Assembly: GCA_934503275.1 (NCBI GenBank)
Contig: CAKSVD010000001.1
Span: forward strand, 283,491-347,490
Direction of reading: 5' to 3'
Origin: an uncultured Faecalibacterium sp.
GTDB taxonomy: Bacteria; Bacillota; Clostridia; Oscillospirales; Ruminococcaceae
DNA length: 64,000 nucleotides
The notes beneath the pieces are model-generated. The model was not told the DNA's origin. It made no database searches and saw nothing but the letters and a program-made list of their open reading frames with translations. Below, piece by piece: positions 1 to 64,000 of this stretch; positions within the stretch are counted from its first letter, which is position 1, and the number at the start of each line of letters is the position of its first letter. A program made the translations under genes and the position numbers.

Positions 1-1263
1 CCCGGCAAGCCCTGCCAGCAGCACCGTGCCGATGCGCAGCAGGGTGGCAGGCTCGTACAGGCCCGGGGTGACAAAAACCGCAATGGCCGTAATACTTGCC
101 ACAAAAATGACCGGGGTGCTCATGAGCCCGGTGGCAATGGCGGCATCTCCAATGATGAGCGCCGATACCAGACTGACCGAGTGCCCCAGCGACTGCGGCA
201 TCCGCAGCCCTGCCTCCCGGATGATCTCTAAAATCAGGATCACCAGCAGCATCTCGGCAAACAGGGGCAGCGGGGTTGCTTTTTCGGCTGCTTCGATCTT
301 ATACAGAAGCTGCGGGGGCAACAACTCCGGCAGATACACCGCCACGCACACAAAGACCCCCGGCAAAAACACCGTAAGGTAAAAGGAAAAGTACTTCAGC
401 ACCCGCAAAAAAGAGGAAAAAACCGCCGTGGAAGCGTAATCGTCCAGACATTCAAACTGCTCGCTGAAGAGCGCGGGCAGCACCAATGCCGAGGGACTGC
501 CGTTGACTAGGATCACAAGCTTCCCCTCGCAAAGCTTCGCGGCGGCGACCGCCGGGCGCTCGGTGTAGTGTACCGGGGTGAACAGCCGCACCTTGCCGGG
601 CAGCAGCCACGGCACAAAATAGCTGGAGTCCAGCAGCAGTTCCGGCCTTGCACTTTGCAAAATGGCGCGCACCCGGCGCACCATGGCGGGGTCGGCACGG
701 TCCTTGCAGTAGCAAAGAGCGTACTCGGTATTGCAGCAGGTGTGCGCCTGTGCAGCCTCCTGCACAAGGGTATCGGTGCGGACAAGACGGCGCAAAAGGC
801 TCAGGTTCACCCGCAGCAGGTCGGTAAAGCCTTCCCTGCTGCCGCGCAGGTTGCCCTCGGCAGAGGGCTCCTGCACCGAGCGGAACTTGAGCCCCTGCAC
901 CGAAAATGCAATACCGTTGCTGCACCCTTCTAACAGCAGCACTGCCATGCCGGCTGTCAGCCGCGCTACAAGCTGCGGCATATCCTGTACCGGGGCGCTC
1001 TCGGCCGGAAAAGCCGAGCCATGCAGGATATGTGCATAGGCCTGTGCGCCGGCAAGCCGAACAGAAGCGGACTGACGCCCGGCAGCGTCCAGCAACAACT
1101 CCCAGAGCGAATCAAGGCTTGCCATGCCGTCAAACATTACGATACACCCCGGACAGCCGTATAAAACGATCTTCTTCGCATAATAATCTGCCGAATTGCC
1201 AAACCTAGCATCAAGCGCGGACAGGTTTTCCGCAAGGCTTTGCGAAAGCAGCTGCACATCCAT
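1..1263 (-). CDS. GerA-family spore germination protein (A subunit / SpoVAF type), 3' part missing
   Basis: The reading frame runs off the left edge, so about 421 N-terminal residues are visible. An N-terminal soluble domain of roughly 280 residues is followed by the hydrophobic part typical of GerAA/SpoVAF proteins: a membrane segment starting LKYFSFYLTVFLPGVF, then the conserved stretch EIIREAGLRMPQSLGH and GDAAIATGLMS. In spore formers these proteins form germinant-gated channels in the inner spore membrane. The chosen ATG is preceded by AAAGGAG only two bases upstream, so the true start could lie slightly downstream. It diverges from a DUF421-DUF4363 pair, a partnership often seen with SpoVAF-like genes. 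Family assignment is firm; whether the host sporulates cannot be told from here. Confidence 0.85.
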   Translation of the reverse strand, partial: MDVQLLSQSLAENLSALDARFGNSADYYAKKIVLYGCPGCIVMFDGMASLDSLWELLLDAAGRQSASVRLAGAQAYAHILHGSAFPAESAPVQDMPQLVARLTAGMAVLLLEGCSNGIAFSVQGLKFRSVQEPSAEGNLRGSREGFTDLLRVNLSLLRRLVRTDTLVQEAAQAHTCCNTEYALCYCKDRADPAMVRRVRAILQSARPELLLDSSYFVPWLLPGKVRLFTPVHYTERPAVAAAKLCEGKLVILVNGSPSALVLPALFSEQFECLDDYASTAVFSSFLRVLKYFSFYLTVFLPGVFVCVAVYLPELLPPQLLYKIEAAEKATPLPLFAEMLLVILILEIIREAGLRMPQSLGHSVSLVSALIIGDAAIATGLMSTPVIFVASITAIAVFVTPGLYEPATLLRIGTVLLAGLAG

Positions 1264-1340
1264 CACTCCTTTGTGTGTGCAGTATACCCGCTTTGCCGCA
1301 GCGGAATACGCCGCGCACACCGCACCGGGAGGGTTTGTGC

Positions 1341-2033
1341 ATGAAACTGCTGCTTTGCCGCACCATTATCCTGTATCTCTGCGTTTTGTTTGCCATGCGG
1401 CTGATGGGCAAACGCCAGTTGGGAGAGCTGCAGCCGGAGGAACTGGTATCCACCATCCTTATCTCCAATCTGGCGTCCATCTCCATTGAATCCGAGGATG
1501 TGCCCATCACCGCCAGTCTCATCCCTCTGTTCCTCATTGCGGCGCTGGAGTTGCTGGGTTCAGTGGTGAGCTTCCGCAGCCAGAAATTCTTTAATTTTCT
1601 CTCCGGGCGTCCCAAAACGGTCATTCTGGACGGAAAGATCGATCAGGACGCTTTGCGGATGCTGCGGCTGACCACCGCCGACCTGATGGAGGCGCTACGC
1701 GGCAAGGACATCTTCGACCCGCGCAGAGTGTCCTATGCCGTGATTGAAACAAATGGTACGCTGTCGGCGGCGCTGCGCCCGGAACAGGAAGCGGCTACCC
1801 TGTCGGACTTGCAGTTGAAGGTGCAGCAAACACAGGCCACCATCCCCTTTGTGCTGGACGGGCAGGTGCTGGAGGACAATCTGCGCTGGTGTGGCAAGGA
1901 TCGTGCGTGGCTGGAACGCACCGCCACGGCGAACACAGTTCTGCCACAGGAGATTTTACTGCTCATCGGCAACGAGACCGAGGACTATTTTCTGCTGAAA
2001 AAGGAAGGCCGTCAGCCGGGAGGAAGGCGATGA
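1341..2033 (+). CDS. DUF421 (YetF/YcaP-type) membrane protein
   Basis: 230 residues. The N-terminus has two or three hydrophobic segments with the family hallmark MRLMGKRQLGELQPEELV just after the first, followed by a small cytosolic alpha/beta domain (residues about 95-160). This is the DUF421 architecture of B. subtilis YetF and YdfS. The start at 1341 has GGGAGG 7 bases upstream; an ATG 66 bases further upstream is rejected because it lacks a ribosome site and the family N-terminus begins here. The stop overlaps the next start (ATGA). From memory, a DUF421 protein has been reported as a partner of SpoVAF in germination; the divergent GerA-like gene makes that role plausible here but it is inference. 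Confidence 0.85.
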   Translation: MKLLLCRTIILYLCVLFAMRLMGKRQLGELQPEELVSTILISNLASISIESEDVPITASLIPLFLIAALELLGSVVSFRSQKFFNFLSGRPKTVILDGKIDQDALRMLRLTTADLMEALRGKDIFDPRRVSYAVIETNGTLSAALRPEQEAATLSDLQLKVQQTQATIPFVLDGQVLEDNLRWCGKDRAWLERTATANTVLPQEILLLIGNETEDYFLLKKEGRQPGGRR

Positions 2034-2398
2034 AGCGGATCTATGCGTGTATCCTGATCGTAGCCGCGCTGCTGGGGGTATCCCTTTACAGCAGCGGCCG
2101 GGTGCAGGGCTTTGCACAGGATATCTCAGCCGATTTAGACTGCGCCCTTGAGGCTGTACGGCAGAAGGACTTCCCCACTGCGCGGCAGGCACTTGCCGAG
2201 GGTGCAGAACTGTGCGACACGATGCGGGAAACCATGAGCCATCTGCTGCGCACGGCTGACTACACGGAACTGGAAGCTGCACTGCGGGCGGCAGACGGAT
2301 ACCTTGAGCAGCAGGCCACAGAGGATGCACTGGGTGAGTTGCGCCGCGCACAGGTAGAGGTAGAGCGACTGGAATGGCTTGCCCGGCGTCTGGTATAA
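2030..2398 (+). CDS. DUF4363-family protein, membrane-anchored
   Basis: 122 residues: an N-terminal signal anchor (MKRIYACILIVAALLGVSL) followed by a helical, Glu/Ala/Leu-rich extracytoplasmic domain. Size, architecture and its position directly behind a DUF421 gene fit the DUF4363 family. It overlaps the DUF421 stop by four bases (ATGA), so the two are translationally coupled. No catalytic motif is visible. Function unknown; the operon places it with a germination or membrane-channel function. It converges on nrdR, with hairpins in between. Confidence 0.75.
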   Translation: MKRIYACILIVAALLGVSLYSSGRVQGFAQDISADLDCALEAVRQKDFPTARQALAEGAELCDTMRETMSHLLRTADYTELEAALRAADGYLEQQATEDALGELRRAQVEVERLEWLARRLV

Positions 2399-2404
2399 GG
2401 TGAG

Positions 2405-2441
2405 CAAAAAAGGGCACTGCACGAAACGCCGTGCAATGTCC
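2405..2441 (-). terminator. Hairpin with U-tract on the minus strand
   Basis: The arms TGCACG and CGTGCA (2418-2423, 2430-2435) extend with wobble pairs to 2412-2441. Read on the minus strand the stem is followed by six T residues (2411-2406). It lies beyond the nrdR terminator, so it is either a backup terminator or the end of a short minus-strand transcript starting between 2440 and 2512. Confidence 0.5.
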
Positions 2442-2512
2442 TTGGGGGGAATAACCGTTTTATATTTCACGCTTGTCGTGTCCTGCAGGAGGCGACAAGT
2501 AGTCTTTTCACA

Positions 2513-2554
2513 ATAAAAACAGACCGAGAGACGCCCAAAAGCATCTCTCGGTCT
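2513..2554 (-). terminator. Rho-independent terminator of secDF-nrdR
   Basis: A perfect 11-bp stem, AGACCGAGAGA (2521-2531) with TCTCTCGGTCT (2544-2554), with a 12-base loop. On the minus strand it is followed by a T-rich tract (2520-2513), just past the nrdR stop. Confidence 0.8.
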
Positions 2555-2565
2555 TAAGTTACAAT

Positions 2566-3033
2566 TTACTGATTTTCCTTGCGGTCACCCACAAGCTTTT
2601 TCAGTTCATCAAGGAAGCTTTCCACGTCTGCAAACTGGCGGTAGACCGAGGCAAAGCGGATATAAGCCACCTCATCGATCTTTTTCAGTTCCTGCATGGT
2701 CAGTTCACCAATGCGCACACTGGGGATCTCGCGGTCGTAGGAACTGAACAGGGACTGCTCGATGCTGCTGACGGCGCGCTCTAGCGTTTCGTAGCTGACG
2801 GGACGCTTGGCACAGGCGCGTAGCATGGCATTGAACAGCTTCTGCCGGTCAAAGGGCTCGCGGGAGTTATCCTTTTTAATGACCACCAGCGGCACCGTTT
2901 CCACCACCTCGTAGGTGGTAAAACGCATATGGCAGTTCAGGCACTCGCGGCGGCGACGAATGCGCTCGTTGTCTTCCGTGGGGCGGGAGTCGATCACCTT
3001 GGATTCCTCCGCGCCGCAATAAGGGCACTTCAT
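2566..3033 (-). CDS. nrdR: Transcriptional repressor NrdR
   Basis: 155 residues, the usual NrdR length. The N-terminal zinc ribbon shows CPYC at residues 3-6 and CLNCH about 30 residues later, followed by RFTTYE and the ATP-cone ([16 protein letters not shown] onward). NrdR senses nucleotide status and represses ribonucleotide reductase genes by binding NrdR boxes. The ATG at 3033 has GGCGGAGGA nine bases upstream and begins the zinc ribbon; a longer frame upstream is rejected because it overlaps secDF. It lies 16 bases behind secDF, so both are probably one transcript ending at the hairpin at 2513-2554. Confidence 0.97.
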
Positions 3034-3049
3034 TTTTTGTTCCTCCGCC

Positions 3050-5383
3050 TCAGTTTTTCTTTTTGCTGCGCTCGCTCCACAGCACCCATGCCGAGGTGGA
3101 AACGCACAGAGAGGTGTACACACCGCTGATCATACCCATCATCAGCGGGAACGCAAAGGTAAAGATACTGTCCAGACCGTACAGCTTTGCCACGATGCAC
3201 ATGACGCCCAGTGCCATCACCGTGGTGATGGTGGTGATCAGGGTGCGGCGGGCAGACTGATTGACCGACTGGTTGACCAGTTCTTCAAAGCTGCCCTTTT
3301 TGCCCATAAGGGCGCGGTTCTCGCGGATACGGTCGTACACCACAACGGTATCGTTGATGGAGTAGCCGAGGATGGTAAGCATGGCGGCGATAAAGTTGCC
3401 GTCCAGTGCGGTGCGCAGCAGCACAAAGGTGCCGAACACCACCATCAGGTCGTTGACCAGCGCCAGCACTGCCATCATACCGCCGGTCAGACCGCCAATG
3501 TTCTTGAAGCGCAGGGCGATATACAACAGAATGAGCACCAGTGCAAACAGCACAGCCACCAAACTCTTCTGCAGGAACTTGGTGCCCATGGCTGCGCTGA
3601 CGTTGCTCAGGGACAGCTGGGCAAACTGGTTGTCCGGGTAGTTCTCGTTCAGGGAGTCCTGCAGGTTTTCTACCTGCTCGGTGGTCACGGTCTCGTTGCC
3701 GGGCATGGAGATCTTCAGAGTCTGGTCGCCGGTGGCCACGTTCTCACCGGTCTGCAGGGTCAAGCCGGTGTTTCCCAGCGCAGCAGCAGCGGTCTTTTGC
3801 ACAGCGGACTGGTCAAAGCTGCCCTTGTAGGACAGGGTGATCATGGCACCACCGGTGAACTCGGTATCCAGATGCACACCGAACACTGCGGCACACAGCA
3901 GGATCACTGCCATCAGGCAGGCAGAGAAGGTCAAGAACTTTTTGCGCAGGGCAACGAAATTCACCGGCTTCTTTTCGGCCTTCTCCTGCCCGGGCTTTGC
4001 AGCGCCGTACAACCACGGGTTGCGCAGTGCCTTGATGGCGGCTGCGCCGCGGATCATCACACGGGTAGCGAACACGCCGAACACGAAGTTCAGCAGTACG
4101 CCGGTGAGCAGCGTATAGCCGAAGGCGTAGATGGTGCCTGCGGTAGAGGGGCCGAAGGCAAAGAACACAAAGTGCAGTGCCTTGGCAAACAGGCCGTCCG
4201 AGGGGCCAAAGGCGCCCATAAGCACGATGGCCACGATGACAATGGTCACATTGCCGTCAATGATGGGGGTCAGGCCGCGGGCAAAGCCGCTCTTCAGTGC
4301 GCCGTCCAGAGATTTACCGTTTTTCAGTTCTTCCTTGATGCGCTCGGCGGTGATAACGTTGGCATCCACGCCCATGCCGATGGCCAGAATGATGCCTGCA
4401 ATGCCGGGCAGGGTCAGGGTAAAGCTTTCAAACACTGAGAAGTAGCCGGACACAAAGGCCAGCGTAGCCGCCACCTGACCGGCCAGCGCGATGCAGGCCA
4501 GAAAGCCCGGCAGACGATACAACACCGTCATGAACACCACGATGAGGGCAAAGGCGATCAGGCCTGCCAGCACCATAGCGCCAAGGCTGTTTTCACCCAG
4601 ACTGGGGCTCACGGTGGAGTAGCTGTCCACGCTCAAAGCAAAGGGCAGCGCACCGGAGTTGATCTGGCGTGCCATCTTGACCACCGCATCCTGCGTAAAG
4701 GGATTGGAGGCCGAACTGGTGATGATGGCCTGTCCGTCGGTGATGGCGGTGTTGACGGTGGCGGTGCTCACGTTCTCATCATCCAGCCAGATGCTGATGC
4801 TGCCCTTATCGGCAGCCAGCTTGGTGGTAGCATCGCCAAAAGCCTTGGCACCCTCGGTGGTGAACTTGAGGGCAACGTAATACTCAGCACTGCCGCCGTT
4901 GCTCACAGCACCGTACTGTGCCGAAGCACTTTCGACCATGGAGCCATCCAAAATCAACTCGCCGTCCTTGCTGGCGCCCTCGCGGAAGGTCAGGTAGGCG
5001 GTGGTGCCGATCTCCTGAATGGCAGACTCGGGGTCAAAATCCGTCTCGCCGGACTGCCACGGGAACTCCAAGATCAGGCTGTCGGATTTGTTATCCACAT
5101 ACAACTCGTAGTCTGTCACGTTCAATGCGACCAGACGGTTCTCAATGACCAGTCGGGCGGCATCCAGCTGCTCGTCCGTGGCATCGTAGCCATCCGAGGG
5201 CACAAAGGTGACGTTGACGCCGCCTTTGATATCCACACCAAAGCGGATATCCTTTGCACCCTTGATATAAGTGGTGGTCACATCGCCGTATTTTGCCGAC
5301 ACGCCAAAAAAGGCGGTGTAGACAAACACAACGATCAGCAGCGCGGTAACGACCAGCTGCCATGCTTTGCCTTTTGTTTTCAT
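3050..5383 (-). CDS. secDF: Fused protein translocase subunit SecDF
   Basis: 777 residues. SecD and SecF are fused in one chain, as in Bacillus and many Clostridia. The SecD half has an N-terminal membrane segment, the [13 protein letters not shown] motif, a large extracytoplasmic domain, and the membrane motif [19 protein letters not shown]. The SecF half begins near residue 490 with [17 protein letters not shown] and carries [17 protein letters not shown]. SecDF uses the proton-motive force to pull exported proteins out of the SecYEG channel. GGAGG lies 11 bases before the start. A GC-rich hairpin (GCGGCTG/CAGCCGC) sits just upstream of that ribosome site in the mRNA leader and could modulate translation. 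Confidence 0.97.
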
Positions 5384-5566
5384 AAATCAGGGAACCTCCA
5401 AAAGCGGCGGCTGTGCAGCCGCAGCCGTTTTTGTTGTGAACCGCAAGTTTTGCCGACGGTCCCTCTCCTCACAGAGCAGCCGTCGTGCCGACTTTTCTGT
5501 GATAAAACTCCCCTGCCAGCCCTGCAAAGAGCCCCGCAGAGGAGAATATACAAGTTATTTCAAGCC

Positions 5567-6847
5567 TTAGGCCATATCAGCCAGCAGCTTTTCCACAACG
5601 GCCAGACGCACGCAGACGCACAGCAGTTCGGAAGCGGTCTCCACCTCGTCCAGACTGGGATAAGTGGGTGCGATGCGCAGGTGAGAGTCCTGCGGGTCCT
5701 TGTGGTACGGATAAGCCGAGCCTGCGCCGGTCAGCACCAGACCTGCGTTCTTGCACAGTTCCGCCACACGCTTGGCGCAGCCGGGCATGACATACAGGCT
5801 GATGAAGTAGCCGCCCTTGGGGTTGGTCCAGTGGGCAATATCGCCGCAGGGGGTGAGGTTGGCGGCAAAGGCGGTCTTGACGGCATCGAAGCAGGGCACC
5901 AGACGGCGGCGATGCTTTGCCATGTGTGCCAGAACGCCCTCCTTGTTCTTCAGGAAGCGGACGTGGCGCAGCTGGTTCATCTTATCGTAGCTGATGATCA
6001 TCACCGCAAAGCGCTTGCACATATACTTCATGCTGTTGTCGCTGCAGGCAATGGCAGAAACGCCGGCACCCGGGAAGGTGATCTTGCTGGTAGAGGTGAA
6101 CATAAACACGCGATCCTGCGTGCCATACTTCTTGCTCACGTTCAGCAGCACGGGGGTCTCGATGATCTCCTCGGTCAGGTGATGGACGATGTAGGCCTCG
6201 TCCCAGAAGATCTTGAAATCCGGGGCAGCGGTCTTCATCTTGGCAAAGCGCTCGATGGTCTCATCGCTATATGTGTAGCCATCGGGGTTGGAGTACTGCG
6301 GCACGCACCAGATACCCTTGATGGTATCATCCTCTGCCACCAGCTTTTCCACAACGTCCATATCGGGGCCGTTGGGGGTCATAGGCACGCTGATGAGTTC
6401 AAAGCCGAACTCCTCGGTAATAGCAAAGTGACGGTCATAGCCGGGCACCGGGCAGAGGAACTTGCGCTTCTCCACCTGAGACCAAGGGCAGGGAGACTCC
6501 GGGAAACCGAACACATAACCGATGTTGATGAGGTTATACATCAGCTGCAGGCTGGAGTTGCCGCCCACGAACACCTCGTTGGGCTTTACGCCAAACACAT
6601 CTGCAAACAGGGCGCGGGCCTCGCTCAGACCCTCCAGTTCGCCGTAGTTGCGGGCATCGGTGCCTGCATCCGTGGTGTAGTCGGTCATCTTCAGCAGGTC
6701 CATTGCCAGATCCATCTGGTGAGGGCCGGGCTTGCCGCGTGCCATATTCAGCTTCAGACCCTTTGCCTGAAACTGCTTGTATTCCTGCTCCAGCGCTGCC
6801 TTTTCAGCGGTCAGCGCATCGCGATCCATCTCGTGATAATTTGCCAT
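5567..6847 (-). CDS. Aspartate aminotransferase, type Ic (MocR-like fold-type I)
   Basis: 426 residues from the ATG at 6847, which has AAAGGAGTG about 8 bases upstream; a GTG nine bases earlier overlaps that site and is rejected. The PLP lysine is K255 in TSTSKITFPGAG, with N187 (QYSNPDGYT) and D216/Y219 (WDEAYIVHH) as other cofactor contacts. The fold matches the Pfam Aminotran_MocR / aspartate aminotransferase subgroup Ic, which transfers amino groups between aspartate and 2-oxoglutarate. It appears monocistronic, with its own promoter at 6955-6983. Substrate is inferred from the family; a neighbouring specificity cannot be excluded. Confidence 0.9.
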   Translation of the reverse strand: MANYHEMDRDALTAEKAALEQEYKQFQAKGLKLNMARGKPGPHQMDLAMDLLKMTDYTTDAGTDARNYGELEGLSEARALFADVFGVKPNEVFVGGNSSLQLMYNLINIGYVFGFPESPCPWSQVEKRKFLCPVPGYDRHFAITEEFGFELISVPMTPNGPDMDVVEKLVAEDDTIKGIWCVPQYSNPDGYTYSDETIERFAKMKTAAPDFKIFWDEAYIVHHLTEEIIETPVLLNVSKKYGTQDRVFMFTSTSKITFPGAGVSAIACSDNSMKYMCKRFAVMIISYDKMNQLRHVRFLKNKEGVLAHMAKHRRRLVPCFDAVKTAFAANLTPCGDIAHWTNPKGGYFISLYVMPGCAKRVAELCKNAGLVLTGAGSAYPYHKDPQDSHLRIAPTYPSLDEVETASELLCVCVRLAVVEKLLADMA

Positions 6848-6954
6848 TGAAAACACACTCCTTTATAGTACTCTTCCTGTTACCCAATACTGTGGCTCAT
6901 CTTTTGCGGTATGCCCCTGCCAGAGAGCACACGCCGCACGATCCACACTTTACT

Positions 6955-6983
6955 ATTATAGTACATTTTCCTGTCAGAAACAA
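6955..6983 (-). promoter_or_regulatory. SigA-type promoter of the aminotransferase gene
   Basis: Minus-strand -35 TTGTTT (6983-6978) and -10 TATAAT (6960-6955), separated by exactly 17 bases. The -10 is embedded in a palindrome TACTATTATAGTA. Confidence 0.65.
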
Positions 6984-6990
6984 GAATTTG

Positions 6991-7039
6991 AAAGCAAAAA
7001 GCCCTGCCAAAAGCAAAAAGCTTTCGAAGCAGGGCTTTT
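6991..7039 (-). terminator. Rho-independent terminator of clpX
   Basis: An 11-bp stem, AAAAGCCCTGC (6997-7007) with GCAGGGCTTTT (7029-7039); the loop also contains a smaller AAGC/GCTT hairpin. On the minus strand it is followed by TTTTTGCTTT. Confidence 0.85.
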
Positions 7040-7074
7040 AGGCGGGTACACTCCCCTGCTGTGCGGCAATGCCG

Positions 7075-8397
7075 TCAGCTGAGAGCGACCTGATTTTTAT
7101 AGCGTTTGCGCACGGCACCGTATTCCAGATGTGCCTCGCCGCCCTCCACGGTGTCCTCGTCCACGGTCACGCGGATGATGGTGGCATCGCTGGGCACCTT
7201 GTACATGATGGGCAGCAGAATGCTTTCCATCACGCTGCGTAAGCCACGGGCACCGGTCTTGCGCTCAATGGTCTTGTGGGCAATGGCGTGCAAAGCTTCG
7301 TCCGTGAAGGTAAGCTCCACGTTATCCATGCCCAGCAGTTCCTTATACTGCTTGACCAGACTGTTGCGGGGCTCCTTGAGCACGCGCACCAGTGCATCCT
7401 CGTCCAGATCGTCCAGCACGGTGATGACCGGCAGACGGCCGATCAGTTCCGGGATCAGGCCGAACTTGACCAGATCGTGGGGCTCTACCTTGCGCAGCAA
7501 TGCACGCTCGGCCTCGGTGGAGTTATCCTTCAGCGCACTGCCGAAGCCCAGCGCGGACTTATCGGTGCGGCGCAGGATATACTTATCCAGACCGTCAAAG
7601 GCACCGCCGCAGATGAACAGGATGTTGGTGGTGTCGATCTGGATGAACTCCTGCTGCGGGTGCTTGCGGCCGCCCTGCGGCGGCACGTTGCTGACAGTGC
7701 CCTCCAAGATCTTCAGCAGTGCCTGCTGCACGCCCTCGCCGCCTACATCGCGGGTGATGGAGGGGTTTTCGCTCTTGCGGGTGATCTTGTCGATCTCATC
7801 AATGTAGATGATGCCGATCTGAGCCTTTTGCACATCAAAATCTGCCGCCTGGATCAGCTTAAGCAGAATGTTCTCCACGTCCTCACCCACATAACCGGCC
7901 TCGGTAAGGGTGGTAGCGTCCGCAATAGCGAAGGGCACCCCCAGCATCTTGGCCAGTGTCTGCGCCAGCAGGGTCTTGCCCACGCCGGAGGGGCCCAGCA
8001 GCAGCACGTTGGACTTTTGCAGTTCTACATCGCCGCCCTTGCCGCTGAGGATGCGCTTATAGTGGTTATAGACCGAAACGGACAGCACACGCTTTGCCTC
8101 GTCCTGACCGATGACATACTGATCCAGACCTTCCTTGATCTCGGCCGGGGTCATGATGTTGATATCCAGATCTGCGGCAGCGGGCTGGACATGGGCGCGG
8201 CTTGCACTGCCGCGCCCCGGACGGGCGCTTTTGGGCTGATCCGGCTTGTCAGAGAGCAGATCGTGGCACAGGCCGATGCACTCGCTGCAGATATTGACCC
8301 CGGGGCCAATGATCATGCGCTCTACCTCGTCCTGATGCTTGCCGCAAAAGCTGCAAACCAGATCCTTTTCGTTTTTGCCGGAATTGTTATTTGCCAT
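7075..8397 (-). CDS. clpX: ATP-dependent Clp protease ATP-binding subunit ClpX
   Basis: 440 residues. The N-terminal zinc-binding domain has C15, C18, C37 and C40. The AAA+ domain has Walker A GPSGVGKT (135-142) and Walker B IIYIDEID (196-203), followed by the substrate-contacting GYVGEDVE region (168-175). ClpX unfolds tagged proteins and feeds them to ClpP. The gene lies 36 bases behind clpP, the classical clpP-clpX order. AAGGA precedes the ATG. The loop between the zinc domain and AAA+ domain is Pro/Ala/Arg-rich and variable. Confidence 0.98.
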
Positions 8398-8433
8398 AGC
8401 TGTTTTTCCTTATCCTGGATAGATTATAGCGGT

Positions 8434-9030
8434 TTACCGGTGGGCAATGACCTCATCGATCAGGCCGTATTCCTTTGCCTGCTGCGCGGTAAGGTAGTTG
8501 TCACGCTCGGTGTCCTGCTGGATCTTTTCCAGCGGCTGGCCGGTGAACTCGCTGAGCATCCGGTTCATCTTATCGCGGATATAGACCATGTGCTCGGCAT
8601 GGATCTTGATATCCGTGGTCTGGCCGGAAAGGCCGCCGCCCTGACCGCCGATCAGCGGCTGGTGGATCATGATCTCGGCGTTGGGCAGCGCAAAGCGCTT
8701 GCCCTTGGTGCCGCTTGCCAGCAGGAATGCGCCCATAGAGGCCGCCATGCCCATGCAGATGGTGGAAACATCGCACTTGATATACTGCATGGTGTCGTGG
8801 ATGGCCATACCGGCACTGATGGAACCGCCGGGGCTGTTGATATACAGGCTGATGTCCTTATCCGGGTCCTGCCCTTCCAGATACAGCAGCTGCGCCACCA
8901 CAAGGCTTGCGGTGGTATCGTTGACATCCTCGCTCAGCACGATGATGCGATCGTTCAGCAGACGAGAGAAAATATCGTAGGAACGCTCTCCGTGCGCCGA
9001 CTGCTCGACAACGTAAGGAACAAAACTCAT
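8434..9030 (-). CDS. clpP: ATP-dependent Clp protease proteolytic subunit ClpP
   Basis: 198 residues with the complete serine-protease triad: S98 (GMAASMG), H123 (MIHQPL) and D177 (TERDNYL). ClpP forms the 14-mer chamber that degrades proteins delivered by ClpX. The start at 9030 is set by AGGAGGCGAACTTT just upstream and by the usual short ClpP N-terminus SFVPYVVE; the reading frame stays open for 31 more codons upstream, but that part crosses the terminator hairpin. It is separated from tig by a strong hairpin, so clpP either has its own promoter or depends on read-through. Confidence 0.98.
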
Positions 9031-9059
9031 AAAGTTCGCCTCCTGAAATGGTTTAAGTT

Positions 9060-9118
9060 TATTGGCAAAATTGACCGATACGGGTCCCCTGTAAAGTTCA
9101 GCCGTACCGGTCAATTTT
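9060..9118 (-). terminator. Long hairpin terminator between tig and clpP
   Basis: Two 17-base arms (9067-9083 and 9102-9118) pair with a single mismatch; AAAATTGACCG at the outer end gives a T-rich tail on both strands. On the minus strand it follows tig. It would strongly reduce read-through from tig into clpP-clpX. Confidence 0.8.
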
Positions 9119-9167
9119 AACAACCTTTGATAAAACGCCTGCGGCGCTTTACAGGGCCCGGCACTGA

Positions 9168-10484
9168 TTACTCAGCGTCAGCAGCCTTCTCAGCCTCTGC
9201 GGGCTTCTCCACGATGTTGGCGTGGCTCTTGATGAAGTCGATAGCCTTGGTGCGAGCCAGATCCTGCTTCAGATCCTCAACATTGACCAACTCACGCACC
9301 TTGTCCTCTTCCATCTTGTACTGGTCAGCAATGCGCTTGATCTCGGCATTGATCTCGTCCTCGGAAGCCTCGATGTGCTCAGCAGCAGCAACAGCCTCCA
9401 GAGCCAGACCGATCTTGACCTGCTTCTCAGCCTGCGGCATGAAAGCGGCGCGGAACTGCTCCATGGACTGACCCATATACTTCAGGTAGTCCTCCAGACG
9501 CAGGCCCTGCTGCTCCACACGGAAAGCAAAGTCGTTGACCATCTCGTCCATGCGGACATCGTACATAGCCTGAGGGATCTCGCCCTCCATGCTCTCGATG
9601 ACCTGATCGACCAGAGCGTTCTCGACAGCCAGATCGTCCTGCTTGTCCAGCTGCTCCTGATTGTTCTTGCGGATGGAAGCCTTGAACTCGTCCAGAGTGT
9701 CGTACTCGGAGCAGTCCTTTGCCAACTCGTCATCCAGAGCGGGCAGTTCCTTGTACTTGACCTCGTGCAGCTTGATCTTAAAGACAGCAGCCTTGCCGGC
9801 CAGTTCAGCAGCCTGATACTCGGTGGGGAAGGTGACGTTCACGTCGAACTCCTCGCCGGCGGAGTGACCAACGACCTGCTCCTCAAAGCCGGGGATGAAG
9901 CTGCCGCTGCCCAGAGTCAGGTTGTAGTGCTCAGCCTTGCCGCCCTCGAATGCGACACCGTCCACAAAGCCCTCAAAGTCGATATCAGCGATATCGCCAT
10001 TCTGAGCAGCGCCCTCACGGGTCAGTTCACGGGCGTTGCGCTCCTGCACACGCTTCAGTTCAGCGTCCACAGCTTCGTCGGTAACAGTATGGACAGTCTT
10101 TTCCACGGTCAGACCGTTGTAGCTGCCAACCTTGACCTCGGGCTTCACAGCGACCTTAACGGTCAGGGTAGCGCCCTCTGCCTCGCTGGCAGAATCCACG
10201 GTGACCTCAGGACGGCCCACGGGCTCCACACCGGCTTCCTTAACAGCAGCCTCGAAAGCCTCCGGGAACAGTTCGTTGATAGCGTCGTAGGTAAAGACGT
10301 CTGCGCCGTACATCTTCTCGATCAGAGCCTTGGGAGCCTTGCCCTTGCGGAAGCCCTGCACAGGGTACTTCTTGCCCTCTTTTTTGAAAACATCGGCAAC
10401 AGCCTTCTTGAAAGCCTCTGCGTCGATGGAGAACTGCAGTTCTGCCATGCTCTTCTCGAGCTTTTCACACTTGATGAGATTCAT
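9168..10484 (-). CDS. tig: Trigger factor (ribosome-associated chaperone and prolyl isomerase)
   Basis: 438 residues, the usual length. The N-terminal ribosome-binding domain carries the signature [13 protein letters not shown] (GFRxGxxP). The FKBP-type isomerase domain spans about residues 145-235 ([14 protein letters not shown] ... [15 protein letters not shown]), followed by the helical C-terminal chaperone domain. It binds nascent chains at the ribosome exit tunnel. The ATG at 10484 is preceded by GGAGGATAAACAA; a GTG 15 bases upstream overlaps that site and is rejected. The tig-clpP-clpX order is conserved in many bacteria. Confidence 0.98.
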
Positions 10485-10624
10485 TTGTTTATCCTCCACT
10501 CAAATATTCTATTGCTCAGGACAGGAAGTTTTTGCCCGGAGCAACCGCGCACCACGTCCTTGCTGTATGCACACGGAATGCGGGGACGCGCGCTCAATTG
10601 GGTGCAACAATCGCGTCAAAACTT

Positions 10625-10653
10625 ATTATAGCACGCTCTGGACACAATTGCCA
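10625..10653 (-). promoter_or_regulatory. Extended -10 promoter of tig
   Basis: The minus-strand -10 TATAAT (10630-10625) is preceded by TGC, making an extended -10. A weak -35, TGGCAA (10653-10648), lies 17 bases upstream. The leader to the tig start is about 140 bases. Confidence 0.6.
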
Positions 10654-10698
10654 TACCAAATTTTTAAATTTTGTCGTTTTTGCCCTTTTCTATCGCCG

Positions 10699-11382
10699 TC
10701 AATTGATGCGGTAGGGGCAGAAACGCAGGCCGTCGGCACTTACCAGCTTGTACCGGATGCCGTCCACCTCGCCCTGCACGGCAAACCGGATGGCGTTGCC
10801 GTGCAGGTGCCCGTAAAAGCAGGTCTTGATGCCGAACTCCTTCAGGGTGGCCACGATCTCCGGGGCGCTAGTACCGGTGTAGACCGGTGGATAGTGCAGG
10901 AACACCAGCTTTTCCAGCCCGGGCTCCGCAGCCTGCAAACTCATGCGCAGGCGGCCGATCTCGCGGTTCATCACCTTTTCGTCATGGGGCTCCCCCACAT
11001 CGAACAGCCAGCCGCGGGTACCGCAGATGGCGTATCCCTCCACGCTGTAGGAATTGTTGTGCAGGATATGCAGGGTATCAAAGCCCTCAGCCTTGAGATA
11101 GGCGTTCATCTTGTTGGCGGTGGACCACCAGTAATCGTGGTTGCCCTTCATGATGATCTTCTGGCCGGGTAGCTGCTGCAAAAAGGCAAAATCCTTGCGG
11201 GTATCGGTCAGGCGCATGGCCCAGCTGATATCCCCCGCCAGCACGATAGTATCCTGCGGGGTGATGAGCTTGCGCCAGTTTTTCTCCAGCCTGTCCACAT
11301 AATCGTTCCAGCCGGGAAAGATATCCATCGGCTTGGATGCGCCCAGAGAAAGATGGGGGTCGCCAAGCACAAAAAGTGCCAT
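10699..11382 (-). CDS. Calcineurin-like metallophosphoesterase
   Basis: 227 residues. All metallophosphoesterase metal motifs are present: D8-x-H10 (GDPHLS), D51 (AGDISWA), N81-H82-D83 (KGNHDYWW) and a C-terminal GHLHG. The length and motif spacing fit the predicted phosphohydrolases of COG1768. The substrate is unknown; related proteins hydrolyse phosphodiesters with two divalent metals. It lies 36 bases behind thrC and is likely co-transcribed, but nothing ties it to threonine synthesis. Confidence 0.85.
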   Translation of the reverse strand: MALFVLGDPHLSLGASKPMDIFPGWNDYVDRLEKNWRKLITPQDTIVLAGDISWAMRLTDTRKDFAFLQQLPGQKIIMKGNHDYWWSTANKMNAYLKAEGFDTLHILHNNSYSVEGYAICGTRGWLFDVGEPHDEKVMNREIGRLRMSLQAAEPGLEKLVFLHYPPVYTGTSAPEIVATLKEFGIKTCFYGHLHGNAIRFAVQGEVDGIRYKLVSADGLRFCPYRIN

Positions 11383-11418
11383 AGTCTGTTTACTCCTGTT
11401 CTGTCTGTCCGCAGAAGC

Positions 11419-12879
11419 TTATGCCTGATAGCCCAGCGCCACCTCAGCGATCTGTGCCGGGGCAATGACCGTATCAAAGCGCTCCGGCTTGCTGCGCAGA
11501 GCGGCAAGGCTTGCCGGTGCGGCGTGGCCGGTGGCAGCCTCCAGCTGCTGCATAGCCTCAAAATCGTTTTCCGGAGCAGCCTTGCCCAGTGCGCTCAGCA
11601 CGCTGCGGGGGAACTTGAAGGGCGATGCAGTGGAAAGCACCACCATGGGCACGCCCTGCCGCTTTTTCTGTGCAGCCACATGGAAAGCCACGGCGGTATG
11701 GGTATCGCACAGGTAGCCGTCCTTTTCGTAGCGGGAGCGGATCTCCCCTGCCACCTCGGCCTCGCTGCTCCAGCCGCAGGAGAAGGTTTCCTGAATGGTG
11801 GCCAGCGTCTCAGGGCGGACGGTGTAGCTGCCGGTAGCAGCCAGCTGCTGCATAAAGCCTGCCACCTCGGTGTCACTGCCGGTCACATGGTACAGCAGGC
11901 GCTCCAGATTGGAGGACACCAGAATGTCCATGCTGGGAGAGGTGGTCTTGAAGAACTCCCGCTTTGCAGTGTAGGTGCCGGTAGTGAGGAAATCGGTCAG
12001 CACGTTGTTCTCGTTGGAGGCGCAGACCAGCTTGCCCACGGGCAGACCCATCTGCTTTGCGTAATAACCGGCAAGGATATCGCCGAAGTTGCCGGTGGGC
12101 ACGCAGAAGTCCACCTCGTCACCGAAGGTGATCTTGCCAGCCTTGAGCAGCTGGGCGTAGGCGGCAAAGTAGTAGACGATCTGTGGCACAAGGCGACCCC
12201 AGTTGATGGAGTTTGCGCTGGAAAGACGGATATTGCGCTTTTCCAACTCGGCAGCAATAGCCTTATCACCGAACACCTTCTTTACGCCGGTCTGGGCATC
12301 GTCAAAGTTGCCGCGCACAGCGTACACTGCAACGTTAGCACCCTCCTGCGTTGCCATCTGCAAGCGCTGGATCTCGCTGGTGCCGCCTGTGGGGTAGAAC
12401 ACAGCGATCTCCACACCGGGGATATCATGGTAGCCGTCCAGTGCTGCCTTGCCGGTGTCGCCGCTGGTAGCCACAAGGATCAGGGTCTTTTCGGTGCGTC
12501 CCAGATTCTTTTTAGCCTCCACCAGCAGCTTCGGCATCAGCTGCAGGGCGTAATCTTTAAAGGCACAGGTAGGGCCGTGCCACAACTCGAGGGCATAGGT
12601 ATCGCCTTCCACCGGGGCAAGATAGCCTGCCTTGCCACCGAAAGCAGCGCCATAGGTGCTGCGGGTGGCCTCGGCCAGGAAGGCGGAGTCGTAATCGGTC
12701 AGGTACTCCCGCACAACAGCTGCTGCCAGCGCAGGATAGTCCAGCCCGCACAGGGCTTTTACATCCACCTGCGGAAAACTTTCCGGCACAAACAGACCGC
12801 CTTCATCGGACAGACCCTGTGCGATTGCCTGAGAAGAGGTTACTTTGCGGTTCTGATCTCTGGTACTGAAAAACTGCAT
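11419..12879 (-). CDS. thrC: Threonine synthase
   Basis: 486 residues. The PLP lysine is K108 in GPTCAFKDYALQLM, the threonine-synthase signature, and the phosphate-binding loop VATSGDTGKAAL follows. The enzyme converts O-phosphohomoserine to threonine. The N-terminus with STRD and the glycine-rich SDEGGLFVPES belongs to the longer ThrC class. Of two nearby ATGs, the one at 12879 has GGAG at proper spacing; the other sits two bases from it. Two compact hairpins (12902-12952) lie directly upstream. No hom or thrB gene is in the window. Confidence 0.96.
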   Translation of the reverse strand: MQFFSTRDQNRKVTSSQAIAQGLSDEGGLFVPESFPQVDVKALCGLDYPALAAAVVREYLTDYDSAFLAEATRSTYGAAFGGKAGYLAPVEGDTYALELWHGPTCAFKDYALQLMPKLLVEAKKNLGRTEKTLILVATSGDTGKAALDGYHDIPGVEIAVFYPTGGTSEIQRLQMATQEGANVAVYAVRGNFDDAQTGVKKVFGDKAIAAELEKRNIRLSSANSINWGRLVPQIVYYFAAYAQLLKAGKITFGDEVDFCVPTGNFGDILAGYYAKQMGLPVGKLVCASNENNVLTDFLTTGTYTAKREFFKTTSPSMDILVSSNLERLLYHVTGSDTEVAGFMQQLAATGSYTVRPETLATIQETFSCGWSSEAEVAGEIRSRYEKDGYLCDTHTAVAFHVAAQKKRQGVPMVVLSTASPFKFPRSVLSALGKAAPENDFEAMQQLEAATGHAAPASLAALRSKPERFDTVIAPAQIAEVALGYQA

Positions 12880-12901
12880 GGTCATCGCTCCTTTTCGCCA
12901 T

Positions 12902-12952
12902 GGAACGTGCCGGGCACGTTCCCGGTTGTACGGCAAAACCCTCGTTTTGCCG
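12902..12952 (-). promoter_or_regulatory. Two tandem hairpins in the thrC leader
   Basis: Hairpin 1 pairs GGAACGTG (12902-12909) with CACGTTCC (12915-12922). Hairpin 2 pairs CGGCAAAAC (12931-12939) with GTTTTGCCG (12944-12952). Neither has a following U-tract on the minus strand. They lie between yraN and thrC and could act as processing or attenuation structures. Confidence 0.5.
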
Positions 12953-12982
12953 CATACTTCCCACCGGTGCCACGGTTTCTGC

Positions 12983-13351
12983 CTAAGTCTCGCAGAGAAA
13001 GGCACCCTTTATAATATGTACCATCCAGCGCCCGCTGTCAAGAGGAACTACCTCTGCAACGTCAAAACGCACCGGTTCTTCGCTTAGACCGGTCTGCTGC
13101 AAATACTTTTGTGCAGCGCAGATCAGTCGGTGCTGCTTGGCCGGGTCTACGGCGGCAGCGGGGCGCTGCAGCATCCCTTGGCTGCGGGTCTTTACCTCAC
13201 AGATGACGATGGTGCCGTCCGGCTCCCGCAGCACAAGATCCAGTTCTCCCATGCGGGTATGAAAGTTATGCGCCAGCAGCTGCGCGCCCTGCTTCTGATA
13301 CCAGCGGGCAGCAGCAGCTTCTCCCCTGCGGCCGGTCTCGGCGCGGTTCAT
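12983..13351 (-). CDS. UPF0102 / YraN family endonuclease-like protein
   Basis: 122 residues with the YraN restriction-endonuclease-like core: G-E-x-A-A-x-x-x-x ([15 protein letters not shown]), then [24 protein letters not shown], whose E-L-D and E-V-K residues form the PD-(D/E)XK-like site. The biological role is unresolved in this family. It overlaps the rnhB stop by four bases (ATGA), the usual rnhB-yraN coupling. Confidence 0.93.
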
Positions 13352-13995
13352 TTGCCGCTCTCCGGCCAGTAGCCCTGCTTTTTAAGAAAGCTGCGGCGGT
13401 AGAACGGCTGGATGCCGTATTGCGCGATCAGTTCGTAGTGCAGCTTTGTGGGGTAGCCCTTGTGCTTTGCCAGCTGATACTGCGGGTATTGCTTGTCCAG
13501 TTCCAGCATATAGCGGTCACGGCTGACCTTGGCCAGCACCGAGGCTGCGCCGATGCTGGCACTGGTAGCATCGCCCTTGACCACCGGCTGTGCCGGGATC
13601 TGCAAGCCTGCGGGGGTGCGGTTGCCGTCCACCAGCACCAGATTGGGCACGATGTCCAGTTCCTCCACCGCCTGCTGCATCCCGCCCATGGTAGCGTGCA
13701 GGATATTTTCCCGGTCGATGACCTCCGGCCCTACAAAAACGATGCGGTAAGCCAGCGCCTTTTCGCAGATCTCGTCAAACAGCGCCTCACGCTTTTTTTC
13801 GGTCAGCTTTTTGGAATCGTTGATACCGTACACCGGATTTTCCGGATCCAGAATACAGGCCGCTACGCACACAGGGCCGCAAAGCGGGCCGCGCCCGGCC
13901 TCGTCCACACCGGCAAAGCAGCCGTACTGACTGCGCACCTCGGCATCAAAGGCGTACAACGGAGCCGAGATCTCCTCATCCGAGCGGCGCTTCAT
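13348..13995 (-). CDS. rnhB: Ribonuclease HII
   Basis: 215 residues. The catalytic acidic residues begin at D31-E32 in [14 protein letters not shown], followed by the [13 protein letters not shown] motif and LVDGN. RNase HII nicks RNA in RNA-DNA hybrids and removes misincorporated ribonucleotides. The start at 13995 overlaps the rbgA stop (ATGA) and the end overlaps yraN, so the three genes are translationally coupled. An upstream extension of 24 codons inside rbgA is rejected. Confidence 0.97.
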
Positions 13996-14915
13996 TCCTC
14001 GTCCTCCTCGGCAAAGTCGGCCAGATCGTCCCGCTGCGGAGGGCGTTCCAGCGAGATGCGACCCCACTTGCAGGCACGGAACTCGTCCACCAGCATGATG
14101 GCGCAGCGCTCGGTGTTCACCTCGCCGCCGCGCACAAGCAGCCCACGCTTGCGGCCGATGGCCTCCAGCAGTTCATAGGGCGGCAGCGCCAGCGTTTCGG
14201 CATCCAGCTTGTAGCGCTGTGCCACAAGGTCGGGATAGTTGCGGCGCACCTCGTCCAGCAGGTTCATGGCCAACTCTTCAACATCAAGAATATCGTCTTT
14301 GATGGAGCCGATGAACGCCAGATTGGAGGCGATGGTCTTGGAGTCAAACTTTTTCCAGAGCACGCCGGGCATATCCAGCAGGTCAAACTTTTCCGTACTG
14401 ACCCACTGCTTGCCCTTGGTCACGCCGGGGCGGTCTGCCGCCTTGGCGCGGACAGAGCCCGCAAAGGTGTTGATAAAGGTAGATTTGCCCACATTGGGGA
14501 TGCCGCACAGCATCACCTGCGTTTTGGCACCGCCCATGCCGCGGTTCTGGCGGCGCTCCAGCAAGCCGGAAAGTTCCTTTTCAATAGCCACCTTCACGGC
14601 GTTTGCGCCGCCCTTCTGCTTGGCGCTAATGGCCACGCAGCCGGCATCTGCGGCGTGGAAGTAGCGGATCCACTCCTCGGTCACAGCCGGGTCGGCAAGG
14701 TCAGCCTTGTTCAGCGCATAGAGTTTGGGCTTGCGGTCGGTGATGCGCTCGATCTCCGGGTTCAGGCTGGAAAGCGGGATGCGCGCGTCCAGCAGCACAA
14801 GGCTGGCATCAACGTGCTGGATCTCCTGCTCCATCATGCGCAGGGTCTTGGTCATGTGGCCCGGGAACCACTGAATATTGTACTGGTTTGCAAACCGGGT
14901 ATCCATTTCGTTCAT
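13992..14915 (-). CDS. rbgA: Ribosome biogenesis GTPase RbgA (YlqF)
   Basis: 307 residues with the circularly permuted GTPase order: G4 NKAD first, then G1 GIPNVGKST, then G3 DMPG. The N-terminus [12 protein letters not shown] is diagnostic of YlqF. RbgA acts in late assembly of the 50S subunit, recruiting L16 and others, and depends on GTP hydrolysis. The start overlaps the lepB stop (ATGA). Its position among rplS, lepB and rnhB matches the Bacillus and Clostridia gene order. The C-terminal tail is strongly acidic. Confidence 0.97.
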
Positions 14916-15463
14916 TTTACCACCCCAAAATCTGTAAAGGGCATAAAGCACAGCAGTACCTTGCCCAGAATATCACGCTCGTCAATGCAGCCGACATAGG
15001 AGGAGCGGCTGTCCAGCGATTCGTTGCGGTTATCCCCCATCACAAACAGGGTACCCTCCGGCACCGTGAACGGAAACTGCACATCGTAGCCCAGATAGGT
15101 AGGCGCTGCAATGTAGTCCTCCTGCAAAAGTTCACCGTTCACCGTGACCGTACCGGCGTCGTAGTCGATGCTGATGGTGTCGCCGCCCTTGGCGATAATC
15201 CGCTTGACCAGCGGCTTACCGTAGACGGTGTAGCTGTCCACGATGACCACATCGCCCCGCTGCGGGGTGTAGCCTGCCGCCCAGACGATAAGCTTATCGC
15301 CATGGGTCAGGGTAGGCACCATAGAGCGCCCATCCACCTGAATGATGCGGAAGAAAAACGAAAAGATCAGTACCAGCACCAGCGCTGCGGAGATGAGCGC
15401 TTCGTACCATTCCAGTATGCCCTGCCCGCGCACTGCGGGGACAGACTGCTGCTGTTTTTCCAT
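14912..15463 (-). CDS. lepB: Type I signal peptidase
   Basis: 183 residues with one N-terminal membrane segment (residues about 22-42). The catalytic Ser is S47 (DGRSMVPTL) and the general base Lys is K87 (PLVKRIIAKGGD); the later GDNRNESLDSR box is also intact. It removes signal peptides from Sec and Tat substrates on the outer face of the membrane. The reading frame continues upstream through the rplS terminator, but the ATG at 15463 gives the normal N-terminus. The ribosome site is weak. Confidence 0.96.
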   Translation of the reverse strand: MEKQQQSVPAVRGQGILEWYEALISAALVLVLIFSFFFRIIQVDGRSMVPTLTHGDKLIVWAAGYTPQRGDVVIVDSYTVYGKPLVKRIIAKGGDTISIDYDAGTVTVNGELLQEDYIAAPTYLGYDVQFPFTVPEGTLFVMGDNRNESLDSRSSYVGCIDERDILGKVLLCFMPFTDFGVVK

Positions 15464-15509
15464 AGCCTTGCCACCAGCCTTTCCTGATTTTACACATACG
15501 CCCGGGCTT

Positions 15510-15541
15510 TGAAAAAGAAAAAAGGGACAACAAGTTGTCCC
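15510..15541 (-). terminator. Terminator after rplS
   Basis: A perfect 8-bp stem, GGGACAAC (15524-15531) with GTTGTCCC (15534-15541), is followed on the minus strand by a T-rich tract (15523-15510). It separates rplS from lepB and leaves lepB to partial read-through. Confidence 0.85.
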
Positions 15542-15569
15542 TTTTCTCCCGGTTTCAAATCGGGGATGA

Positions 15570-15911
15570 TCAAATATCGCTCTTGACCTTGGCAGCCTTG
15601 CCCGTACGGCCACGCAGATAGAACAGCTTTGCGCGGCGAACCTTGCCCTTGCGGACAACAGTGACCTTCTCAACGAAGGGGCTGTTGACGGGGAAGACAC
15701 GCTCGATGCCGACACCGTAAGCCACGCGGCGAACGGTGAAGGTCTCTGCAACGCCGCCGTGCTTCTTAGCGATAACAGTGCCCTCGAAGGCCTGAATGCG
15801 CTCACGGTCGCCGTCCTTGATACGAACATCAACGCGGACGGTATCGCCAACGTTGAACTGAGGCTTTTCAGCCTTGATGCTGCCTTCAGAAATAATCTTC
15901 AGTGCGTCCAT
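15570..15911 (-). CDS. rplS: 50S ribosomal protein L19
   Basis: 113 residues, the usual length for L19, with the signatures [29 protein letters not shown] and [15 protein letters not shown]19 sits at the 30S-50S interface. The start ATG has GGAGGATTCAAAA upstream; the GTG-type extension is rejected for lack of a site. It is the promoter-proximal gene of the rplS-lepB-rbgA-rnhB-yraN run. Confidence 0.98.
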
Positions 15912-16034
15912 TTTTGAATCCTCCATTTGTTTTTAGACGTTCATGCACGGCATAGCCGTCAGAGGACCGCCCGTTTAATGATAAATACTTGTCATTAACC
16001 CCGCTGTGGTCTCAGCGGACACTAACGCCTTAAT
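15912..16034 (-). promoter_or_regulatory. Structured 5' leader of rplS, possible L19 autoregulatory leader
   Basis: The leader of about 120 bases holds three small hairpins on the minus strand: CCGCTG/CAGCGG, TTAATGA/TCATTAA and ACGGC/GCCGT. Ribosomal protein leaders upstream of rplS are known in Bacillota. Assignment here is by position and structure only; no consensus match was computed. Confidence 0.4.
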
Positions 16035-16063
16035 AGGATAGCACAAAACCGGCTTGAATGCAA
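16035..16063 (-). promoter_or_regulatory. SigA-type promoter of the rplS operon
   Basis: Minus-strand -35 TTGCAT (16063-16058) and -10 TATCCT (16040-16035), with 17 bases between. Confidence 0.55.
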
Positions 16064-16128
16064 GCGATTTGCCGAAAAATATCGCAAAAATTTTCTGTTT
16101 TGCCCGGTAGACGGACTTTTGCGCAGCT

Positions 16129-16773
16129 TTAGGCAAACAGCTGCCGGTCTGCCGTTAAAAATTTGGTGCGCAGAATGTTGGCGCTTGCGGCGGGCAGACC
16201 AAACTTTTCTTCCAGAAAACCGGTGAGCAGTGCGGGGTTCAGGTTCAGTTCCTGCGCAGCGGGCAGGCACAGCTCCAGCTGCACGGTGTCCCCTACTGCG
16301 GTATAACTCAGCTGCGGGATATGCTGCTTGAGGTCCACGATCTTTTTGCCGCGCTTGCTGTGCTTTTCCACATGGGCTGTCTCCAGCGCGTTATACTGCT
16401 CCAGCACCGCAGCGGCAGCCGCCGGGTAGCTGATGCGGTAGCAGGCAAAGGCGATGCTGTCCGCCTTCATCTCCACCGGAGCCACACGGGTAACGTGGAT
16501 ACCGGCGGGCATAATGGCGTTGAGGGCGGTCTGCCACTGGGCAAAATCCGGGGCTTCGGCCTCGGTCTTGACGTCCACGCACTCGCACTCGCTCTCCTGC
16601 CCCAGCGAGAGCGGGCAGGCAAAGGTCATGTAGATATGGGGGTTAAAGCCCAGCGTATGCCACACCGGCAGGCCGCTGCGCTTGAGCACCCGCTGCATCA
16701 CCCGCTGCAGATCCAGCAGGGAGATGTAGGAGGCTTCATTTTTCTTTTCAAACGAGATTCTGACTGTAATCAA
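16129..16773 (-). CDS. TIGR03936 / DUF2344 radical-SAM-associated protein
   Basis: 214 residues. It starts with VRISFEKKNEASYISLLDLQRVMQRVLKRSGLP, the N-terminal signature of the DUF2344 family, and has a conserved FNPHIYMTFACPLSLG stretch. It overlaps the 3' end of the preceding TIGR03960 radical-SAM gene by 26 bases. In many Clostridia the two domains are adjacent or fused. The reaction is unknown. Start at 16773 is the only ATG in a suitable position. A weak hairpin (GCAAAA/TTTTGC) follows the stop. Confidence 0.85.
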   Translation of the reverse strand: MITVRISFEKKNEASYISLLDLQRVMQRVLKRSGLPVWHTLGFNPHIYMTFACPLSLGQESECECVDVKTEAEAPDFAQWQTALNAIMPAGIHVTRVAPVEMKADSIAFACYRISYPAAAAAVLEQYNALETAHVEKHSKRGKKIVDLKQHIPQLSYTAVGDTVQLELCLPAAQELNLNPALLTGFLEEKFGLPAASANILRTKFLTADRQLFA

Positions 16774-18607
16774 AGCAGGGACCTCCTAACAGATGGTTGG
16801 CACCGCAGGCATTGCAGGCACGGTTGCAGGGCGGGGTGGTCTGGGCGGCCAGAGCCTTGTTGTACTCCCGCACCAGATACTCATGGGTGATGCCGTAGTC
16901 CATGTGGGACCACGGGGTCACCTCGTCCAGCGCGATGGGGCGCTGGCAGTAGAAGGCGGGGTCGATGCCGAGGTCTGCAAAGGTCTGCATCCATGTATCG
17001 TACTTGAAGCACTCCTCCCAGCCGTCAAAGTAGCAGCCGCGCTTATACGCCTCCACGATGACCGGAGCAAGGCGACGGTCGCCCTTTGCGAACACGCCCT
17101 CGAGGAAGCTGGTGGTGCTGTCGTGGTAGTTCACCTTGATCTTGCGGCTGTGCACGCTTTCCAGCAGGTGCTTCTGCTTGGCCTGCAGGGTCTCGGCGGT
17201 ATCCATGGGCACGAACTGGAAGGGGGTGTGGGGCTTGGGCACAAAGCAGGCGCAGCTGATGGTCACCTGCACACCGCGTCCCTTGGCGTGGTTCGTGTTC
17301 TTATAGTAGAGGTCTACCACCTTCTGGGCGGTCTCGGCAATGCCCTCGATATCCTCCATGGTCTCGGTGGGCAGACCCATCATGAAGTAAAGCTTGACCG
17401 AGGTGTAGCCCGCGTTGAAAGCGATAGTGCAGGTTTTTTCGATCTCGTCCCAGGTGACGTTTTTGTTGATAACGTTGCGCAGGCGCTGGGTGCCGGCCTC
17501 GGCGGCAAAGGTCAGGCCACTCTTGCGCACCTTGGTGGTTTTTTCAATGAGGCTCTGGGAGAAGTTGTCCACACGCAGGGAGGGCAGCGACAGGCTGACG
17601 TGCTCCTTAGGTGCCCACTCGTTCAGATCGTCCAGCAGCTCTTCCAGCTGACCGTGGTCAGAGGTGGAAAGGCTGGAAAGGCTCAATTCCTCGTAGCCGG
17701 TGTTAGCGCATAGATCCTGTGCCGCCTTGTTCAGCAAACTGGCATCGCGCTGGCGCATGGGGCGGTACAAAAAGCCCGCCTGACAGAACCGGCAGCCGCG
17801 CACGCAGCCACGCAGCACCTCGATGCTGGCGCGGTCCTGAATAGCGCCCACCATGGGCACCACAAAGTTGGTGGGCGGAGCAAACTGGTTCAGGTCCTTG
17901 ATGATAGCCTTGGTGATACGTGCCGGGATGCCGGGCTCGTTGGGGGTGATAGCCTTTACCCTGCCATCCTCGTGGTAGGTCACATCGTAGAAGGCCGGAA
18001 TGTACACGCCGGGGATCTTTGCAATGTTGAGCAGCAGCTGCTTTTTGGAGATGCCCTCTTTTTTGGCCTTTTCGATCTCGGCGCAGATGGCGGGCAGCTG
18101 GTTTTCGCCCTCGCCCAGCTGGATAACATCAAAGAAATCCGCAATGGGCTCCGCGTTGCAGGCGCAGGGGCCGCCCGCTACGATCAGCGGCCAGTGGTCA
18201 TCGCGGTCTTTGGCGTAGAACGGGATACCCGCCAAGTCCAGCATGGCAAGGATATTGGTATAGGAAAGCTCGTACTGCAGGGTAAAGCCCACAGCATCAA
18301 AGGCCGTAAGGGGGTCTTTGCTCTCCATGGTGTATAGCGGCAGCTGCAGGCGCTCCATCTCCGCCTTCATATCCAGCCAAGGCATAAAGGCGCGCTCACA
18401 CCACCAGTTCTCGTGGCTGTTGAGCAGTTCGTACAGGATCTTTTCGCCCAGAAAGGACATTCCCACCTCGTAGGTATCCGGGAAGCAGAAGGCAAAACGC
18501 ACATCTACCTTATCCTTTTCTTTATAGATACTGCCGGGCTCGCCGCCGGTATAGCGGCCGGGCTTCTGCACCCGTCCCAGCGCTTCTTTCAGTTTGGGAT
18601 CAAACAT
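16748..18607 (-). CDS. TIGR03960-family B12-binding-domain radical SAM protein
   Basis: 619 residues. The N-terminal part (DVRFAFCFPDTYEVGMS ... VIQLGEGE) resembles a cobalamin-binding fold. The radical-SAM core has C-x3-C-x2-C in RGCVRGCRFCQAGF. A C-terminal CNRACNACGANH cysteine cluster may bind a further Fe-S centre. The chosen start (18607) has GGAGGA five bases before it; the ATG four codons upstream lies inside that ribosome site. The family commonly sits next to DUF2344 genes; its substrate is unknown, though ribosome or tRNA modification has been suggested by context. Confidence 0.88.
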   Translation of the reverse strand: MFDPKLKEALGRVQKPGRYTGGEPGSIYKEKDKVDVRFAFCFPDTYEVGMSFLGEKILYELLNSHENWWCERAFMPWLDMKAEMERLQLPLYTMESKDPLTAFDAVGFTLQYELSYTNILAMLDLAGIPFYAKDRDDHWPLIVAGGPCACNAEPIADFFDVIQLGEGENQLPAICAEIEKAKKEGISKKQLLLNIAKIPGVYIPAFYDVTYHEDGRVKAITPNEPGIPARITKAIIKDLNQFAPPTNFVVPMVGAIQDRASIEVLRGCVRGCRFCQAGFLYRPMRQRDASLLNKAAQDLCANTGYEELSLSSLSTSDHGQLEELLDDLNEWAPKEHVSLSLPSLRVDNFSQSLIEKTTKVRKSGLTFAAEAGTQRLRNVINKNVTWDEIEKTCTIAFNAGYTSVKLYFMMGLPTETMEDIEGIAETAQKVVDLYYKNTNHAKGRGVQVTISCACFVPKPHTPFQFVPMDTAETLQAKQKHLLESVHSRKIKVNYHDSTTSFLEGVFAKGDRRLAPVIVEAYKRGCYFDGWEECFKYDTWMQTFADLGIDPAFYCQRPIALDEVTPWSHMDYGITHEYLVREYNKALAAQTTPPCNRACNACGANHLLGGPCFDYSQNLV

Positions 18608-18644
18608 CGGGTCCTCCATAAACAATCCGTTTTTTGCGTTCTTT

Positions 18645-19154
18645 TTATTTTACCCCAAATGTGCCTGTTTTGCAATCGTTTCCGGCGGTTTGTGTACACT
18701 TTCCGTATTTTTGCCGCAAGAGTGCCCCTGCACACGCTGCCATCTGTGCGCCGTCCAGCGGCGGCACCGGCAGCAGATTGAACACCCCCGTCAGCAGATT
18801 CGCCGCCCAGAACGCGCTGCCGCGGATGGTAGCAGCTTGCGCAAGACGCCCCGCCCATACCCCGGCAAGGGCAAAATTGACTGCAGGCCCGGCGGCGGCA
18901 AGCACGAGACGCTGGTGCAGGGAAAGCCTCTCCCCTGCTGTGCGCATACAAAAGCCGGCCATGGTCACCTCGATGACCGGCAGATGCCTTTGCTGGATGC
19001 AGTAGACGAGAATGTGCCCCAGTTCGTGCAAAACAGCAGCCAGTAGACCCAGCCGCAGAAAGCCGCTGGCATCAAAGTAGAGCAGCAGATATACCACGCC
19101 GCACAGCAGTACCGGGTCCCGGAATACAAGCTTCCCCACCCGTACCCGGTTCAT
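18645..19154 (-). CDS. M50 site-2-type membrane metalloprotease (SpoIVFB-like)
   Basis: 169 residues, mostly hydrophobic. The zinc motif HELGH is at residues 43-47 inside a membrane helix, and the third ligand lies in NLLPVPPLDG (D134). This is the minimal site-2 protease layout of SpoIVFB, which cleaves pro-SigK in sporulating Bacillus. The start overlaps the M23 gene stop (ATGA). The pair therefore mirrors spoIVFA-spoIVFB. The protein is shorter than B. subtilis SpoIVFB and lacks its C-terminal CBS domain, so another substrate is possible. Confidence 0.85.
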   Translation of the reverse strand: MNRVRVGKLVFRDPVLLCGVVYLLLYFDASGFLRLGLLAAVLHELGHILVYCIQQRHLPVIEVTMAGFCMRTAGERLSLHQRLVLAAAGPAVNFALAGVWAGRLAQAATIRGSAFWAANLLTGVFNLLPVPPLDGAQMAACAGALLRQKYGKCTQTAGNDCKTGTFGVK

Positions 19155-19681
19155 GGGGCATTCTCCAGCAGAGCGGCAGGGTCGCAGGCAGCACCCTGCT
19201 GCCACAGTTCCAGATGCAGGTGCGCACCGGTGGCGTGGCCTGTCTGCCCCACTGTGCCCAGCGTCTGCCCGGCCTGCACCACCTCTCCCGGGCGGACATA
19301 GAGGTATTGCAGGTGCGCATAGCGGGTCTCGCAGCCGTCCGGGTGCAGGATGCGCAGATGGTTGCCGTAGGTTGGGCTGTAGGCCGCCGCAATCACTGCG
19401 CCATCCTGCGCCGCCCGCACTGCCGTACCCGCCGCACAGGCAAGGTCGAGCCCCTGATGGAACGCAGGCTTGCCGGTAAAGGGGTCTGTCCGCGCACCGT
19501 AGGCATCCGAGATGCGCCACGCCGTGGTATCCAGCGGAAAGCAGTACTTTTTGGTATTCCGCGCAGCCTGCACCGGCAAAGCCGCCAGCAGACAGAGTAC
19601 CAGCCCCGCCAGCACAAGTGCCATGATGCCCCACCGCCATCTGCGCAGCTTTGCTGCCTGTCCGCTCCGTTTTGCCCGCAT
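19151..19681 (-). CDS. M23/LytM-domain membrane protein (SpoIVFA-like)
   Basis: 176 residues from the ATG at 19681, preceded by GGAGGGCAGCGT. A single membrane anchor (residues about 22-42) leads to an extracytoplasmic LytM domain with the zinc ligands H-x3-D (FHQGLDLA) and HLH (GAHLHLEL), so the active site appears complete. SpoIVFA in Bacillus is an M23-like regulator of SpoIVFB; the overlapping M50 gene suggests the same arrangement. Unlike SpoIVFA, which is generally not catalytic, this copy keeps the metal ligands and could also be a cell-wall endopeptidase. Confidence 0.8.
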   Translation of the reverse strand: MRAKRSGQAAKLRRWRWGIMALVLAGLVLCLLAALPVQAARNTKKYCFPLDTTAWRISDAYGARTDPFTGKPAFHQGLDLACAAGTAVRAAQDGAVIAAAYSPTYGNHLRILHPDGCETRYAHLQYLYVRPGEVVQAGQTLGTVGQTGHATGAHLHLELWQQGAACDPAALLENAP

Positions 19682-19807
19682 ACGCTGCCCTCCTATCCTG
19701 AAAAGTGTATGCACAAGCAACGGGCGGGAGAACATAAACAAAAAAACAGAGCCGCCGCACAAATTTCTGCGCAGCAGCTCTGACTTTGGTTTATATTCTT
19801 TTACAGA

Positions 19808-22207
19808 TCAGCGCCGGAAAAAGCTTCCGATGCGTTCCAGCAGGCTCTTTTTCTTGGGTGCAGTAACGGTGACAACAGGCTTTGCAGCCTGGCGGGGTGC
19901 AGCCGGGGCTTTCGGGACGGGCTGCGCAGCGCGGGGCTTATTGTTCAGCATCTGCTCCAGTGCCTCGTAGTGGTCGGGCTGCTGCGCCGCCGGGGCGGTA
20001 TCCTCGGCCTTTTCCGGTGCGGGCTGGAACACATGGGGCAGTTCCTGTTTCAGCTGCTCCACGGTCACTTCCTGACAGACTGCCGCCGGTTTTTCCGCTT
20101 TCGGGGCGGGGGTGGTGCACTTCCACGGCTCGGGGTGCTGCCAATCGTTGCGCAGCAACTCGTACATTCCCATCTGGCTGTTGACCAGCGGCTCGCCCTC
20201 GGCGGGCTTCACCTTCTGGTAGCTGCCGCTGGCATCCATGACCCGGGCGTTGACGTTATCCCGCAGCTGCAGCTGAAGGATATTGGTGAGTTTTTGCACC
20301 AGAACGGGGTCCTCCACCCGCACACCGACTTCCACGCGGCACTCGGTATTGCGGGTGAGGAAATCGCCGGAGGCAATATAAATACGGGTGTGGGTGCCAT
20401 CAAAGAAGCTGTAAATGCGGCCATGCTCCAGATACCGTCCCACCAGACTGCGGATGTGCAGGTTCTCGGTCTTGCCGGGCACCTCTGCACGCACGCAGCA
20501 GATGCCGCGCACGATCATATCAATGCGTACCCCGGCGCAGCTGGCCTCCTGCAATTTCAGGATGATGTCCCGGTCGCTGATGGAGTTGTTTTTCAGGATC
20601 ATGGAGGCCGGGCGGCCCATGCGGGCGGCAGCGATGACGTGATCCATCTCGTCCAGCAGCACGCTCTTGAAGCGCAGCGGGGCTACCAGCATCTTGTCGC
20701 TTTCCTCGGTAAGCTGCTGCACGGCCAGATTGCGGAACACCTTGGAGGCTTCCTCGCCGATGCGCTCGTCTGCGGTGATGAAGGAATAATCGGTATACAG
20801 TTCGCTGGTTTTTTCGTTGTAGTTGCCGGTACCGATCTGGGTGATGTAGGAGTAGCCCTCTGCGCCCTTGCGGGTGATAAGGGTCAGCTTGGAGTGCACC
20901 TTGTAGTCCTCGAAGCCGTAGATGACGGTGCAGCCGGCGCTTTCCAGCTGCTTGGACCAGTCGATGTTGTTCTGCTCGTCAAAGCGAGCGCGCAGTTCCA
21001 CCAGCGCTACCACTTCCTTGCCGTTTTCGGCGGCCTCCATCAACGCCTGCACGATCTGGGACTCCCGCGCCATTCGGTAGAGGGTCATCTTGATGGAGAT
21101 AACGTCCGGGTCCTGTGCGGCCTTTTTGAGCATGGTGATAAAGGGACGGATGGACTGGTACGGGTAGCTGAGCAGCACGTCATGCTTCTGCACCTCGGCA
21201 GCCAGATCATAGTCCGGCGGCGGCAGCATGGGGCGTGCGGGGGTGTAGAACAGCGCCGGGTGACCCTCGGCCTCCATGCGGCCGGAAAGCTTGAAGAAGA
21301 AGCTGAGATCCAACGGGCTCTTTTGCAAAAACACCCGCTTGCGTGTCAGTTCCAGACGGCTGCACAGCAGCCGCTCCACCTCCGGTGCGGGGGCGGGGGT
21401 GATCTGCAAACGGACAGCGGCCAGCTTGCGGCGGCGCTTGAGCAACTCGGACATGATCTCACGATAGTCGATATCGTGATCCATCATGCCCTCTTTTACG
21501 TCGATATCCGCGTTGCGGGTGACCCGGAACAGGCACTTTTCCTGCATGGAATCCTTGCCGAAGATGCTGGACGCATAGTGCAGCACCAGTTCCTCGGTAA
21601 GGGCAAACTGCACTGCGCCGTCCTTTTTGATGAAGTGCATCCGCTCCATCTGGCTGGAGATGGGCACGATGCCAAGGCTCTGCTCTTGGGTGTGCTTTTC
21701 CTTGAGCAGCGCGCCAAGGTAGATCTCCTTGTTGCGCAAAAACGGGAACGGGTGGCGGTTATCCACGATCTGCGGGCTGAGGATGGGGAACAGTTCCGAC
21801 TGGAAGTATTTTTTCCAGAGATGCTCCTCTTCCTTGGTCAGGTGATCGAAATCCACCTTATGGTAGCCGTTCTCTGCCAGATTTTCCAGCGCTTTTGCGT
21901 AGAATTTATCGCATTCCTCCTGCAACTGCGCCGTTTTGGGCATAATGGCAGCCAGCTGCTCGGCGGCGGTCATGTTGGTCTTGTTTTCCCGCTTTTCCTT
22001 TTTGGTCTTGCTCTGCTCAAGGTTTGCGCGCTCCTGCAAGGAGCCTACGCGCACCATGAAAAACTCGTCCAGATTGGAGCCGTAAATTGCCAGAAACTTG
22101 ATCCGCTCGCCCAGCGGGACGTTCTTGTCCTTGCCCAGCGCCAGAACGCGGCGGTTGAAATCCAGCCAACTCAGTTCGCGGTTGATAAAGATCGATTCGT
22201 CACTCAT
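19808..22207 (-). CDS. ppk1: Polyphosphate kinase 1 with long C-terminal extension
   Basis: 799 residues. The catalytic core ends near residue 688. Hallmarks are NRELSWLDFN at the start, the phosphorylated histidine H438 in YKVHSKLTLI, the GTGNYNEKTSELYTDYS motif, and RGICCVRAEVPG. PPK1 makes inorganic polyphosphate from ATP reversibly. The last 110 residues are an added Pro/Ala/Lys-rich segment ending in a basic amphipathic stretch PKKKSLLERIGSFFRR, not part of the usual enzyme of about 690-720 residues. Start at 22207 is preceded by GGAG 12 bases away. Confidence 0.95.
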   Translation of the reverse strand: MSDESIFINRELSWLDFNRRVLALGKDKNVPLGERIKFLAIYGSNLDEFFMVRVGSLQERANLEQSKTKKEKRENKTNMTAAEQLAAIMPKTAQLQEECDKFYAKALENLAENGYHKVDFDHLTKEEEHLWKKYFQSELFPILSPQIVDNRHPFPFLRNKEIYLGALLKEKHTQEQSLGIVPISSQMERMHFIKKDGAVQFALTEELVLHYASSIFGKDSMQEKCLFRVTRNADIDVKEGMMDHDIDYREIMSELLKRRRKLAAVRLQITPAPAPEVERLLCSRLELTRKRVFLQKSPLDLSFFFKLSGRMEAEGHPALFYTPARPMLPPPDYDLAAEVQKHDVLLSYPYQSIRPFITMLKKAAQDPDVISIKMTLYRMARESQIVQALMEAAENGKEVVALVELRARFDEQNNIDWSKQLESAGCTVIYGFEDYKVHSKLTLITRKGAEGYSYITQIGTGNYNEKTSELYTDYSFITADERIGEEASKVFRNLAVQQLTEESDKMLVAPLRFKSVLLDEMDHVIAAARMGRPASMILKNNSISDRDIILKLQEASCAGVRIDMIVRGICCVRAEVPGKTENLHIRSLVGRYLEHGRIYSFFDGTHTRIYIASGDFLTRNTECRVEVGVRVEDPVLVQKLTNILQLQLRDNVNARVMDASGSYQKVKPAEGEPLVNSQMGMYELLRNDWQHPEPWKCTTPAPKAEKPAAVCQEVTVEQLKQELPHVFQPAPEKAEDTAPAAQQPDHYEALEQMLNNKPRAAQPVPKAPAAPRQAAKPVVTVTAPKKKSLLERIGSFFRR

Positions 22208-22276
22208 AACAGTATATCTCCGTATTTCCTCTTTGACCAAGGTAGCAAGCGGGCTGTGCCCTTTTTCAGATGCACC

Positions 22277-22621
22277 CTAGCGGACATACGCCTGCCCCGC
22301 CCATGAATCCACCATTGCGCGGGTAATACCCGGCACCTGCGCGGCATCCTCCACCCGTGCAAATGGGCCGTACTGCGCCCGGTAGTCCAGAATGGCCTGT
22401 GCATTGCGGGGGCCGACACCGGGCAGGGTGCACAAAGCGTCTGCATCGGCTGTGTTCAGTTCCACCTGCGTATACGCCGCCAGTTCCTTTGTATCCGGCA
22501 GCGTCTGCGGCGTTTGCGCCTGCAGCGGCACTGCGAAACGGAACGCCAGTACAGCACAGACCCCTGCAGCGGCAAGGCACAGCAGCAGAAACAGCCCTTC
22601 GCGGCATTTTTTGTTCGGCAT
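22277..22621 (-). CDS. comEA: ComEA-like helix-hairpin-helix DNA-binding protein
   Basis: 114 residues: an N-terminal membrane segment (CREGLFLLLCLAAAGVCAVL) and a C-terminal helix-hairpin-helix domain with VELNTADADALCTLPGVGPRNAQAILDYR. That is the ComEA architecture, a membrane-tethered receptor for incoming DNA during transformation. The start at 22621 is set by GGGAGAAG eight bases upstream. The SLBB-like domain of longer ComEA proteins is absent, as in many Clostridia. No other competence gene is nearby. Confidence 0.85.
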   Translation of the reverse strand: MPNKKCREGLFLLLCLAAAGVCAVLAFRFAVPLQAQTPQTLPDTKELAAYTQVELNTADADALCTLPGVGPRNAQAILDYRAQYGPFARVEDAAQVPGITRAMVDSWAGQAYVR

Positions 22622-22651
22622 AGGTTCTTCTCCCATTTTACCTGATTTTTT

Positions 22652-22690
22652 ACTAAAAAGAAAGCCCTCTGCGGAAAAATTGCAGAGGGC
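22652..22690 (-). terminator. Terminator after the HAD-like gene
   Basis: A perfect 9-bp stem, GCCCTCTGC (22664-22672) with GCAGAGGGC (22682-22690), is followed on the minus strand by TTTCTTTTTAG. Confidence 0.85.
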
Positions 22691-22702
22691 CTTGCATAAA
22701 TT

Positions 22703-23530
22703 TTACACAGATTTTTCAGCGGCACGCACCATGCGGTACAAAACCTCCACGGCAGCGCCGCCGGCGGCATCCGTCAGGGTGACCTGCCCGGCGGCAAGGC
22801 GCAACTCTGCCGGGGCATCGGCGGCCACTGCGCTGTGCTCCACGGCCTGCACCAGTTCCAGCATGGGCTGACCGCCCGCCAGCACCAGAACCTGCTCCGC
22901 ACCCAACTGCGCCATAGTGCAGACAGTGTCCAGCATTTCCCGGCCAGAGATACGCTTGGGGGTGAGGACAATGGTATCCGGGGCGATGCGCTCGCCCAGC
23001 AGGGCAACATGATCCCCGATGGCCTTTTCTGCCAGCGAGATCAGGGGCACAGACTTGCTGTCCTGATATAGCAGCACTCGCAGCACCTGCTCGGGGTGGA
23101 TATCGGCGGCGTTTGCCAGCAGATAAGGGGTCCACTCCTGCCGCAGGTGGCGCTCCAGCGCAGTGCTCATGCGCAGCACCCGGGTGGTGCCGTCCTGCAT
23201 CTGCACGGCAACGCCCACGCCGGGGGTATCCGGCAGGCAGGCCAAAAGTTCCTGCTGCTGGGCAAAGCTGCACAGGGGCACCCGGTTACCGTCGGCATAG
23301 TGGTAGGCCATGGTGCCGCCACACACCAGCGCAGGCGCAGCCAGACGCACGCTGCCCAGAATGGAGCGCACGGCACGCGGGGAGCGCTGCGAAAAAACGG
23401 TCAGTCTGCCGCCGCGGCTGCTGAACAGCTGCAAAACATCCCGCACCACTTGGGTCAGATTGCCATCCTCGCCCAGCAGCAGGTTATCCAGATCACAGAG
23501 CACCAAAGTGGATGCCAGAGAATCGTTCAT
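22703..23530 (-). CDS. Degenerate Cof-type HAD-superfamily protein
   Basis: 275 residues with the overall length and order of Cof-like phosphatases. Motif I keeps two aspartates (LCDLDNLLLG, D13 and D15) but lacks the usual GT. A threonine/serine-type motif II is present (LTVFSQRS). The motif IV region reads VLVLAGGQPMLELVQAVEHS where active members have GDGxND, so the metal-binding acidic residues appear lost. It may be a non-catalytic or strongly diverged phosphatase. It overlaps the rluD stop by four bases and ends at a strong terminator. Confidence 0.7.
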   Translation of the reverse strand: MNDSLASTLVLCDLDNLLLGEDGNLTQVVRDVLQLFSSRGGRLTVFSQRSPRAVRSILGSVRLAAPALVCGGTMAYHYADGNRVPLCSFAQQQELLACLPDTPGVGVAVQMQDGTTRVLRMSTALERHLRQEWTPYLLANAADIHPEQVLRVLLYQDSKSVPLISLAEKAIGDHVALLGERIAPDTIVLTPKRISGREMLDTVCTMAQLGAEQVLVLAGGQPMLELVQAVEHSAVAADAPAELRLAAGQVTLTDAAGGAAVEVLYRMVRAAEKSV

Positions 23531-24459
23531 GTGTTTTTCCTCCTGAGAGTTGCGAGAAAATGGGTAAAGTAGTCCGGCAGTTCGGAATCGAACCGCAGCT
23601 GCTCCCCGGTGATGGGGTGGATAAAGCCCAGCGTTTTGGCGTGCAGGCACTGGCCGTGCAGGCTGGTGATGCAGTTGTGGGGGCCGTACACCGGATCCCC
23701 TGCCACCGGATGGTGGATAGAGGCCATGTGCACACGGATCTGATGGGTGCGCCCGGTCTTTAGGCGGCACTCCAGCAGGGTGAATTCCCCCAGCCGCTCC
23801 AGCACCTTATAGCCGGTGTAGGCGTACTTGGTGTGGGGCTCGGTGGCCGGGTAGACTGCCATTTTTTTGCGGTCGGTCTTGCTGCGGCCAAGGTTTGCTT
23901 CCACAAAGCCCTCGTCCTGTGCAAATCCGCCGTAGACCACTGTCTGGTAGGCACGCTCCACACTGTGCACTGCCATCTGCTGGGAAAGGCCGATGTGGGT
24001 GGCGTCATCCTTTGCCACCACCAGCAGACCGCTGGTGTCCTTATCGATGCGGTGGACGATGCCGGGACGGATCTCGCCGCCAATGCCGGAAAGGCTGCCC
24101 TTGCAGTGCCACAGCAAGGCATTGACCAGCGTGCCGTCCGGGTTGCCGGGTGCGGGGTGCACCACCATGCCCTTGGGCTTATTGACAACCAGCAGGTGGG
24201 CGTCCTCGTAGACGATCTCCAGCGGGATATCCTGCGGCACGGCCTCGATGGGCTTTGCGTCCGGGATCTCCAGCAGCACGGTGTCCCCTGCCTTGAGTTT
24301 CAGGCTTTTGGCCACAGCCTTGCCGTTGCACTGCACATGGCCCTCGGCCACCAGAGCCTGCAGCGCCGAGCGGGACAGGCCGGTGTCCTCGCCGCTGAGA
24401 AAGCGGTCGATGCGCTGCCCGGCAGTCTCCTGCTCTACGATAAATTCACGCTGTTCCAT
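23527..24459 (-). CDS. rluD: RluD-type 23S rRNA pseudouridine synthase
   Basis: 310 residues. An N-terminal S4 RNA-binding domain (QRIDRFLSGEDTGLSRSALQALVAEGHV) precedes the RluA-type catalytic domain with GIVHRIDKDTSGLLVVAK; the nucleophile is D139. The C-terminal GRTHQIRVHMASI motif is intact. It isomerises specific uridines, most likely in helix 69 of 23S rRNA; YlyB-type specificity is also possible. It follows lspA by 3 bases, the widespread lspA-rluD pairing. Confidence 0.93.
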   Translation of the reverse strand: MEQREFIVEQETAGQRIDRFLSGEDTGLSRSALQALVAEGHVQCNGKAVAKSLKLKAGDTVLLEIPDAKPIEAVPQDIPLEIVYEDAHLLVVNKPKGMVVHPAPGNPDGTLVNALLWHCKGSLSGIGGEIRPGIVHRIDKDTSGLLVVAKDDATHIGLSQQMAVHSVERAYQTVVYGGFAQDEGFVEANLGRSKTDRKKMAVYPATEPHTKYAYTGYKVLERLGEFTLLECRLKTGRTHQIRVHMASIHHPVAGDPVYGPHNCITSLHGQCLHAKTLGFIHPITGEQLRFDSELPDYFTHFLATLRRKNT

Positions 24460-24462
24460 GGT

Positions 24463-24945
24463 TTACTGCTCCTTAGAGGCGGCATCATCGGCGTGGACCT
24501 CGTCCAGAAAGATCACCAGCACCCACAGTGCCACGCCCACGCAGACACAGATATCCGCAAAATTGAACACGGCAAAGCGCATGAACAGCAGGTTGATGTA
24601 GTCCACTACCTCGCCGTTGAGCACGCGGTCGATCAGGTTGCCGATGCCTCCGCCCAGCACCAGTACCAGCGCTGCCTGCTGCAGGCGCTTGCCGCGGCTG
24701 CGGAAAAACAGTCCATAGGCCACTGCCAGCAGCGCCACGCTGGTGGCGATGATAAGGAACAGCTGTTTGCCGCTGAGCAGACTGAAGGCCATGCCCGGAT
24801 TGAGCACGAACCGCAGCTCCACCACATGGGGGATGAGCGGCATAGCGCCTACCGGCTGCAAAGCCTGCACTGCCCACAGCTTGATCAGCTGGTCAATACC
24901 GATCAGCGCGGCAACAGCTGCCAGATTAAAGAGTATAAATGCCAT
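24463..24945 (-). CDS. lspA: Prolipoprotein signal peptidase (signal peptidase II)
   Basis: 160 residues with four hydrophobic segments. The two catalytic aspartates are D106 (GNLIDRVLNGEVVDY) and D131 (FNFADICV). LspA removes signal peptides from diacylglyceryl-modified lipoproteins in the membrane. GAGGTAG lies just before the ATG. It starts directly after the ileS terminator, so it depends on read-through or on a promoter inside that short gap. The substrate-binding lipoprotein at 60881-61909 would be a client. Confidence 0.96.
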   Translation of the reverse strand: MAFILFNLAAVAALIGIDQLIKLWAVQALQPVGAMPLIPHVVELRFVLNPGMAFSLLSGKQLFLIIATSVALLAVAYGLFFRSRGKRLQQAALVLVLGGGIGNLIDRVLNGEVVDYINLLFMRFAVFNFADICVCVGVALWVLVIFLDEVHADDAASKEQ

Positions 24946-24962
24946 TAGCTACCTCGTTTCTG

Positions 24963-24999
24963 TTATAAAAAACGGCGCTCCCCGGTCAAGGGAGCGCCG
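24963..24999 (-). terminator. Terminator after ileS
   Basis: A perfect 10-bp stem, CGGCGCTCCC (24973-24982) with GGGAGCGCCG (24990-24999), is followed on the minus strand by TTTTTTATAA. Confidence 0.88.
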
Positions 25000-25036
25000 C
25001 CCTTTTACAAAACAGATTTGTATTGATGCGGGACGC

Positions 25037-27832
<2,796 letters not shown>

Positions 27833-27868
27833 TGGTTTACACTCTCCTCTATTTTTGCGTTGGGTGCC

Positions 27869-28717
27869 TTACTCGCTGAACTTGACGCCCTGAAAAGCAT
27901 CGTAGTCCGGCTCGTCCGGCTTCATATCAGCAGGAGGCGGGTCCAGCTTGAGCTGGCTTTCGTCCTTTGCCCAGAAATCCTCGCTGCTGTCAGCCGCCTT
28001 GTCATCATCGGCAGAGGCGGCAGGCTCGGTGGTTTCGGTGGGTTCAGCAGCCTTAGCGGCAGGCTGCTCGGCTGGGGTTGCTGCATCGGCTGCGGGGGCA
28101 GCCTCGGGCTGTGCAGCGGGCTGCTCTGCGGCAGAGTCCTGCGCAGGCGCTGCGTCCTGTGCGGGGGCGTCCTTTTCAGCGTCCTTGGTGTCCTTCTGGA
28201 ACTCCGGCAGACGGCTCAAAGACTCCACATGGCTGCGGTACAGGTTGAGCACATCCGACTTGAAGCGGGTGACCTCCAGACGGACGCGGTCGTACTCCCT
28301 CTCCTCAGCCAGACGCTTTTCGTTGGCCTCGTTCTCGATCTCGTCTGCGCGGTCGCTCGCCTTTTGCAGCAGTTCGTTGGCGTCACGGATGATATCGTCG
28401 CCCCGCAGATTTGCGCGGTGGATGATCTCCTCGGCCTTCTGGTTTGCTTCGCGGATCACGTTTTCGCCCATGCGCTGCGCATTGATCAGTGCGCTCTTGA
28501 GCATATCGCCATCAGCCTCAAAGCTTTGCAGCTCGCCCTTGAGTTTCTGGTTCTCTGCGGTCAGATCTGCGATCTGCTTACGCAGCTGCTCTGCCTGCGC
28601 ATCGTTCTGCTGCAGCTGCTCCTCGACCTTGTCCAGAAAACGATCCACGTCCTCTGTACGGTAGCCGCGGAGGTTTTTTTCAAATTGTACAGAGCGGACA
28701 TCCTGCGGGGTCAGCAT
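27869..28717 (-). CDS. divIVA: DivIVA-family cell-division / polarity protein
   Basis: 282 residues. The N-terminal domain MLTPQDVRSVQFEKNLRGYRTEDVDRFLD is diagnostic; the FEKNLRGY loop binds curved membrane. A long coiled coil spans about residues 30-175. The C-terminal third is an Ala/Pro/Glu-rich low-complexity linker with a short conserved end. DivIVA marks poles and septa by sensing negative curvature. It is in the sepF-ylmH-divIVA-ileS order typical of Bacillota. Confidence 0.95.
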   Translation of the reverse strand: MLTPQDVRSVQFEKNLRGYRTEDVDRFLDKVEEQLQQNDAQAEQLRKQIADLTAENQKLKGELQSFEADGDMLKSALINAQRMGENVIREANQKAEEIIHRANLRGDDIIRDANELLQKASDRADEIENEANEKRLAEEREYDRVRLEVTRFKSDVLNLYRSHVESLSRLPEFQKDTKDAEKDAPAQDAAPAQDSAAEQPAAQPEAAPAADAATPAEQPAAKAAEPTETTEPAASADDDKAADSSEDFWAKDESQLKLDPPPADMKPDEPDYDAFQGVKFSE

Positions 28718-28738
28718 AGTTATTTCCTCCCATAGCTT

Positions 28739-29557
28739 TTAATATTGAAAGAACTCAATGATCGAACGATCTTTTTTACTTTTCCCGGGCAATGCAGTCA
28801 GCCGGAAGCGGCCCTTGCCGCGCACGGTGAACACATCCTGCTCGTATACGGGGGCATGGGGCTTTTCTACCGGCAGATGGTTGATCTCTACCCTGCCCGC
28901 CTCGATCAGCTCCGCAGCAGTGCCGCGGCTGACGTGCATCATGGCAGAGAGCACCGCATCCAGCCGCAGGGAGGACACGGTGGCAGTAAGCAGCTGCCGC
29001 TCCGGTGCAGGAAAGGCCGGGATCTCTTCTGGCTCCAGCAGGCGGGTGGACACCTCTGTGCGTCCCGCCTGACACAACTCCCGGCAGATAAGCTTTGCCG
29101 CCGGTTCCAGCGCGAACACATAGGCTGTGCCCGGCGCATCGGCAGGCAGCAGGATATCGCCCAGTGCCTCGCGTTTGAGGGCAAGCCCCATCAGGCTGCC
29201 CAGATAGTCTTTGTGCGCCGGAAGTGCCGCACCGGGCAGTGCCCGGCATTGCAGCTGTACGCAGCGCACCGGACACTCGCCGTAGCTGTACTCCGGCTCC
29301 AGACAGAGCACCCGGCGCTCGGCCTCGGGCCAGCCGCCGTCAAAACGCCAGCCGTCCCGCACACCGGCACGCCCCAGTGCCGCCCGGGCAAGATCCTGCT
29401 CCCGGTCGCTGAGGAACGCAGAGTACCGGGCTATGCCGCGGGAAAAAGCCGCATCGGCAAGATCCTCGATATGCCGCATGAGATAGCGTTCCTCATCGTT
29501 GCGGGCGGGCACAAAGCCCCGCACCGCACCGGCTGCCGGATCAATAGAATGCGCCAT
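28739..29557 (-). CDS. ylmH: YlmH-type S4-domain RNA-binding protein
   Basis: 272 residues with a C-terminal S4 domain (LRLDAVLSAMMHVSRGTAAELIEAGRVEINH, about residues 195-260) and an N-terminal alpha/beta part matching YlmH (ATYLS-DREQD region with EYSYGECPV). YlmH has been described as a ribosome-associated factor that helps rescue or recycle stalled 50S complexes. The start at 29557 lies inside the sepF 3' end (17-base overlap) with GGAGAACA upstream. Confidence 0.88.
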   Translation of the reverse strand: MAHSIDPAAGAVRGFVPARNDEERYLMRHIEDLADAAFSRGIARYSAFLSDREQDLARAALGRAGVRDGWRFDGGWPEAERRVLCLEPEYSYGECPVRCVQLQCRALPGAALPAHKDYLGSLMGLALKREALGDILLPADAPGTAYVFALEPAAKLICRELCQAGRTEVSTRLLEPEEIPAFPAPERQLLTATVSSLRLDAVLSAMMHVSRGTAAELIEAGRVEINHLPVEKPHAPVYEQDVFTVRGKGRFRLTALPGKSKKDRSIIEFFQY

Positions 29558-30005
29558 TGTTCTCCAGTTCGTCCAGCAGATCACCCATGATATCCACGTT
29601 GTACGGGGTAATGATAAAGGTGCTGTTGGCTACGCGCTTGATCTGGCCGTTGTTGGCATAGGCCACGCCGGACAAGAAGTCTACCAGACGGCGGGAGACC
29701 TCCTTGTTGGTGGACTCCAGATTCAGCACCACAGTACGCTTGTTGTTCAGATGGTCGGCAATGGTGCTGGCATCCTCGAACCGCTCGGGCTTGACCAGAA
29801 CCACCTTGAGCTGGGTGGTGGCATGGATGTTGACCACCTTGTTCTTCTTGCTGGTGCCCTCGGCAGGCTCCTCGGTCTCTTCGTCCATCCCGATGCCAAC
29901 GCCGCTGTTGTTGTTCACCATCTGGGGGCCGTCATCGATGTACTGGTCCTCGTACTCGTCCCCTTCGCCCATCAGGCCCTTTTTAATGCTATCCAGCAAA
30001 GACAT
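29541..30005 (-). CDS. sepF: Cell division protein SepF
   Basis: 154 residues: a short N-terminal amphipathic membrane-binding helix (MSLLDSIKKGLMG), an acidic linker, and the SepF core (VVLVKPERFEDASTIADHLNNKRTVVLNLES ... FLSGVAYA). SepF bundles FtsZ filaments and tethers them to the membrane. It is the first gene of the sepF-ylmH-divIVA-ileS unit and has a strong promoter at 30083-30111. A YggT/YlmG gene, often between sepF and ylmH, is missing here. Confidence 0.96.
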   Translation of the reverse strand: MSLLDSIKKGLMGEGDEYEDQYIDDGPQMVNNNSGVGIGMDEETEEPAEGTSKKNKVVNIHATTQLKVVLVKPERFEDASTIADHLNNKRTVVLNLESTNKEVSRRLVDFLSGVAYANNGQIKRVANSTFIITPYNVDIMGDLLDELENNGAFY

Positions 30006-30082
30006 AATTATCTGCTCCTTTCATTCGGGCAGCGCCCGGCTGCCTGGCGTTCTTTGCAAAAAGAATGCAAATAGCTTTTACT

Positions 30083-30111
30083 ATTATCTGATTTTTTTCA
30101 GCAGATGTCAA
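30083..30111 (-). promoter_or_regulatory. SigA promoter of the sepF operon
   Basis: Minus-strand -35 TTGACA (30111-30106) and -10 GATAAT (30088-30083), exactly 17 bases apart. The spacer contains a run of seven A residues. Confidence 0.8.
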
Positions 30112-30114
30112 TAA

Positions 30115-31428
30115 CTACAAAAGCTTTCCGTCATATAAATTTTGTCCGGAGACGATTATTTCGTCATAAAGCCTTACCTGACTGACAGAACCGTCTGTTC
30201 CCTTGGGCAAAACAAGGATGTAATCCTCTTCTGTGACCAGCGGATGGTCGGCATCCACAGGGTCGATCTTGCAGAAGCGGGCGATGTTGCCGTACTTGAC
30301 GTACACACCGGGGATATAATTTTCGCCCTGGGTCTCGGCCTCAGTGCCGTCCTCCTTGAGGTAGTGCACCGCTGCGGCAGGCACCCGCAGGCCGGTGCTC
30401 TCGCCGGTGCTGATGCGGGCGCGGGCGTGGTTGAGGCACAGCACATCGCCGTTGATAGAATTGCATTGCAGCACAAAGCGGGCAACATCCTTTTCTGCAT
30501 CAATGGTCACCTCGGTAACGGTGGCACGCAGAGCGGCATCACTCTGGCCGGGAAAGCTGATCTCCACCGCTGTGCGCAGAGGCTTGCCATCCGCGCCCAG
30601 CAGCTTTTCGGCCTGCTTTGCCGAGCACACCCCGGCGTACTGCCAGCTGAACCCGGACACCAGCTTGCCCACACAGCCATCCAGCGGCATCTCGGGGTCG
30701 GAGTCCAGATAGGCCTTGAGTTGTTCCGGGCTTTGCGCCAGAATGTCCGCAGCCCCGGCGTTCAGCCGACCGCTGCTGGCAGCCCGGACAAAGTAGCCGG
30801 TGGTGGGGGCAGTGATCTGGGTGGGGTTGCCCAGCTGTGCCTGCACGGTCTGTGCCTGCTGGGCAAGCAGCGCGATCTGATCCGCAAAGCCGGCGGTATC
30901 GCCGGTGGTGATCCACAGCTTGTTCTGCGCCAGTAAATAAGTATCAGCGCTTTCATTCACATCGCTATAGCGGGCGGTATCCAATGCGTCCAGCAGGTCA
31001 TACAGTGCACCGGAGCGCTCCTTGAGCAGGCCGTCCAGCTGGGTGGCTGCGGTGTTCTGGGAGCGCTGCAAAAGGCCGATCTGGCTGGTAAGCTGGGTCA
31101 GCTGCTGGCGCAGCACCGCCTGATTTGCATCGGTGTACAGCTCTGCAACGGCAGTGCCCGCCGACACCCGCTCGCCGTCCGAGACAAGGTAGCCCAGATT
31201 GCCGCTGCCGGAAATGCAGGTCTCGTCAAACAGCAGCACGCCATCCGCTTCAATGGCATCGGAGATGGTGATGGGCAGCGCCGTTTCGTAGACGTTCTGG
31301 GGGAAAAGGATGTGCGCCGCCTGCCAGCAGACATACGCTGCCGCCGCCAGCAAAAAGGTAGCCAGCACAGCCGCCAATGTAGTAAGCGCAGAAAGCTTGT
31401 GGCGCGGTTCCTGAGGGGTTTCCGGCAT
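30115..31428 (-). CDS. HlyD/membrane-fusion-like protein
   Basis: 437 residues: an N-terminal membrane anchor (residues about 18-40) and an extracytoplasmic part with a lipoyl-like half (DGVLLFDETCISGSGNLGYLVSDGERVSAG), a coiled-coil stretch (TQLTSQIGLLQRSQNTAATQLDGL) and a C-terminal beta domain. This is the membrane-fusion-protein layout. It sits between miaA and sepF; in Clostridia HlyD-like genes next to sepF are common, and a role in envelope assembly is possible but unproven. No ATPase or permease partner is adjacent. The start has AAAGGA eight bases upstream; the longer frame upstream covers miaA. Confidence 0.75.
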   Translation of the reverse strand: MPETPQEPRHKLSALTTLAAVLATFLLAAAAYVCWQAAHILFPQNVYETALPITISDAIEADGVLLFDETCISGSGNLGYLVSDGERVSAGTAVAELYTDANQAVLRQQLTQLTSQIGLLQRSQNTAATQLDGLLKERSGALYDLLDALDTARYSDVNESADTYLLAQNKLWITTGDTAGFADQIALLAQQAQTVQAQLGNPTQITAPTTGYFVRAASSGRLNAGAADILAQSPEQLKAYLDSDPEMPLDGCVGKLVSGFSWQYAGVCSAKQAEKLLGADGKPLRTAVEISFPGQSDAALRATVTEVTIDAEKDVARFVLQCNSINGDVLCLNHARARISTGESTGLRVPAAAVHYLKEDGTEAETQGENYIPGVYVKYGNIARFCKIDPVDADHPLVTEEDYILVLPKGTDGSVSQVRLYDEIIVSGQNLYDGKLL

Positions 31429-31433
31429 AAGGA

Positions 31434-32384
31434 TCATCCTTTCGATAAAAAGTCTTGGGTCAGACGCAGGGCAGTCTGCCGCACGTCCGCAGCCCCGGCG
31501 TCCAGCCATGTGACCCCGTCCATGTGGCGGAACCATGTCAGCTGGCGCTTGGCGTAGTTGCGGGAGGCCTGCTTGAGTTTTTCGGTGCAGGCCTCAAGCG
31601 CGGCAGTCTGCTGGAAATACGGAAAAAATTCTTTATAGCCAATGGCCTGTGCGGCAGTGCGGAAGGTTTCGCGGCTGCGCCAGACGTATTCAGCCTCGGC
31701 TAAAAGCCCGGCCTCCAGCATTTTGTCCACCCGCAGGTCAATGCGGCGGTACAGCGCTGCGCGGTCCGGGAAATCCAGCCCCAGCACAAGGCTGCGGTAG
31801 GGGCGCTCCGGCGGCAGAGAATCGGCCTTTTGTTCGCTGAGACGCTTGCCGGTGGCGTGGTAGTGCTCCAGCGCACGCAGCACACGCACCTTATTATTGG
31901 GGTGGATGGCGGCGGCAGCCTCGGGGTCCACGGCTTGCAGTTTTGCGTACATGGCCTCCGGGCCAATGGCCTCCAGTTCGGCAGTCAACTGCTCGCGCAG
32001 ACCGTCCGGGGCTTTTTCGGCAGTAAAGCGCACACCGTACAAAAGGCTCTGCACATACAGGCCGGTGCCGCCTACCAGCAGCGGCAGATGCCCCCGGGCG
32101 GTGATATCCTGAATATACTCCCCTGCCAGCGCGGTAAAATCCGCCACGCTGAAGGTCTTTTCCGGGGTGAGGATGTCCACGCCGTGGTGCGGGATGCCGC
32201 AGGTCTCCTGCGGGGTGACCTTGGCGGTGCCCACATCCAGCCCTTTGTAGATCTGCATGGAATCGGCGCTGATGACCTCGCCGGAGAACTGCTGCGCCAG
32301 CGCAACACCCAGCGCGGTCTTGCCGGTGGCGGTGGGGCCTACCACAGCCACCACGGCGGGTTTTGCATTACACGATGCGTCCAA
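31434..32384 (-). CDS. miaA: tRNA dimethylallyltransferase
   Basis: 316 residues if translation begins at a TTG at 32384. The P-loop GPTATGKT is at residues 16-23, followed by SADSMQIYKGLDVGTAK and VGGTGLYVQSLLYG, the family signatures. MiaA adds dimethylallyl to A37 of tRNAs reading U-starting codons; MiaB, also in this window, then methylthiolates it. No ATG fits; AAAGGAG lies 13 bases before the TTG. A GTG about 11 codons later is an alternative but would nearly abut the P-loop. It overlaps the mutL 3' end by 17 bases. Confidence 0.93.
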   Translation of the reverse strand: MDASCNAKPAVVAVVGPTATGKTALGVALAQQFSGEVISADSMQIYKGLDVGTAKVTPQETCGIPHHGVDILTPEKTFSVADFTALAGEYIQDITARGHLPLLVGGTGLYVQSLLYGVRFTAEKAPDGLREQLTAELEAIGPEAMYAKLQAVDPEAAAAIHPNNKVRVLRALEHYHATGKRLSEQKADSLPPERPYRSLVLGLDFPDRAALYRRIDLRVDKMLEAGLLAEAEYVWRSRETFRTAAQAIGYKEFFPYFQQTAALEACTEKLKQASRNYAKRQLTWFRHMDGVTWLDAGAADVRQTALRLTQDFLSKG

Positions 32385-34563
32385 ACTGCTTTTCCAACTC
32401 CTTTCGGGTAAGCTTGAGCACGCAGGGACGGCCATGGGGGCAGAAGGGCGGCACCTCGCCGGAGAGGATCTTCTCGGCCAGTGCCATAAGCTCCTGCGGG
32501 GAGGACTTGTCCCCCGCCTTGATGGCGGCGCGGCAGGAGATGGAGTGCAGCACCCACTCGGTGTGCTCGTTCAGCGCGTCCCGGCTGCCCTTGAGCAGGC
32601 GGTCAGCGATTTCCACTAACAAATCTTCGGCGTTCTGCGGTTCTACATCCGCAGGCACGGCGCGCAGCAGCACAGTGCTGCCGCCAAAGTCGGCTACATC
32701 CAACCCGGCGTTTTCCAGCAGGGGCTGGTTTTCCAGCAGCGCCTGCTTTTCCTCTGCGGAGAGGTCGATGGCAGCGGGCTGCAGCAGCAGCTGGCTGGGC
32801 ACATTGCCGTAATTCGCGGCAAGCTTTTCGTACAGTTGGCGCTCGTGGGCGGCGTGCTTATCGATCAAGCACAGTTCGTCTCCCCGCTCGGCAAGAATAT
32901 AGGTGCGGAATACTTCGCCCACATAGCGCAGCGGCGCTTCCCCCTGCGGCATATCAAAGCCCAGCTGCTCGGTCTGTATCGGCTGCTCGGGTTCCTCCGG
33001 CTGATACGGCACCGAGGCGGCTTCGATCTCCGGGGCGGCAGGCACGGTGTTCCATGCTGCCATGTGATCCAGCGGCGGGTCAGTTGCGGTGTCCGTTTCC
33101 GGGTGCACATCCAGCTGTGCCTCACCGGCTGCTGTCCGGAAGGGCTGCGGCGCGGGCTGGACTTCGGTTGCATCCGGTTTTTCCGGGCTGTGGAGGGTGA
33201 CTACCGGGTCCAGAATATCCTCTGCGGGGCCAGACTGCCGCCACGAGGGCACAGCCGCTGCGGGTGCAGAAGAACAAGCCTCCTGTGGCCGTATCCTGTG
33301 TAATGCAGTTATAGGTGAAAAAGAAGGGGCTGTCGTTGCCAAGACGCCCTTGTCAATGTGAGAAGGTGTTTGAGCTGGTGCAACGGCAGGGCGCGACGGC
33401 CGCGAGGCTTCCCAGCGCTGCGTGGGCAACGTACCGGGGTCTGCCTGACCCGGAATGACGGCAGAAAGCCCTGTAAAGTGATTATCCTTTACAGAATGTT
33501 CATCCTGTATATCGTTTTTATTTTCAGTTTTTACTTTTTCGTCTGCTTCAAAGGTGAAACGGCGTTCCCCGGTGCCGGGCTGTGCCAGCGCCAGCTTGAC
33601 TGCATGGTAAACAACATCAAACACATCATTTTCCCGGGCAAAGCGGGCTTCGATCTTTGCCGGGTGGACATTGACGTCCACAAGGTCGGTGGGCATTTCC
33701 AGCAGCAGGATGCCGCCCGGGAACTTGCCCTGCATGGTCGTACCCTTAAAGGCCATTTCCATGCCCGCCATGATGGTGCGGTTGCGCACATAGCGGCCAT
33801 TGATGTAGAAATGCTGCATACTGCGGCTGGCGCGGCAGCTTTTGGGCGGGGTGATCAGGCCGGTGACGCGGTACAGCCCTTCCTCGGACTGTACCTCGAT
33901 GAGGTCGCGGCTGAACTCCCGGCCAAGCACCGCGTAGGCGGCGCTGCGCAGCTGACCATCGCCCGGGGTGACGTATTGCAGCTTGCCTTCCCGGATGAAT
34001 TTGACGCTGACCTCCGGGTGGCTGAGCGCCACATGACCTACATTATCTGCCACAAAGGTGCCCTCGCTGGAGTCCTTTTTGAGGAACTTCATGCGGGCGG
34101 GGGTGTTGTAGAACAGATCCTGCACCCGGATGGTGGTGCCCACGGCGCGGGCGGCAGGCTCCCTGCCCTGCTCCTCGCCGCCAGCGATGCGGTAGCAGGT
34201 GGCAAACTCGTCCACCTCGGTTCGGGTGAGCAGTTCTACCCGCGCAACGCTGGCAATGGAAGCCAGTGCCTCGCCCCGGAAGCCCAGCGTATGGATACTG
34301 TTCAAATCTTCCGGTTTTTCAATTTTGCTGGTAGCGTGCCGGATGAAGGCCGTTGGGATATACTCGGCATCAATGCCGGTGCCGTTATCGCTGATCTCGA
34401 TCAGCTTTACGCCGCCGGACTCGATACTGACGGTGACCTGCGTTGCACCGGCGTCAATGGAGTTTTCCAGCAGTTCCTTGACCACCGATGCCGGGCGTTC
34501 CACCACCTCACCGGCGGCGATCAGTTCAGCGGTATGTTTATCCAGAACATGGATGACTGCCAT
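32368..34563 (-). CDS. mutL: DNA mismatch repair protein MutL
   Basis: 731 residues. The N-terminal GHKL ATPase has IAAGEVVERPASVVKELLENSIDAGA, DNGTGI and GFRGEALASI. A linker of about 200 residues (roughly 335-530), Pro/Thr/Glu-rich and variable, connects to the C-terminal endonuclease domain with DKHAAHER and CPHGRP, so this MutL should have the metal-dependent nicking activity of non-E. coli systems. It directly follows mutS and is overlapped by miaA, the common mutS-mutL-miaA order. Confidence 0.97.
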   Translation of the reverse strand: MAVIHVLDKHTAELIAAGEVVERPASVVKELLENSIDAGATQVTVSIESGGVKLIEISDNGTGIDAEYIPTAFIRHATSKIEKPEDLNSIHTLGFRGEALASIASVARVELLTRTEVDEFATCYRIAGGEEQGREPAARAVGTTIRVQDLFYNTPARMKFLKKDSSEGTFVADNVGHVALSHPEVSVKFIREGKLQYVTPGDGQLRSAAYAVLGREFSRDLIEVQSEEGLYRVTGLITPPKSCRASRSMQHFYINGRYVRNRTIMAGMEMAFKGTTMQGKFPGGILLLEMPTDLVDVNVHPAKIEARFARENDVFDVVYHAVKLALAQPGTGERRFTFEADEKVKTENKNDIQDEHSVKDNHFTGLSAVIPGQADPGTLPTQRWEASRPSRPAVAPAQTPSHIDKGVLATTAPSFSPITALHRIRPQEACSSAPAAAVPSWRQSGPAEDILDPVVTLHSPEKPDATEVQPAPQPFRTAAGEAQLDVHPETDTATDPPLDHMAAWNTVPAAPEIEAASVPYQPEEPEQPIQTEQLGFDMPQGEAPLRYVGEVFRTYILAERGDELCLIDKHAAHERQLYEKLAANYGNVPSQLLLQPAAIDLSAEEKQALLENQPLLENAGLDVADFGGSTVLLRAVPADVEPQNAEDLLVEIADRLLKGSRDALNEHTEWVLHSISCRAAIKAGDKSSPQELMALAEKILSGEVPPFCPHGRPCVLKLTRKELEKQFGRIV

Positions 34564-34596
34564 AGTTTTTCCCTCCCCTGTGGTTGATTTTTACGG

Positions 34597-37212
34597 TCAG
34601 CCGTTCAGGCTGCCCTTGAGGGTCTTTTTCAGTTCGTACAAAAAGTTCAGTGCTTCAATGGGAGTAAGCGTTTCCACATCCACGGCTTCCAGCTTTTCCA
34701 TCATCTCGCTGGGCACTGCCGGGGAATTATACTCCTGCAAGGCGTCAAAATCCATCTGCTCTACCTTGTTTTTAGGAGCAGAGGCCTCCAGCGTGCGCAG
34801 CACCTCGTGGGCGCGGCGGGTCACGCTGCCGGGCAGACCGGCCAGCTTTGCCACCTCGATGCCGTAGCTGTCATCGGCGGGGCCGCGCACGATGCGCCGC
34901 AGGAAAGTGATATCCTCACCGCGCTTTTTGACCGCGATGTTGTAGTTTTTTACGCCCTCCACGGTACCCTCCAGCTCGGTCAACTCGTGATAGTGGGTGG
35001 CAAACAGGGTCTTGCAGCCCAGCCCCTTGGCAGGGTCTGCGATATGCTCCACCACGGCGCGGGCGATGCTCATGCCGTCAAAGGTGGAGGTGCCGCGACC
35101 GATCTCGTCCAGCACCACAAGGCTTTTGGCGGTGGCGTTTTTCAGGATCTCGGCCACCTCAGTCATCTCCACCATAAAGGTGGACTGGCCTGCGGCAAGG
35201 TCGTCCGATGCGCCGATGCGGGTGAAGATGGCGTCCACCACGCCCACATGGCAGCTGGAAGCCGGCACAAAGGAGCCGATCTGTGCCATCAGGGCAATCA
35301 GGGCATTCTGACGCATATAGGTGGATTTACCTGCCATGTTGGGGCCGGTGATGATGAGGCAGCGGTCGGTGGTGCAGTTGAGGGTGGTATCGTTGGGCAC
35401 GAACATACTGCCCTTGAGCACCTGCTCCACCACGGGGTGCCGCCCCTCGGTGATGGTCAGCGCGTCGCTGTCGTCCACCACGGGGCGGCAGTAGTTGTTT
35501 TCCGCAGCCACCTGCGCCAGCGCAGCCAGCACGTCCAGCTGGGCGATGGCGTTGGCGGTGCGCTGGATGCGGTCCAGCTGGGCGCCGATGCTTTCCAGCA
35601 GTTCGTCAAACAGGCGGTGCTCCAGCGAGATGAGCCGCTCATGCGCGCCAAGGATCTTGCTTTCCAACTCCTTCAGTTCCTGCGTGATGTACCGCTCGCC
35701 AGAGGTGAGGGTCTGCTTGCGGATATAGGTCTCCGGCACAAGATTCTTGTAGGAGTTGCTCACCTCGATGAAGTAGCCAAACACATGGTTATAGCCGATT
35801 TTCAGTTTGGGGATTCCGGTCTCCTGCCGCAAGCGGGCTTCCAGCTGCGCCAGCACACCTTTTGTGTTATCCCGGATAGAGCGTAACTCGTCCACTTCAG
35901 CGTGGTAGCCCTTGGCAATGACACCGCCATCCTTGAGGGTGGAGGGTGCATCCGGGTCTACTGCGGCATAAATGCGCGCCTTGATATCTTCCAGCGGGTC
36001 GATACCGGCAGCAAGTTCGGAAAGTTCCGGGCAATTGCAGCCCTCCGCCTGCTTGCGCAGACTGGGCAGCCGGTCGCAGGTCTGGGCAAGCGTGTAGATC
36101 TCCTTGGGGGTAGCAGAGCCGTACACCGTGCGGGTCATCAGGCGTTCCAGATCCGCGATGTAGTGCAGTTCCTCAGTCAGGTCGCCGCGCACCATGGTCT
36201 GGCGCACCAGCGCCTCCACGGCGTTCAGGCGGTGGTTGATGAGTTGGCTGGAAATAAGCGGCTGCTCGATCCAGCTGCGCAGCATCCGCTTGCCCATGGC
36301 GGTGCTGGTCTTATCCAGCACCCACAGCAGGGTGCCGCGCTTTTCGCGCCCGCGCAGGGTCTCGGTCAATTCAAGGTTTGCGCGGGTGACCGGCGAAAGC
36401 CGCATGAACTGGGCTTCGTTGTAAGTAATAACGGTTTTTAACCGCTCCACGCCCTTGATCTGAGTATCGTGCAGATATTCCAGCAGCGCGGCCATGGCAA
36501 AGCGCACAAGACCCTCGGCGGCTATGCCGGTGGTCTGCGGCCAGTCGCGGCCAAACTGTTCTTCCAGCGCAGAGGCCACCAGCCCCGGCGCATAGCGCTC
36601 GTCCTCGACCAGTTCCACCGAGCAGTTCATGTTCTTTTTGATGTAAGCGGTCACCTCGCGGCAGTCCAGCAGACCGGGGTTCAGCAGCACCTCGCTGGGG
36701 TGGTAACGGCACAGTTCGGTAGTGACCGCCGGGGCGATCTTATCCGCCGTCAGTTCAGTGATATGCGCCGTACCGGTGGAAACATCCGCAAAGCACAGAC
36801 CTGCCTTTTTGCCCTTGAGGTACAGGCTGGCAATGTAGTTGTTGCGGTCATCCTGCAGCATACTGCTTTCAATGACCGTACCGGGGGTGACCACCCGGAT
36901 GATGTCCCGCTTGACAAGCCCCTTGGCCTTGGCGGGGTCCTCCACCTGCTCGCAGATAGCCACCTTATACCCCTTGGCGATCAGGCGCGCCACATAGCCC
37001 TCGTAGCTGTGGAAGGGCACGCCGCACATGGGAGCACGCTCCGCAAGGCCGCACTGCTTGCCGGTAAGGGTAAGATCCAGTTCCCGGGAGGCCGTGACGG
37101 CATCGTCGAAGAACATCTCGTAAAAATCGCCGATGCGGTAAAAAAGAATTTCGTCCTTATGTTGGTTTTTGATTTCAAGATACTGCTGCATCATGGGCGA
37201 AAGCTCTGCCAT
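34597..37212 (-). CDS. mutS: DNA mismatch repair protein MutS
   Basis: 871 residues. The mismatch-binding domain begins with MMQQYLEIKNQHKDEILFYRIGDFYEMFFDDA, containing the F-x-E wedge motif. The C-terminal ATPase has TGPNMAGKST, the LVVLDEIGRGTSTFDG signature and the FATHYHELTELE box. MutS recognises base mismatches and recruits MutL. A terminator upstream (37275-37308) separates it from ylbF, so a promoter is expected in the short gap around 37213-37270, though none is convincing. Confidence 0.98.
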   Translation of the reverse strand: MAELSPMMQQYLEIKNQHKDEILFYRIGDFYEMFFDDAVTASRELDLTLTGKQCGLAERAPMCGVPFHSYEGYVARLIAKGYKVAICEQVEDPAKAKGLVKRDIIRVVTPGTVIESSMLQDDRNNYIASLYLKGKKAGLCFADVSTGTAHITELTADKIAPAVTTELCRYHPSEVLLNPGLLDCREVTAYIKKNMNCSVELVEDERYAPGLVASALEEQFGRDWPQTTGIAAEGLVRFAMAALLEYLHDTQIKGVERLKTVITYNEAQFMRLSPVTRANLELTETLRGREKRGTLLWVLDKTSTAMGKRMLRSWIEQPLISSQLINHRLNAVEALVRQTMVRGDLTEELHYIADLERLMTRTVYGSATPKEIYTLAQTCDRLPSLRKQAEGCNCPELSELAAGIDPLEDIKARIYAAVDPDAPSTLKDGGVIAKGYHAEVDELRSIRDNTKGVLAQLEARLRQETGIPKLKIGYNHVFGYFIEVSNSYKNLVPETYIRKQTLTSGERYITQELKELESKILGAHERLISLEHRLFDELLESIGAQLDRIQRTANAIAQLDVLAALAQVAAENNYCRPVVDDSDALTITEGRHPVVEQVLKGSMFVPNDTTLNCTTDRCLIITGPNMAGKSTYMRQNALIALMAQIGSFVPASSCHVGVVDAIFTRIGASDDLAAGQSTFMVEMTEVAEILKNATAKSLVVLDEIGRGTSTFDGMSIARAVVEHIADPAKGLGCKTLFATHYHELTELEGTVEGVKNYNIAVKKRGEDITFLRRIVRGPADDSYGIEVAKLAGLPGSVTRRAHEVLRTLEASAPKNKVEQMDFDALQEYNSPAVPSEMMEKLEAVDVETLTPIEALNFLYELKKTLKGSLNG

Positions 37213-37274
37213 GGTTTTTCCTCTTTCCCTTGTATGGTTCCGTCAGCTGGTTTGCGGGCTGTAACCGCCGGTGC

Positions 37275-37308
37275 AAACAAAACGCGGTCTGTGTTGCACA
37301 GCCGCGTT
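37275..37308 (-). terminator. Terminator after the ylbF-like gene
   Basis: The stem AACGCGG-T-CTGTG (37281-37293) pairs with CACAG-CCGCGTT (37296-37307) with one bulge and a tight loop. On the minus strand it is followed by TTTTGTTTGC. Confidence 0.75.
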
Positions 37309-37324
37309 CCGATGAAAACTCTGC

Positions 37325-37732
37325 TCAGTGGCAGCCGCCGCAGGTGGAGCAGCTGCCGGTGCAGGAGGCAGAAGGCTCCTGCACGGTCATGGGGTCGCCG
37401 CCGTTCATGGCGGTGTTGATGATGGCGTCGATATAGTTGACCAGATTCTCACACTCGCGCTTGGCCTCGTTGTATGCCACCATGCCCTCGTTGCCCATGA
37501 TCTGGCCGTAGAGGCTGTTCACCTTCTCGTTCAGTTCAGCGATGCGGGCGTCATCGCGCTCGTTCTTGCCGATCTCGTTGTTCAGGTCCATACGAGCCAG
37601 ATTGAACTCGCCGATCAGGTTCTGCAGTTCCTCATCCTTATCGTTTGCCTTACGGGCCTGATCCAGAATGACGTAGCGGGGGTCGGTCTGAAGTGCCATA
37701 GCGGCACGCTTGAAAAGATCAATGCAATCCAT
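37325..37732 (-). CDS. YlbF/YmcA-family protein with cysteine-rich tail
   Basis: 135 residues. Residues 1-115 form the helical YlbF/YmcA domain (ALQTDPRYVILDQARKANDKDEELQNLIGEFN). The tail ends with four cysteines, C124, C128, C131 and C134, then His, spaced like a metal or Fe-S site. In B. subtilis the YlbF-YmcA-YaaT complex binds Fe-S clusters and directs RNase Y to mRNA maturation. Here it lies between miaB and mutS. It has no YaaT gene beside it. The start at 37732 has GGAGAA upstream. Confidence 0.85.
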   Translation of the reverse strand: MDCIDLFKRAAMALQTDPRYVILDQARKANDKDEELQNLIGEFNLARMDLNNEIGKNERDDARIAELNEKVNSLYGQIMGNEGMVAYNEAKRECENLVNYIDAIINTAMNGGDPMTVQEPSASCTGSCSTCGGCH

Positions 37733-37792
37733 GATTGGGTTCTCCTTATTGTTTTTATTCTTTCTGGGGCAGTTTGCCCCGGAATCACTTTT

Positions 37793-39184
37793 TTATGCTT
37801 CCAGCTCGCCCAACAGCACGGTGGCGCGGGCACCGGTAAGATGTACGGTCGCATAGCTGCCCAGCAGTGCCGGGTCGGCGTCAAACTCCACGGTCAGATT
37901 GTTGTCCAACCGGCCGGAAAGGGTGCCCTCGTTGCGGCCAAAGCCCTCCACCAGCACCCGGACGGTCTGTCCCACCTGCGCCTTGACCAGCGCCATGGCG
38001 ATCTCGTCCTGCGTTGCCAGCAGGCGGGTCATGCGGTCGGTCTTTTCCTTGCGGGGGGTGGGGTCCGGCATTTCGGCAGCCTTGGTGCCGGTGCGCTTGG
38101 AATAGATAAAGGTGAACAGCTGCATATAGCCCACCTTGCGCACCAGTTCCAGCGTTTTTACAAAGTCCTCCTCGGTCTCGCCGGGGAAGCCCACGATGAT
38201 ATCGCTGGAGAAGGTGATGCCGGGCACGGTCTTGCGGGCATAGTCGATGAGTTCCAGATACTGCTCTACCGTATAGTGGCGGTTCATCTGATGCAAAAGC
38301 CGGTCAGAGCCGCACTGCACCGGCAGATGCAGGTGCTTGCACAGCTTTGGCTGGGCGGCGATGGTATCGATCAGCTTATGGCTGGCGTCCTTGGGGTGGC
38401 TGGTCATAAAGCGGATATGATAATCGCCGGGCACGGTGCACAGCAGGTTGAGCAGGTCGGAGAAATCGATCCGCTCTTCCAGACCCTTACCGTAGCTGTT
38501 CACGTTCTGCCCCAGCAGGGTGATCTCCTTATAGCCGGCCTCCACAAGGCTGCGGAACTCCGCAAGGATATCGCCGGGCTTGCGGCTCTTCTCGCGGCCG
38601 CGAACGTAGGGCACGATGCAGTAGGTGCAGAAGTTATCGCAGCCGTACATGATGGGCAGCCATGCGCGGAACTCGCTCTCGCGCCGGATGGGGATATTCT
38701 CCACGATGACCGGACGCTGCGCCGGGTCCAGCAGCACCCGCTTATGCTTTTGCAGTTTCTGGGCAATCAGCTGCGGCAGGGTGTCGATGCCGTCCACGCC
38801 GAACACCAGATCCACATAGGGGTAGCTCTTGCGCAGCTTTTCCACAACGTGCTTCTGGTTGGCCATGCAGCCGCACAGGCCGATGATGAGGCCGGGCTTT
38901 TTTTCCTTAAGGCCCTTCAGCGCGCCCACGTTGCCGAACACCCGCTGCTCAGCGTGCTCGCGCACAGCGCAGGTGTTGAACAGGATCAGGTCGGCATCCT
39001 CGGGCTTATCGCACAGGCCGTAGCCGATATCCACCAGCACGCCCTTGATGCGCTCGCCATCGTTGACGTTCTGCTGACAACCATAGCTGTGCACAAAGGC
39101 CAGCGGCGGGGTGTCGTAGGTCTGCCGCACCAACTCGGCGGCAACGGTATTATGTTCAAAGTTAATGTATTCCAAAAAAACCAT
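37793..39184 (-). CDS. miaB: tRNA-2-methylthio-N6-dimethylallyladenosine synthase
   Basis: 463 residues. The N-terminal UPF0004 domain supplies C ligands in YGCQQNVND, NTCAVREHA and GCMANQK. The radical-SAM core has C-x3-C-x2-C in GCDNFCTYCIVP, and a TRAM domain closes the protein. MiaB methylthiolates i6A37 made by MiaA. The start is ATG 39184 with GGAG four bases away. The gene is 60 bases from ylbF and is likely the promoter-proximal partner. Confidence 0.97.
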   Translation of the reverse strand: MVFLEYINFEHNTVAAELVRQTYDTPPLAFVHSYGCQQNVNDGERIKGVLVDIGYGLCDKPEDADLILFNTCAVREHAEQRVFGNVGALKGLKEKKPGLIIGLCGCMANQKHVVEKLRKSYPYVDLVFGVDGIDTLPQLIAQKLQKHKRVLLDPAQRPVIVENIPIRRESEFRAWLPIMYGCDNFCTYCIVPYVRGREKSRKPGDILAEFRSLVEAGYKEITLLGQNVNSYGKGLEERIDFSDLLNLLCTVPGDYHIRFMTSHPKDASHKLIDTIAAQPKLCKHLHLPVQCGSDRLLHQMNRHYTVEQYLELIDYARKTVPGITFSSDIIVGFPGETEEDFVKTLELVRKVGYMQLFTFIYSKRTGTKAAEMPDPTPRKEKTDRMTRLLATQDEIAMALVKAQVGQTVRVLVEGFGRNEGTLSGRLDNNLTVEFDADPALLGSYATVHLTGARATVLLGELEA

Positions 39185-39302
39185 CCTTCTCCGCCGGGCA
39201 GGGCAGCCCCATGCGACGAAACTCTATTTTCTGCCATTCTATAAAAGACACTCTTTAGTATACCCTGTTTGGCCGCTGCGGGCAAGAGGAAACACGCAAA
39301 TT

Positions 39303-39707
39303 TTATGTTCGTTCTGCCGCTGCCGCCTCTGCATCCTGCCTGCGGCAGCACTCCTCGCACACGCCCAGCAGCACCACGGCGCAATCCTGCACCCTGCCCT
39401 TCTGGTTTTTGACCAGCTCCATCACCTGTTTTCCGTCCACGTCGGCGTCGGTCACGCCGCCGCAGACAGTGCAGTACAGGTGGCTGTGCCACGGCAGGGT
39501 GTGGTCAAAGCGGTCTGCCTTGCCGGGAATGGATACCCGGCGCACCCGTCCGGCCTCCACCAGACTGTTCAGGTTGCGGTATACGGTGCCCAAGCTCAGG
39601 TTCGGGCATTCCTGCGCGGCTTTATCGTAGATCTCTTCCGCGGTCGGGTGGTCACACAGCCGCTCCACTGTCTGCATGACAAGTTCCCGCTGTTTTGAGT
39701 AACGCAT
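39303..39707 (-). CDS. Fur/PerR-family metalloregulator
   Basis: 134 residues. The winged helix includes HPTAEEIYDKAAQECPNLSLGTVYRNLNSLVEAG. The metal region has HSHLYC-x2-C (C79, C82) and a second pair C117/C120, giving the structural Cys4 zinc site, plus HTLPWHSH ligands. PerR-type and Fur-type members are hard to separate by eye; the residue equivalent to the PerR sensing Asp (D92 region, DADVDGKQV) is present, favouring PerR. It lies 24 bases behind rarA, and a Fur-like box sits upstream of rarA (41085-41099), so autoregulation is plausible. Confidence 0.9.
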   Translation of the reverse strand: MRYSKQRELVMQTVERLCDHPTAEEIYDKAAQECPNLSLGTVYRNLNSLVEAGRVRRVSIPGKADRFDHTLPWHSHLYCTVCGGVTDADVDGKQVMELVKNQKGRVQDCAVVLLGVCEECCRRQDAEAAAAERT

Positions 39708-39731
39708 ATCGATCCTCCTTTTTTACACGGT

Positions 39732-41006
39732 TTAGACGTTTTCTTTCCCTTTGATCTTTGCCCAGTACGCCCGGGCAGCCTGCTCGGTCTTGTTGTCGCC
39801 AAAGGTGTAGTATTTCGTATCCTTCAGCACATCCGGCAGGTACTGCTGTTGCACCCAGTGGTTGGCGTAGCTATGGGCATATTTGTAATTTTGCCCCTTT
39901 ACCAGCGCATCCTCGCCGTCAAAGTGTTTGTTTTGCAGCTGACGCGGGATAGGGCCGGTGCGCCCGGCCTGTACGTCCGCAATGGCTGCGTTGATGGCAT
40001 CGTGGGCGCTGTTGGATTTAGGGCTGGTGGCCACCAGAATCACTGCATCCGCAAGCGGCAAGCGCGCCTCCGGCAGGCCTACCATGTTGGCGGCATCCAC
40101 CGCCGCCTTGACGATGGGGATGATCTGCGGATAGGCAAGCCCAACATCCTCGCAGGCGCACACCATCAGGCGGCGGCAGGCAGAGGGCAGGTCTCCCGCC
40201 TCCAGCAGACGTGCCAGATAGTGCAGCGCCGCGTCCGGGTCTGACCCGCGCATGGACTTCTGATAGGCGGAAACGATGTCGTAGTGGTCATCGCCCTCCC
40301 GGTCGTAGCGCATGGCGGTGCGGCGGGTGACCTGCCGGATCATATCCAAGGTGATGCGCTTTTCTCCGTTTTCCACGGGCGCTGCCGTGACCGCAAAGTC
40401 CAGACAGCCCAACGCCTTGCGCAGATCGCCCCCAGCGCTTTCGGCCAGATAGGCGCAGGCGTCCTCGTCCATGCATACCGGCACCTGCTCCCCCTCAGAG
40501 AGGCGCTGCACGGCGTTGCGCACCCCGCGTTCCACGTCCGCTGCGGCAAGGGGCTTGAACTCAAACACCGTGCAGCGGGAAAGCAGCGCGTTATAAATGT
40601 AGAAATAGGGGTTCTCGGTAGTGGAAGCGATCAGGGTGACGCTGCCGTCCTCAATGCACTCCAAAAGGCTCTGCTGCTGCTTTTTGTTCAGGTACTGGAT
40701 CTCGTCCAGATACAGCAGAATGCCGCCCGCCGCTGCCAGCGTGCCGATATCCTTGAGCACCGCCTTGATATCTCCGGTGCCGCAGGAGGTGCCGTTGAGC
40801 TTGTGCAGGGTCATGCCGCTGTTCTCGGCAATGATGCGTGCCACCGTGGTCTTTCCGGTACCGGAGGGGCCGTAAAAGATCATGTTGGGAATGCGCCCGC
40901 TCTCGATGGTGCGGCGGAACACCCGTCCCGGCGCCAGCAGATGCTGCTGCCCGCACACATCCGCCAGCGTTTTGGGACGCAGACGTTGCGCAAGTGGTTC
41001 ATTCAT
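39732..41006 (-). CDS. rarA: Replication-associated recombination protein A (RarA/MgsA)
   Basis: 424 residues. AAA+ motifs are GPSGTGKTTVARI (Walker A) and LYLDEIQYLNKKQQ (Walker B), with sensor STTENPYF. The C-terminal clamp-loader-like domain contains YDIVSAYQKSMRGSDPDAALHYLARLLEAG, the family signature. RarA acts at stalled replication forks. The chosen ATG has GGAGAAACCACC upstream; the longer frame into the promoter is rejected. It has its own promoter and shares a divergent control region with nth. Confidence 0.95.
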   Translation of the reverse strand: MNEPLAQRLRPKTLADVCGQQHLLAPGRVFRRTIESGRIPNMIFYGPSGTGKTTVARIIAENSGMTLHKLNGTSCGTGDIKAVLKDIGTLAAAGGILLYLDEIQYLNKKQQQSLLECIEDGSVTLIASTTENPYFYIYNALLSRCTVFEFKPLAAADVERGVRNAVQRLSEGEQVPVCMDEDACAYLAESAGGDLRKALGCLDFAVTAAPVENGEKRITLDMIRQVTRRTAMRYDREGDDHYDIVSAYQKSMRGSDPDAALHYLARLLEAGDLPSACRRLMVCACEDVGLAYPQIIPIVKAAVDAANMVGLPEARLPLADAVILVATSPKSNSAHDAINAAIADVQAGRTGPIPRQLQNKHFDGEDALVKGQNYKYAHSYANHWVQQQYLPDVLKDTKYYTFGDNKTEQAARAYWAKIKGKENV

Positions 41007-41046
41007 GGTGGTTTCTCCTTCCCTGCCCGCAAGGCACTTTTTATAT

Positions 41047-41075
41047 AGTATAGCGCATTTAGAAAAGGAGGACAA
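41047..41075 (-). promoter_or_regulatory. SigA promoter of rarA-fur
   Basis: Minus-strand -35 TTGTCC (41075-41070) and -10 TATACT (41052-41047), exactly 17 bases apart. Confidence 0.7.
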
Positions 41076-41084
41076 GGGCTTTTC

Positions 41085-41099
41085 TGAAAATCATTCTCA
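41085..41099. promoter_or_regulatory. Fur-like 7-1-7 palindrome between rarA and nth
   Basis: TGAAAATCATTCTCA matches the Fur 7-1-7 pattern (TGATAAT-N-ATTATCA) at 12 of 14 defined positions. It lies just upstream of the rarA -35 and 18 bases upstream of the nth -35, so one bound regulator could affect both. A Fur-family gene is the second gene of the rarA transcript. Confidence 0.5.
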
Positions 41100-41117
41100 G
41101 ATAATGTCCTGCAAACA

Positions 41118-41146
41118 TTTACAAATCCTGTCAAACATGGTATGAT
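41118..41146 (+). promoter_or_regulatory. SigA promoter of nth
   Basis: -35 TTTACA (41118-41123) and -10 TATGAT (41141-41146), 17 bases apart; each differs from consensus by one base. Confidence 0.75.
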
Positions 41147-41178
41147 TCAGGTATTCCCTTTCAAAGGAGGTTTGTCTC

Positions 41179-41868
41179 ATGCCGGTACAAAAAAAAGCCC
41201 CGGAGGACCTTACCGCAAAAAAGGCGCTGGCGCTGGAGGTCATTCAACGTCTCAAGGCTGAATACCCGGATGCCGGGTGCACGCTGGACTACGACCACGC
41301 GTGGCAGTTGCTGGTCAGCGTGCGGCTGGCAGCCCAGTGCACGGATGCCCGGGTGAACATTGTGGTGGAGGAGTTGTTTGCCAAATACCCCAGCGTAGCG
41401 GCGCTGGCTGCCGCCGAGCCGGAGGACATTGAAGCCATCGTCAAGCCCTGCGGGCTGGGACACTCCAAGGCGCGGGATATCTCGGCCTGTATGCGGATGC
41501 TACGAGACAAGTACGACTGCCGGGTGCCCGACACCTTTGCCGAGTTGCTTGCCCTGCCCGGCGTGGGGCGCAAGAGTGCAAACCTCATCATGGGGGATGT
41601 GTTCGGCAAGCCCGCCATCGTTACCGACACCCACTGCATCCGGCTGTGCAATAAGATCGGCCTTGTGGACGGCATCAAGGAGCCGCAGAAGGTGGAGATG
41701 GCCCTGTGGAAGATCATCCCGCCAGAGGAAGGCAGCGACCTTTGCCACCGCTTTGTAATGCATGGCCGCGCGGTGTGCAACGCCCGCAAGCCGGAATGCG
41801 AAAAATGCTGTTTGAAAGACCTCTGCCGCACCGCCCGCGAAGCCGCCGGGCAGCAGGCAGAGCCATAA
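41179..41868 (+). CDS. nth: Endonuclease III
   Basis: 229 residues. The helix-hairpin-helix LPGVGRKSANLI contains the catalytic K132, and VTDTHCIR holds the catalytic D150. The Fe-S cluster cysteines are C200, C207, C210 and C216 (C-x6-C-x2-C-x5-C). The enzyme removes oxidised pyrimidines and cleaves the abasic strand. The start follows AAAGGAGG. It is followed 19 bases later by a GlsB-like gene, probably on the same transcript, ended by the hairpin at 42233-42282. Confidence 0.97.
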   Translation: MPVQKKAPEDLTAKKALALEVIQRLKAEYPDAGCTLDYDHAWQLLVSVRLAAQCTDARVNIVVEELFAKYPSVAALAAAEPEDIEAIVKPCGLGHSKARDISACMRMLRDKYDCRVPDTFAELLALPGVGRKSANLIMGDVFGKPAIVTDTHCIRLCNKIGLVDGIKEPQKVEMALWKIIPPEEGSDLCHRFVMHGRAVCNARKPECEKCCLKDLCRTAREAAGQQAEP

Positions 41869-41887
41869 TTTCAAGGAGGTATAACCT

Positions 41888-42214
41888 GTGATCACTTTAA
41901 CGATTTTACTCATCGCTGCCCTGCTGTGCGTGCTGTTGGGCTGCCTGACCGGCCTGCTGTCGCTGGTAGGCGTGCTGGCTTCCCTTTTTGTGGGTGTACT
42001 GGTGGGTGCACTGGCCGGATATCTGGCTGGGCGCTTTATGGGCACCGAAACTTCCCTTGGCCGCAACATCCTCATGGGTGTACTGGGCAGCTTTGTGGGC
42101 GAGTTTTTGTTCGGCCTGCTGGGCATCCACGCTTCCGGCAGCCTTTCTTCCTTTGCCATCTCGGTGATCGGTGCCTGTATCTGCATCTGGATCGGACAGA
42201 AGATCTCCAAGTAA
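41888..42214 (+). CDS. GlsB/YeaQ/YmgE-family membrane protein
   Basis: 108 residues starting at a GTG that follows AAGGAGG. Almost entirely hydrophobic with three or four membrane helices and the glycine-rich LGCLTGLLS ... GALAGYLAGRFMG and NILMGVLGSFVGEFLFGLLGI repeats typical of the transglycosylase-associated (GlsB/YeaQ) family. These small proteins are linked to envelope or general stress; no enzymatic activity is established. Confidence 0.85.
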   Translation: MITLTILLIAALLCVLLGCLTGLLSLVGVLASLFVGVLVGALAGYLAGRFMGTETSLGRNILMGVLGSFVGEFLFGLLGIHASGSLSSFAISVIGACICIWIGQKISK

Positions 42215-42232
42215 TCGTTTTATAACAATATA

Positions 42233-42282
42233 CCGCCGCGTTCTGCCGCCGGAGTTTCCGGGCAGAGTGCGGCGGCTTTTTT
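42233..42282 (+). terminator. Terminator after the GlsB-like gene
   Basis: CCGCCGCGTTCTGCC pairs with GGCAGAGTGCGGCGG through two wobble pairs, then a TTTTTT run at 42277-42282. It isolates the cas operon from the nth transcript. Confidence 0.88.
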
Positions 42283-42345
42283 ATGGGCGTTCTGCCGGAT
42301 AAACGCTGCCCGGGCTGTGCAGGCCGCCAAATTTTCTGCCAATTC

Positions 42346-42374
42346 TTGACAGGCATTCCCTGCCGTTGTATCGT
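42346..42374 (+). promoter_or_regulatory. Promoter of the cas operon
   Basis: A perfect -35 TTGACA (42346-42351), a 17-base spacer, and a weak -10 TATCGT (42369-42374), 24 bases before the cas3 start. A strong -35 with a poor -10 suggests low basal activity or activation. Confidence 0.55.
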
Positions 42375-42398
42375 TGACCCAGAAACGGAGGGTTCAAT

Positions 42399-44561
42399 AT
42401 GGACAAAGCACTTGCACATATTTCCGAGGACGGCACCCGCACCCAGACCGTCTACGAGCATCTTTCCGGCACAGCACGCCTTGCCGGAGCTTTTGCCGCC
42501 CCCTTTGGCGCAGCACAGGAGGCCGAATACGCCGCATGGCTGCACGACATTGGCAAATACAGCGCAGCTTTCCAGCAGCGGCTGGCGGGCGGTGCTGCAA
42601 CCGACCACTCGACCGCCGGTGCGCAGGAAGCGATGAAGGGCTGTGCGCCCCACGTTCAGGCGGCCTTTGCCGTAGCCGGGCACCACACCGGTCTGCCGGA
42701 CGGCGGCAACAAAAGGACAGCTGATTCTGCTGACAGTACCCTGTTCGGGCGACTGAAAAAGCCGGTGGAGCCTTACGATGGCTGGCGGGAGGTCACCCTG
42801 CCCCAGAGCGCCCCGCCGGATTGGGCAAACCGCGACCCGCTGGATTTTGCATTTTTCACCCGGATGCTCTACTCCTGTCTTGTGGACGCGGATTTTATCG
42901 ACACCGAAACTTTTATGAACGGTCAGGCCGCGCCCCGGGGCAACAGCACCGCGCTTTCTTCTCTGCTGGAAAAGGTGCGTGCCAAGGCGGCCGGCTATCT
43001 TGCGGCGCAGAGCACCTCGCCGGTAAGCATCCAGCGCAATACTGTGCTGCGCGCCTGTATGGAGAAAGGTGCCCACGGTGCTCCGGGACTGTATACCCTC
43101 ACCGTGCCCACCGGCGGCGGCAAGACCTTTGCCTCCCTTGCCTTTGCGCTGGAACAGGCGGCCGCGCAGGGCATGAAGCGAGTGGTCTATGTTATTCCGT
43201 ATATGTCCATCATCGACCAGACTGCCGCTGTTTTTGCAGATCTTCTGGGCGCAGAAAACGTACTGGCCGATTACTCCTGCGCAGACTACAAAAGTCTTGA
43301 GCAGGAAAAGCTGACCCCGGCGCAGTACCGCCAGCTGCTGGCCAGCGAAAACTGGAATGCACCTGTTGTGGTAACCACTGCGGTGCAGTTTTTTGAATCG
43401 CTGTACGCCAACCGCAGCAGCCGCTGCCGTAAACTGCACAACATTGCGGACAGCGTGATCATCTTTGACGAAGCGCAGACCCTGCCCACCAGTTATCTGC
43501 TGCCCTGCGTCAGCGCCATTGCACAGCTGGTGCGGCATTACCACGCCACCGCCGTGTTATGCACCGCCACCCAGCCCGCATTAGAGTCCTATTTCCGGCA
43601 GTTTGCGCCGGAGCTGTCCATACAGGAGATCGTACCGGACACTGCCGCACTGTACACTACCCTGCGCCGCACTACCCTTTGCGATGCCGGAGAGCTGACG
43701 CTGGAAGCGCTGACCGCACAGCTTTGCGCACTGCCGCAGGTGCTGTGCGTAGTGAACCGACGCAAAACGGCGCAGGAAGTGTATGCCGCTTTGCCCGCCG
43801 AGGGCAGCTACTGCCTGACCACCCTGCTATGCGCCGCAGACCGCCGCCGCCAGCTGGCAGAGATCCGGCAGCGGTTGCGGGAAGGGCTGCCCTGCCGGGT
43901 GGTTTCCACCTCGCTGATCGAAGCCGGTGTGGACGTGGATTTCCCCGCCGCATACCGGGAACAATGCGGGCTGGACTCTCTTTTGCAGACCGCCGGGCGC
44001 TGCAACCGGGAGGGACGCCGCAGCGCGGCAGAGAGCATGGTATATCGTTTTAAGCTGGAAGGCTGCAGCGTACCGCAGATGCTGCACCAGAATGTGCATG
44101 CCATGCAGTACGCAGCAGGCTGCACCGCAGCACTGGACAGTCCGGAGGCGGTCAGGGCTTATTTTAAGGAGCTGTATTTTGCGCGGGGCGAGGCCGCACT
44201 GGACACAAGCGGCATTCTGGATGCCCTGCGCAAGGGGATCTCGGGCTGCATTTTCCCGTTTGCGCAGGTGGCAGAGCAGTTCCATCTGATCGAAGCACCC
44301 ACCCGCACTGTTTACCTGCCCGTTGGCGAAGGCGCCGCACTTTGCGAGCAGCTGCGCAGCGGAACTGTGAGCCGCACACTTTACCGTAAGCTGGGCGCTT
44401 ACAGCGTAGCCTGTTATGCCCAGCAGTTTCAGGCACTGGATGCCGCCGGGGCGCTGGAGATGCTACCCAACGGCAGCGCCATTCTGACCGATAGCACCCT
44501 ATACGATGCTACGACCGGACTTTCCATGGACGTGGAGACCGGAAAAGGCCTGTTTTTCTGA
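42399..44561 (+). CDS. cas3: Type I-C CRISPR helicase-nuclease Cas3
   Basis: 720 residues. The N-terminal HD nuclease has H49-D50 (WLHDIGKYSAAF), H70 (TDHST), H95-H96 (GHHTG) and D163 (LVDADF). The SF2 helicase has Walker A VPTGGGKT (236-243), DEAQ (357-360) and the motif VI region QTAGRCNREGRR. Cas3 is recruited to Cascade-bound DNA, nicks and degrades it. All visible catalytic residues are intact, so interference appears possible. It is the first cas gene; a gap of about 100 bp with an inverted repeat separates it from cas5c. Confidence 0.96.
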   Translation: MDKALAHISEDGTRTQTVYEHLSGTARLAGAFAAPFGAAQEAEYAAWLHDIGKYSAAFQQRLAGGAATDHSTAGAQEAMKGCAPHVQAAFAVAGHHTGLPDGGNKRTADSADSTLFGRLKKPVEPYDGWREVTLPQSAPPDWANRDPLDFAFFTRMLYSCLVDADFIDTETFMNGQAAPRGNSTALSSLLEKVRAKAAGYLAAQSTSPVSIQRNTVLRACMEKGAHGAPGLYTLTVPTGGGKTFASLAFALEQAAAQGMKRVVYVIPYMSIIDQTAAVFADLLGAENVLADYSCADYKSLEQEKLTPAQYRQLLASENWNAPVVVTTAVQFFESLYANRSSRCRKLHNIADSVIIFDEAQTLPTSYLLPCVSAIAQLVRHYHATAVLCTATQPALESYFRQFAPELSIQEIVPDTAALYTTLRRTTLCDAGELTLEALTAQLCALPQVLCVVNRRKTAQEVYAALPAEGSYCLTTLLCAADRRRQLAEIRQRLREGLPCRVVSTSLIEAGVDVDFPAAYREQCGLDSLLQTAGRCNREGRRSAAESMVYRFKLEGCSVPQMLHQNVHAMQYAAGCTAALDSPEAVRAYFKELYFARGEAALDTSGILDALRKGISGCIFPFAQVAEQFHLIEAPTRTVYLPVGEGAALCEQLRSGTVSRTLYRKLGAYSVACYAQQFQALDAAGALEMLPNGSAILTDSTLYDATTGLSMDVETGKGLFF

Positions 44562-44577
44562 CAAAAAATCAGAAAAA
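44553..44577. repeat. Inverted repeat at the cas3-cas5c gap
   Basis: TTTTTCTGA (44553-44561) and TCAGAAAAA (44569-44577) form a perfect 9-bp inverted repeat that covers the cas3 stop codon. The rest of the gap (to 44665) is AT-rich, with TATTAT around 44633 as a possible internal -10. It could be a weak terminator or operator. Confidence 0.5.
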
Positions 44578-44665
44578 TGGCAAAGAAAATACGCAAAAGT
44601 CCTTTTTATAACACTTTAGATGCTGTATTATAAGTATAAATCAAATTTGAAAGGAGGTGGTGTTC

Positions 44666-45316
44666 ATGTCCATGCTGATCGAGGTCTGGGGCGACTACGC
44701 CTGCTTTTCAAGACCGGAGATGAAAACCGAGCGTGTATCCTATGACATCATGACGCCCTCGGCGGCGCGCGGGCTGGTGGAGGCCATCTACTGGCACCCG
44801 GGCATGAAGTACCATATCGACCGCATCTATCTGCTCAAGCCGGTGCAGTTTGCCAGTATCCGGCGCAACGAGGTCAAGGCTACCCTGCTGTCCTCGGCGG
44901 TGCTCAGTGCAGCCAAGGGCGGCGAGGTGCCCATGCTGTGCACGGCAGAGAATATCCAGCAGCGGGCAGCACTGGTGCTGCAGGATGTGCATTACGTTAT
45001 CGAATGCCATTTTACTATGACCGAAAAAGCCGCACCCGGCGATAACCCGGGCAAATTTCAGGATATCCTGCGGCGGCGGCTGAATAAGGGGCAGTGCTAT
45101 CACCAGCCCTGCTTTGGCTGCCGGGAGTTTCCGGCAAACTTCCGGGAATGGCACGGCAGAGCCGAGGAGATCCCCGCACTGCCGCTCACGCAGGATCTGG
45201 GCTTTATGCTGTATGATCTGGACTACTCCGACCCGGAAAATATCCGCTCCCAGTTCTTCCGGGCAAAGCTGGAAAACGGCGTGCTGGACTGCCGGGATGT
45301 GGAGGTGTTCACATGA
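44666..45316 (+). CDS. cas5c: Type I-C Cas5c (Cas5d), crRNA-processing subunit
   Basis: 216 residues with the RAMP fold start (LIEVWGDYACFSRPEMKTERVSYD) and the family motif KGQCYHQPCFGCREFPANF, containing K141 and H146 near the catalytic region used by Cas5c proteins to cleave repeats, since type I-C lacks Cas6. The ATG at 44666 has AAAGGAGG at good spacing; a GTG three codons earlier is less likely. Its stop overlaps cas8c (ATGA). Confidence 0.95.
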   Translation: MSMLIEVWGDYACFSRPEMKTERVSYDIMTPSAARGLVEAIYWHPGMKYHIDRIYLLKPVQFASIRRNEVKATLLSSAVLSAAKGGEVPMLCTAENIQQRAALVLQDVHYVIECHFTMTEKAAPGDNPGKFQDILRRRLNKGQCYHQPCFGCREFPANFREWHGRAEEIPALPLTQDLGFMLYDLDYSDPENIRSQFFRAKLENGVLDCRDVEVFT

Positions 45317-47079
45317 TCTTACAGGCACTTACTGCCTATTACGAGAAGCTTGTCCGGCATGGCAGGCTTTCTGCCCCCGGCTGGGACGACAGCTTTAAGG
45401 TGAGCTATGAGTTGCGGTTGAACGATGCCGGGCAGCTGGTCTCCGTGCTCGACCTGCGCGCAGAAATGAAGATGGGCAAAAAGACAGTCCTTGCCCCGCG
45501 TGCAATGCGCGTACCGGCGCATGAAAAGCGTTCCTCCGGCATTGCAGCCAACTTTTTGTGCGATAACTCCACCTATCTGCTGGGCGCAGACGAAAAAGGC
45601 AAGCCGGAGCGCTCTACGGATTGCTTCAAGGCCTGTGCCAAATTGCATCACGCCATTCTGGATGGCGTAGACAGCCCCGCAGCCCGGGCGCTCCTTGCTT
45701 ATTTTGACAGCTGGGATCCGGCGCAGGCTGCCACGCATCCCCTATTGGCTGAGCAGTGGAAGGAGATCACCGGCAACGCCAACCTGATCTTTGGCTACGA
45801 AGCTGCCGACCACAGTCACAGCTTTGTCAACGACGACCTCGCCATTCAGAACGCATGGCAGGCGCACTACAACGACCGCTCTGCCGATTCGGACATGGGG
45901 CAATGCCTGATTACCGGAAAATATGCCCCCATCGAGCGCACCCATCCGAATATCAGCGGTGTGCCCGGGGCGCAAAGCTCCGGCGCAGCACTGGTATCCT
46001 TCAACGCACCGGCCTTCTGCTCCTACGGCCACGAGCAGGGCGATAACGCCCCTGTCAGCAAGTACGCCGCCTTTGCCTATACCACTGCACTGAATTATCT
46101 CTTGGCTGACCGTAAAAATCATTGTCGCATTCTAGGTAGTGGCAGTAGTTCCACCGCCATGGTCTTCTGGGCCGAAAATGCAGAACCAGCCTATTCCGAT
46201 GCTTTTTCTATGTTTTTTTCCAGTGACTTGAGCGGCGAACTCGCTGCAATAATGAAAAAATTAGCGCTTGGACAATATGTACATTTTAACGGTATCGAGT
46301 TACAGCCCGATGAGCATTTCTGTATTCTGGGTCTTTCACCAAACGCAGCACGACTATCTGTTCGTTTTTTCATGCGGGATACCTTTGGAGCATTTGCCAA
46401 GAATCTCCAGCGTTTTTTAGATGAGACTGCAATCGCCCGACCAGACCTCGACATACGCGAATATCTATCTGTCTGGTCTGTTGCTCTGACTACGGTACGC
46501 ACCGTCAAAGGCAGTACGCCGCCTGACCCGTCCCCGCAGCTGGCAGGCGACCTGCTGCGCGCCGTGCTGACCGGCGGGCGTTACCCCGCTACTCTGCTGA
46601 ACGGAGTGACCCTGCGCATCCGTGCCGAGCAGAATGTGACCCGCAGCCGTGCTGCTGTGATCAAAGCGTATTACCTGCGTAATTACCCTACCGAACTGAA
46701 CAAGGAGGTCTATACTGTGAGCCTGAACGAAACTACCAATGTTCCCTATCTTCTGGGGCGGCTGTTCTCGGTGCTGGAGGCTGTGCAAAAAGCTGCCAAC
46801 CCCGGCATCAACACCACCATCAAGGACCGGTATTTCAACGCCGCCTGCGCCACGCCGGTCATGGCCTTCCCCACCCTGCTGCGGCTGAGCCAGAAGCATC
46901 TGCGCAAGCTGAACGACGGCCTTGCCACCTACTACGATAATCAGATCACCGAACTGATGGCGCAGCTGCCGGAAAGCGGTTTCCCCGCTCGGCTCAGCCT
47001 GCCGGATCAGGGCAAATTTGCCATCGGTTACTACCACCAGACCCAGAAACGCTTTGCCAAAAAGAACGAGGAGGAATAA
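45313..47079 (+). CDS. cas8c: Type I-C Cascade large subunit Cas8c (Csd1), mosaic composition
   Basis: 588 residues, usual for Cas8c/Csd1. Family features include ANFLCDNSTYLLG near residue 80, CLITGKYAPIERTHPNI and the central LGLSPNAARLSVRFF box. Cas8c recognises the PAM and recruits Cas3. Reading frame is intact. Odd: between about 46090 and 46500 (residues about 260-396) base composition drops sharply; by hand 133 of the 300 bases 46201-46500 are G or C, against well over 60% on either side, with different codon choice. This suggests a recombined segment. Confidence 0.95.
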   Translation: MILQALTAYYEKLVRHGRLSAPGWDDSFKVSYELRLNDAGQLVSVLDLRAEMKMGKKTVLAPRAMRVPAHEKRSSGIAANFLCDNSTYLLGADEKGKPERSTDCFKACAKLHHAILDGVDSPAARALLAYFDSWDPAQAATHPLLAEQWKEITGNANLIFGYEAADHSHSFVNDDLAIQNAWQAHYNDRSADSDMGQCLITGKYAPIERTHPNISGVPGAQSSGAALVSFNAPAFCSYGHEQGDNAPVSKYAAFAYTTALNYLLADRKNHCRILGSGSSSTAMVFWAENAEPAYSDAFSMFFSSDLSGELAAIMKKLALGQYVHFNGIELQPDEHFCILGLSPNAARLSVRFFMRDTFGAFAKNLQRFLDETAIARPDLDIREYLSVWSVALTTVRTVKGSTPPDPSPQLAGDLLRAVLTGGRYPATLLNGVTLRIRAEQNVTRSRAAVIKAYYLRNYPTELNKEVYTVSLNETTNVPYLLGRLFSVLEAVQKAANPGINTTIKDRYFNAACATPVMAFPTLLRLSQKHLRKLNDGLATYYDNQITELMAQLPESGFPARLSLPDQGKFAIGYYHQTQKRFAKKNEEE

Positions 47080-47082
47080 AAA

Positions 47083-47982
47083 ATGTCTGCACCTATCAAA
47101 AACCGCTACGATTTTGTTATTCTGTTCGATGTAGAGAACGGCAACCCCAACGGTGACCCCGATGCCGGCAATATGCCCCGCATCGATCCTGAGACCGGCT
47201 ATGGGCTGGTGACCGATGTCTGCCTGAAGCGCAAAATCCGCAACTATGTGGAGACGCTGAAGGAGGACGCCCCCGATGCCGATAATTACCGCATCTATGT
47301 CAAGGAGGGCGTGCCCCTGAACCGCAGCGATGCCGAGGCGCTGGAGCATAACGGTCTGACCCCCAAGGACGACCTGAAAAAGGCCAAGAAAAGCGACCCG
47401 GAGATCGACCGCAAGCTGCGGGATTATATGTGCGAACATTTCTACGATATCCGCACCTTCGGTGCCGTGATGACCACCTTTGTCAAGGGTGCGCTGAACT
47501 GCGGCCAGGTGCGCGGGCCGGTGCAGCTGAGCTTTGCCCGCTCTGTTGACCCTATCGTGCCGCAAGAGGTGACCATTACCCGCGTAGCCATCACCACCGA
47601 GGCAGACGCTGAAAAGAAGAACAGTGAAATGGGCAACAAGCATATCGTACCCTACGGCCTGTACCGTGCCGAGGGTTACGTTTCTGCCAATCTTGCCCGC
47701 AAGACCACCGGCTTCTCGGATGAAGATCTGCAGCTGCTGTGGCAGGCCATCCTGAATATGTTCGAGAACGACCATAGTGCTGCACGCGGCAAGATGGCCG
47801 TGCGAGAACTGATCGTGTTCAAGCACGATTCCGAACTGGGCAATGCGCCCGCCTACAAGCTGTTTGATGCCGTTACCGTGGCGCACAAGGCCGAGGTGGT
47901 CGCGCCCCGCAGCTATCAGGACTACACCGTTACGGTGTCCAACACCCTGCCGGAGGGTGTGCACTGCGAGAGGTTCCACTGA
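47083..47982 (+). CDS. cas7c: Type I-C Cascade backbone Cas7c (Csd2), altered C-terminus
   Basis: 299 residues. The N-terminus NRYDFVILFDVENGNPNGDPDAGNMPR is diagnostic of Csd2 and the whole RAMP core is present. Cas7 subunits coat the spacer part of the crRNA. The frame ends GVHCERFH and stops inside sequence that, in another frame, encodes the end of Cas2. The last few residues are therefore probably junction-derived, although the loss at the C-terminus should be small. Normally cas4, cas1 and cas2 would follow. Confidence 0.95.
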   Translation: MSAPIKNRYDFVILFDVENGNPNGDPDAGNMPRIDPETGYGLVTDVCLKRKIRNYVETLKEDAPDADNYRIYVKEGVPLNRSDAEALEHNGLTPKDDLKKAKKSDPEIDRKLRDYMCEHFYDIRTFGAVMTTFVKGALNCGQVRGPVQLSFARSVDPIVPQEVTITRVAITTEADAEKKNSEMGNKHIVPYGLYRAEGYVSANLARKTTGFSDEDLQLLWQAILNMFENDHSAARGKMAVRELIVFKHDSELGNAPAYKLFDAVTVAHKAEVVAPRSYQDYTVTVSNTLPEGVHCERFH

Positions 47983-48103
47983 CCTGATCGACCCCGTCTC
48001 AGACAGTCTGCGGTTCTACCAACTGGGCAACAACTACCAGACCAAGGTCGAACACGTTGGACTACACCCGGAGTTTGCACAGAACAGCGTGCTGATCTTT
48101 TGA
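47978..48103 (+). pseudogene. cas2: cas2 remnant: C-terminal part only
   Basis: In a frame different from cas7, codons give LIDPVSDSLRFYQLGNNY, then QTKVEHVGLHPEF and SVLIF before a stop at 48101-48103. DSLRFYxLGNNYxxKVEHxG is the signature of the C-terminal half of type I-C Cas2. About 41 codons remain of the usual roughly 96. There is no start codon or ribosome site. The remnant begins where cas7 ends, so a deletion has removed cas4, cas1 and the first half of cas2. Confidence 0.88.
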
Positions 48104-48110
48104 TGTCCGG

Positions 48111-48159
48111 CCAGTGCGAACAGACAGTGCACATGGTTTTCCGGGATGCTTCGCACTGG
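48111..48159 (+). repeat. Inverted repeat in the CRISPR leader region
   Basis: CCAGTGCGAA (48111-48120) and TTCGCACTGG (48150-48159) are perfect 10-base arms with a 29-base loop that contains a GTGCAC palindrome. It lies between the cas2 remnant and the array promoter, in the place of a type I-C leader element. Confidence 0.7.
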
Positions 48160-48219
48160 AATAACAGTCGACTGTGCAAGTAGCGGTGTAATTTTACGGC
48201 TTGCTTTACAGAGACCTCT

Positions 48220-48247
48220 TTGCAATTTGTGCAGGGAGGTGTATAAT
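48220..48247 (+). promoter_or_regulatory. CRISPR array leader promoter
   Basis: -35 TTGCAA (48220-48225) and -10 TATAAT (48242-48247), 16 bases apart, ending 36 bases before the first repeat and pointing into the array. A CAGAG/CTCTG stem with a T-run follows at 48258-48280 but should not block transcription completely. Confidence 0.7.
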
Positions 48248-48283
48248 GAGACAAAAGCAGAGTATTTTCTCTCTGTTTTTGCT

Positions 48284-49261
48284 GTCGCCCTCCTCACGGA
48301 GGGCGTGGATAGAAATAACGGTTATCCGTATCAGTTTGACCCGAAAACTGGTTGCCCTCCTCGTGGAGGGCGTGGATAGAAATGGGGAAACATGGGGCAT
48401 CGAAAAGGGCATCGTCAGTCGCCCTCCTCACGGAGGGCGTGGATAGAAATAGCATAGCGGTTGCCCGGCGGATCACGTTGCGGGTCGCCCTCCTCACGGA
48501 GGGCGTGGATAGAAATCTGATGAAGAAGAAGAACTGGAAGCCCGTTACCTGGTCGCCCTCCTCGCGGAGGGCGTGGATAGAAATATCGTCCAGATGGGCA
48601 TCGATATACTTTACCTCCGGTCGCCCTCCTCACGGAGGGCGTGGATAGAAATTTGCTGTGGCCCACGAGCATCTTCAACTGCCCCTGTCGCCCTCCTCGC
48701 GGAGGGCGTGGATAGAAATCTTATGGGGCGCACCGTTGACCCCGCTGTACAGCGTCGCCCTCCTCGCAGAGGGCGTGGATAGAAATAAGCAGTTTATCCC
48801 GTCCCCGACCGATGATGACGGTCGCCCTCCTCGCGGAGGGTGTGGATAGAAATAAAAACCGCTCAGCAAACTCATAGCCGATGCGGTTGTCGTCCTCCTC
48901 GCGGAGGACGTGGGTAGAAATCAGTACGGCCAGTAGGCGCCCTCACCGCTAACCTGCGTCGCCCTCCTCGCGGAGGGTGCGGATAGAAATAGGGCTGCGG
49001 TGTAGTCTGAGAACGACTGCCCGCGTCGCCCTCCTCGTGGAGGGCGTGGATAGAAATCAGATAAAGCCGAAGTTCTTCCGGCTCCTGCCCTGTCTCCCTC
49101 CTCACGGAGGGCGTGGATAGAAATGCTCTTGGTGAAAGCCATATCCCAGGACTGGATAAGGTCGCCCTCCTCACGGAGGGCGTGGATAGAAATGATGCAG
49201 TGTGCTACATTGACATCGACAGCAGCGCGTCGCCCTCCTCGCGGAGGGTGCGGATAGAAAT
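48284..49261 (+). CRISPR. Type I-C CRISPR array, 15 repeats and 14 spacers
   Basis: Repeats are 33 bases, start GTCGCCCTCC, have a four-base loop (TCAC, TCGC or TCGT), then GGAGGGCGTGG and end ATAGAAAT; an 8-bp stem closes the loop. Repeat starts: 48284, 48351, 48418, 48484, 48552, 48620, 48687, 48754, 48821, 48889, 48958, 49025, 49092, 49161, 49229. Spacers are 33-36 bases. Only six repeats equal the first one exactly; variants are concentrated in the distal half. The GTGGATNGAAAT end and adjacent cas genes assign it to type I-C. Leader is at the cas side. Confidence 0.98.
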
Positions 49262-49393
49262 ATCTGCTATATCAATGGCACTGATTACCTGTCCGATCGC
49301 CTGAGCGCCACTTCTTGCGCCACTCAATAAAGCAATTTCCAGATAAACAGGGGTAATTAAGGCGCAACCGCCCACTTCTCCATCCCCTGCCGC

Positions 49394-49445
49394 ACAAACA
49401 AAAACCCCCGGAAACCGGCTTTACAAGCCAACTTTCGGGGGTTTT
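49394..49445 (-). terminator. Terminator after tRNA-Thr, also facing the array
   Basis: A 10-bp stem, AAAACCCCCG (49401-49410) with CGGGGGTTTT (49436-49445), with an inner GGCTT/AAGCC hairpin. Both strands have a T-run after the stem, so it can end both the tRNA (minus) and array (plus) transcripts. The stretch 49262-49393 otherwise shows no feature I can support. Confidence 0.85.
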
Positions 49446-49452
49446 GCTTTGG

Positions 49453-49525
49453 AGCTACTGACCTGATTCGAACAGGCGACCTGCTCATTACGAGTGAGCT
49501 GCTCTACCAGCTGAGCCACAGTAGC
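49453..49525 (-). tRNA. tRNA-Thr (anticodon CGT)
   Basis: On the minus strand the 73 bases fold as a cloverleaf: acceptor GCTACTG/CAGTAGC, D-arm GCTCAGCTGGTAGAGC, anticodon stem GCTCA/TGAGC with loop CTCGTAA (anticodon CGT, reading ACG), and T-loop GTTCGAATC. CCA is not encoded. Confidence 0.95.
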
Positions 49526-49636
49526 ACATTGCACATCTGCTGCAACAGGCAATATTTTACCATATTTCTGCGGCACTGTCAAGGCCGGATTTCCTGTAAG
49601 CAGGGCAGCTTTTGCGGGACGTTTCACAAAAAGTTG

Positions 49637-49664
49637 TTGCATTTTAGCCCGGCGGCTTTATAAT
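49637..49664 (+). promoter_or_regulatory. Promoter of the hypothetical-dnaD-dnaC operon
   Basis: -35 TTGCAT (49637-49642) and a perfect -10 TATAAT (49659-49664), 16 bases apart, about 50 bases before the first start codon. Confidence 0.7.
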
Positions 49665-49717
49665 AGAATTGATTGTGCAAAAGGCCGTGCCTTTTGCCGG
49701 AAAGGACAAGCTGCACC

Positions 49718-50086
49718 ATGATCTTTGTTCCCCTGCTGCACTACTTTTTGTGCAAGAATGATTACAGCGGCAACGAAGCCGGGTTGCGCTACCGGCTTAC
49801 GCCGGGCAAGCGCACCGTGCCGGATCCGGACGGCGGCGCAGATGCCACCAAGGAGGAAAAGATCCTCACCGTGGACTACTGGCCCGCGCCTTGGACGATT
49901 GACAAGACCGACCCCGCCCTGCGCCGCCAGGAGGTATTTCCGCTTACAGACGAAGGGCGTGCCGCCGCCGCACAGTATCTGAAGGACGCCTACGATGCCG
50001 AGCCGGAGCGCTGGAACAACTGCCCGGACATGATGGACTGCGACCCTTGGGAGCCGCCTGCCGAGCCGGATACCGCCAACGAATAA
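49718..50086 (+). CDS. Hypothetical protein, first gene of the dnaD-dnaC operon
   Basis: 122 residues. I do not recognise the family. The N-terminus (MIFVPLLHYFLCKNDYSGNE) is mildly hydrophobic but too short to call a membrane anchor; the rest is acidic and rich in Pro, Asp and Trp (VDYWPAPWTIDKTDPALRRQEVFPL), ending EPPAEPDTANE. AAAGGA lies 12 bases before the ATG. It is 16 bases upstream of dnaD and shares its promoter, so a role near replication initiation is possible, on context only. Codon use matches the neighbours. Confidence 0.7.
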   Translation: MIFVPLLHYFLCKNDYSGNEAGLRYRLTPGKRTVPDPDGGADATKEEKILTVDYWPAPWTIDKTDPALRRQEVFPLTDEGRAAAAQYLKDAYDAEPERWNNCPDMMDCDPWEPPAEPDTANE

Positions 50087-50102
50087 ACCGAACGAGGAAA
50101 CC

Positions 50103-51017
50103 ATGATCTACCGTTTGAAAGAACTGAAGGGCGATACCATCGCCGTGCCGCAGCTGGTGTTCTCCAAGCTGGGCATTGCCGAAGAATACAATGTGCGGGT
50201 GGCGCTGTATGTGCTGGCCACCGGCGTGACCGACCCGGACAAGATCTGCGCCGACCTCAAGCTGCGCAGCCGCATCAGCGCCGAGAGTGCGCTGGCGTTC
50301 TGGGCAGGCGCGGGGCTTTTGGAACGCTACGAGGAAAACGCTGCACCGGGGGCAGAGCCCAGTGCCCCCGCCCCTATGCGCTGGGCCGAGATTGCCGCTG
50401 CCAGCCGCACCGACCCTATGATCTCCAGCCTGATCGACTGCGGACAGACCAGCTTTGCCCGTCCGCTGACCCACACCGAGATGGAAAAACTGGTGAACCT
50501 GTATGTGCAGGAGGGCTTTGCACCCGAGACCGTGATGCTGTGCGTAGCCTATGTGGCCAGCCGGGGCAAGCGCACCATGGCTGCCGTGACCCACGAGTTA
50601 AAGGTCTGGCGTGCCGAGGGCGTGGAGACCGGCGAGCAGGCCGATGCCCACTTAAAGCTGCTGGCACTGCGCCAGAGCCGCGAAGAATACGTCAGCAGCC
50701 TGCTGCAGATCACTCCCGAGGAGTTGACGCTGGGTGGGCGCAAGGCCATTGCGCGCTGGTACGAGGTGTACGGCTACGATGACGCCATGGTGCAGGAGGC
50801 CGCCGTACAGGCCGGCCCCAAGCGGGATCTGTGGTACTGGAACAGCATCCTTAAAACATGGAACGCCAAGGGTCTGCGCAGCATCCACGATGTGCGCGGC
50901 CCGGTGGCCGCAGCCGGGGCAAGCCGGAATATCCGAGTGGACCGCGCTGCACCCAGCGGAAACGATATCCTGAAAAACGCCACCCGCCGCCGTTCCCTGA
51001 TCAAGAAACCGGAGTAA
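50103..51017 (+). CDS. dnaD: DnaD-domain replication protein
   Basis: 304 residues. The N-terminal winged-helix part (YRLKELKGDTIAVPQLVFSKLGI ... YVLATGVTDPDKIC) is followed by two DnaD/DnaB_2-type helical domains: RPLTHTEMEKLVNLYVQEGFAPETVMLCVAYV and TLGGRKAIARWYEVYGYDDAMVQEA with the YWNSILKTWNAKGL ending, the DnaD signature. In Bacillota DnaD and DnaB remodel the origin and help load the replicative helicase. It precedes the helicase loader by 9 bases. Confidence 0.88.
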   Translation: MIYRLKELKGDTIAVPQLVFSKLGIAEEYNVRVALYVLATGVTDPDKICADLKLRSRISAESALAFWAGAGLLERYEENAAPGAEPSAPAPMRWAEIAAASRTDPMISSLIDCGQTSFARPLTHTEMEKLVNLYVQEGFAPETVMLCVAYVASRGKRTMAAVTHELKVWRAEGVETGEQADAHLKLLALRQSREEYVSSLLQITPEELTLGGRKAIARWYEVYGYDDAMVQEAAVQAGPKRDLWYWNSILKTWNAKGLRSIHDVRGPVAAAGASRNIRVDRAAPSGNDILKNATRRRSLIKKPE

Positions 51018-51026
51018 GGAGCCATT

Positions 51027-52007
51027 ATGCGTACCAAAAACGAATTGTATCAGCAGGCACTGCGCACTGTAGCCATGCGGCGGCAGACCGCCCGCGCTTT
51101 GGCGCAGGATGCACAGGCCGAGGCCGAAGCCGCCATTCCCGGGCTGCGCCACGCCGAGGAGGAGGTTCGGGTGCGGGGCATCCGCTGCGCCATTGCCGGA
51201 GCCTCCGGCAAGGACCGCACCGAGGCTGCCGCTGCCCTTGCGGCGGCAAGGCAGAAGCTGACCGCTCTGCTGGCTGAGAGCGGACGCCCTGCGGATGCGC
51301 TGGAGCCAAAGTTCACCTGCAAGCGGTGCGAGGACACCGGCGCGGTGGACGGCCATACCTGCGACTGTGTGCGCCGGGTGATGCAGCAGCTGCGCCGGAA
51401 GGAGATCGAAGAGCTTTCCAGTCTGTCCATCTCCAGCTTTGACACCATGCAGCTGGACTACTACCCCAACACCATGGACAAGACGCTGGGCGAGAGTGTG
51501 CGCAGCTACATGGCCGGAGTTCTGGCTGACCTGCAGGATTACGCGGCAGACTTCTCCCCTGTCACCCGCGAAAGCCTGCTGCTGGTGGGTAATGCTGGCC
51601 TAGGCAAGACCCATGCTGCCCTTGCCATTGCCGGGGAGGTGCTGCGGCAGAACTACGATGTGATCTATGTCTCCTGTCCGGACTTTTTCGGCAAGCTGGA
51701 GGCGCTGCATTTCGGCACAGACCCCGGCGGCGAGGAGGAGACCTTGTTCCAGACTGCCTGTAACGCCGATCTGCTGATTTTGGACGATCTGGGTACCGAG
51801 TTCAATTCCAGCTTCTTCCTGACGAATCTGTACAGCCTGCTGAATAACCGCTTGGGCGCAAAGCTGCCCACCATCGTAACCACCAACATCACAGACGGTG
51901 CACTGCTGGAAAAGCTATACACGGAAAAGATCTCCAGCCGCCTTGCGGCCTTTGTACAGATCCAGTTTTTAGGCAGTGATATCCGGGTGCAGAAAGCCGC
52001 AGAATAA
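51027..52007 (+). CDS. dnaC: DnaC/DnaI-type helicase loader ATPase
   Basis: 326 residues. The N-terminal half is helical with a zinc site CKRC ... HTCDC (about residues 97-115), as in DnaI. The AAA+ part has Walker A VGNAGLGKTHAA, Walker B LLILDDLGTEF and the arginine-finger region KISSRLAAF. It loads the replicative helicase onto DNA. With dnaD upstream it forms a compact helicase-loading operon that ends at the hairpin at 52085-52155. Confidence 0.93.
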   Translation: MRTKNELYQQALRTVAMRRQTARALAQDAQAEAEAAIPGLRHAEEEVRVRGIRCAIAGASGKDRTEAAAALAAARQKLTALLAESGRPADALEPKFTCKRCEDTGAVDGHTCDCVRRVMQQLRRKEIEELSSLSISSFDTMQLDYYPNTMDKTLGESVRSYMAGVLADLQDYAADFSPVTRESLLLVGNAGLGKTHAALAIAGEVLRQNYDVIYVSCPDFFGKLEALHFGTDPGGEEETLFQTACNADLLILDDLGTEFNSSFFLTNLYSLLNNRLGAKLPTIVTTNITDGALLEKLYTEKISSRLAAFVQIQFLGSDIRVQKAAE

Positions 52008-52084
52008 GTCGTTTTATTTCTACCAGAGTTGTACATCTTTTGAGCAAAACAATTGCAGAATAAATACGCAGCACCGCGTAAAGA

Positions 52085-52155
52085 AAAGCCATCTGCCGCA
52101 GCCAGACCGGGGTTTGAATCCCTTGGAATCAGCTGTTGCAGATGGCTTTATTTTA
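52085..52155. terminator. Bidirectional terminator between dnaC and walJ
   Basis: A perfect 12-bp stem, AAAGCCATCTGC (52085-52096) with GCAGATGGCTTT (52138-52149), then T-rich sequence on both sides, between convergent genes. The 41-base loop contains a further short stem. Confidence 0.85.
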
Positions 52156-52162
52156 TGAAAAA

Positions 52163-52951
52163 TCAGAACTCTAACGCGGGGCTTACCTCGTTGCGGCGCT
52201 GTGCCTGCACGATACAGTCCTTTTCCGGCACGACACCGGCTGCGCCCAAGGTGGTGAACACGGTCTGCAGGGCAAGGCTTGGCGTGTTATTCTCCTGCGA
52301 AAGATGGCACAGGGCAAACCTTTTGCAGCCGCTCTGAATGAGTTCCAGAAGCTTTGCAGAGCACTCGTCGTTGGAAAGGTGTCCCCGCACGCTCTCGATG
52401 CGGGCACGCAGATAGTAGGGGTAGGGCCCGCTGCGCAGCATATGCAGGTCGTAATTGCTTTCCAGCGCCACAAGGTCGCAGCCGGAAAGCGCCTCATGCA
52501 CCGGCGGGGTCAGGGTGCCAAGGTCGGTGGCGATGGTCATGGTCTTATCGTCAGGGGTGTGGATGCGGTAGCCTACGCAGGGCACATCGTGGCTGGTGGG
52601 GAAGGACTGCACCCCGAAACAGCCGATATCCTCTTCCCTGCCCTCCAGCGTGTTCAATTCACAGTTGGCGGGCACGATATCGTTGGCATCCAGAAAATCC
52701 AGCGTAGCCGCTGCGCCGTACACCGGCAGCGGGTTCTTTTTCAGGAAGGTGGAAAGCCCCTTGACGTGGTCGCTGTGCTCGTGGGTAACAAGGATGCCCG
52801 CGCAATCGCTGATAGCAAGCCCCAGAGATTTGAGCGCTGCCGTGGTGGTGCGCACTCCCTTGCCCATATCCACGATGAGGTACTGCGCGCCGTAGCGCAC
52901 CACGCTGCTGTTGCCGGAGGAGCCGGAATACAATGAAATGAACTCTGCCAT
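52163..52951 (-). CDS. walJ: MBL-fold metallo-hydrolase, WalJ/YycJ type
   Basis: 262 residues. The metallo-beta-lactamase zinc motif is THEHSDHVKG, and the family-typical start is FISLYSGSSGNSSVVRYG. The later ligands are in SHDVPCVGYRI and ATDLGTLTPPV. YycJ/WalJ is a 5'-3' DNA exonuclease linked to mismatch-repair accuracy in some Bacillota. It is not beside walRK here; it lies in front of murA's terminator. AAGAGGTTT precedes the ATG at a distance of a few bases. Confidence 0.9.
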   Translation of the reverse strand: MAEFISLYSGSSGNSSVVRYGAQYLIVDMGKGVRTTTAALKSLGLAISDCAGILVTHEHSDHVKGLSTFLKKNPLPVYGAAATLDFLDANDIVPANCELNTLEGREEDIGCFGVQSFPTSHDVPCVGYRIHTPDDKTMTIATDLGTLTPPVHEALSGCDLVALESNYDLHMLRSGPYPYYLRARIESVRGHLSNDECSAKLLELIQSGCKRFALCHLSQENNTPSLALQTVFTTLGAAGVVPEKDCIVQAQRRNEVSPALEF

Positions 52952-52972
52952 GAAAACCTCTTATGTTAAAAC

Positions 52973-53013
52973 CTGAAAACAGCCCGCCGCACAGAACTTA
53001 CGGCAGGCTGTTT
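52973..53013 (-). terminator. Terminator after murA
   Basis: Arms AAACAGCC-C-GCCG (52977-52989) and CGGC-A-GGCTGTTT (53001-53013), one internal mismatch, with TTTT at the minus-strand end. Confidence 0.78.
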
Positions 53014-53026
53014 GTTTTTGTTTGTG

Positions 53027-54313
53027 TTACAGGGCCTGTTCCAGTGCGGCGGGCATCCGCTCCACCTTGCTGATCTCAGCGCCCAGGCCGCGCAGTTTTT
53101 CCACGATATTCTCGTAGCCGCGCTCGATATGACCGATCTCCTCGATCTCGCTGGTGCCATCGGCCATCAGAGCAGCCACCACCATAGCGGCGCCGGCACG
53201 CAGGTCAGAAGCGCGCAGCGGTGCGGGGCTAAGCTTTTCCACGCCCTCAAACACGGCCACCTGACCGTCCACCTGTACACTGGCACCCATCTTGCGCAAC
53301 TCGTCTACATAGCGGAAGCGGTTGTCCCACACGCTCTCGGTGATGGTGCTGGTGCCCTTGGCCACGCTCAGCAGCACGCCCATCAGGGGCTGCATATCGG
53401 TGGGGAAGCCGGGGTGCGGCATGGTGTTGATCTTAAGCGGCAGAATATCGCCGGTGCGGGATACCCGCACAGCATCGTCAAATTCCTCCACATTGATCCC
53501 TGCGCGGCGCAGCTTGGCCGTGATGGGCTCCAAGTGCTTGGGGGTGACGTTCTTGATGAGCACATCGCCGCCGGTGGCAGCAGCAGCTACCATATAGCTG
53601 CCGGCTTCGATCTGATCCGGGATGATGCTGTAGGTGCAGCCGTGCATTTTTTCCACGCCGCGCACCTTGATGACATCGGTACCGGCACCGCGCACGTCTG
53701 CGCCGCACATATTCAAAAAGTTTGCCAGATCCACTACATGGGGCTCCTTGGCGCAGTTTTCCAGAATGGTCTGACCCTTGGCCATGACCGCAGAGAGCAT
53801 ACCGTTCATGGTAGCGCCCACGCTGACCTTATCAAAGAAGATATGGGCACCGGTCAGTTCCTGATTGGTGCGCACGGTGATCATGCCGTAATCCACGCTG
53901 TCCTCTGCACCCAGTGCGCTGAACACCTTCAGGTGCTGGTCGATGGGGCGGGGACCCAGATTGCAGCCGCCGGGCATGGCCACCTGTGCCTTGCCGAAGC
54001 GGGAGAGCAGTGCGCCAAGGAAGTAGTAGCTGGCGCGCATCTGGCGGGACAGATCGTCCGGAACGTTGGTGGTGACCAGATGCCGTGTATCGATCTCGTA
54101 GGTGTTGCGGTTAAGCATCTTCACCTGTGCACCAAGGGTGCTCAGGATCTTGAGGCTGACCGACACATCGCTGATATCGGGCAGATTTTCGATCACGCAG
54201 ACATCCGCTGCCAGAATGGTAGCAGGCAAAATACCCACAGCCGCATTTTTTGCGCCGGAAATGGTCACTTCTCCGTGCAGGGGCTTACCGCCGGTAATAA
54301 CAAATTTCTCCAC
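53027..54313 (-). CDS. murA: UDP-N-acetylglucosamine 1-carboxyvinyltransferase MurA
   Basis: 428 residues starting at a GTG that follows AAGGAGATCATAAAA. The active-site cysteine is C117 in AMPGGCNLGPRPIDQHL, the fosfomycin target. The SGAKNAA motif near residue 20 and the DDAVRVSRTG stretch are typical. MurA adds enolpyruvate to UDP-GlcNAc in the first committed step of peptidoglycan synthesis. An upstream in-frame extension of 35 codons lies in the leader and has no ribosome site. Confidence 0.97.
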   Translation of the reverse strand: MEKFVITGGKPLHGEVTISGAKNAAVGILPATILAADVCVIENLPDISDVSVSLKILSTLGAQVKMLNRNTYEIDTRHLVTTNVPDDLSRQMRASYYFLGALLSRFGKAQVAMPGGCNLGPRPIDQHLKVFSALGAEDSVDYGMITVRTNQELTGAHIFFDKVSVGATMNGMLSAVMAKGQTILENCAKEPHVVDLANFLNMCGADVRGAGTDVIKVRGVEKMHGCTYSIIPDQIEAGSYMVAAAATGGDVLIKNVTPKHLEPITAKLRRAGINVEEFDDAVRVSRTGDILPLKINTMPHPGFPTDMQPLMGVLLSVAKGTSTITESVWDNRFRYVDELRKMGASVQVDGQVAVFEGVEKLSPAPLRASDLRAGAAMVVAALMADGTSEIEEIGHIERGYENIVEKLRGLGAEISKVERMPAALEQAL

Positions 54314-54441
54314 TTTTATGATCTCCTTGTCAAAGGCCTGTGCCACAGGCCTGTTAAGGCTACTGAAAGCATTCCATCTCGTTACTTGTACCGCCGGGGT
54401 GTACAGATTCACCAACACCGGGGCAGTTTTATAACTATCCT

Positions 54442-54469
54442 ATTATACACTACTTCCACAAAAAAGCAA
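54442..54469 (-). promoter_or_regulatory. SigA promoter of murA
   Basis: Minus-strand -10 TATAAT (54447-54442) and -35 TTGCTT (54469-54464), 16 bases apart; leader of about 125 bases before the GTG start. Confidence 0.65.
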
Positions 54470-54594
54470 AGCCCGATTTGTATCTGTTTCATTATTTTCT
54501 GTTTTGCCCAGATTCAGCATGGATATCCCAAAATTTTATTGGGTTTTTCATCAATTTTGACCAAAACCGACCCAGATTTTACCCTTTGGCGATA

Positions 54595-56601
54595 TCACCA
54601 AACGTGATCCTCGCACCGTGCCTCCGGGATCCAGCCCAGCTGATAGGCCGTTACCAATTGCTTCAGGTCATGCACGCGTTCCCGCAGCACCTCGCCCTCG
54701 TCCGTATCTTCCACGAGGATGCGATGATTTTCAGTTTCCAGAATGTTCTTCTGGGACAGGATATCCAAATTCTCCCTCACTGCCTTTTCTGCGCTTTCAA
54801 AGGGCTGATGGGTGCGCAGGGACATGGTGCGGCTGGAATACACCAGCGTATACCCGGCAATGCCGGTCTTTTCGTGGTAGGCGCGGCAGAACCCGCCGTC
54901 GATGACCACCAGCCGTCCGCCGCCCTTGATGGGGCTCTCGCCGTTTTTCTCCTGCACCGGCACATGGCCGTTGACGATATGGCTCGTACCCGGCAGTCCG
55001 AACTCTGCCAGAATGCGGCGGCAGGCGGCTTCGTCGTTGTACCAGTTGTAATAGGGGTCCTTGACCTCCGTATGGGTGGCGGGGTCAGCGATATACAGCC
55101 GCTCGAAGGTGGTCATGGCGCTGCGGCCAAACAGCGGCGAAAGCTTACCGCACCACAGATACCACAGAAAATCCTGTCCGCTCTGGCGGGCGGCGCTGCC
55201 TTCTGCCCCGTAGTAGCCACGGCGGGCGCGGGCGTCGCAGTAATCCATCAGGGCACGGCCGGAATAGCGGCGTCCCTCGAAATGCTCCACCGCAAAGCCT
55301 CCCTTCGTGTTCATGGGCACAGCGCCGTGATAGAGCAGATTGCCGTTTTCAATGTGGTACACGCTGCCCTTGGCGTACAAAAATTCAATATGCTGTTGTA
55401 ACCTTTCGCTCTGCCGGAAGGACTGCACCAGCTTGCGCAGCACCAGCTGCTCGTCCGGGTTCAGCTTTGCGGGGTCTGCCGGGTCTACCGTGGGGAAGGA
55501 GGTGTCCCGCAAAGGATAGCTTTTCTCCCCTACCTGCACGGTGTGGGCGTTCCAGTCGATGCGGCGCAGATAGTCCCGCCCCTGCATCTGGAAATCCGGG
55601 TTGCGGTCGATAACCTGACATTCCAGCTTGAACATGAGGATGGAGATGGCCTTGTGCATCACGGCGCAGCGGTGGAGCATTCCTTCCGTATAGGGGCCGC
55701 GGGCGGCGTCCGTGTGGGGCATCCAGATGGAAAGGTCGTCCTCGCCGTAGAACTGCTCCGCCATGCGCTGCAAGTGCCGCAGGTTGATGCCGTAGCAGTC
55801 CTCCAGCATCCCGTGGTTGTGGTAGGCCAGCGTGGTTTTAAGTACAGTGCAAATGCAGATAGGACTGCCGGCAGCAGCACCCATCCATACCACGTCATGG
55901 TTGCCCCACTGGATATCCACGTTATGGTGGCGCATCAACAGATCCAGAATAATGTCTGGGCGGGGGCCGCGGTCAAACAGGTCGCCCACGATATGCAGCT
56001 TATCCACTGCCAGATGCTTGATGAGTTCACACAGTCGCACGATAAAGCGATCGGCGCGGCCATTCTCGATGATGCTGCCCACGATCTGGCCGTAGTACAG
56101 ATCTTTATCGTGGTCCTCAAAGTGGGCGTGGAGCAGTTCGTCCAGAATATAGCCGCAGCTGGAGGGCAGACAGCGGCGCACATGGTTGCGGGTGTGCTTG
56201 GAGGACACCAGACGGCAGATGTCGATCAGCTGGAGAAGGGTCTGGGTGTACCACTGCTCCAGCGCATCCTCGGTGGTGCAGCGTGCTTTAAGCTGAGGCA
56301 GCTTTTCGGTGGGATAATAGATCAGGGTGGCAAGCTCGGCACGGGCTGCTTCCGGCATGGTATCGCCCAGCACGGCATCCACCTTTTCCCGGATGACGCC
56401 GGAGGCAGAGTTCAGGATGTGCACAAAGGCCTCGTTCTCGCCGTGCAGGTCGCTCATGAAGTGTTCAGTGCCCTTGGGCAGCTTGAGCAGCGCCTGTGTG
56501 CTGATGATCTCGCTGGCGGCCGCCGCCTGCGAGGGGTAATCTCTAGCCAGCAGAGCCAGATACTTCAGATTATCGCGGATCTCATCGGTTTCGGTGCGCA
56601 T
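54595..56601 (-). CDS. fbp: Fructose-1,6-bisphosphatase class III
   Basis: 668 residues, the length of the Firmicute-specific class III enzyme. The metallophosphatase-like motifs are MSDLHGE (D-x-H), VGDLFDRGPRPD and WGNHDVVWMGA, plus NGHVPV near the C-terminus. It converts fructose-1,6-bisphosphate to fructose-6-phosphate in gluconeogenesis. The ATG at 56601 has GGAGGAGACC just before it; a longer frame upstream lacks a site. It is divergent from a PflA-like gene with symmetric -10 elements between them. Confidence 0.95.
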   Translation of the reverse strand: MRTETDEIRDNLKYLALLARDYPSQAAAASEIISTQALLKLPKGTEHFMSDLHGENEAFVHILNSASGVIREKVDAVLGDTMPEAARAELATLIYYPTEKLPQLKARCTTEDALEQWYTQTLLQLIDICRLVSSKHTRNHVRRCLPSSCGYILDELLHAHFEDHDKDLYYGQIVGSIIENGRADRFIVRLCELIKHLAVDKLHIVGDLFDRGPRPDIILDLLMRHHNVDIQWGNHDVVWMGAAAGSPICICTVLKTTLAYHNHGMLEDCYGINLRHLQRMAEQFYGEDDLSIWMPHTDAARGPYTEGMLHRCAVMHKAISILMFKLECQVIDRNPDFQMQGRDYLRRIDWNAHTVQVGEKSYPLRDTSFPTVDPADPAKLNPDEQLVLRKLVQSFRQSERLQQHIEFLYAKGSVYHIENGNLLYHGAVPMNTKGGFAVEHFEGRRYSGRALMDYCDARARRGYYGAEGSAARQSGQDFLWYLWCGKLSPLFGRSAMTTFERLYIADPATHTEVKDPYYNWYNDEAACRRILAEFGLPGTSHIVNGHVPVQEKNGESPIKGGGRLVVIDGGFCRAYHEKTGIAGYTLVYSSRTMSLRTHQPFESAEKAVRENLDILSQKNILETENHRILVEDTDEGEVLRERVHDLKQLVTAYQLGWIPEARCEDHVW

Positions 56602-56673
56602 GGTCTCCTCCACTATAACGCAGTCTTTGCCCTGCAAGGATGTTGCGTTTTTTGTATTATCGTTTCTCTATAT

Positions 56674-56713
56674 TTCAGTATAGCACGAATGGCACCAAAA
56701 GTGGTATACTGAA
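56674..56713. promoter_or_regulatory. Symmetric divergent promoter region of fbp and the PflA-like gene
   Basis: TTCAGTATA (56674-56682) and TATACTGAA (56705-56713) are perfect inverted 9-mers 22 bases apart. Each contains TATACT, oriented as -10 elements facing fbp (minus) and the radical-SAM gene (plus). No good -35 is seen for either, suggesting activator dependence or a shared operator. Confidence 0.5.
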
Positions 56714-56746
56714 TACGAAAATTTTAAGGAAAGGACTTTGGATATT

Positions 56747-57661
56747 ATGCCGAAAACCATTTCCATCCCCTCCCGCTGCACCCTCTGCCCCCGCCGCTGC
56801 GGTGCCGACCGTGCCGCCGGGCGCACCGGCTTCTGCGGGGCGGGCGCTACCTTAAAGGCTGCCCGCGCTGCTCTGCACCACTGGGAGGAGCCCTGCATCA
56901 GCGGCACAAAAGGCAGCGGCACGGTGTTCTTTTCCGGCTGCACCCTCAAGTGCTGCTTCTGCCAGAACTACCCCATCAGCGCCGAGGGGCTGGGCAAAGA
57001 GATCACCGTGGAGCACTTGGCTGAGATCTTTTTAAATTTGCAGACACAGGGTGCGCACAACATCAATCTGGTCACTCCGGGGCAGTGGCAGCCATGGATC
57101 ATTGCCGCGCTGGATATTGCCCGCGCAAAAGGGCTGCGGCTGCCCATCGTGTGCAACACCGGCGGCTACGAGACCGTGGAAAGCGTAGAGGCTTGGCGCG
57201 GGTACATTGACATCTGGCTGGCTGATTTAAAATATGTGTCCTCTGCCCTTTCCGCAGAGCTTTCTGCCGCGCCGGACTATTTTGCCGAGGCAAAGCCCGC
57301 CATCGAGGCCATGATGGCGCAGGCCGGGCATCCGTTGTTCGATGCAGACGGCATCCTGCAAAAAGGGGTCATTCTGCGGCATCTGGCGCTGCCGGGTCAT
57401 GTGGAGGACAGCTTTGCCGTGCTGGACCAGATGGCTGCGTGGAACGATGCCGACCCCGGGTGCTTTCTGCCCAGCGTCATGAGCCAGTATACTCCCTTCT
57501 ACAAGGCCGCAGAGCACGGCATTGGGCGGCGCATCACCACCTACGAATACCGCCGGGTGGTGAACTACGCCATGGATAAGGGGCTTGTACAGGGCTATAT
57601 GCAGCAGAAGAGCAGCGCCAAGGAGGAATACACCCCCAGCTTTGACCTGACCGGGGTGTGA
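56747..57661 (+). CDS. PflA-like radical SAM protein (COG1313 type)
   Basis: 304 residues. An N-terminal cysteine cluster (CTLCPRRCGADR ... GFCGAG) precedes the radical-SAM motif C65-x3-C69-x2-C72 in FFSGCTLKCCFCQNYPIS. The extra cluster and length match the COG1313 group related to pyruvate formate-lyase activating enzymes. The target is unknown. The ATG at 56747 has AAGGAAAGGAC upstream; a TTG three codons earlier is too close to that site. Confidence 0.85.
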   Translation: MPKTISIPSRCTLCPRRCGADRAAGRTGFCGAGATLKAARAALHHWEEPCISGTKGSGTVFFSGCTLKCCFCQNYPISAEGLGKEITVEHLAEIFLNLQTQGAHNINLVTPGQWQPWIIAALDIARAKGLRLPIVCNTGGYETVESVEAWRGYIDIWLADLKYVSSALSAELSAAPDYFAEAKPAIEAMMAQAGHPLFDADGILQKGVILRHLALPGHVEDSFAVLDQMAAWNDADPGCFLPSVMSQYTPFYKAAEHGIGRRITTYEYRRVVNYAMDKGLVQGYMQQKSSAKEEYTPSFDLTGV

Positions 57662-57739
57662 TGCTGCGGTAGGGCAGCCTTTTTCAGCAATTTTACCAAA
57701 TTTTCGGTCTTATTTTCTCTTGCTTGCGCGTGCAAATAC

Positions 57740-57768
57740 TTGCATTCTGTCCGGGAACGCACTATAAT
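57740..57768 (+). promoter_or_regulatory. SigA promoter and overlapping palindrome upstream of the kinase gene
   Basis: -35 TTGCAT (57740-57745) and perfect -10 TATAAT (57763-57768), 17 bases apart. The palindrome TGCAA-ATAC-TTGCA (57731-57744) overlaps the -35, a typical operator position. Confidence 0.7.
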
Positions 57769-57825
57769 GGATACAACGATGTGTTAATAGTTGCGAATTC
57801 CCGCAATGTCATCAGGAGGAGCGTT

Positions 57826-58914
57826 ATGGAACATTTCAACCCGATCCTTGGCAGTGAGCCCAATGGCCAGAAGTTCATCACCTGTGGTGAGATCATGCTG
57901 CGTCTGACCCCGCCGAACTACGAAAAGATCCGCATGGCATCCGGCTTTGAGGCCAGCTACGGCGGCAGCGAGGCCAACATTGCGCTGGCGCTGGCAAACC
58001 TTGGCGTGGACAGCACCTTCTTCAGCGTAGTGCCCAACAACAGTCTGGGCAAGAGCGCTGTGCGCTGGCTGCGCTCCAACGATGTGCACTGCACCCCCAT
58101 GATCCTGACCGAGCCTGACGAGACCCCTTCTAACCGTCTGGGTACTTATTATCTGGAGACCGGCTACGGCATCCGCGCTTCCAAGGTCATCTACGACCGC
58201 AAGCACAGTGCCATTACCGAGTACGATTTTTCTCAGGTGGATCTGGACGCCCTGCTGGACGGCTACGACTGGCTGCACCTCAGCGGCATTACCCCGGCAC
58301 TGGCTCCCAACTGCCGCAGCCTGATCCTTGATATGCTGAAGGTTGCCAAGAAGAAGGGCCTGACCGTGAGTTTTGACGGCAACTTTCGCTCCACCCTGTG
58401 GACTTGGGAGGAAGCACGGGACTTCTGTACCGAGTGCCTGCCCTATGTGGACGTGCTGATGGGCATTGAGCCCTACCACCTGTGGAAGGACGAAAATGAC
58501 CACAGCAAGGGTGACTGGAAGGACGGCGTGCCCCTACAGCCCAGCTACGAACAACAGGACGAGATCTTCCAGCGGTTTATCGAGCGCTACCCCAACCTGA
58601 AGTGCATTGCCCGCCATGTGCGCTACGCCCACAGCGGCAGCGAGAACAGCCTGAAGGCCTTTATGTGGTACGAGGGTCACACCTTCGAGAGCAAGCTGTA
58701 CACCTTTAACATTCTGGACCGCGTGGGCGGCGGCGACGCCTTTGCCAGCGGTTTGATCTACGCCATGCTGCACAACTACAAGGCCATGGATATGATCAAC
58801 TTTGCAGTGGCCAGCAGCGCCATCAAGCACACCATCCACGGCGACGCCAACATTACCGATGATGTGAGCACCATCCGCAACCTGATGAACATGAACTACG
58901 ATATCAAGCGGTAA
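57826..58914 (+). CDS. kdgK: PfkB-family sugar kinase, likely 2-dehydro-3-deoxygluconokinase
   Basis: 362 residues. PfkB signatures are FEASYGGSEANIALALANLG near the N-terminus and the C-terminal RVGGGDAFASGLIYA with the catalytic Asp. ITCGEIMLRLTPP at the start is typical of KdgK-like kinases, which phosphorylate KDG in the pectin/uronate branch. AGGAGG precedes the ATG. No KDPG aldolase lies beside it, so the substrate is inferred from similarity only. Ends with a strong terminator. Confidence 0.85.
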   Translation: MEHFNPILGSEPNGQKFITCGEIMLRLTPPNYEKIRMASGFEASYGGSEANIALALANLGVDSTFFSVVPNNSLGKSAVRWLRSNDVHCTPMILTEPDETPSNRLGTYYLETGYGIRASKVIYDRKHSAITEYDFSQVDLDALLDGYDWLHLSGITPALAPNCRSLILDMLKVAKKKGLTVSFDGNFRSTLWTWEEARDFCTECLPYVDVLMGIEPYHLWKDENDHSKGDWKDGVPLQPSYEQQDEIFQRFIERYPNLKCIARHVRYAHSGSENSLKAFMWYEGHTFESKLYTFNILDRVGGGDAFASGLIYAMLHNYKAMDMINFAVASSAIKHTIHGDANITDDVSTIRNLMNMNYDIKR

Positions 58915-58926
58915 CCCGCATACAGC

Positions 58927-58966
58927 AACAGGCTCCCTGCCATTGGCGGAGAGCCTGTTTTTTGTA
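58927..58966 (+). terminator. Terminator after the kinase gene
   Basis: Stem AACAGGCTC (58927-58935) with GAGCCTGTT (58951-58959), followed by TTTTTTG. Confidence 0.88.
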
Positions 58967-58983
58967 ATGCAATCGGGCTATTT

Positions 58984-59022
58984 AAGAAGGGCGTTCCAGC
59001 CATAAGCGGTTGGAACGCCCTT
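58984..59022 (-). terminator. Terminator after the ABC transporter operon
   Basis: A perfect 12-bp stem, AAGGGCGTTCCA (58987-58998) with TGGAACGCCCTT (59011-59022), just past the ATPase gene stop. On the minus strand it continues CTTAAA, so the U-tract is short. Confidence 0.75.
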
Positions 59023-59032
59023 CTGTTTCAGT

Positions 59033-59830
59033 TTAGTTGGACAAAATCATGCGGTCGTTGGCAAACTCGCCGCCGCTGGCGATCTGGAACTTGGCCAGCA
59101 GGTCGGAGACGTGCAGCTTCTGCTTTTCCTCCCCTGCCACGTCGTAGATGATATGGCCCTCGTGCATCATGATGAGGCGGTTGCCATACTTGATGGCATC
59201 CTTCATGTTGTGGGTGATCATCATGGTGGTCAGGTGGTTCTCCTCCACGATGCGTGCCGAAAGGGTAAGCACCTTCAGCGCCGTTTTGGGGTCCAGTGCG
59301 GCGGTATGCTCATCCAGCAGCAGAAGCTTCGGCTTGTTCATGGTAGCCATCAGCAGCGTCAGCGCCTGCCGCTGACCGCCGGAAAGAAGCCCCACGCGGG
59401 CGGTCAGGCGATCCTCAAGGCCCAGATCAAGGGTCTTGAGCAGTTCACGGTACTGCTCCCGCTCTGCCTTGGTGATGCCGATGCGCAGGGTGCGGCGCTT
59501 GCCGCGCCGGGCTGCCAGCGCCAGATTTTCCTCGATCTGCATGGTGGCGGCAGTGCCGGTCATGGGGTCCTGAAACACGCGGCCAATGTAGGCGGCGCGC
59601 TGATGCTCGCTCAGGCGGGTAACGTCCACGCCGTCAATCAAAATTTTGCCCTCGTCCACCGGCCACACACCGGCCACGGCATTCAGCATGGTGGATTTTC
59701 CCGCACCGTTGCCGCCGATGACGGTGACAAAATCGCCCTCGTTCAGCTTCAGGTTCAACCCGTTCAGGGCGGTCTTCTGGTTCACCGTGCCTGCATTGAA
59801 GGTTTTGGAAACATTTTGGATCTCAAGCAT
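59033..59830 (-). CDS. ABC transporter ATP-binding protein (COG1101, TrpZ-like)
   Basis: 265 residues. Walker A GGNGAGKST, signature LSGGQRQALTLLMA, Walker B LLLLDEHTAALD and H-loop MITHNMKD are all present. It powers the adjacent permease. GGAGGATGCAAAAA precedes the ATG; an ATG three codons upstream lies too near that site. The start overlaps the permease stop by 8 bases. Together with the permease and lipoprotein it matches the COG2984-4120-1101 transporters, of which TrpXYZ imports tryptophan in streptococci. Confidence 0.9.
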   Translation of the reverse strand: MLEIQNVSKTFNAGTVNQKTALNGLNLKLNEGDFVTVIGGNGAGKSTMLNAVAGVWPVDEGKILIDGVDVTRLSEHQRAAYIGRVFQDPMTGTAATMQIEENLALAARRGKRRTLRIGITKAEREQYRELLKTLDLGLEDRLTARVGLLSGGQRQALTLLMATMNKPKLLLLDEHTAALDPKTALKVLTLSARIVEENHLTTMMITHNMKDAIKYGNRLIMMHEGHIIYDVAGEEKQKLHVSDLLAKFQIASGGEFANDRMILSN

Positions 59831-60764
59831 TTTTTGCATCCTCCTTTGCCTTTTTGACCGGCTTCGAGAAGTATTTGCCCTTCCAGTACGGCACGGCAAG
59901 GAACACCGCCACCACGGAGGCGCTGAGCAGTTTGAGCAGGTTTGCATCAAAGCCCAGCGTCAGCACCAGCTGAATGACGATATAGTAGATGATGGCGCCA
60001 ATGGAAACAGAGGCCAGCTTGAGGGCAAAGTTATGGAAGATGCGGCCAAACACGGCCTCGCCGATGATGACAGCTGCCAGACCGATGACGATAGCACCGC
60101 GTCCCATGCCGACATCTGCAAAGCCCTGATACTGGCTGAGCAGTGCACCGGACAGTGCCACCAGCGCATTGGAGACGGCCAGACCCAGCACGATATTGAA
60201 GTTTGTGTTGATGCCCTGTGCGCGGGACATAGCAGGATTAGAGCCGGTAGCGCGGATGCCGCAGCCCAGTTCCGTACCGAAGAACCAGTATAGCACCCCG
60301 ATGACCACCACCGTAACAAGGATGACCATGATAATGGGGTTATGCAAGGCAAATTCCTTGACCCAGCGCAGGGAGATAAGCAGCCCGTATTTGTCCACGT
60401 TGATGGACTGGTTGGCCTTGCCCATGATCTTCAGGTTGATGGAATACAACGCCAGCTGGGTCAGGATGCCTGCCAGAATGGCGGGAATGCCCATAAAGGT
60501 GTGCAGCAGGCCGGTGACAAGGCCGGTAGCAAGGCCGGCCAGCACAGCCACCAGCAATGCTGCCCAGACATTCATGCCGGAAAGCAGGCACATGACGCAC
60601 ACCGCGCCGCCGGTACCAAAGCTGCCGTCCACGGTCAGGTCGGCAACATCCAGAATACGGTAGGTCAGGTACACGCCAATGGCCATGATACCCCAGATAA
60701 GCCCCTGCGCACAGGCACCCGGTAAAGCGCCCGGCAGGTTTGCAAGTCTTGCAATGATCTCCAA
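59823..60764 (-). CDS. ABC transporter permease (COG4120, TrpY-like)
   Basis: 313 residues with eight or more hydrophobic segments (QGLIWGIMAIGVYLTYRILDVADLTVDGSF at the start is the COG4120 signature). RATGSNPAMSRAQGIN resembles the coupling motif that meets the ATPase. The C-terminal tail is Lys-rich and cytosolic. It is the middle gene of the operon; a hairpin at 60818-60851 separates it from the lipoprotein gene upstream. The substrate is not determined. Confidence 0.9.
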   Translation of the reverse strand: MEIIARLANLPGALPGACAQGLIWGIMAIGVYLTYRILDVADLTVDGSFGTGGAVCVMCLLSGMNVWAALLVAVLAGLATGLVTGLLHTFMGIPAILAGILTQLALYSINLKIMGKANQSINVDKYGLLISLRWVKEFALHNPIIMVILVTVVVIGVLYWFFGTELGCGIRATGSNPAMSRAQGINTNFNIVLGLAVSNALVALSGALLSQYQGFADVGMGRGAIVIGLAAVIIGEAVFGRIFHNFALKLASVSIGAIIYYIVIQLVLTLGFDANLLKLLSASVVAVFLAVPYWKGKYFSKPVKKAKEDAKNA

Positions 60765-60817
60765 AACAATTTCCTCCTAAACGTTACACTTTTTTATCTC
60801 CCGCTTTGATACGGGAA

Positions 60818-60851
60818 AGCGGAGAAGAGCAAGAATCCACTCTTCCCCGCT
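60818..60851 (-). promoter_or_regulatory. Intercistronic hairpin between lipoprotein and permease genes
   Basis: AGCGGAGAAGAG (60818-60829) pairs with CTCTTCCCCGCT (60840-60851) with one mismatch. There is no U-tract on the minus strand, so it more likely stabilises the upstream lipoprotein mRNA than terminates transcription. Confidence 0.55.
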
Positions 60852-60880
60852 ATTTTTCTATTGTTCCGGTTTTGCTGTTA

Positions 60881-61909
60881 TCAGGCTTCGATCTCTACAT
60901 AGCCTTCCGGTGCAGTCAGGCCAAGGTCATCGCAGATGGCCTTGTTGTACTTTTTGGTCACATCGGTGTACTCGATGGGCATGGTGGAGATGTCGCTCTC
61001 GCCGTTCAGGATCTTGACTGCCATCTCACCGGTGGTGTAGCCCAAGTCGTAGTAGCTGATGGACAGGGTAGCCACGCCGCAGCCGGAGCAGATGCCCTCC
61101 TCACCGGCGAACACAGGCTTCTTAGCCGGGCGGCAGATGCCGTCCACGATGCCGGTGTTGGCAGCAACGGTGTTATCGGTGGGCACATACAGTGCATCGT
61201 TCTCGTCTGCAGCCTTCTGGCAGACGGAGGACAGATCGTTGGAATCCGAGAAAGCGTACTGGGTAGCAGTCACGCCCTTGGCCTCCAGATACTTCTGTAC
61301 TTCGTCTACCTGATACTGGCTGTTAGCCTCGGCAGAGCAGTACAACAGGCCGACCTTCTTGACCTCGGGCATCCACTCCACGATCATGTCTGCCTGCTGA
61401 TCCAGCGGTGCCAGATCGGAGGTGCCGGAGACATTGCCGCCCACGGTGCCGGAGAAGTTATCCAGCCCCAGTGCCACGCCATACTCGGTAACGGAAGTAC
61501 CCAGAATGGGAATGGTGTTGGTAGCAGCCTGTGCAGCCTGCAGAGCAGGGGTAGCGTTTGCCATGATCAGCGCCACACCGGAGGAAACAAAGCCGTTGGC
61601 AATAGTGGCGCAGGTAGCGGAATCGCCCTGTGCATTCTGGAAGTCGAAGGTGACGTTCTCGCCAAAGGAAGCGGTCAGAGCGTCCTCAAAGCCCTGCGTA
61701 GCGGCATCCAGTGCAGCGTGCTGCACCAGCTGGCAGATGCCAACGGTGAACTTTTCGCCGTTAGCGGCCGCAGCGACCGATGCAGAAGCAACCGTGGAGG
61801 ACGCTGCCGCAGAAGATGCGGAGGAAGAACCGCCGCAGGCAGAAAGAGCAGCTGCTGCACCGCAGGCAGCGGCAGCAGTCAGGAAGGAACGACGAGTGAT
61901 TTTACGCAT
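60881..61909 (-). CDS. ABC transporter substrate-binding lipoprotein (COG2984, TrpX-like)
   Basis: 342 residues. The signal peptide has KITRRSFL, a twin-arginine-like start, and the lipobox LSAC with C25 as the lipidated residue, followed by a Ser/Ala-rich linker. The periplasmic-binding-protein core (FTVGICQLVQHAALDAATQGFEDAL ... GICSGCGVATLSISYYDLGYTTG) matches COG2984. It delivers an unknown ligand, perhaps tryptophan or a related amino acid. GGAG lies 9 bases before the ATG. It is the first gene of the operon. Confidence 0.92.
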   Translation of the reverse strand: MRKITRRSFLTAAAACGAAAALSACGGSSSASSAAASSTVASASVAAAANGEKFTVGICQLVQHAALDAATQGFEDALTASFGENVTFDFQNAQGDSATCATIANGFVSSGVALIMANATPALQAAQAATNTIPILGTSVTEYGVALGLDNFSGTVGGNVSGTSDLAPLDQQADMIVEWMPEVKKVGLLYCSAEANSQYQVDEVQKYLEAKGVTATQYAFSDSNDLSSVCQKAADENDALYVPTDNTVAANTGIVDGICRPAKKPVFAGEEGICSGCGVATLSISYYDLGYTTGEMAVKILNGESDISTMPIEYTDVTKKYNKAICDDLGLTAPEGYVEIEA

Positions 61910-62010
61910 ATTGATGATCTCCTCTATCTCCAGCCCTTGCAGCCAACAGGACGCCGCACTCCGGGCCGATATTGTAAGCGGATCAAACAAGGTTCGCTTT
62001 ACACTCGTGA

Positions 62011-62039
62011 AGTATAACACAGAATTGCAGGCAAAACAA
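62011..62039 (-). promoter_or_regulatory. SigA promoter of the ABC transporter operon
   Basis: Minus-strand -35 TTGTTT (62039-62034) and -10 TATACT (62016-62011), 17 bases apart. The leader to the lipoprotein start is about 100 bases; no T-box core motif is visible in it. Confidence 0.65.
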
Positions 62040-62095
62040 TCCACTTTTGCCCGAAAACGGCCTTTATTATCGATTCAAGTAAAGCCATCCATCAA

Positions 62096-62821
62096 TTATT
62101 TTGAACTATTATTTCGTTTTTTCTGATACTCCGTCAGTTTGCGCAGTTCTGTGTCCAGCGTTTGCAGGTTTGCTTCCAGCTGCGGCAGATAGTCCTGCGC
62201 GTAATCGTAACCAAAATACAGTGCCTGCCAGAGTTTCGCCTGCATCCGGCGCACCAGCACCGGGCTGAGCACCGTCTCCAACCGCTCCACCATATCCTCC
62301 AGCGCCATGCAGGTCTGCGCCCAGCGCACATCAATGGCTTCCCGGGCGGGCACATTGTAGCGGGCAAGGTAATCCTGCACCCTTGCCTCGATCACTTGCC
62401 CGCCACAGCCGGTGGGCTGTAAAAAGTAGTGAACCTCCCCTGCCCGACTGATCTCCTGCGCCAGCGGATACAGCGCACACACCAGTGGCTCAGCCTCATG
62501 GATGGCGCAGTGATTTTCAGTCAGGAAAGGGCAGTTGTTGCGATTTTCCTTCACCGGGGCAAGCCGCAGCACCGGTAAATGGCTCACCCTGCCAATGCTG
62601 CTGCGGCAATAACCACGGGCTACGATCCGCGGCGGCAGACGCAGCCGGGCAGCAATGCGCCACAGATCATAGCCGGATAGCACGATATCCTCCCGCCCGC
62701 GGCAGCAGTTGCCGCAGCCCGCACAGGTAAAACGGAACTGCGCATCCCGTTCCAGCAGCGGCATGGCATCCGTACGGGTAAAATCCACCTGTCCGCACAG
62801 GTCAATGGCTTCGTCTCGCAT
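62096..62821 (-). CDS. YkgJ-type cysteine-cluster protein
   Basis: 241 residues. The hallmark FTCAGCGNCCRG is followed by further cysteines in NNCPFL, CAIHEAEPLVCALYP and PTGCGG, together forming the proposed zinc- or Fe-S-binding CxxCxxCC cluster family (PF03692). Function is unknown in general; a role in post-translational modification has been suggested. The ATG has AAAGGATG upstream. It appears monocistronic. Confidence 0.85.
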   Translation of the reverse strand: MRDEAIDLCGQVDFTRTDAMPLLERDAQFRFTCAGCGNCCRGREDIVLSGYDLWRIAARLRLPPRIVARGYCRSSIGRVSHLPVLRLAPVKENRNNCPFLTENHCAIHEAEPLVCALYPLAQEISRAGEVHYFLQPTGCGGQVIEARVQDYLARYNVPAREAIDVRWAQTCMALEDMVERLETVLSPVLVRRMQAKLWQALYFGYDYAQDYLPQLEANLQTLDTELRKLTEYQKKRNNSSK

Positions 62822-62905
62822 AGTCAAACATCCTTTTCCATGATAGAATGTCCCTATTGTACCGCCTGAGCGCCCGGTTTGCAAGGAGGTCCCTGTGTGG
62901 CGCGA

Positions 62906-63778
62906 TTATTTTTTATCTGCCAGTTTCCGGTACACCTGCACTGCATCGGCGATGTTATATTGCTCCGTCCCATGGTCTCCGGGCGCGGCAAGTGTAACAA
63001 GGATGTACTCTTTCCCGTTCACGGTGGCAAGGCTGGCCAGACACAGCCCTGCGGCGGCGGTATACCCTGTTTTGCCGCCTTCAATCTGCGTTCCCGCCGG
63101 AAACTCTGTTCCGTTCAGCTTGCCCAGCAATGTGCTGGTCAAGGAAACGCCTTCCGGGTGCTGCGCAGTCGCCGTGGTGGTGTAGTGTTCCGTTGTAAAG
63201 ATCATGCGGAAAGTTGTATTCTGCAGTGCTGCCTGCAGCAGCTTTGCCATATCCGCCGCGCTGGAATAGTGCTCGGCATCCGTCAGACCAGTAGGATTCG
63301 TAAAATGGGTGTTTTTCATGCCAAGCTCCGCAGCCTTTTGGTTCATCAGAGCAACAAAGCTTTCTTCACTGCCGCTTACCAGCCGTGCCAGCGCCTCACA
63401 GCATTCTGCACCGGAGGGCAGCATCGCACCGTACAACAAATCCCGCACTGTGACCGTTTCCCCAGGCACAAAGCCCGCCATAGATGCTTTTTCCGTTTGC
63501 AAGGCTGGGAAAATATCCTCCGGCAGCGTCACCTGCTTATCCAGATCTTGCTCTGCCTCAATGGCCAGCAGTATGGTCATCATTTTGGTCAGCGATGCCG
63601 GTGCGGCACGTTCGTCAGCACGTTTCTGTGCCAGTATCTGCCCGCTTTGGGCATCCAGCAAGATCGCATGCTTGCTGGTTGTATCCAGCAAAACATTCTG
63701 CCTCAGGAACAACACCAGCAGCACAAGCAATGCCGCCAGAATACATAGCCACCTGCAGCGGCGGTGGAATCGTTTCAT
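62906..63778 (-). CDS. Serine-type D-Ala-D-Ala carboxypeptidase (DacF-like)
   Basis: 290 residues. An N-terminal hydrophobic anchor (residues 9-27) leads to the penicillin-binding fold with S62-x-x-K65 (ASLTKMM) and K237-T-G (GGKTGYT). The middle motif is S122-G-A rather than the usual S-x-N; such variants occur in DacF-like enzymes. It trims pentapeptides in peptidoglycan. The ATG at 63778 has AAAGGA 10 bases upstream; one four codons earlier touches that site. The C-terminal membrane anchor of DacA is absent. Confidence 0.88.
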   Translation of the reverse strand: MKRFHRRCRWLCILAALLVLLVLFLRQNVLLDTTSKHAILLDAQSGQILAQKRADERAAPASLTKMMTILLAIEAEQDLDKQVTLPEDIFPALQTEKASMAGFVPGETVTVRDLLYGAMLPSGAECCEALARLVSGSEESFVALMNQKAAELGMKNTHFTNPTGLTDAEHYSSAADMAKLLQAALQNTTFRMIFTTEHYTTTATAQHPEGVSLTSTLLGKLNGTEFPAGTQIEGGKTGYTAAAGLCLASLATVNGKEYILVTLAAPGDHGTEQYNIADAVQVYRKLADKK

Positions 63779-63802
63779 AATAGACCACATCCTTTTTGCA
63801 TA

Positions 63803-63818
63803 ATTAAAGCGCTTTCAT
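63803..63818 (-). promoter_or_regulatory. cre-like palindrome upstream of the carboxypeptidase gene
   Basis: On the minus strand ATGAAAGCGCTTTAAT matches the catabolite-responsive-element pattern WTGNAARCGNWWWCAW at all but one position. The core AAAGCGCTTT occurs again at 63835-63844, so the two copies can also form a hairpin, which gives an alternative explanation as a terminator. Confidence 0.35.
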
Positions 63819-63884
63819 CTCTTAACACGAGGCAAAAGCGCTTTTTCCTGCAAATTGGCGGCTATGCATTTTTATGTTAGCCCA

Positions 63885-63920
63885 ACAAAAAAGCCCTGAA
63901 ACTTTCATCTCAGGACTTTC
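63885..63920 (-). terminator. Terminator after 5S rRNA
   Basis: AAAGCCCTGA (63891-63900) pairs with TCAGGACTTT (63911-63920) with one wobble pair; on the minus strand TTTTTTGTTGGG follows. Confidence 0.8.
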
Positions 63921-63927
63921 TGTTAAG

Positions 63928-64000
63928 TCGGCGACTACCTATTTTCACAAGCCGTTTCCAGCTAACTATCTTCGGCACAAGTAAGCTTAACTTCTGTGTT
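63928..64000 (-). rRNA. 5S ribosomal RNA, 3' part (runs off the right edge)
   Basis: The minus strand reads AACACAGAAGTTAAGC at the edge, then GCCGAAGATAGTT and GGTAGTCGCCGAC, the conserved 5S blocks for loop B/C, helix IV and the 3' end. About 73 bases are visible. A terminator follows, so this is the end of an rRNA operon that lies to the right. Confidence 0.93.

Follow-up and report, generated by a model that had tools for sequence, protein, structure and literature searches.

Type I CRISPR-Cas loci that lack the genes for spacer acquisition have been counted before. In the part of one survey drawn on here, 263 of 2001 type I loci are without cas1 and cas2, with interference presumed to be kept, and in 51 cases a type I locus with an array resides in a genome devoid of both genes (PMC5294841). 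Type IV and Tn7-associated systems without adaptation modules are likewise described in the portion of PMC6452270 used here.

The locus considered here lies in a 64-kb stretch of DNA, hereafter the window, from a relative of Faecalibacterium. The best explanation, to which a probability of about 85% is given, is that a single deletion of 1,881 bp has turned a complete type I-C CRISPR-Cas locus into an interference-only system with a frozen memory. The closest comparison genome, G001, has 22% of sampled 31-mers in common with the window, and the best named relative of cas7 is that of F. longum, with 85% protein identity.

The effector module

The effector genes of subtype I-C stand in the order cas3, cas5c, cas8c, cas7c, an order that also holds in the relatives compared here. 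The window carries all four in this order, full length and on the + strand, so that profiles and gene order together identify a subtype I-C effector module:

42399..44561, + strand: cas3 (HD nuclease and helicase), 720 aa; TIGR01587 and TIGR01596 above cut-off
44657..45316, + strand: cas5c, 219 aa, start codon uncertain; TIGR01876, 165.6 bits
45313..47079, + strand: cas8c/csd1, 588 aa; TIGR01863 over positions 1-587 of 588, PF09709 at 601.5 bits
47083..47982, + strand: cas7c/csd2, 299 aa, ending at the deletion junction (TGA stop at 47982); TIGR02589, 352.8 bits, and 7kha_B, E 1e-107

The original prediction had taken these four proteins to be complete, and the models bear this out. Subtype models span Cas5c, Cas8c and Cas7c almost whole, while Cas3 is covered by models of its HD and helicase domains. 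Solved I-C proteins match Cas5c and Cas7c; residues 7-212 of Cas5c align to 3kg4 and residues 7-210 to 7kha. None of the four genes contains an internal stop codon, and dN/dS on the window lineage, which includes time both before and after the deletion, is low (cas7 0.027, cas5 0.043, cas3 0.126, cas8 0.156).

Two local differences among the loci compared are recorded in passing. The middle of cas8c (window 46112-46527) is strongly divergent in G006, where 186 of 398 sites are unique, while the window resembles G023, as after the swap of a cas8c segment. In the gap between cas3 and cas5 (window 44637-44648), G023 has about 280 additional bases that are absent from the window and G006.

A single deletion and a cas2 stump

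The DNA from cas7 to the leader was searched in 61 genomes around G001 and found a match in 12. Two relatives from the same genus, G023 and G006, have complete type I-C loci that share with the window the gene order, an alignment extending upstream of cas3, and a homologous leader and repeat. Unlike the window, they possess cas4-cas1-cas2 and have uniform repeats at the leader end. Their cas7 is 96% identical to that of the window, and in both of them the cas7 part and the cas2-to-leader part are separated by 1,881 bp:

47982..47983, no strand: deletion junction, with 1,881 bp of the relatives missing (cas4, cas1 and cas2 codons 1-57); comparison with G023 and G006
47983..48103, + strand: cas2 stump, codons 58-96 and stop; tblastn, alignment and sequence

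The cas7 stop codon and the cas4 start codon overlap by one base, the last of the one and the first of the other. The left breakpoint lies at this base, and the missing span runs from base 2 of the cas4 start codon to codon 57 of cas2. A single deletion of about 2 kb from the cas7 end to mid cas2 had been proposed, with alignment to complete related loci as the means of finding its breakpoints; that alignment gives exactly 1,881 bp and no microhomology, the two sides of the exact join having not a single base in common. On both sides CTGA tetramers stand close to the join, and their use as microhomology would require the loss of another 4 nt.

The stump is recognizable by comparison with a relative's Cas2, whose residues 56-96 match the window by tblastn at 90% over 41 aa (E 7e-23). 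By profile libraries alone it is barely visible, with Pfam Cas2 at E 0.21 and no call from NCBIfam. The remnant is indeed the C-terminal part of Cas2 as predicted, though ‘half’ was slightly generous for 39 of 96 codons (41%). A mechanical open reading frame overlaps it (47843-48103), and no ATG, GTG or TTG was read near the beginning of the stump in its frame. Within the 39 retained codons three amino acid changes are found only in the window and the remaining window-only changes are silent; hence the stump is not clearly decayed. Together with the leader it aligns over 301 columns at 87% identity to G023 and 86% to G006.

With the Cas4, Cas1 and Cas2 of one relative as queries, the 64 kb yield nothing outside the stump, and so no second Cas2, the next best Cas1 match having an E of 0.12. 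A self-sufficient type I-C locus has intact cas4, cas1 and cas2, of which the window retains only cas2 codons 58-96; it has instead the makeup of an adaptation-deficient type I locus, without cas1 and cas2 and with an array.

The 20-mer across the junction has no match among the GTDB 220 representatives, so the allele is not datable by strain comparison, and the plasmid collection gave no match. The absence from GTDB 220 would also be expected of an assembly misjoin that had dropped the 1,881 bp. Misjoins, however, usually fall at repeats, and there is no homology at the exact join. The leader behind it has 17 changes found only in the window, while the relatives have 6 each, and the repeat decay described below fits a real loss. 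An assembly error is therefore hardly to be expected here.

Leader, promoter and array

As foreseen, leader and array follow the stump directly, with a 180-nt leader starting at 48104 and the array at 48284:

48104..48283, + strand: leader, homologous to leaders of complete loci; alignment with G023 and G006
48219..48247, + strand: sigma-70-like array promoter, TTGCAA, 16 nt, TATAAT; pattern scan and alignment
48284..49261, + strand: CRISPR array, 15 repeats of 33 nt and 14 spacers of 33-36 nt, the repeats varying all the way to the leader end

The promoter scan returned two overlapping matches against 0.8 expected, and both hexamers are kept in G023 and G006. The 33-nt repeat with its hairpin, as expected of a I-C module, is like that of complete relatives and is of the same type as that of G006, from which the 15 repeats differ by 19 changes, starting with the first repeat. 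Two stem pairs are broken by these changes, against an average of 5.5 under random placement (P 0.024); a broken pair is present in 2 of the 15 repeats, and in one repeat both sides of a pair have changed together. CpG positions account for 14 of the 19 changes, most of them within the CGCG loop, which would suit fast-mutating or methylated sites. Given this, and since common descent may underlie some of the changes, the hairpin test carries little weight, and a CpG mutation bias may explain much of the hairpin retention. Degenerate repeats elsewhere, a sign of a CreTA-like guard, are absent from the window at up to 11 mismatches.

The array bears on whether the effector, too, is dead or dying and the locus a mere relic. 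Loss of adaptation can be the first step of decay, stem pairs are broken in the two repeats mentioned, and the 15 repeats fall short of the at least 59 of G006 and the 35 of G023. Against this, the four effector genes remain open and evolve at low dN/dS on the window lineage, and the array promoter is kept, which makes a relic improbable. Indirect support for retained crRNA processing and interference comes from the intact effector genes, the low dN/dS, the promoter, the largely kept hairpins, and spacers that match phages mostly beside TTC.

Repeat decay at the leader end

Spacer addition copies the leader-proximal repeat, and the leader-end repeats of a working array are therefore alike. In the window, the first 10 repeats comprise 6 different sequences. 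Eight relatives (seven of the genus and one of the family) with arrays of at least 14 repeats in the stretch fetched have 11 to 59 identical repeats counted from the end nearer to cas7; in one of them, L029, the array is located between cas4 and cas1.

A wider survey combined 67 regions around cas8c from the same class, where Cas8c scores above cut-off in 66 of 393 genomes, with the best 80 of the 584 relatives of cas7 found among the GTDB 220 representatives. L030, which is the same locus as L039, was left out beforehand. The 156 loci and the window (157) include 121 with a downstream array, or 117 after removal of 4 duplicates; many are metagenome assemblies. For each locus only the array nearest cas7 was counted, over its first ten repeats and excluding the trailer repeat.

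Among loci with at least 8 leader repeats, the mean differing fraction is 0.38 where cas1 is broken (5 loci) and 0.014 where it is intact (91 loci; Mann-Whitney p 1.2e-6, or p 2.7e-5 without the window). All 91 intact loci have at most 2 different sequences, whereas 4 of the 5 broken ones have 4 to 6 at the leader end. When arrays of less than 8 leader repeats are included as well, the comparison is of 7 broken with 110 intact loci (p 1.4e-5), with a top intact value of 0.4 in L060. Of 127 arrays, the three with the greatest heterogeneity belong to the window, L041 and L176, in each of which adaptation genes have been deleted. L153, in which the cas1 reading frame is disrupted, has a uniform array, perhaps because the mutation is recent or the sequence in error. 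Two loci with lesions, L087 and L096, have no array that passes the finder, that of L096 being short and strongly mutated; L186 and L175 lie at contig ends and may be limited by assembly. Second, distant arrays in loci with intact cas1 can vary as well, with 4 different repeats in 10 in L043 and 3 in 7 in L144.

A search of titles and abstracts for repeat decay after cas1 loss returned no paper on exactly that, which is not proof of absence, and the portion of PMC7056967 consulted contains nothing on it.

The same heterogeneity would arise if repeat recombination had brought the old trailer end of an array to the leader, an explanation that is compatible with the deletion. In 12 of 86 intact arrays, some stretch of 10 reaches at least 4 different repeats, mostly near the far end, and the window array may thus be such an old tail; repeat decay would then say little on when cas1 was lost. 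The far ends of the closest complete loci offer little such material, however, as G006 has 18 identical repeats among the last 20 read and the 35 repeats of G023 are of only 3 kinds. An old trailer end is accordingly possible, though doubtful, and even so the array has gained no new uniform repeats since then. Whether the array drifted in place or is an old tail, no fresh repeats have been added, and the leader-end decay supports the original prediction that the locus acquires no new spacers by itself.

Acquisition might also continue with adaptation proteins encoded elsewhere in the genome. Such supply in trans is documented between other CRISPR types (PMC8092290, in the section used), and of the 263 type I loci that lack both acquisition genes, 36 have remote copies of cas1, cas2 or both according to the same part of PMC5294841. 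Within the genus, another, distant Cas1 exists in 3 of 31 genomes. None of these three has Cas8c, so that the two occur together in 0 of 31. Cas8c scores above cut-off in 8 of the 31, all of which, unlike the window, have a full-length type I-C cas1; in a ninth genome, G003 (77% complete), Cas8c is represented only by a fragment that scores below cut-off, and cas1 is absent. Given also that the 64-kb window holds no cas1 elsewhere, and that ongoing acquisition would be expected to erase the leader-end decay, acquisition in trans appears very unlikely.

Spacer targets

The motif 5′ of type I-C protospacers is TTC. All 14 spacers were searched in 50,697 phage records, of which 16 matched and 11 were inspected; 7 of the 11 contain a target at no more than 5 mismatches, and 4 do not (best 13 or more). 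Three records (H7, H13, H16) are apparently second records of others (H6, H12, H15), and two outside the inspected set (H1, H2) resemble CRISPR arrays. An exact-word scan of viral contigs covered 8 of the 14 spacers (1, 2, 3, 5, 6, 12, 13 and 14) and gave no match for spacers 1, 3, 5, 12, 13 and 14. Targets were obtained for four of the 14 spacers:

48384..48417, + strand: spacer 2; terminase large-subunit genes of Faecalibacterium phages Taranis and Pioen and 4 more phage contigs, 2-4 mismatches, TTC 5′ of each
48585..48619, + strand: spacer 5; reverse transcriptase gene of Faecalibacterium phage Epona, 34/35, TTC
48653..48686, + strand: spacer 6; IMG/VR viral contig, 33/34, TTC
48854..48888, + strand: spacer 9; two faecal phage scaffolds, 31/35 each, TTC

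These amount to 11 target loci with 1 to 5 mismatches, and TTC stands directly 5′ at 10 of them, as expected of a I-C module, with TTT at one. No spacer recurs in the compared loci at E 0.01.

The TTT occurs in a contig related to the spacer-2 targets (L194 302-335, 5 mismatches), which could be an escape variant or simply a divergent relative. The Epona reverse transcriptase gene (L104 474-1628) adjoins a BPP-1-like tropism determinant and looks like part of a diversity-generating retroelement.

Other loci with lost adaptation genes

The locus of G261 (L041) resembles the window in that cas1 is gone, with none found in the G261 genome, and in its decayed leader-end repeats (6 different in 10). 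It differs in having arisen by an independent deletion, which fused the N-terminus of cas4 in frame to cas2 (L041 5605-6039).

Further lesions vary in form. In L176 (7150-7700) the start of cas4 is missing and its remnant is joined to mid cas1, pointing to several deletions, beside a heterogeneous array. In L175 (6490-7279), at a contig end of a metagenome assembly, just 3 bp separate the cas7 stop from the array, and there are neither adaptation genes nor a leader; the array has 4 different repeats in 10. The protein database contains short fusions of part of Cas4 to a C-terminal part of Cas2, namely P0042 (11 contigs) and P0116 (1 contig). Both halves of each match Cas4 and Cas2 of G006, which suggests recurrent deletions, and the fusions, known from proteins alone, would represent further losses of adaptation genes in Faecalibacterium-like loci. 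Another short protein, P0002 (5 contigs), joins another frame of cas2 to the Cas2 C-terminus, as after a small frameshift.

A proposed path from deletion to frozen memory

The sequence of events under the preferred reading, a single deletion leading to a frozen memory, can be outlined as follows. By comparison with the relatives, one deletion took cas4, cas1 and 59% of cas2 from a complete Faecalibacterium type I-C locus, sparing the effector operon, the leader and the promoter of the array. Once the Cas4-Cas1-Cas2 integrase was gone, the leader end would gain no further repeat-spacer units; the repeats there would no longer be freshly copied, and this would account for the point-mutation drift that is observed. 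The array is probably still transcribed, presumably from the leader promoter, with Cas5c cutting the transcript and Cascade and Cas3 using it for interference, to judge from the genes and signals retained. Attack would thereby be confined to phages already recorded.

Tentatively, interference-only type I-C systems may recur in gut Clostridia, and in Faecalibacterium above all, as a stage that selection maintains. This proposal draws on independent deletions (the window, the Cas4::Cas2 fusions P0042 and P0116, G261, L176 and L175) and on an effector under selection, and it would make mutations in leader-end repeats a clock of the time since the last acquisition.

With its exact breakpoints and complete sister loci, the window offers a clean natural knockout of CRISPR adaptation, which lets one ask how long a fixed memory of phages pays. 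The decay signature, present here and in most of the broken-cas1 loci examined and not in intact ones, provides a test from sequence of whether an array is still being updated.

Comparison with known systems

Like the type I loci without cas1 and cas2 in PMC5294841, as far as the part considered describes them, the window has effector genes and an array and is devoid of acquisition genes. That part of the survey counts loci and does not deal with breakpoints or repeat decay, both of which are given here. The Tn7-associated type I and the type IV systems, in the portion of PMC6452270 considered, share with the window the absence of an adaptation module. Tn7-associated systems are also without Cas3, whereas the window locus keeps Cas3 and occupies the place of complete loci; type IV systems, unlike the window locus, are typically plasmid-borne with other genes (PMC6452270, same portion). 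Adaptation-less type I loci are thus already known, and the present additions are a deletion defined to the base beside intact sister loci, other lesions of independent origin, and a signature of repeat decay.
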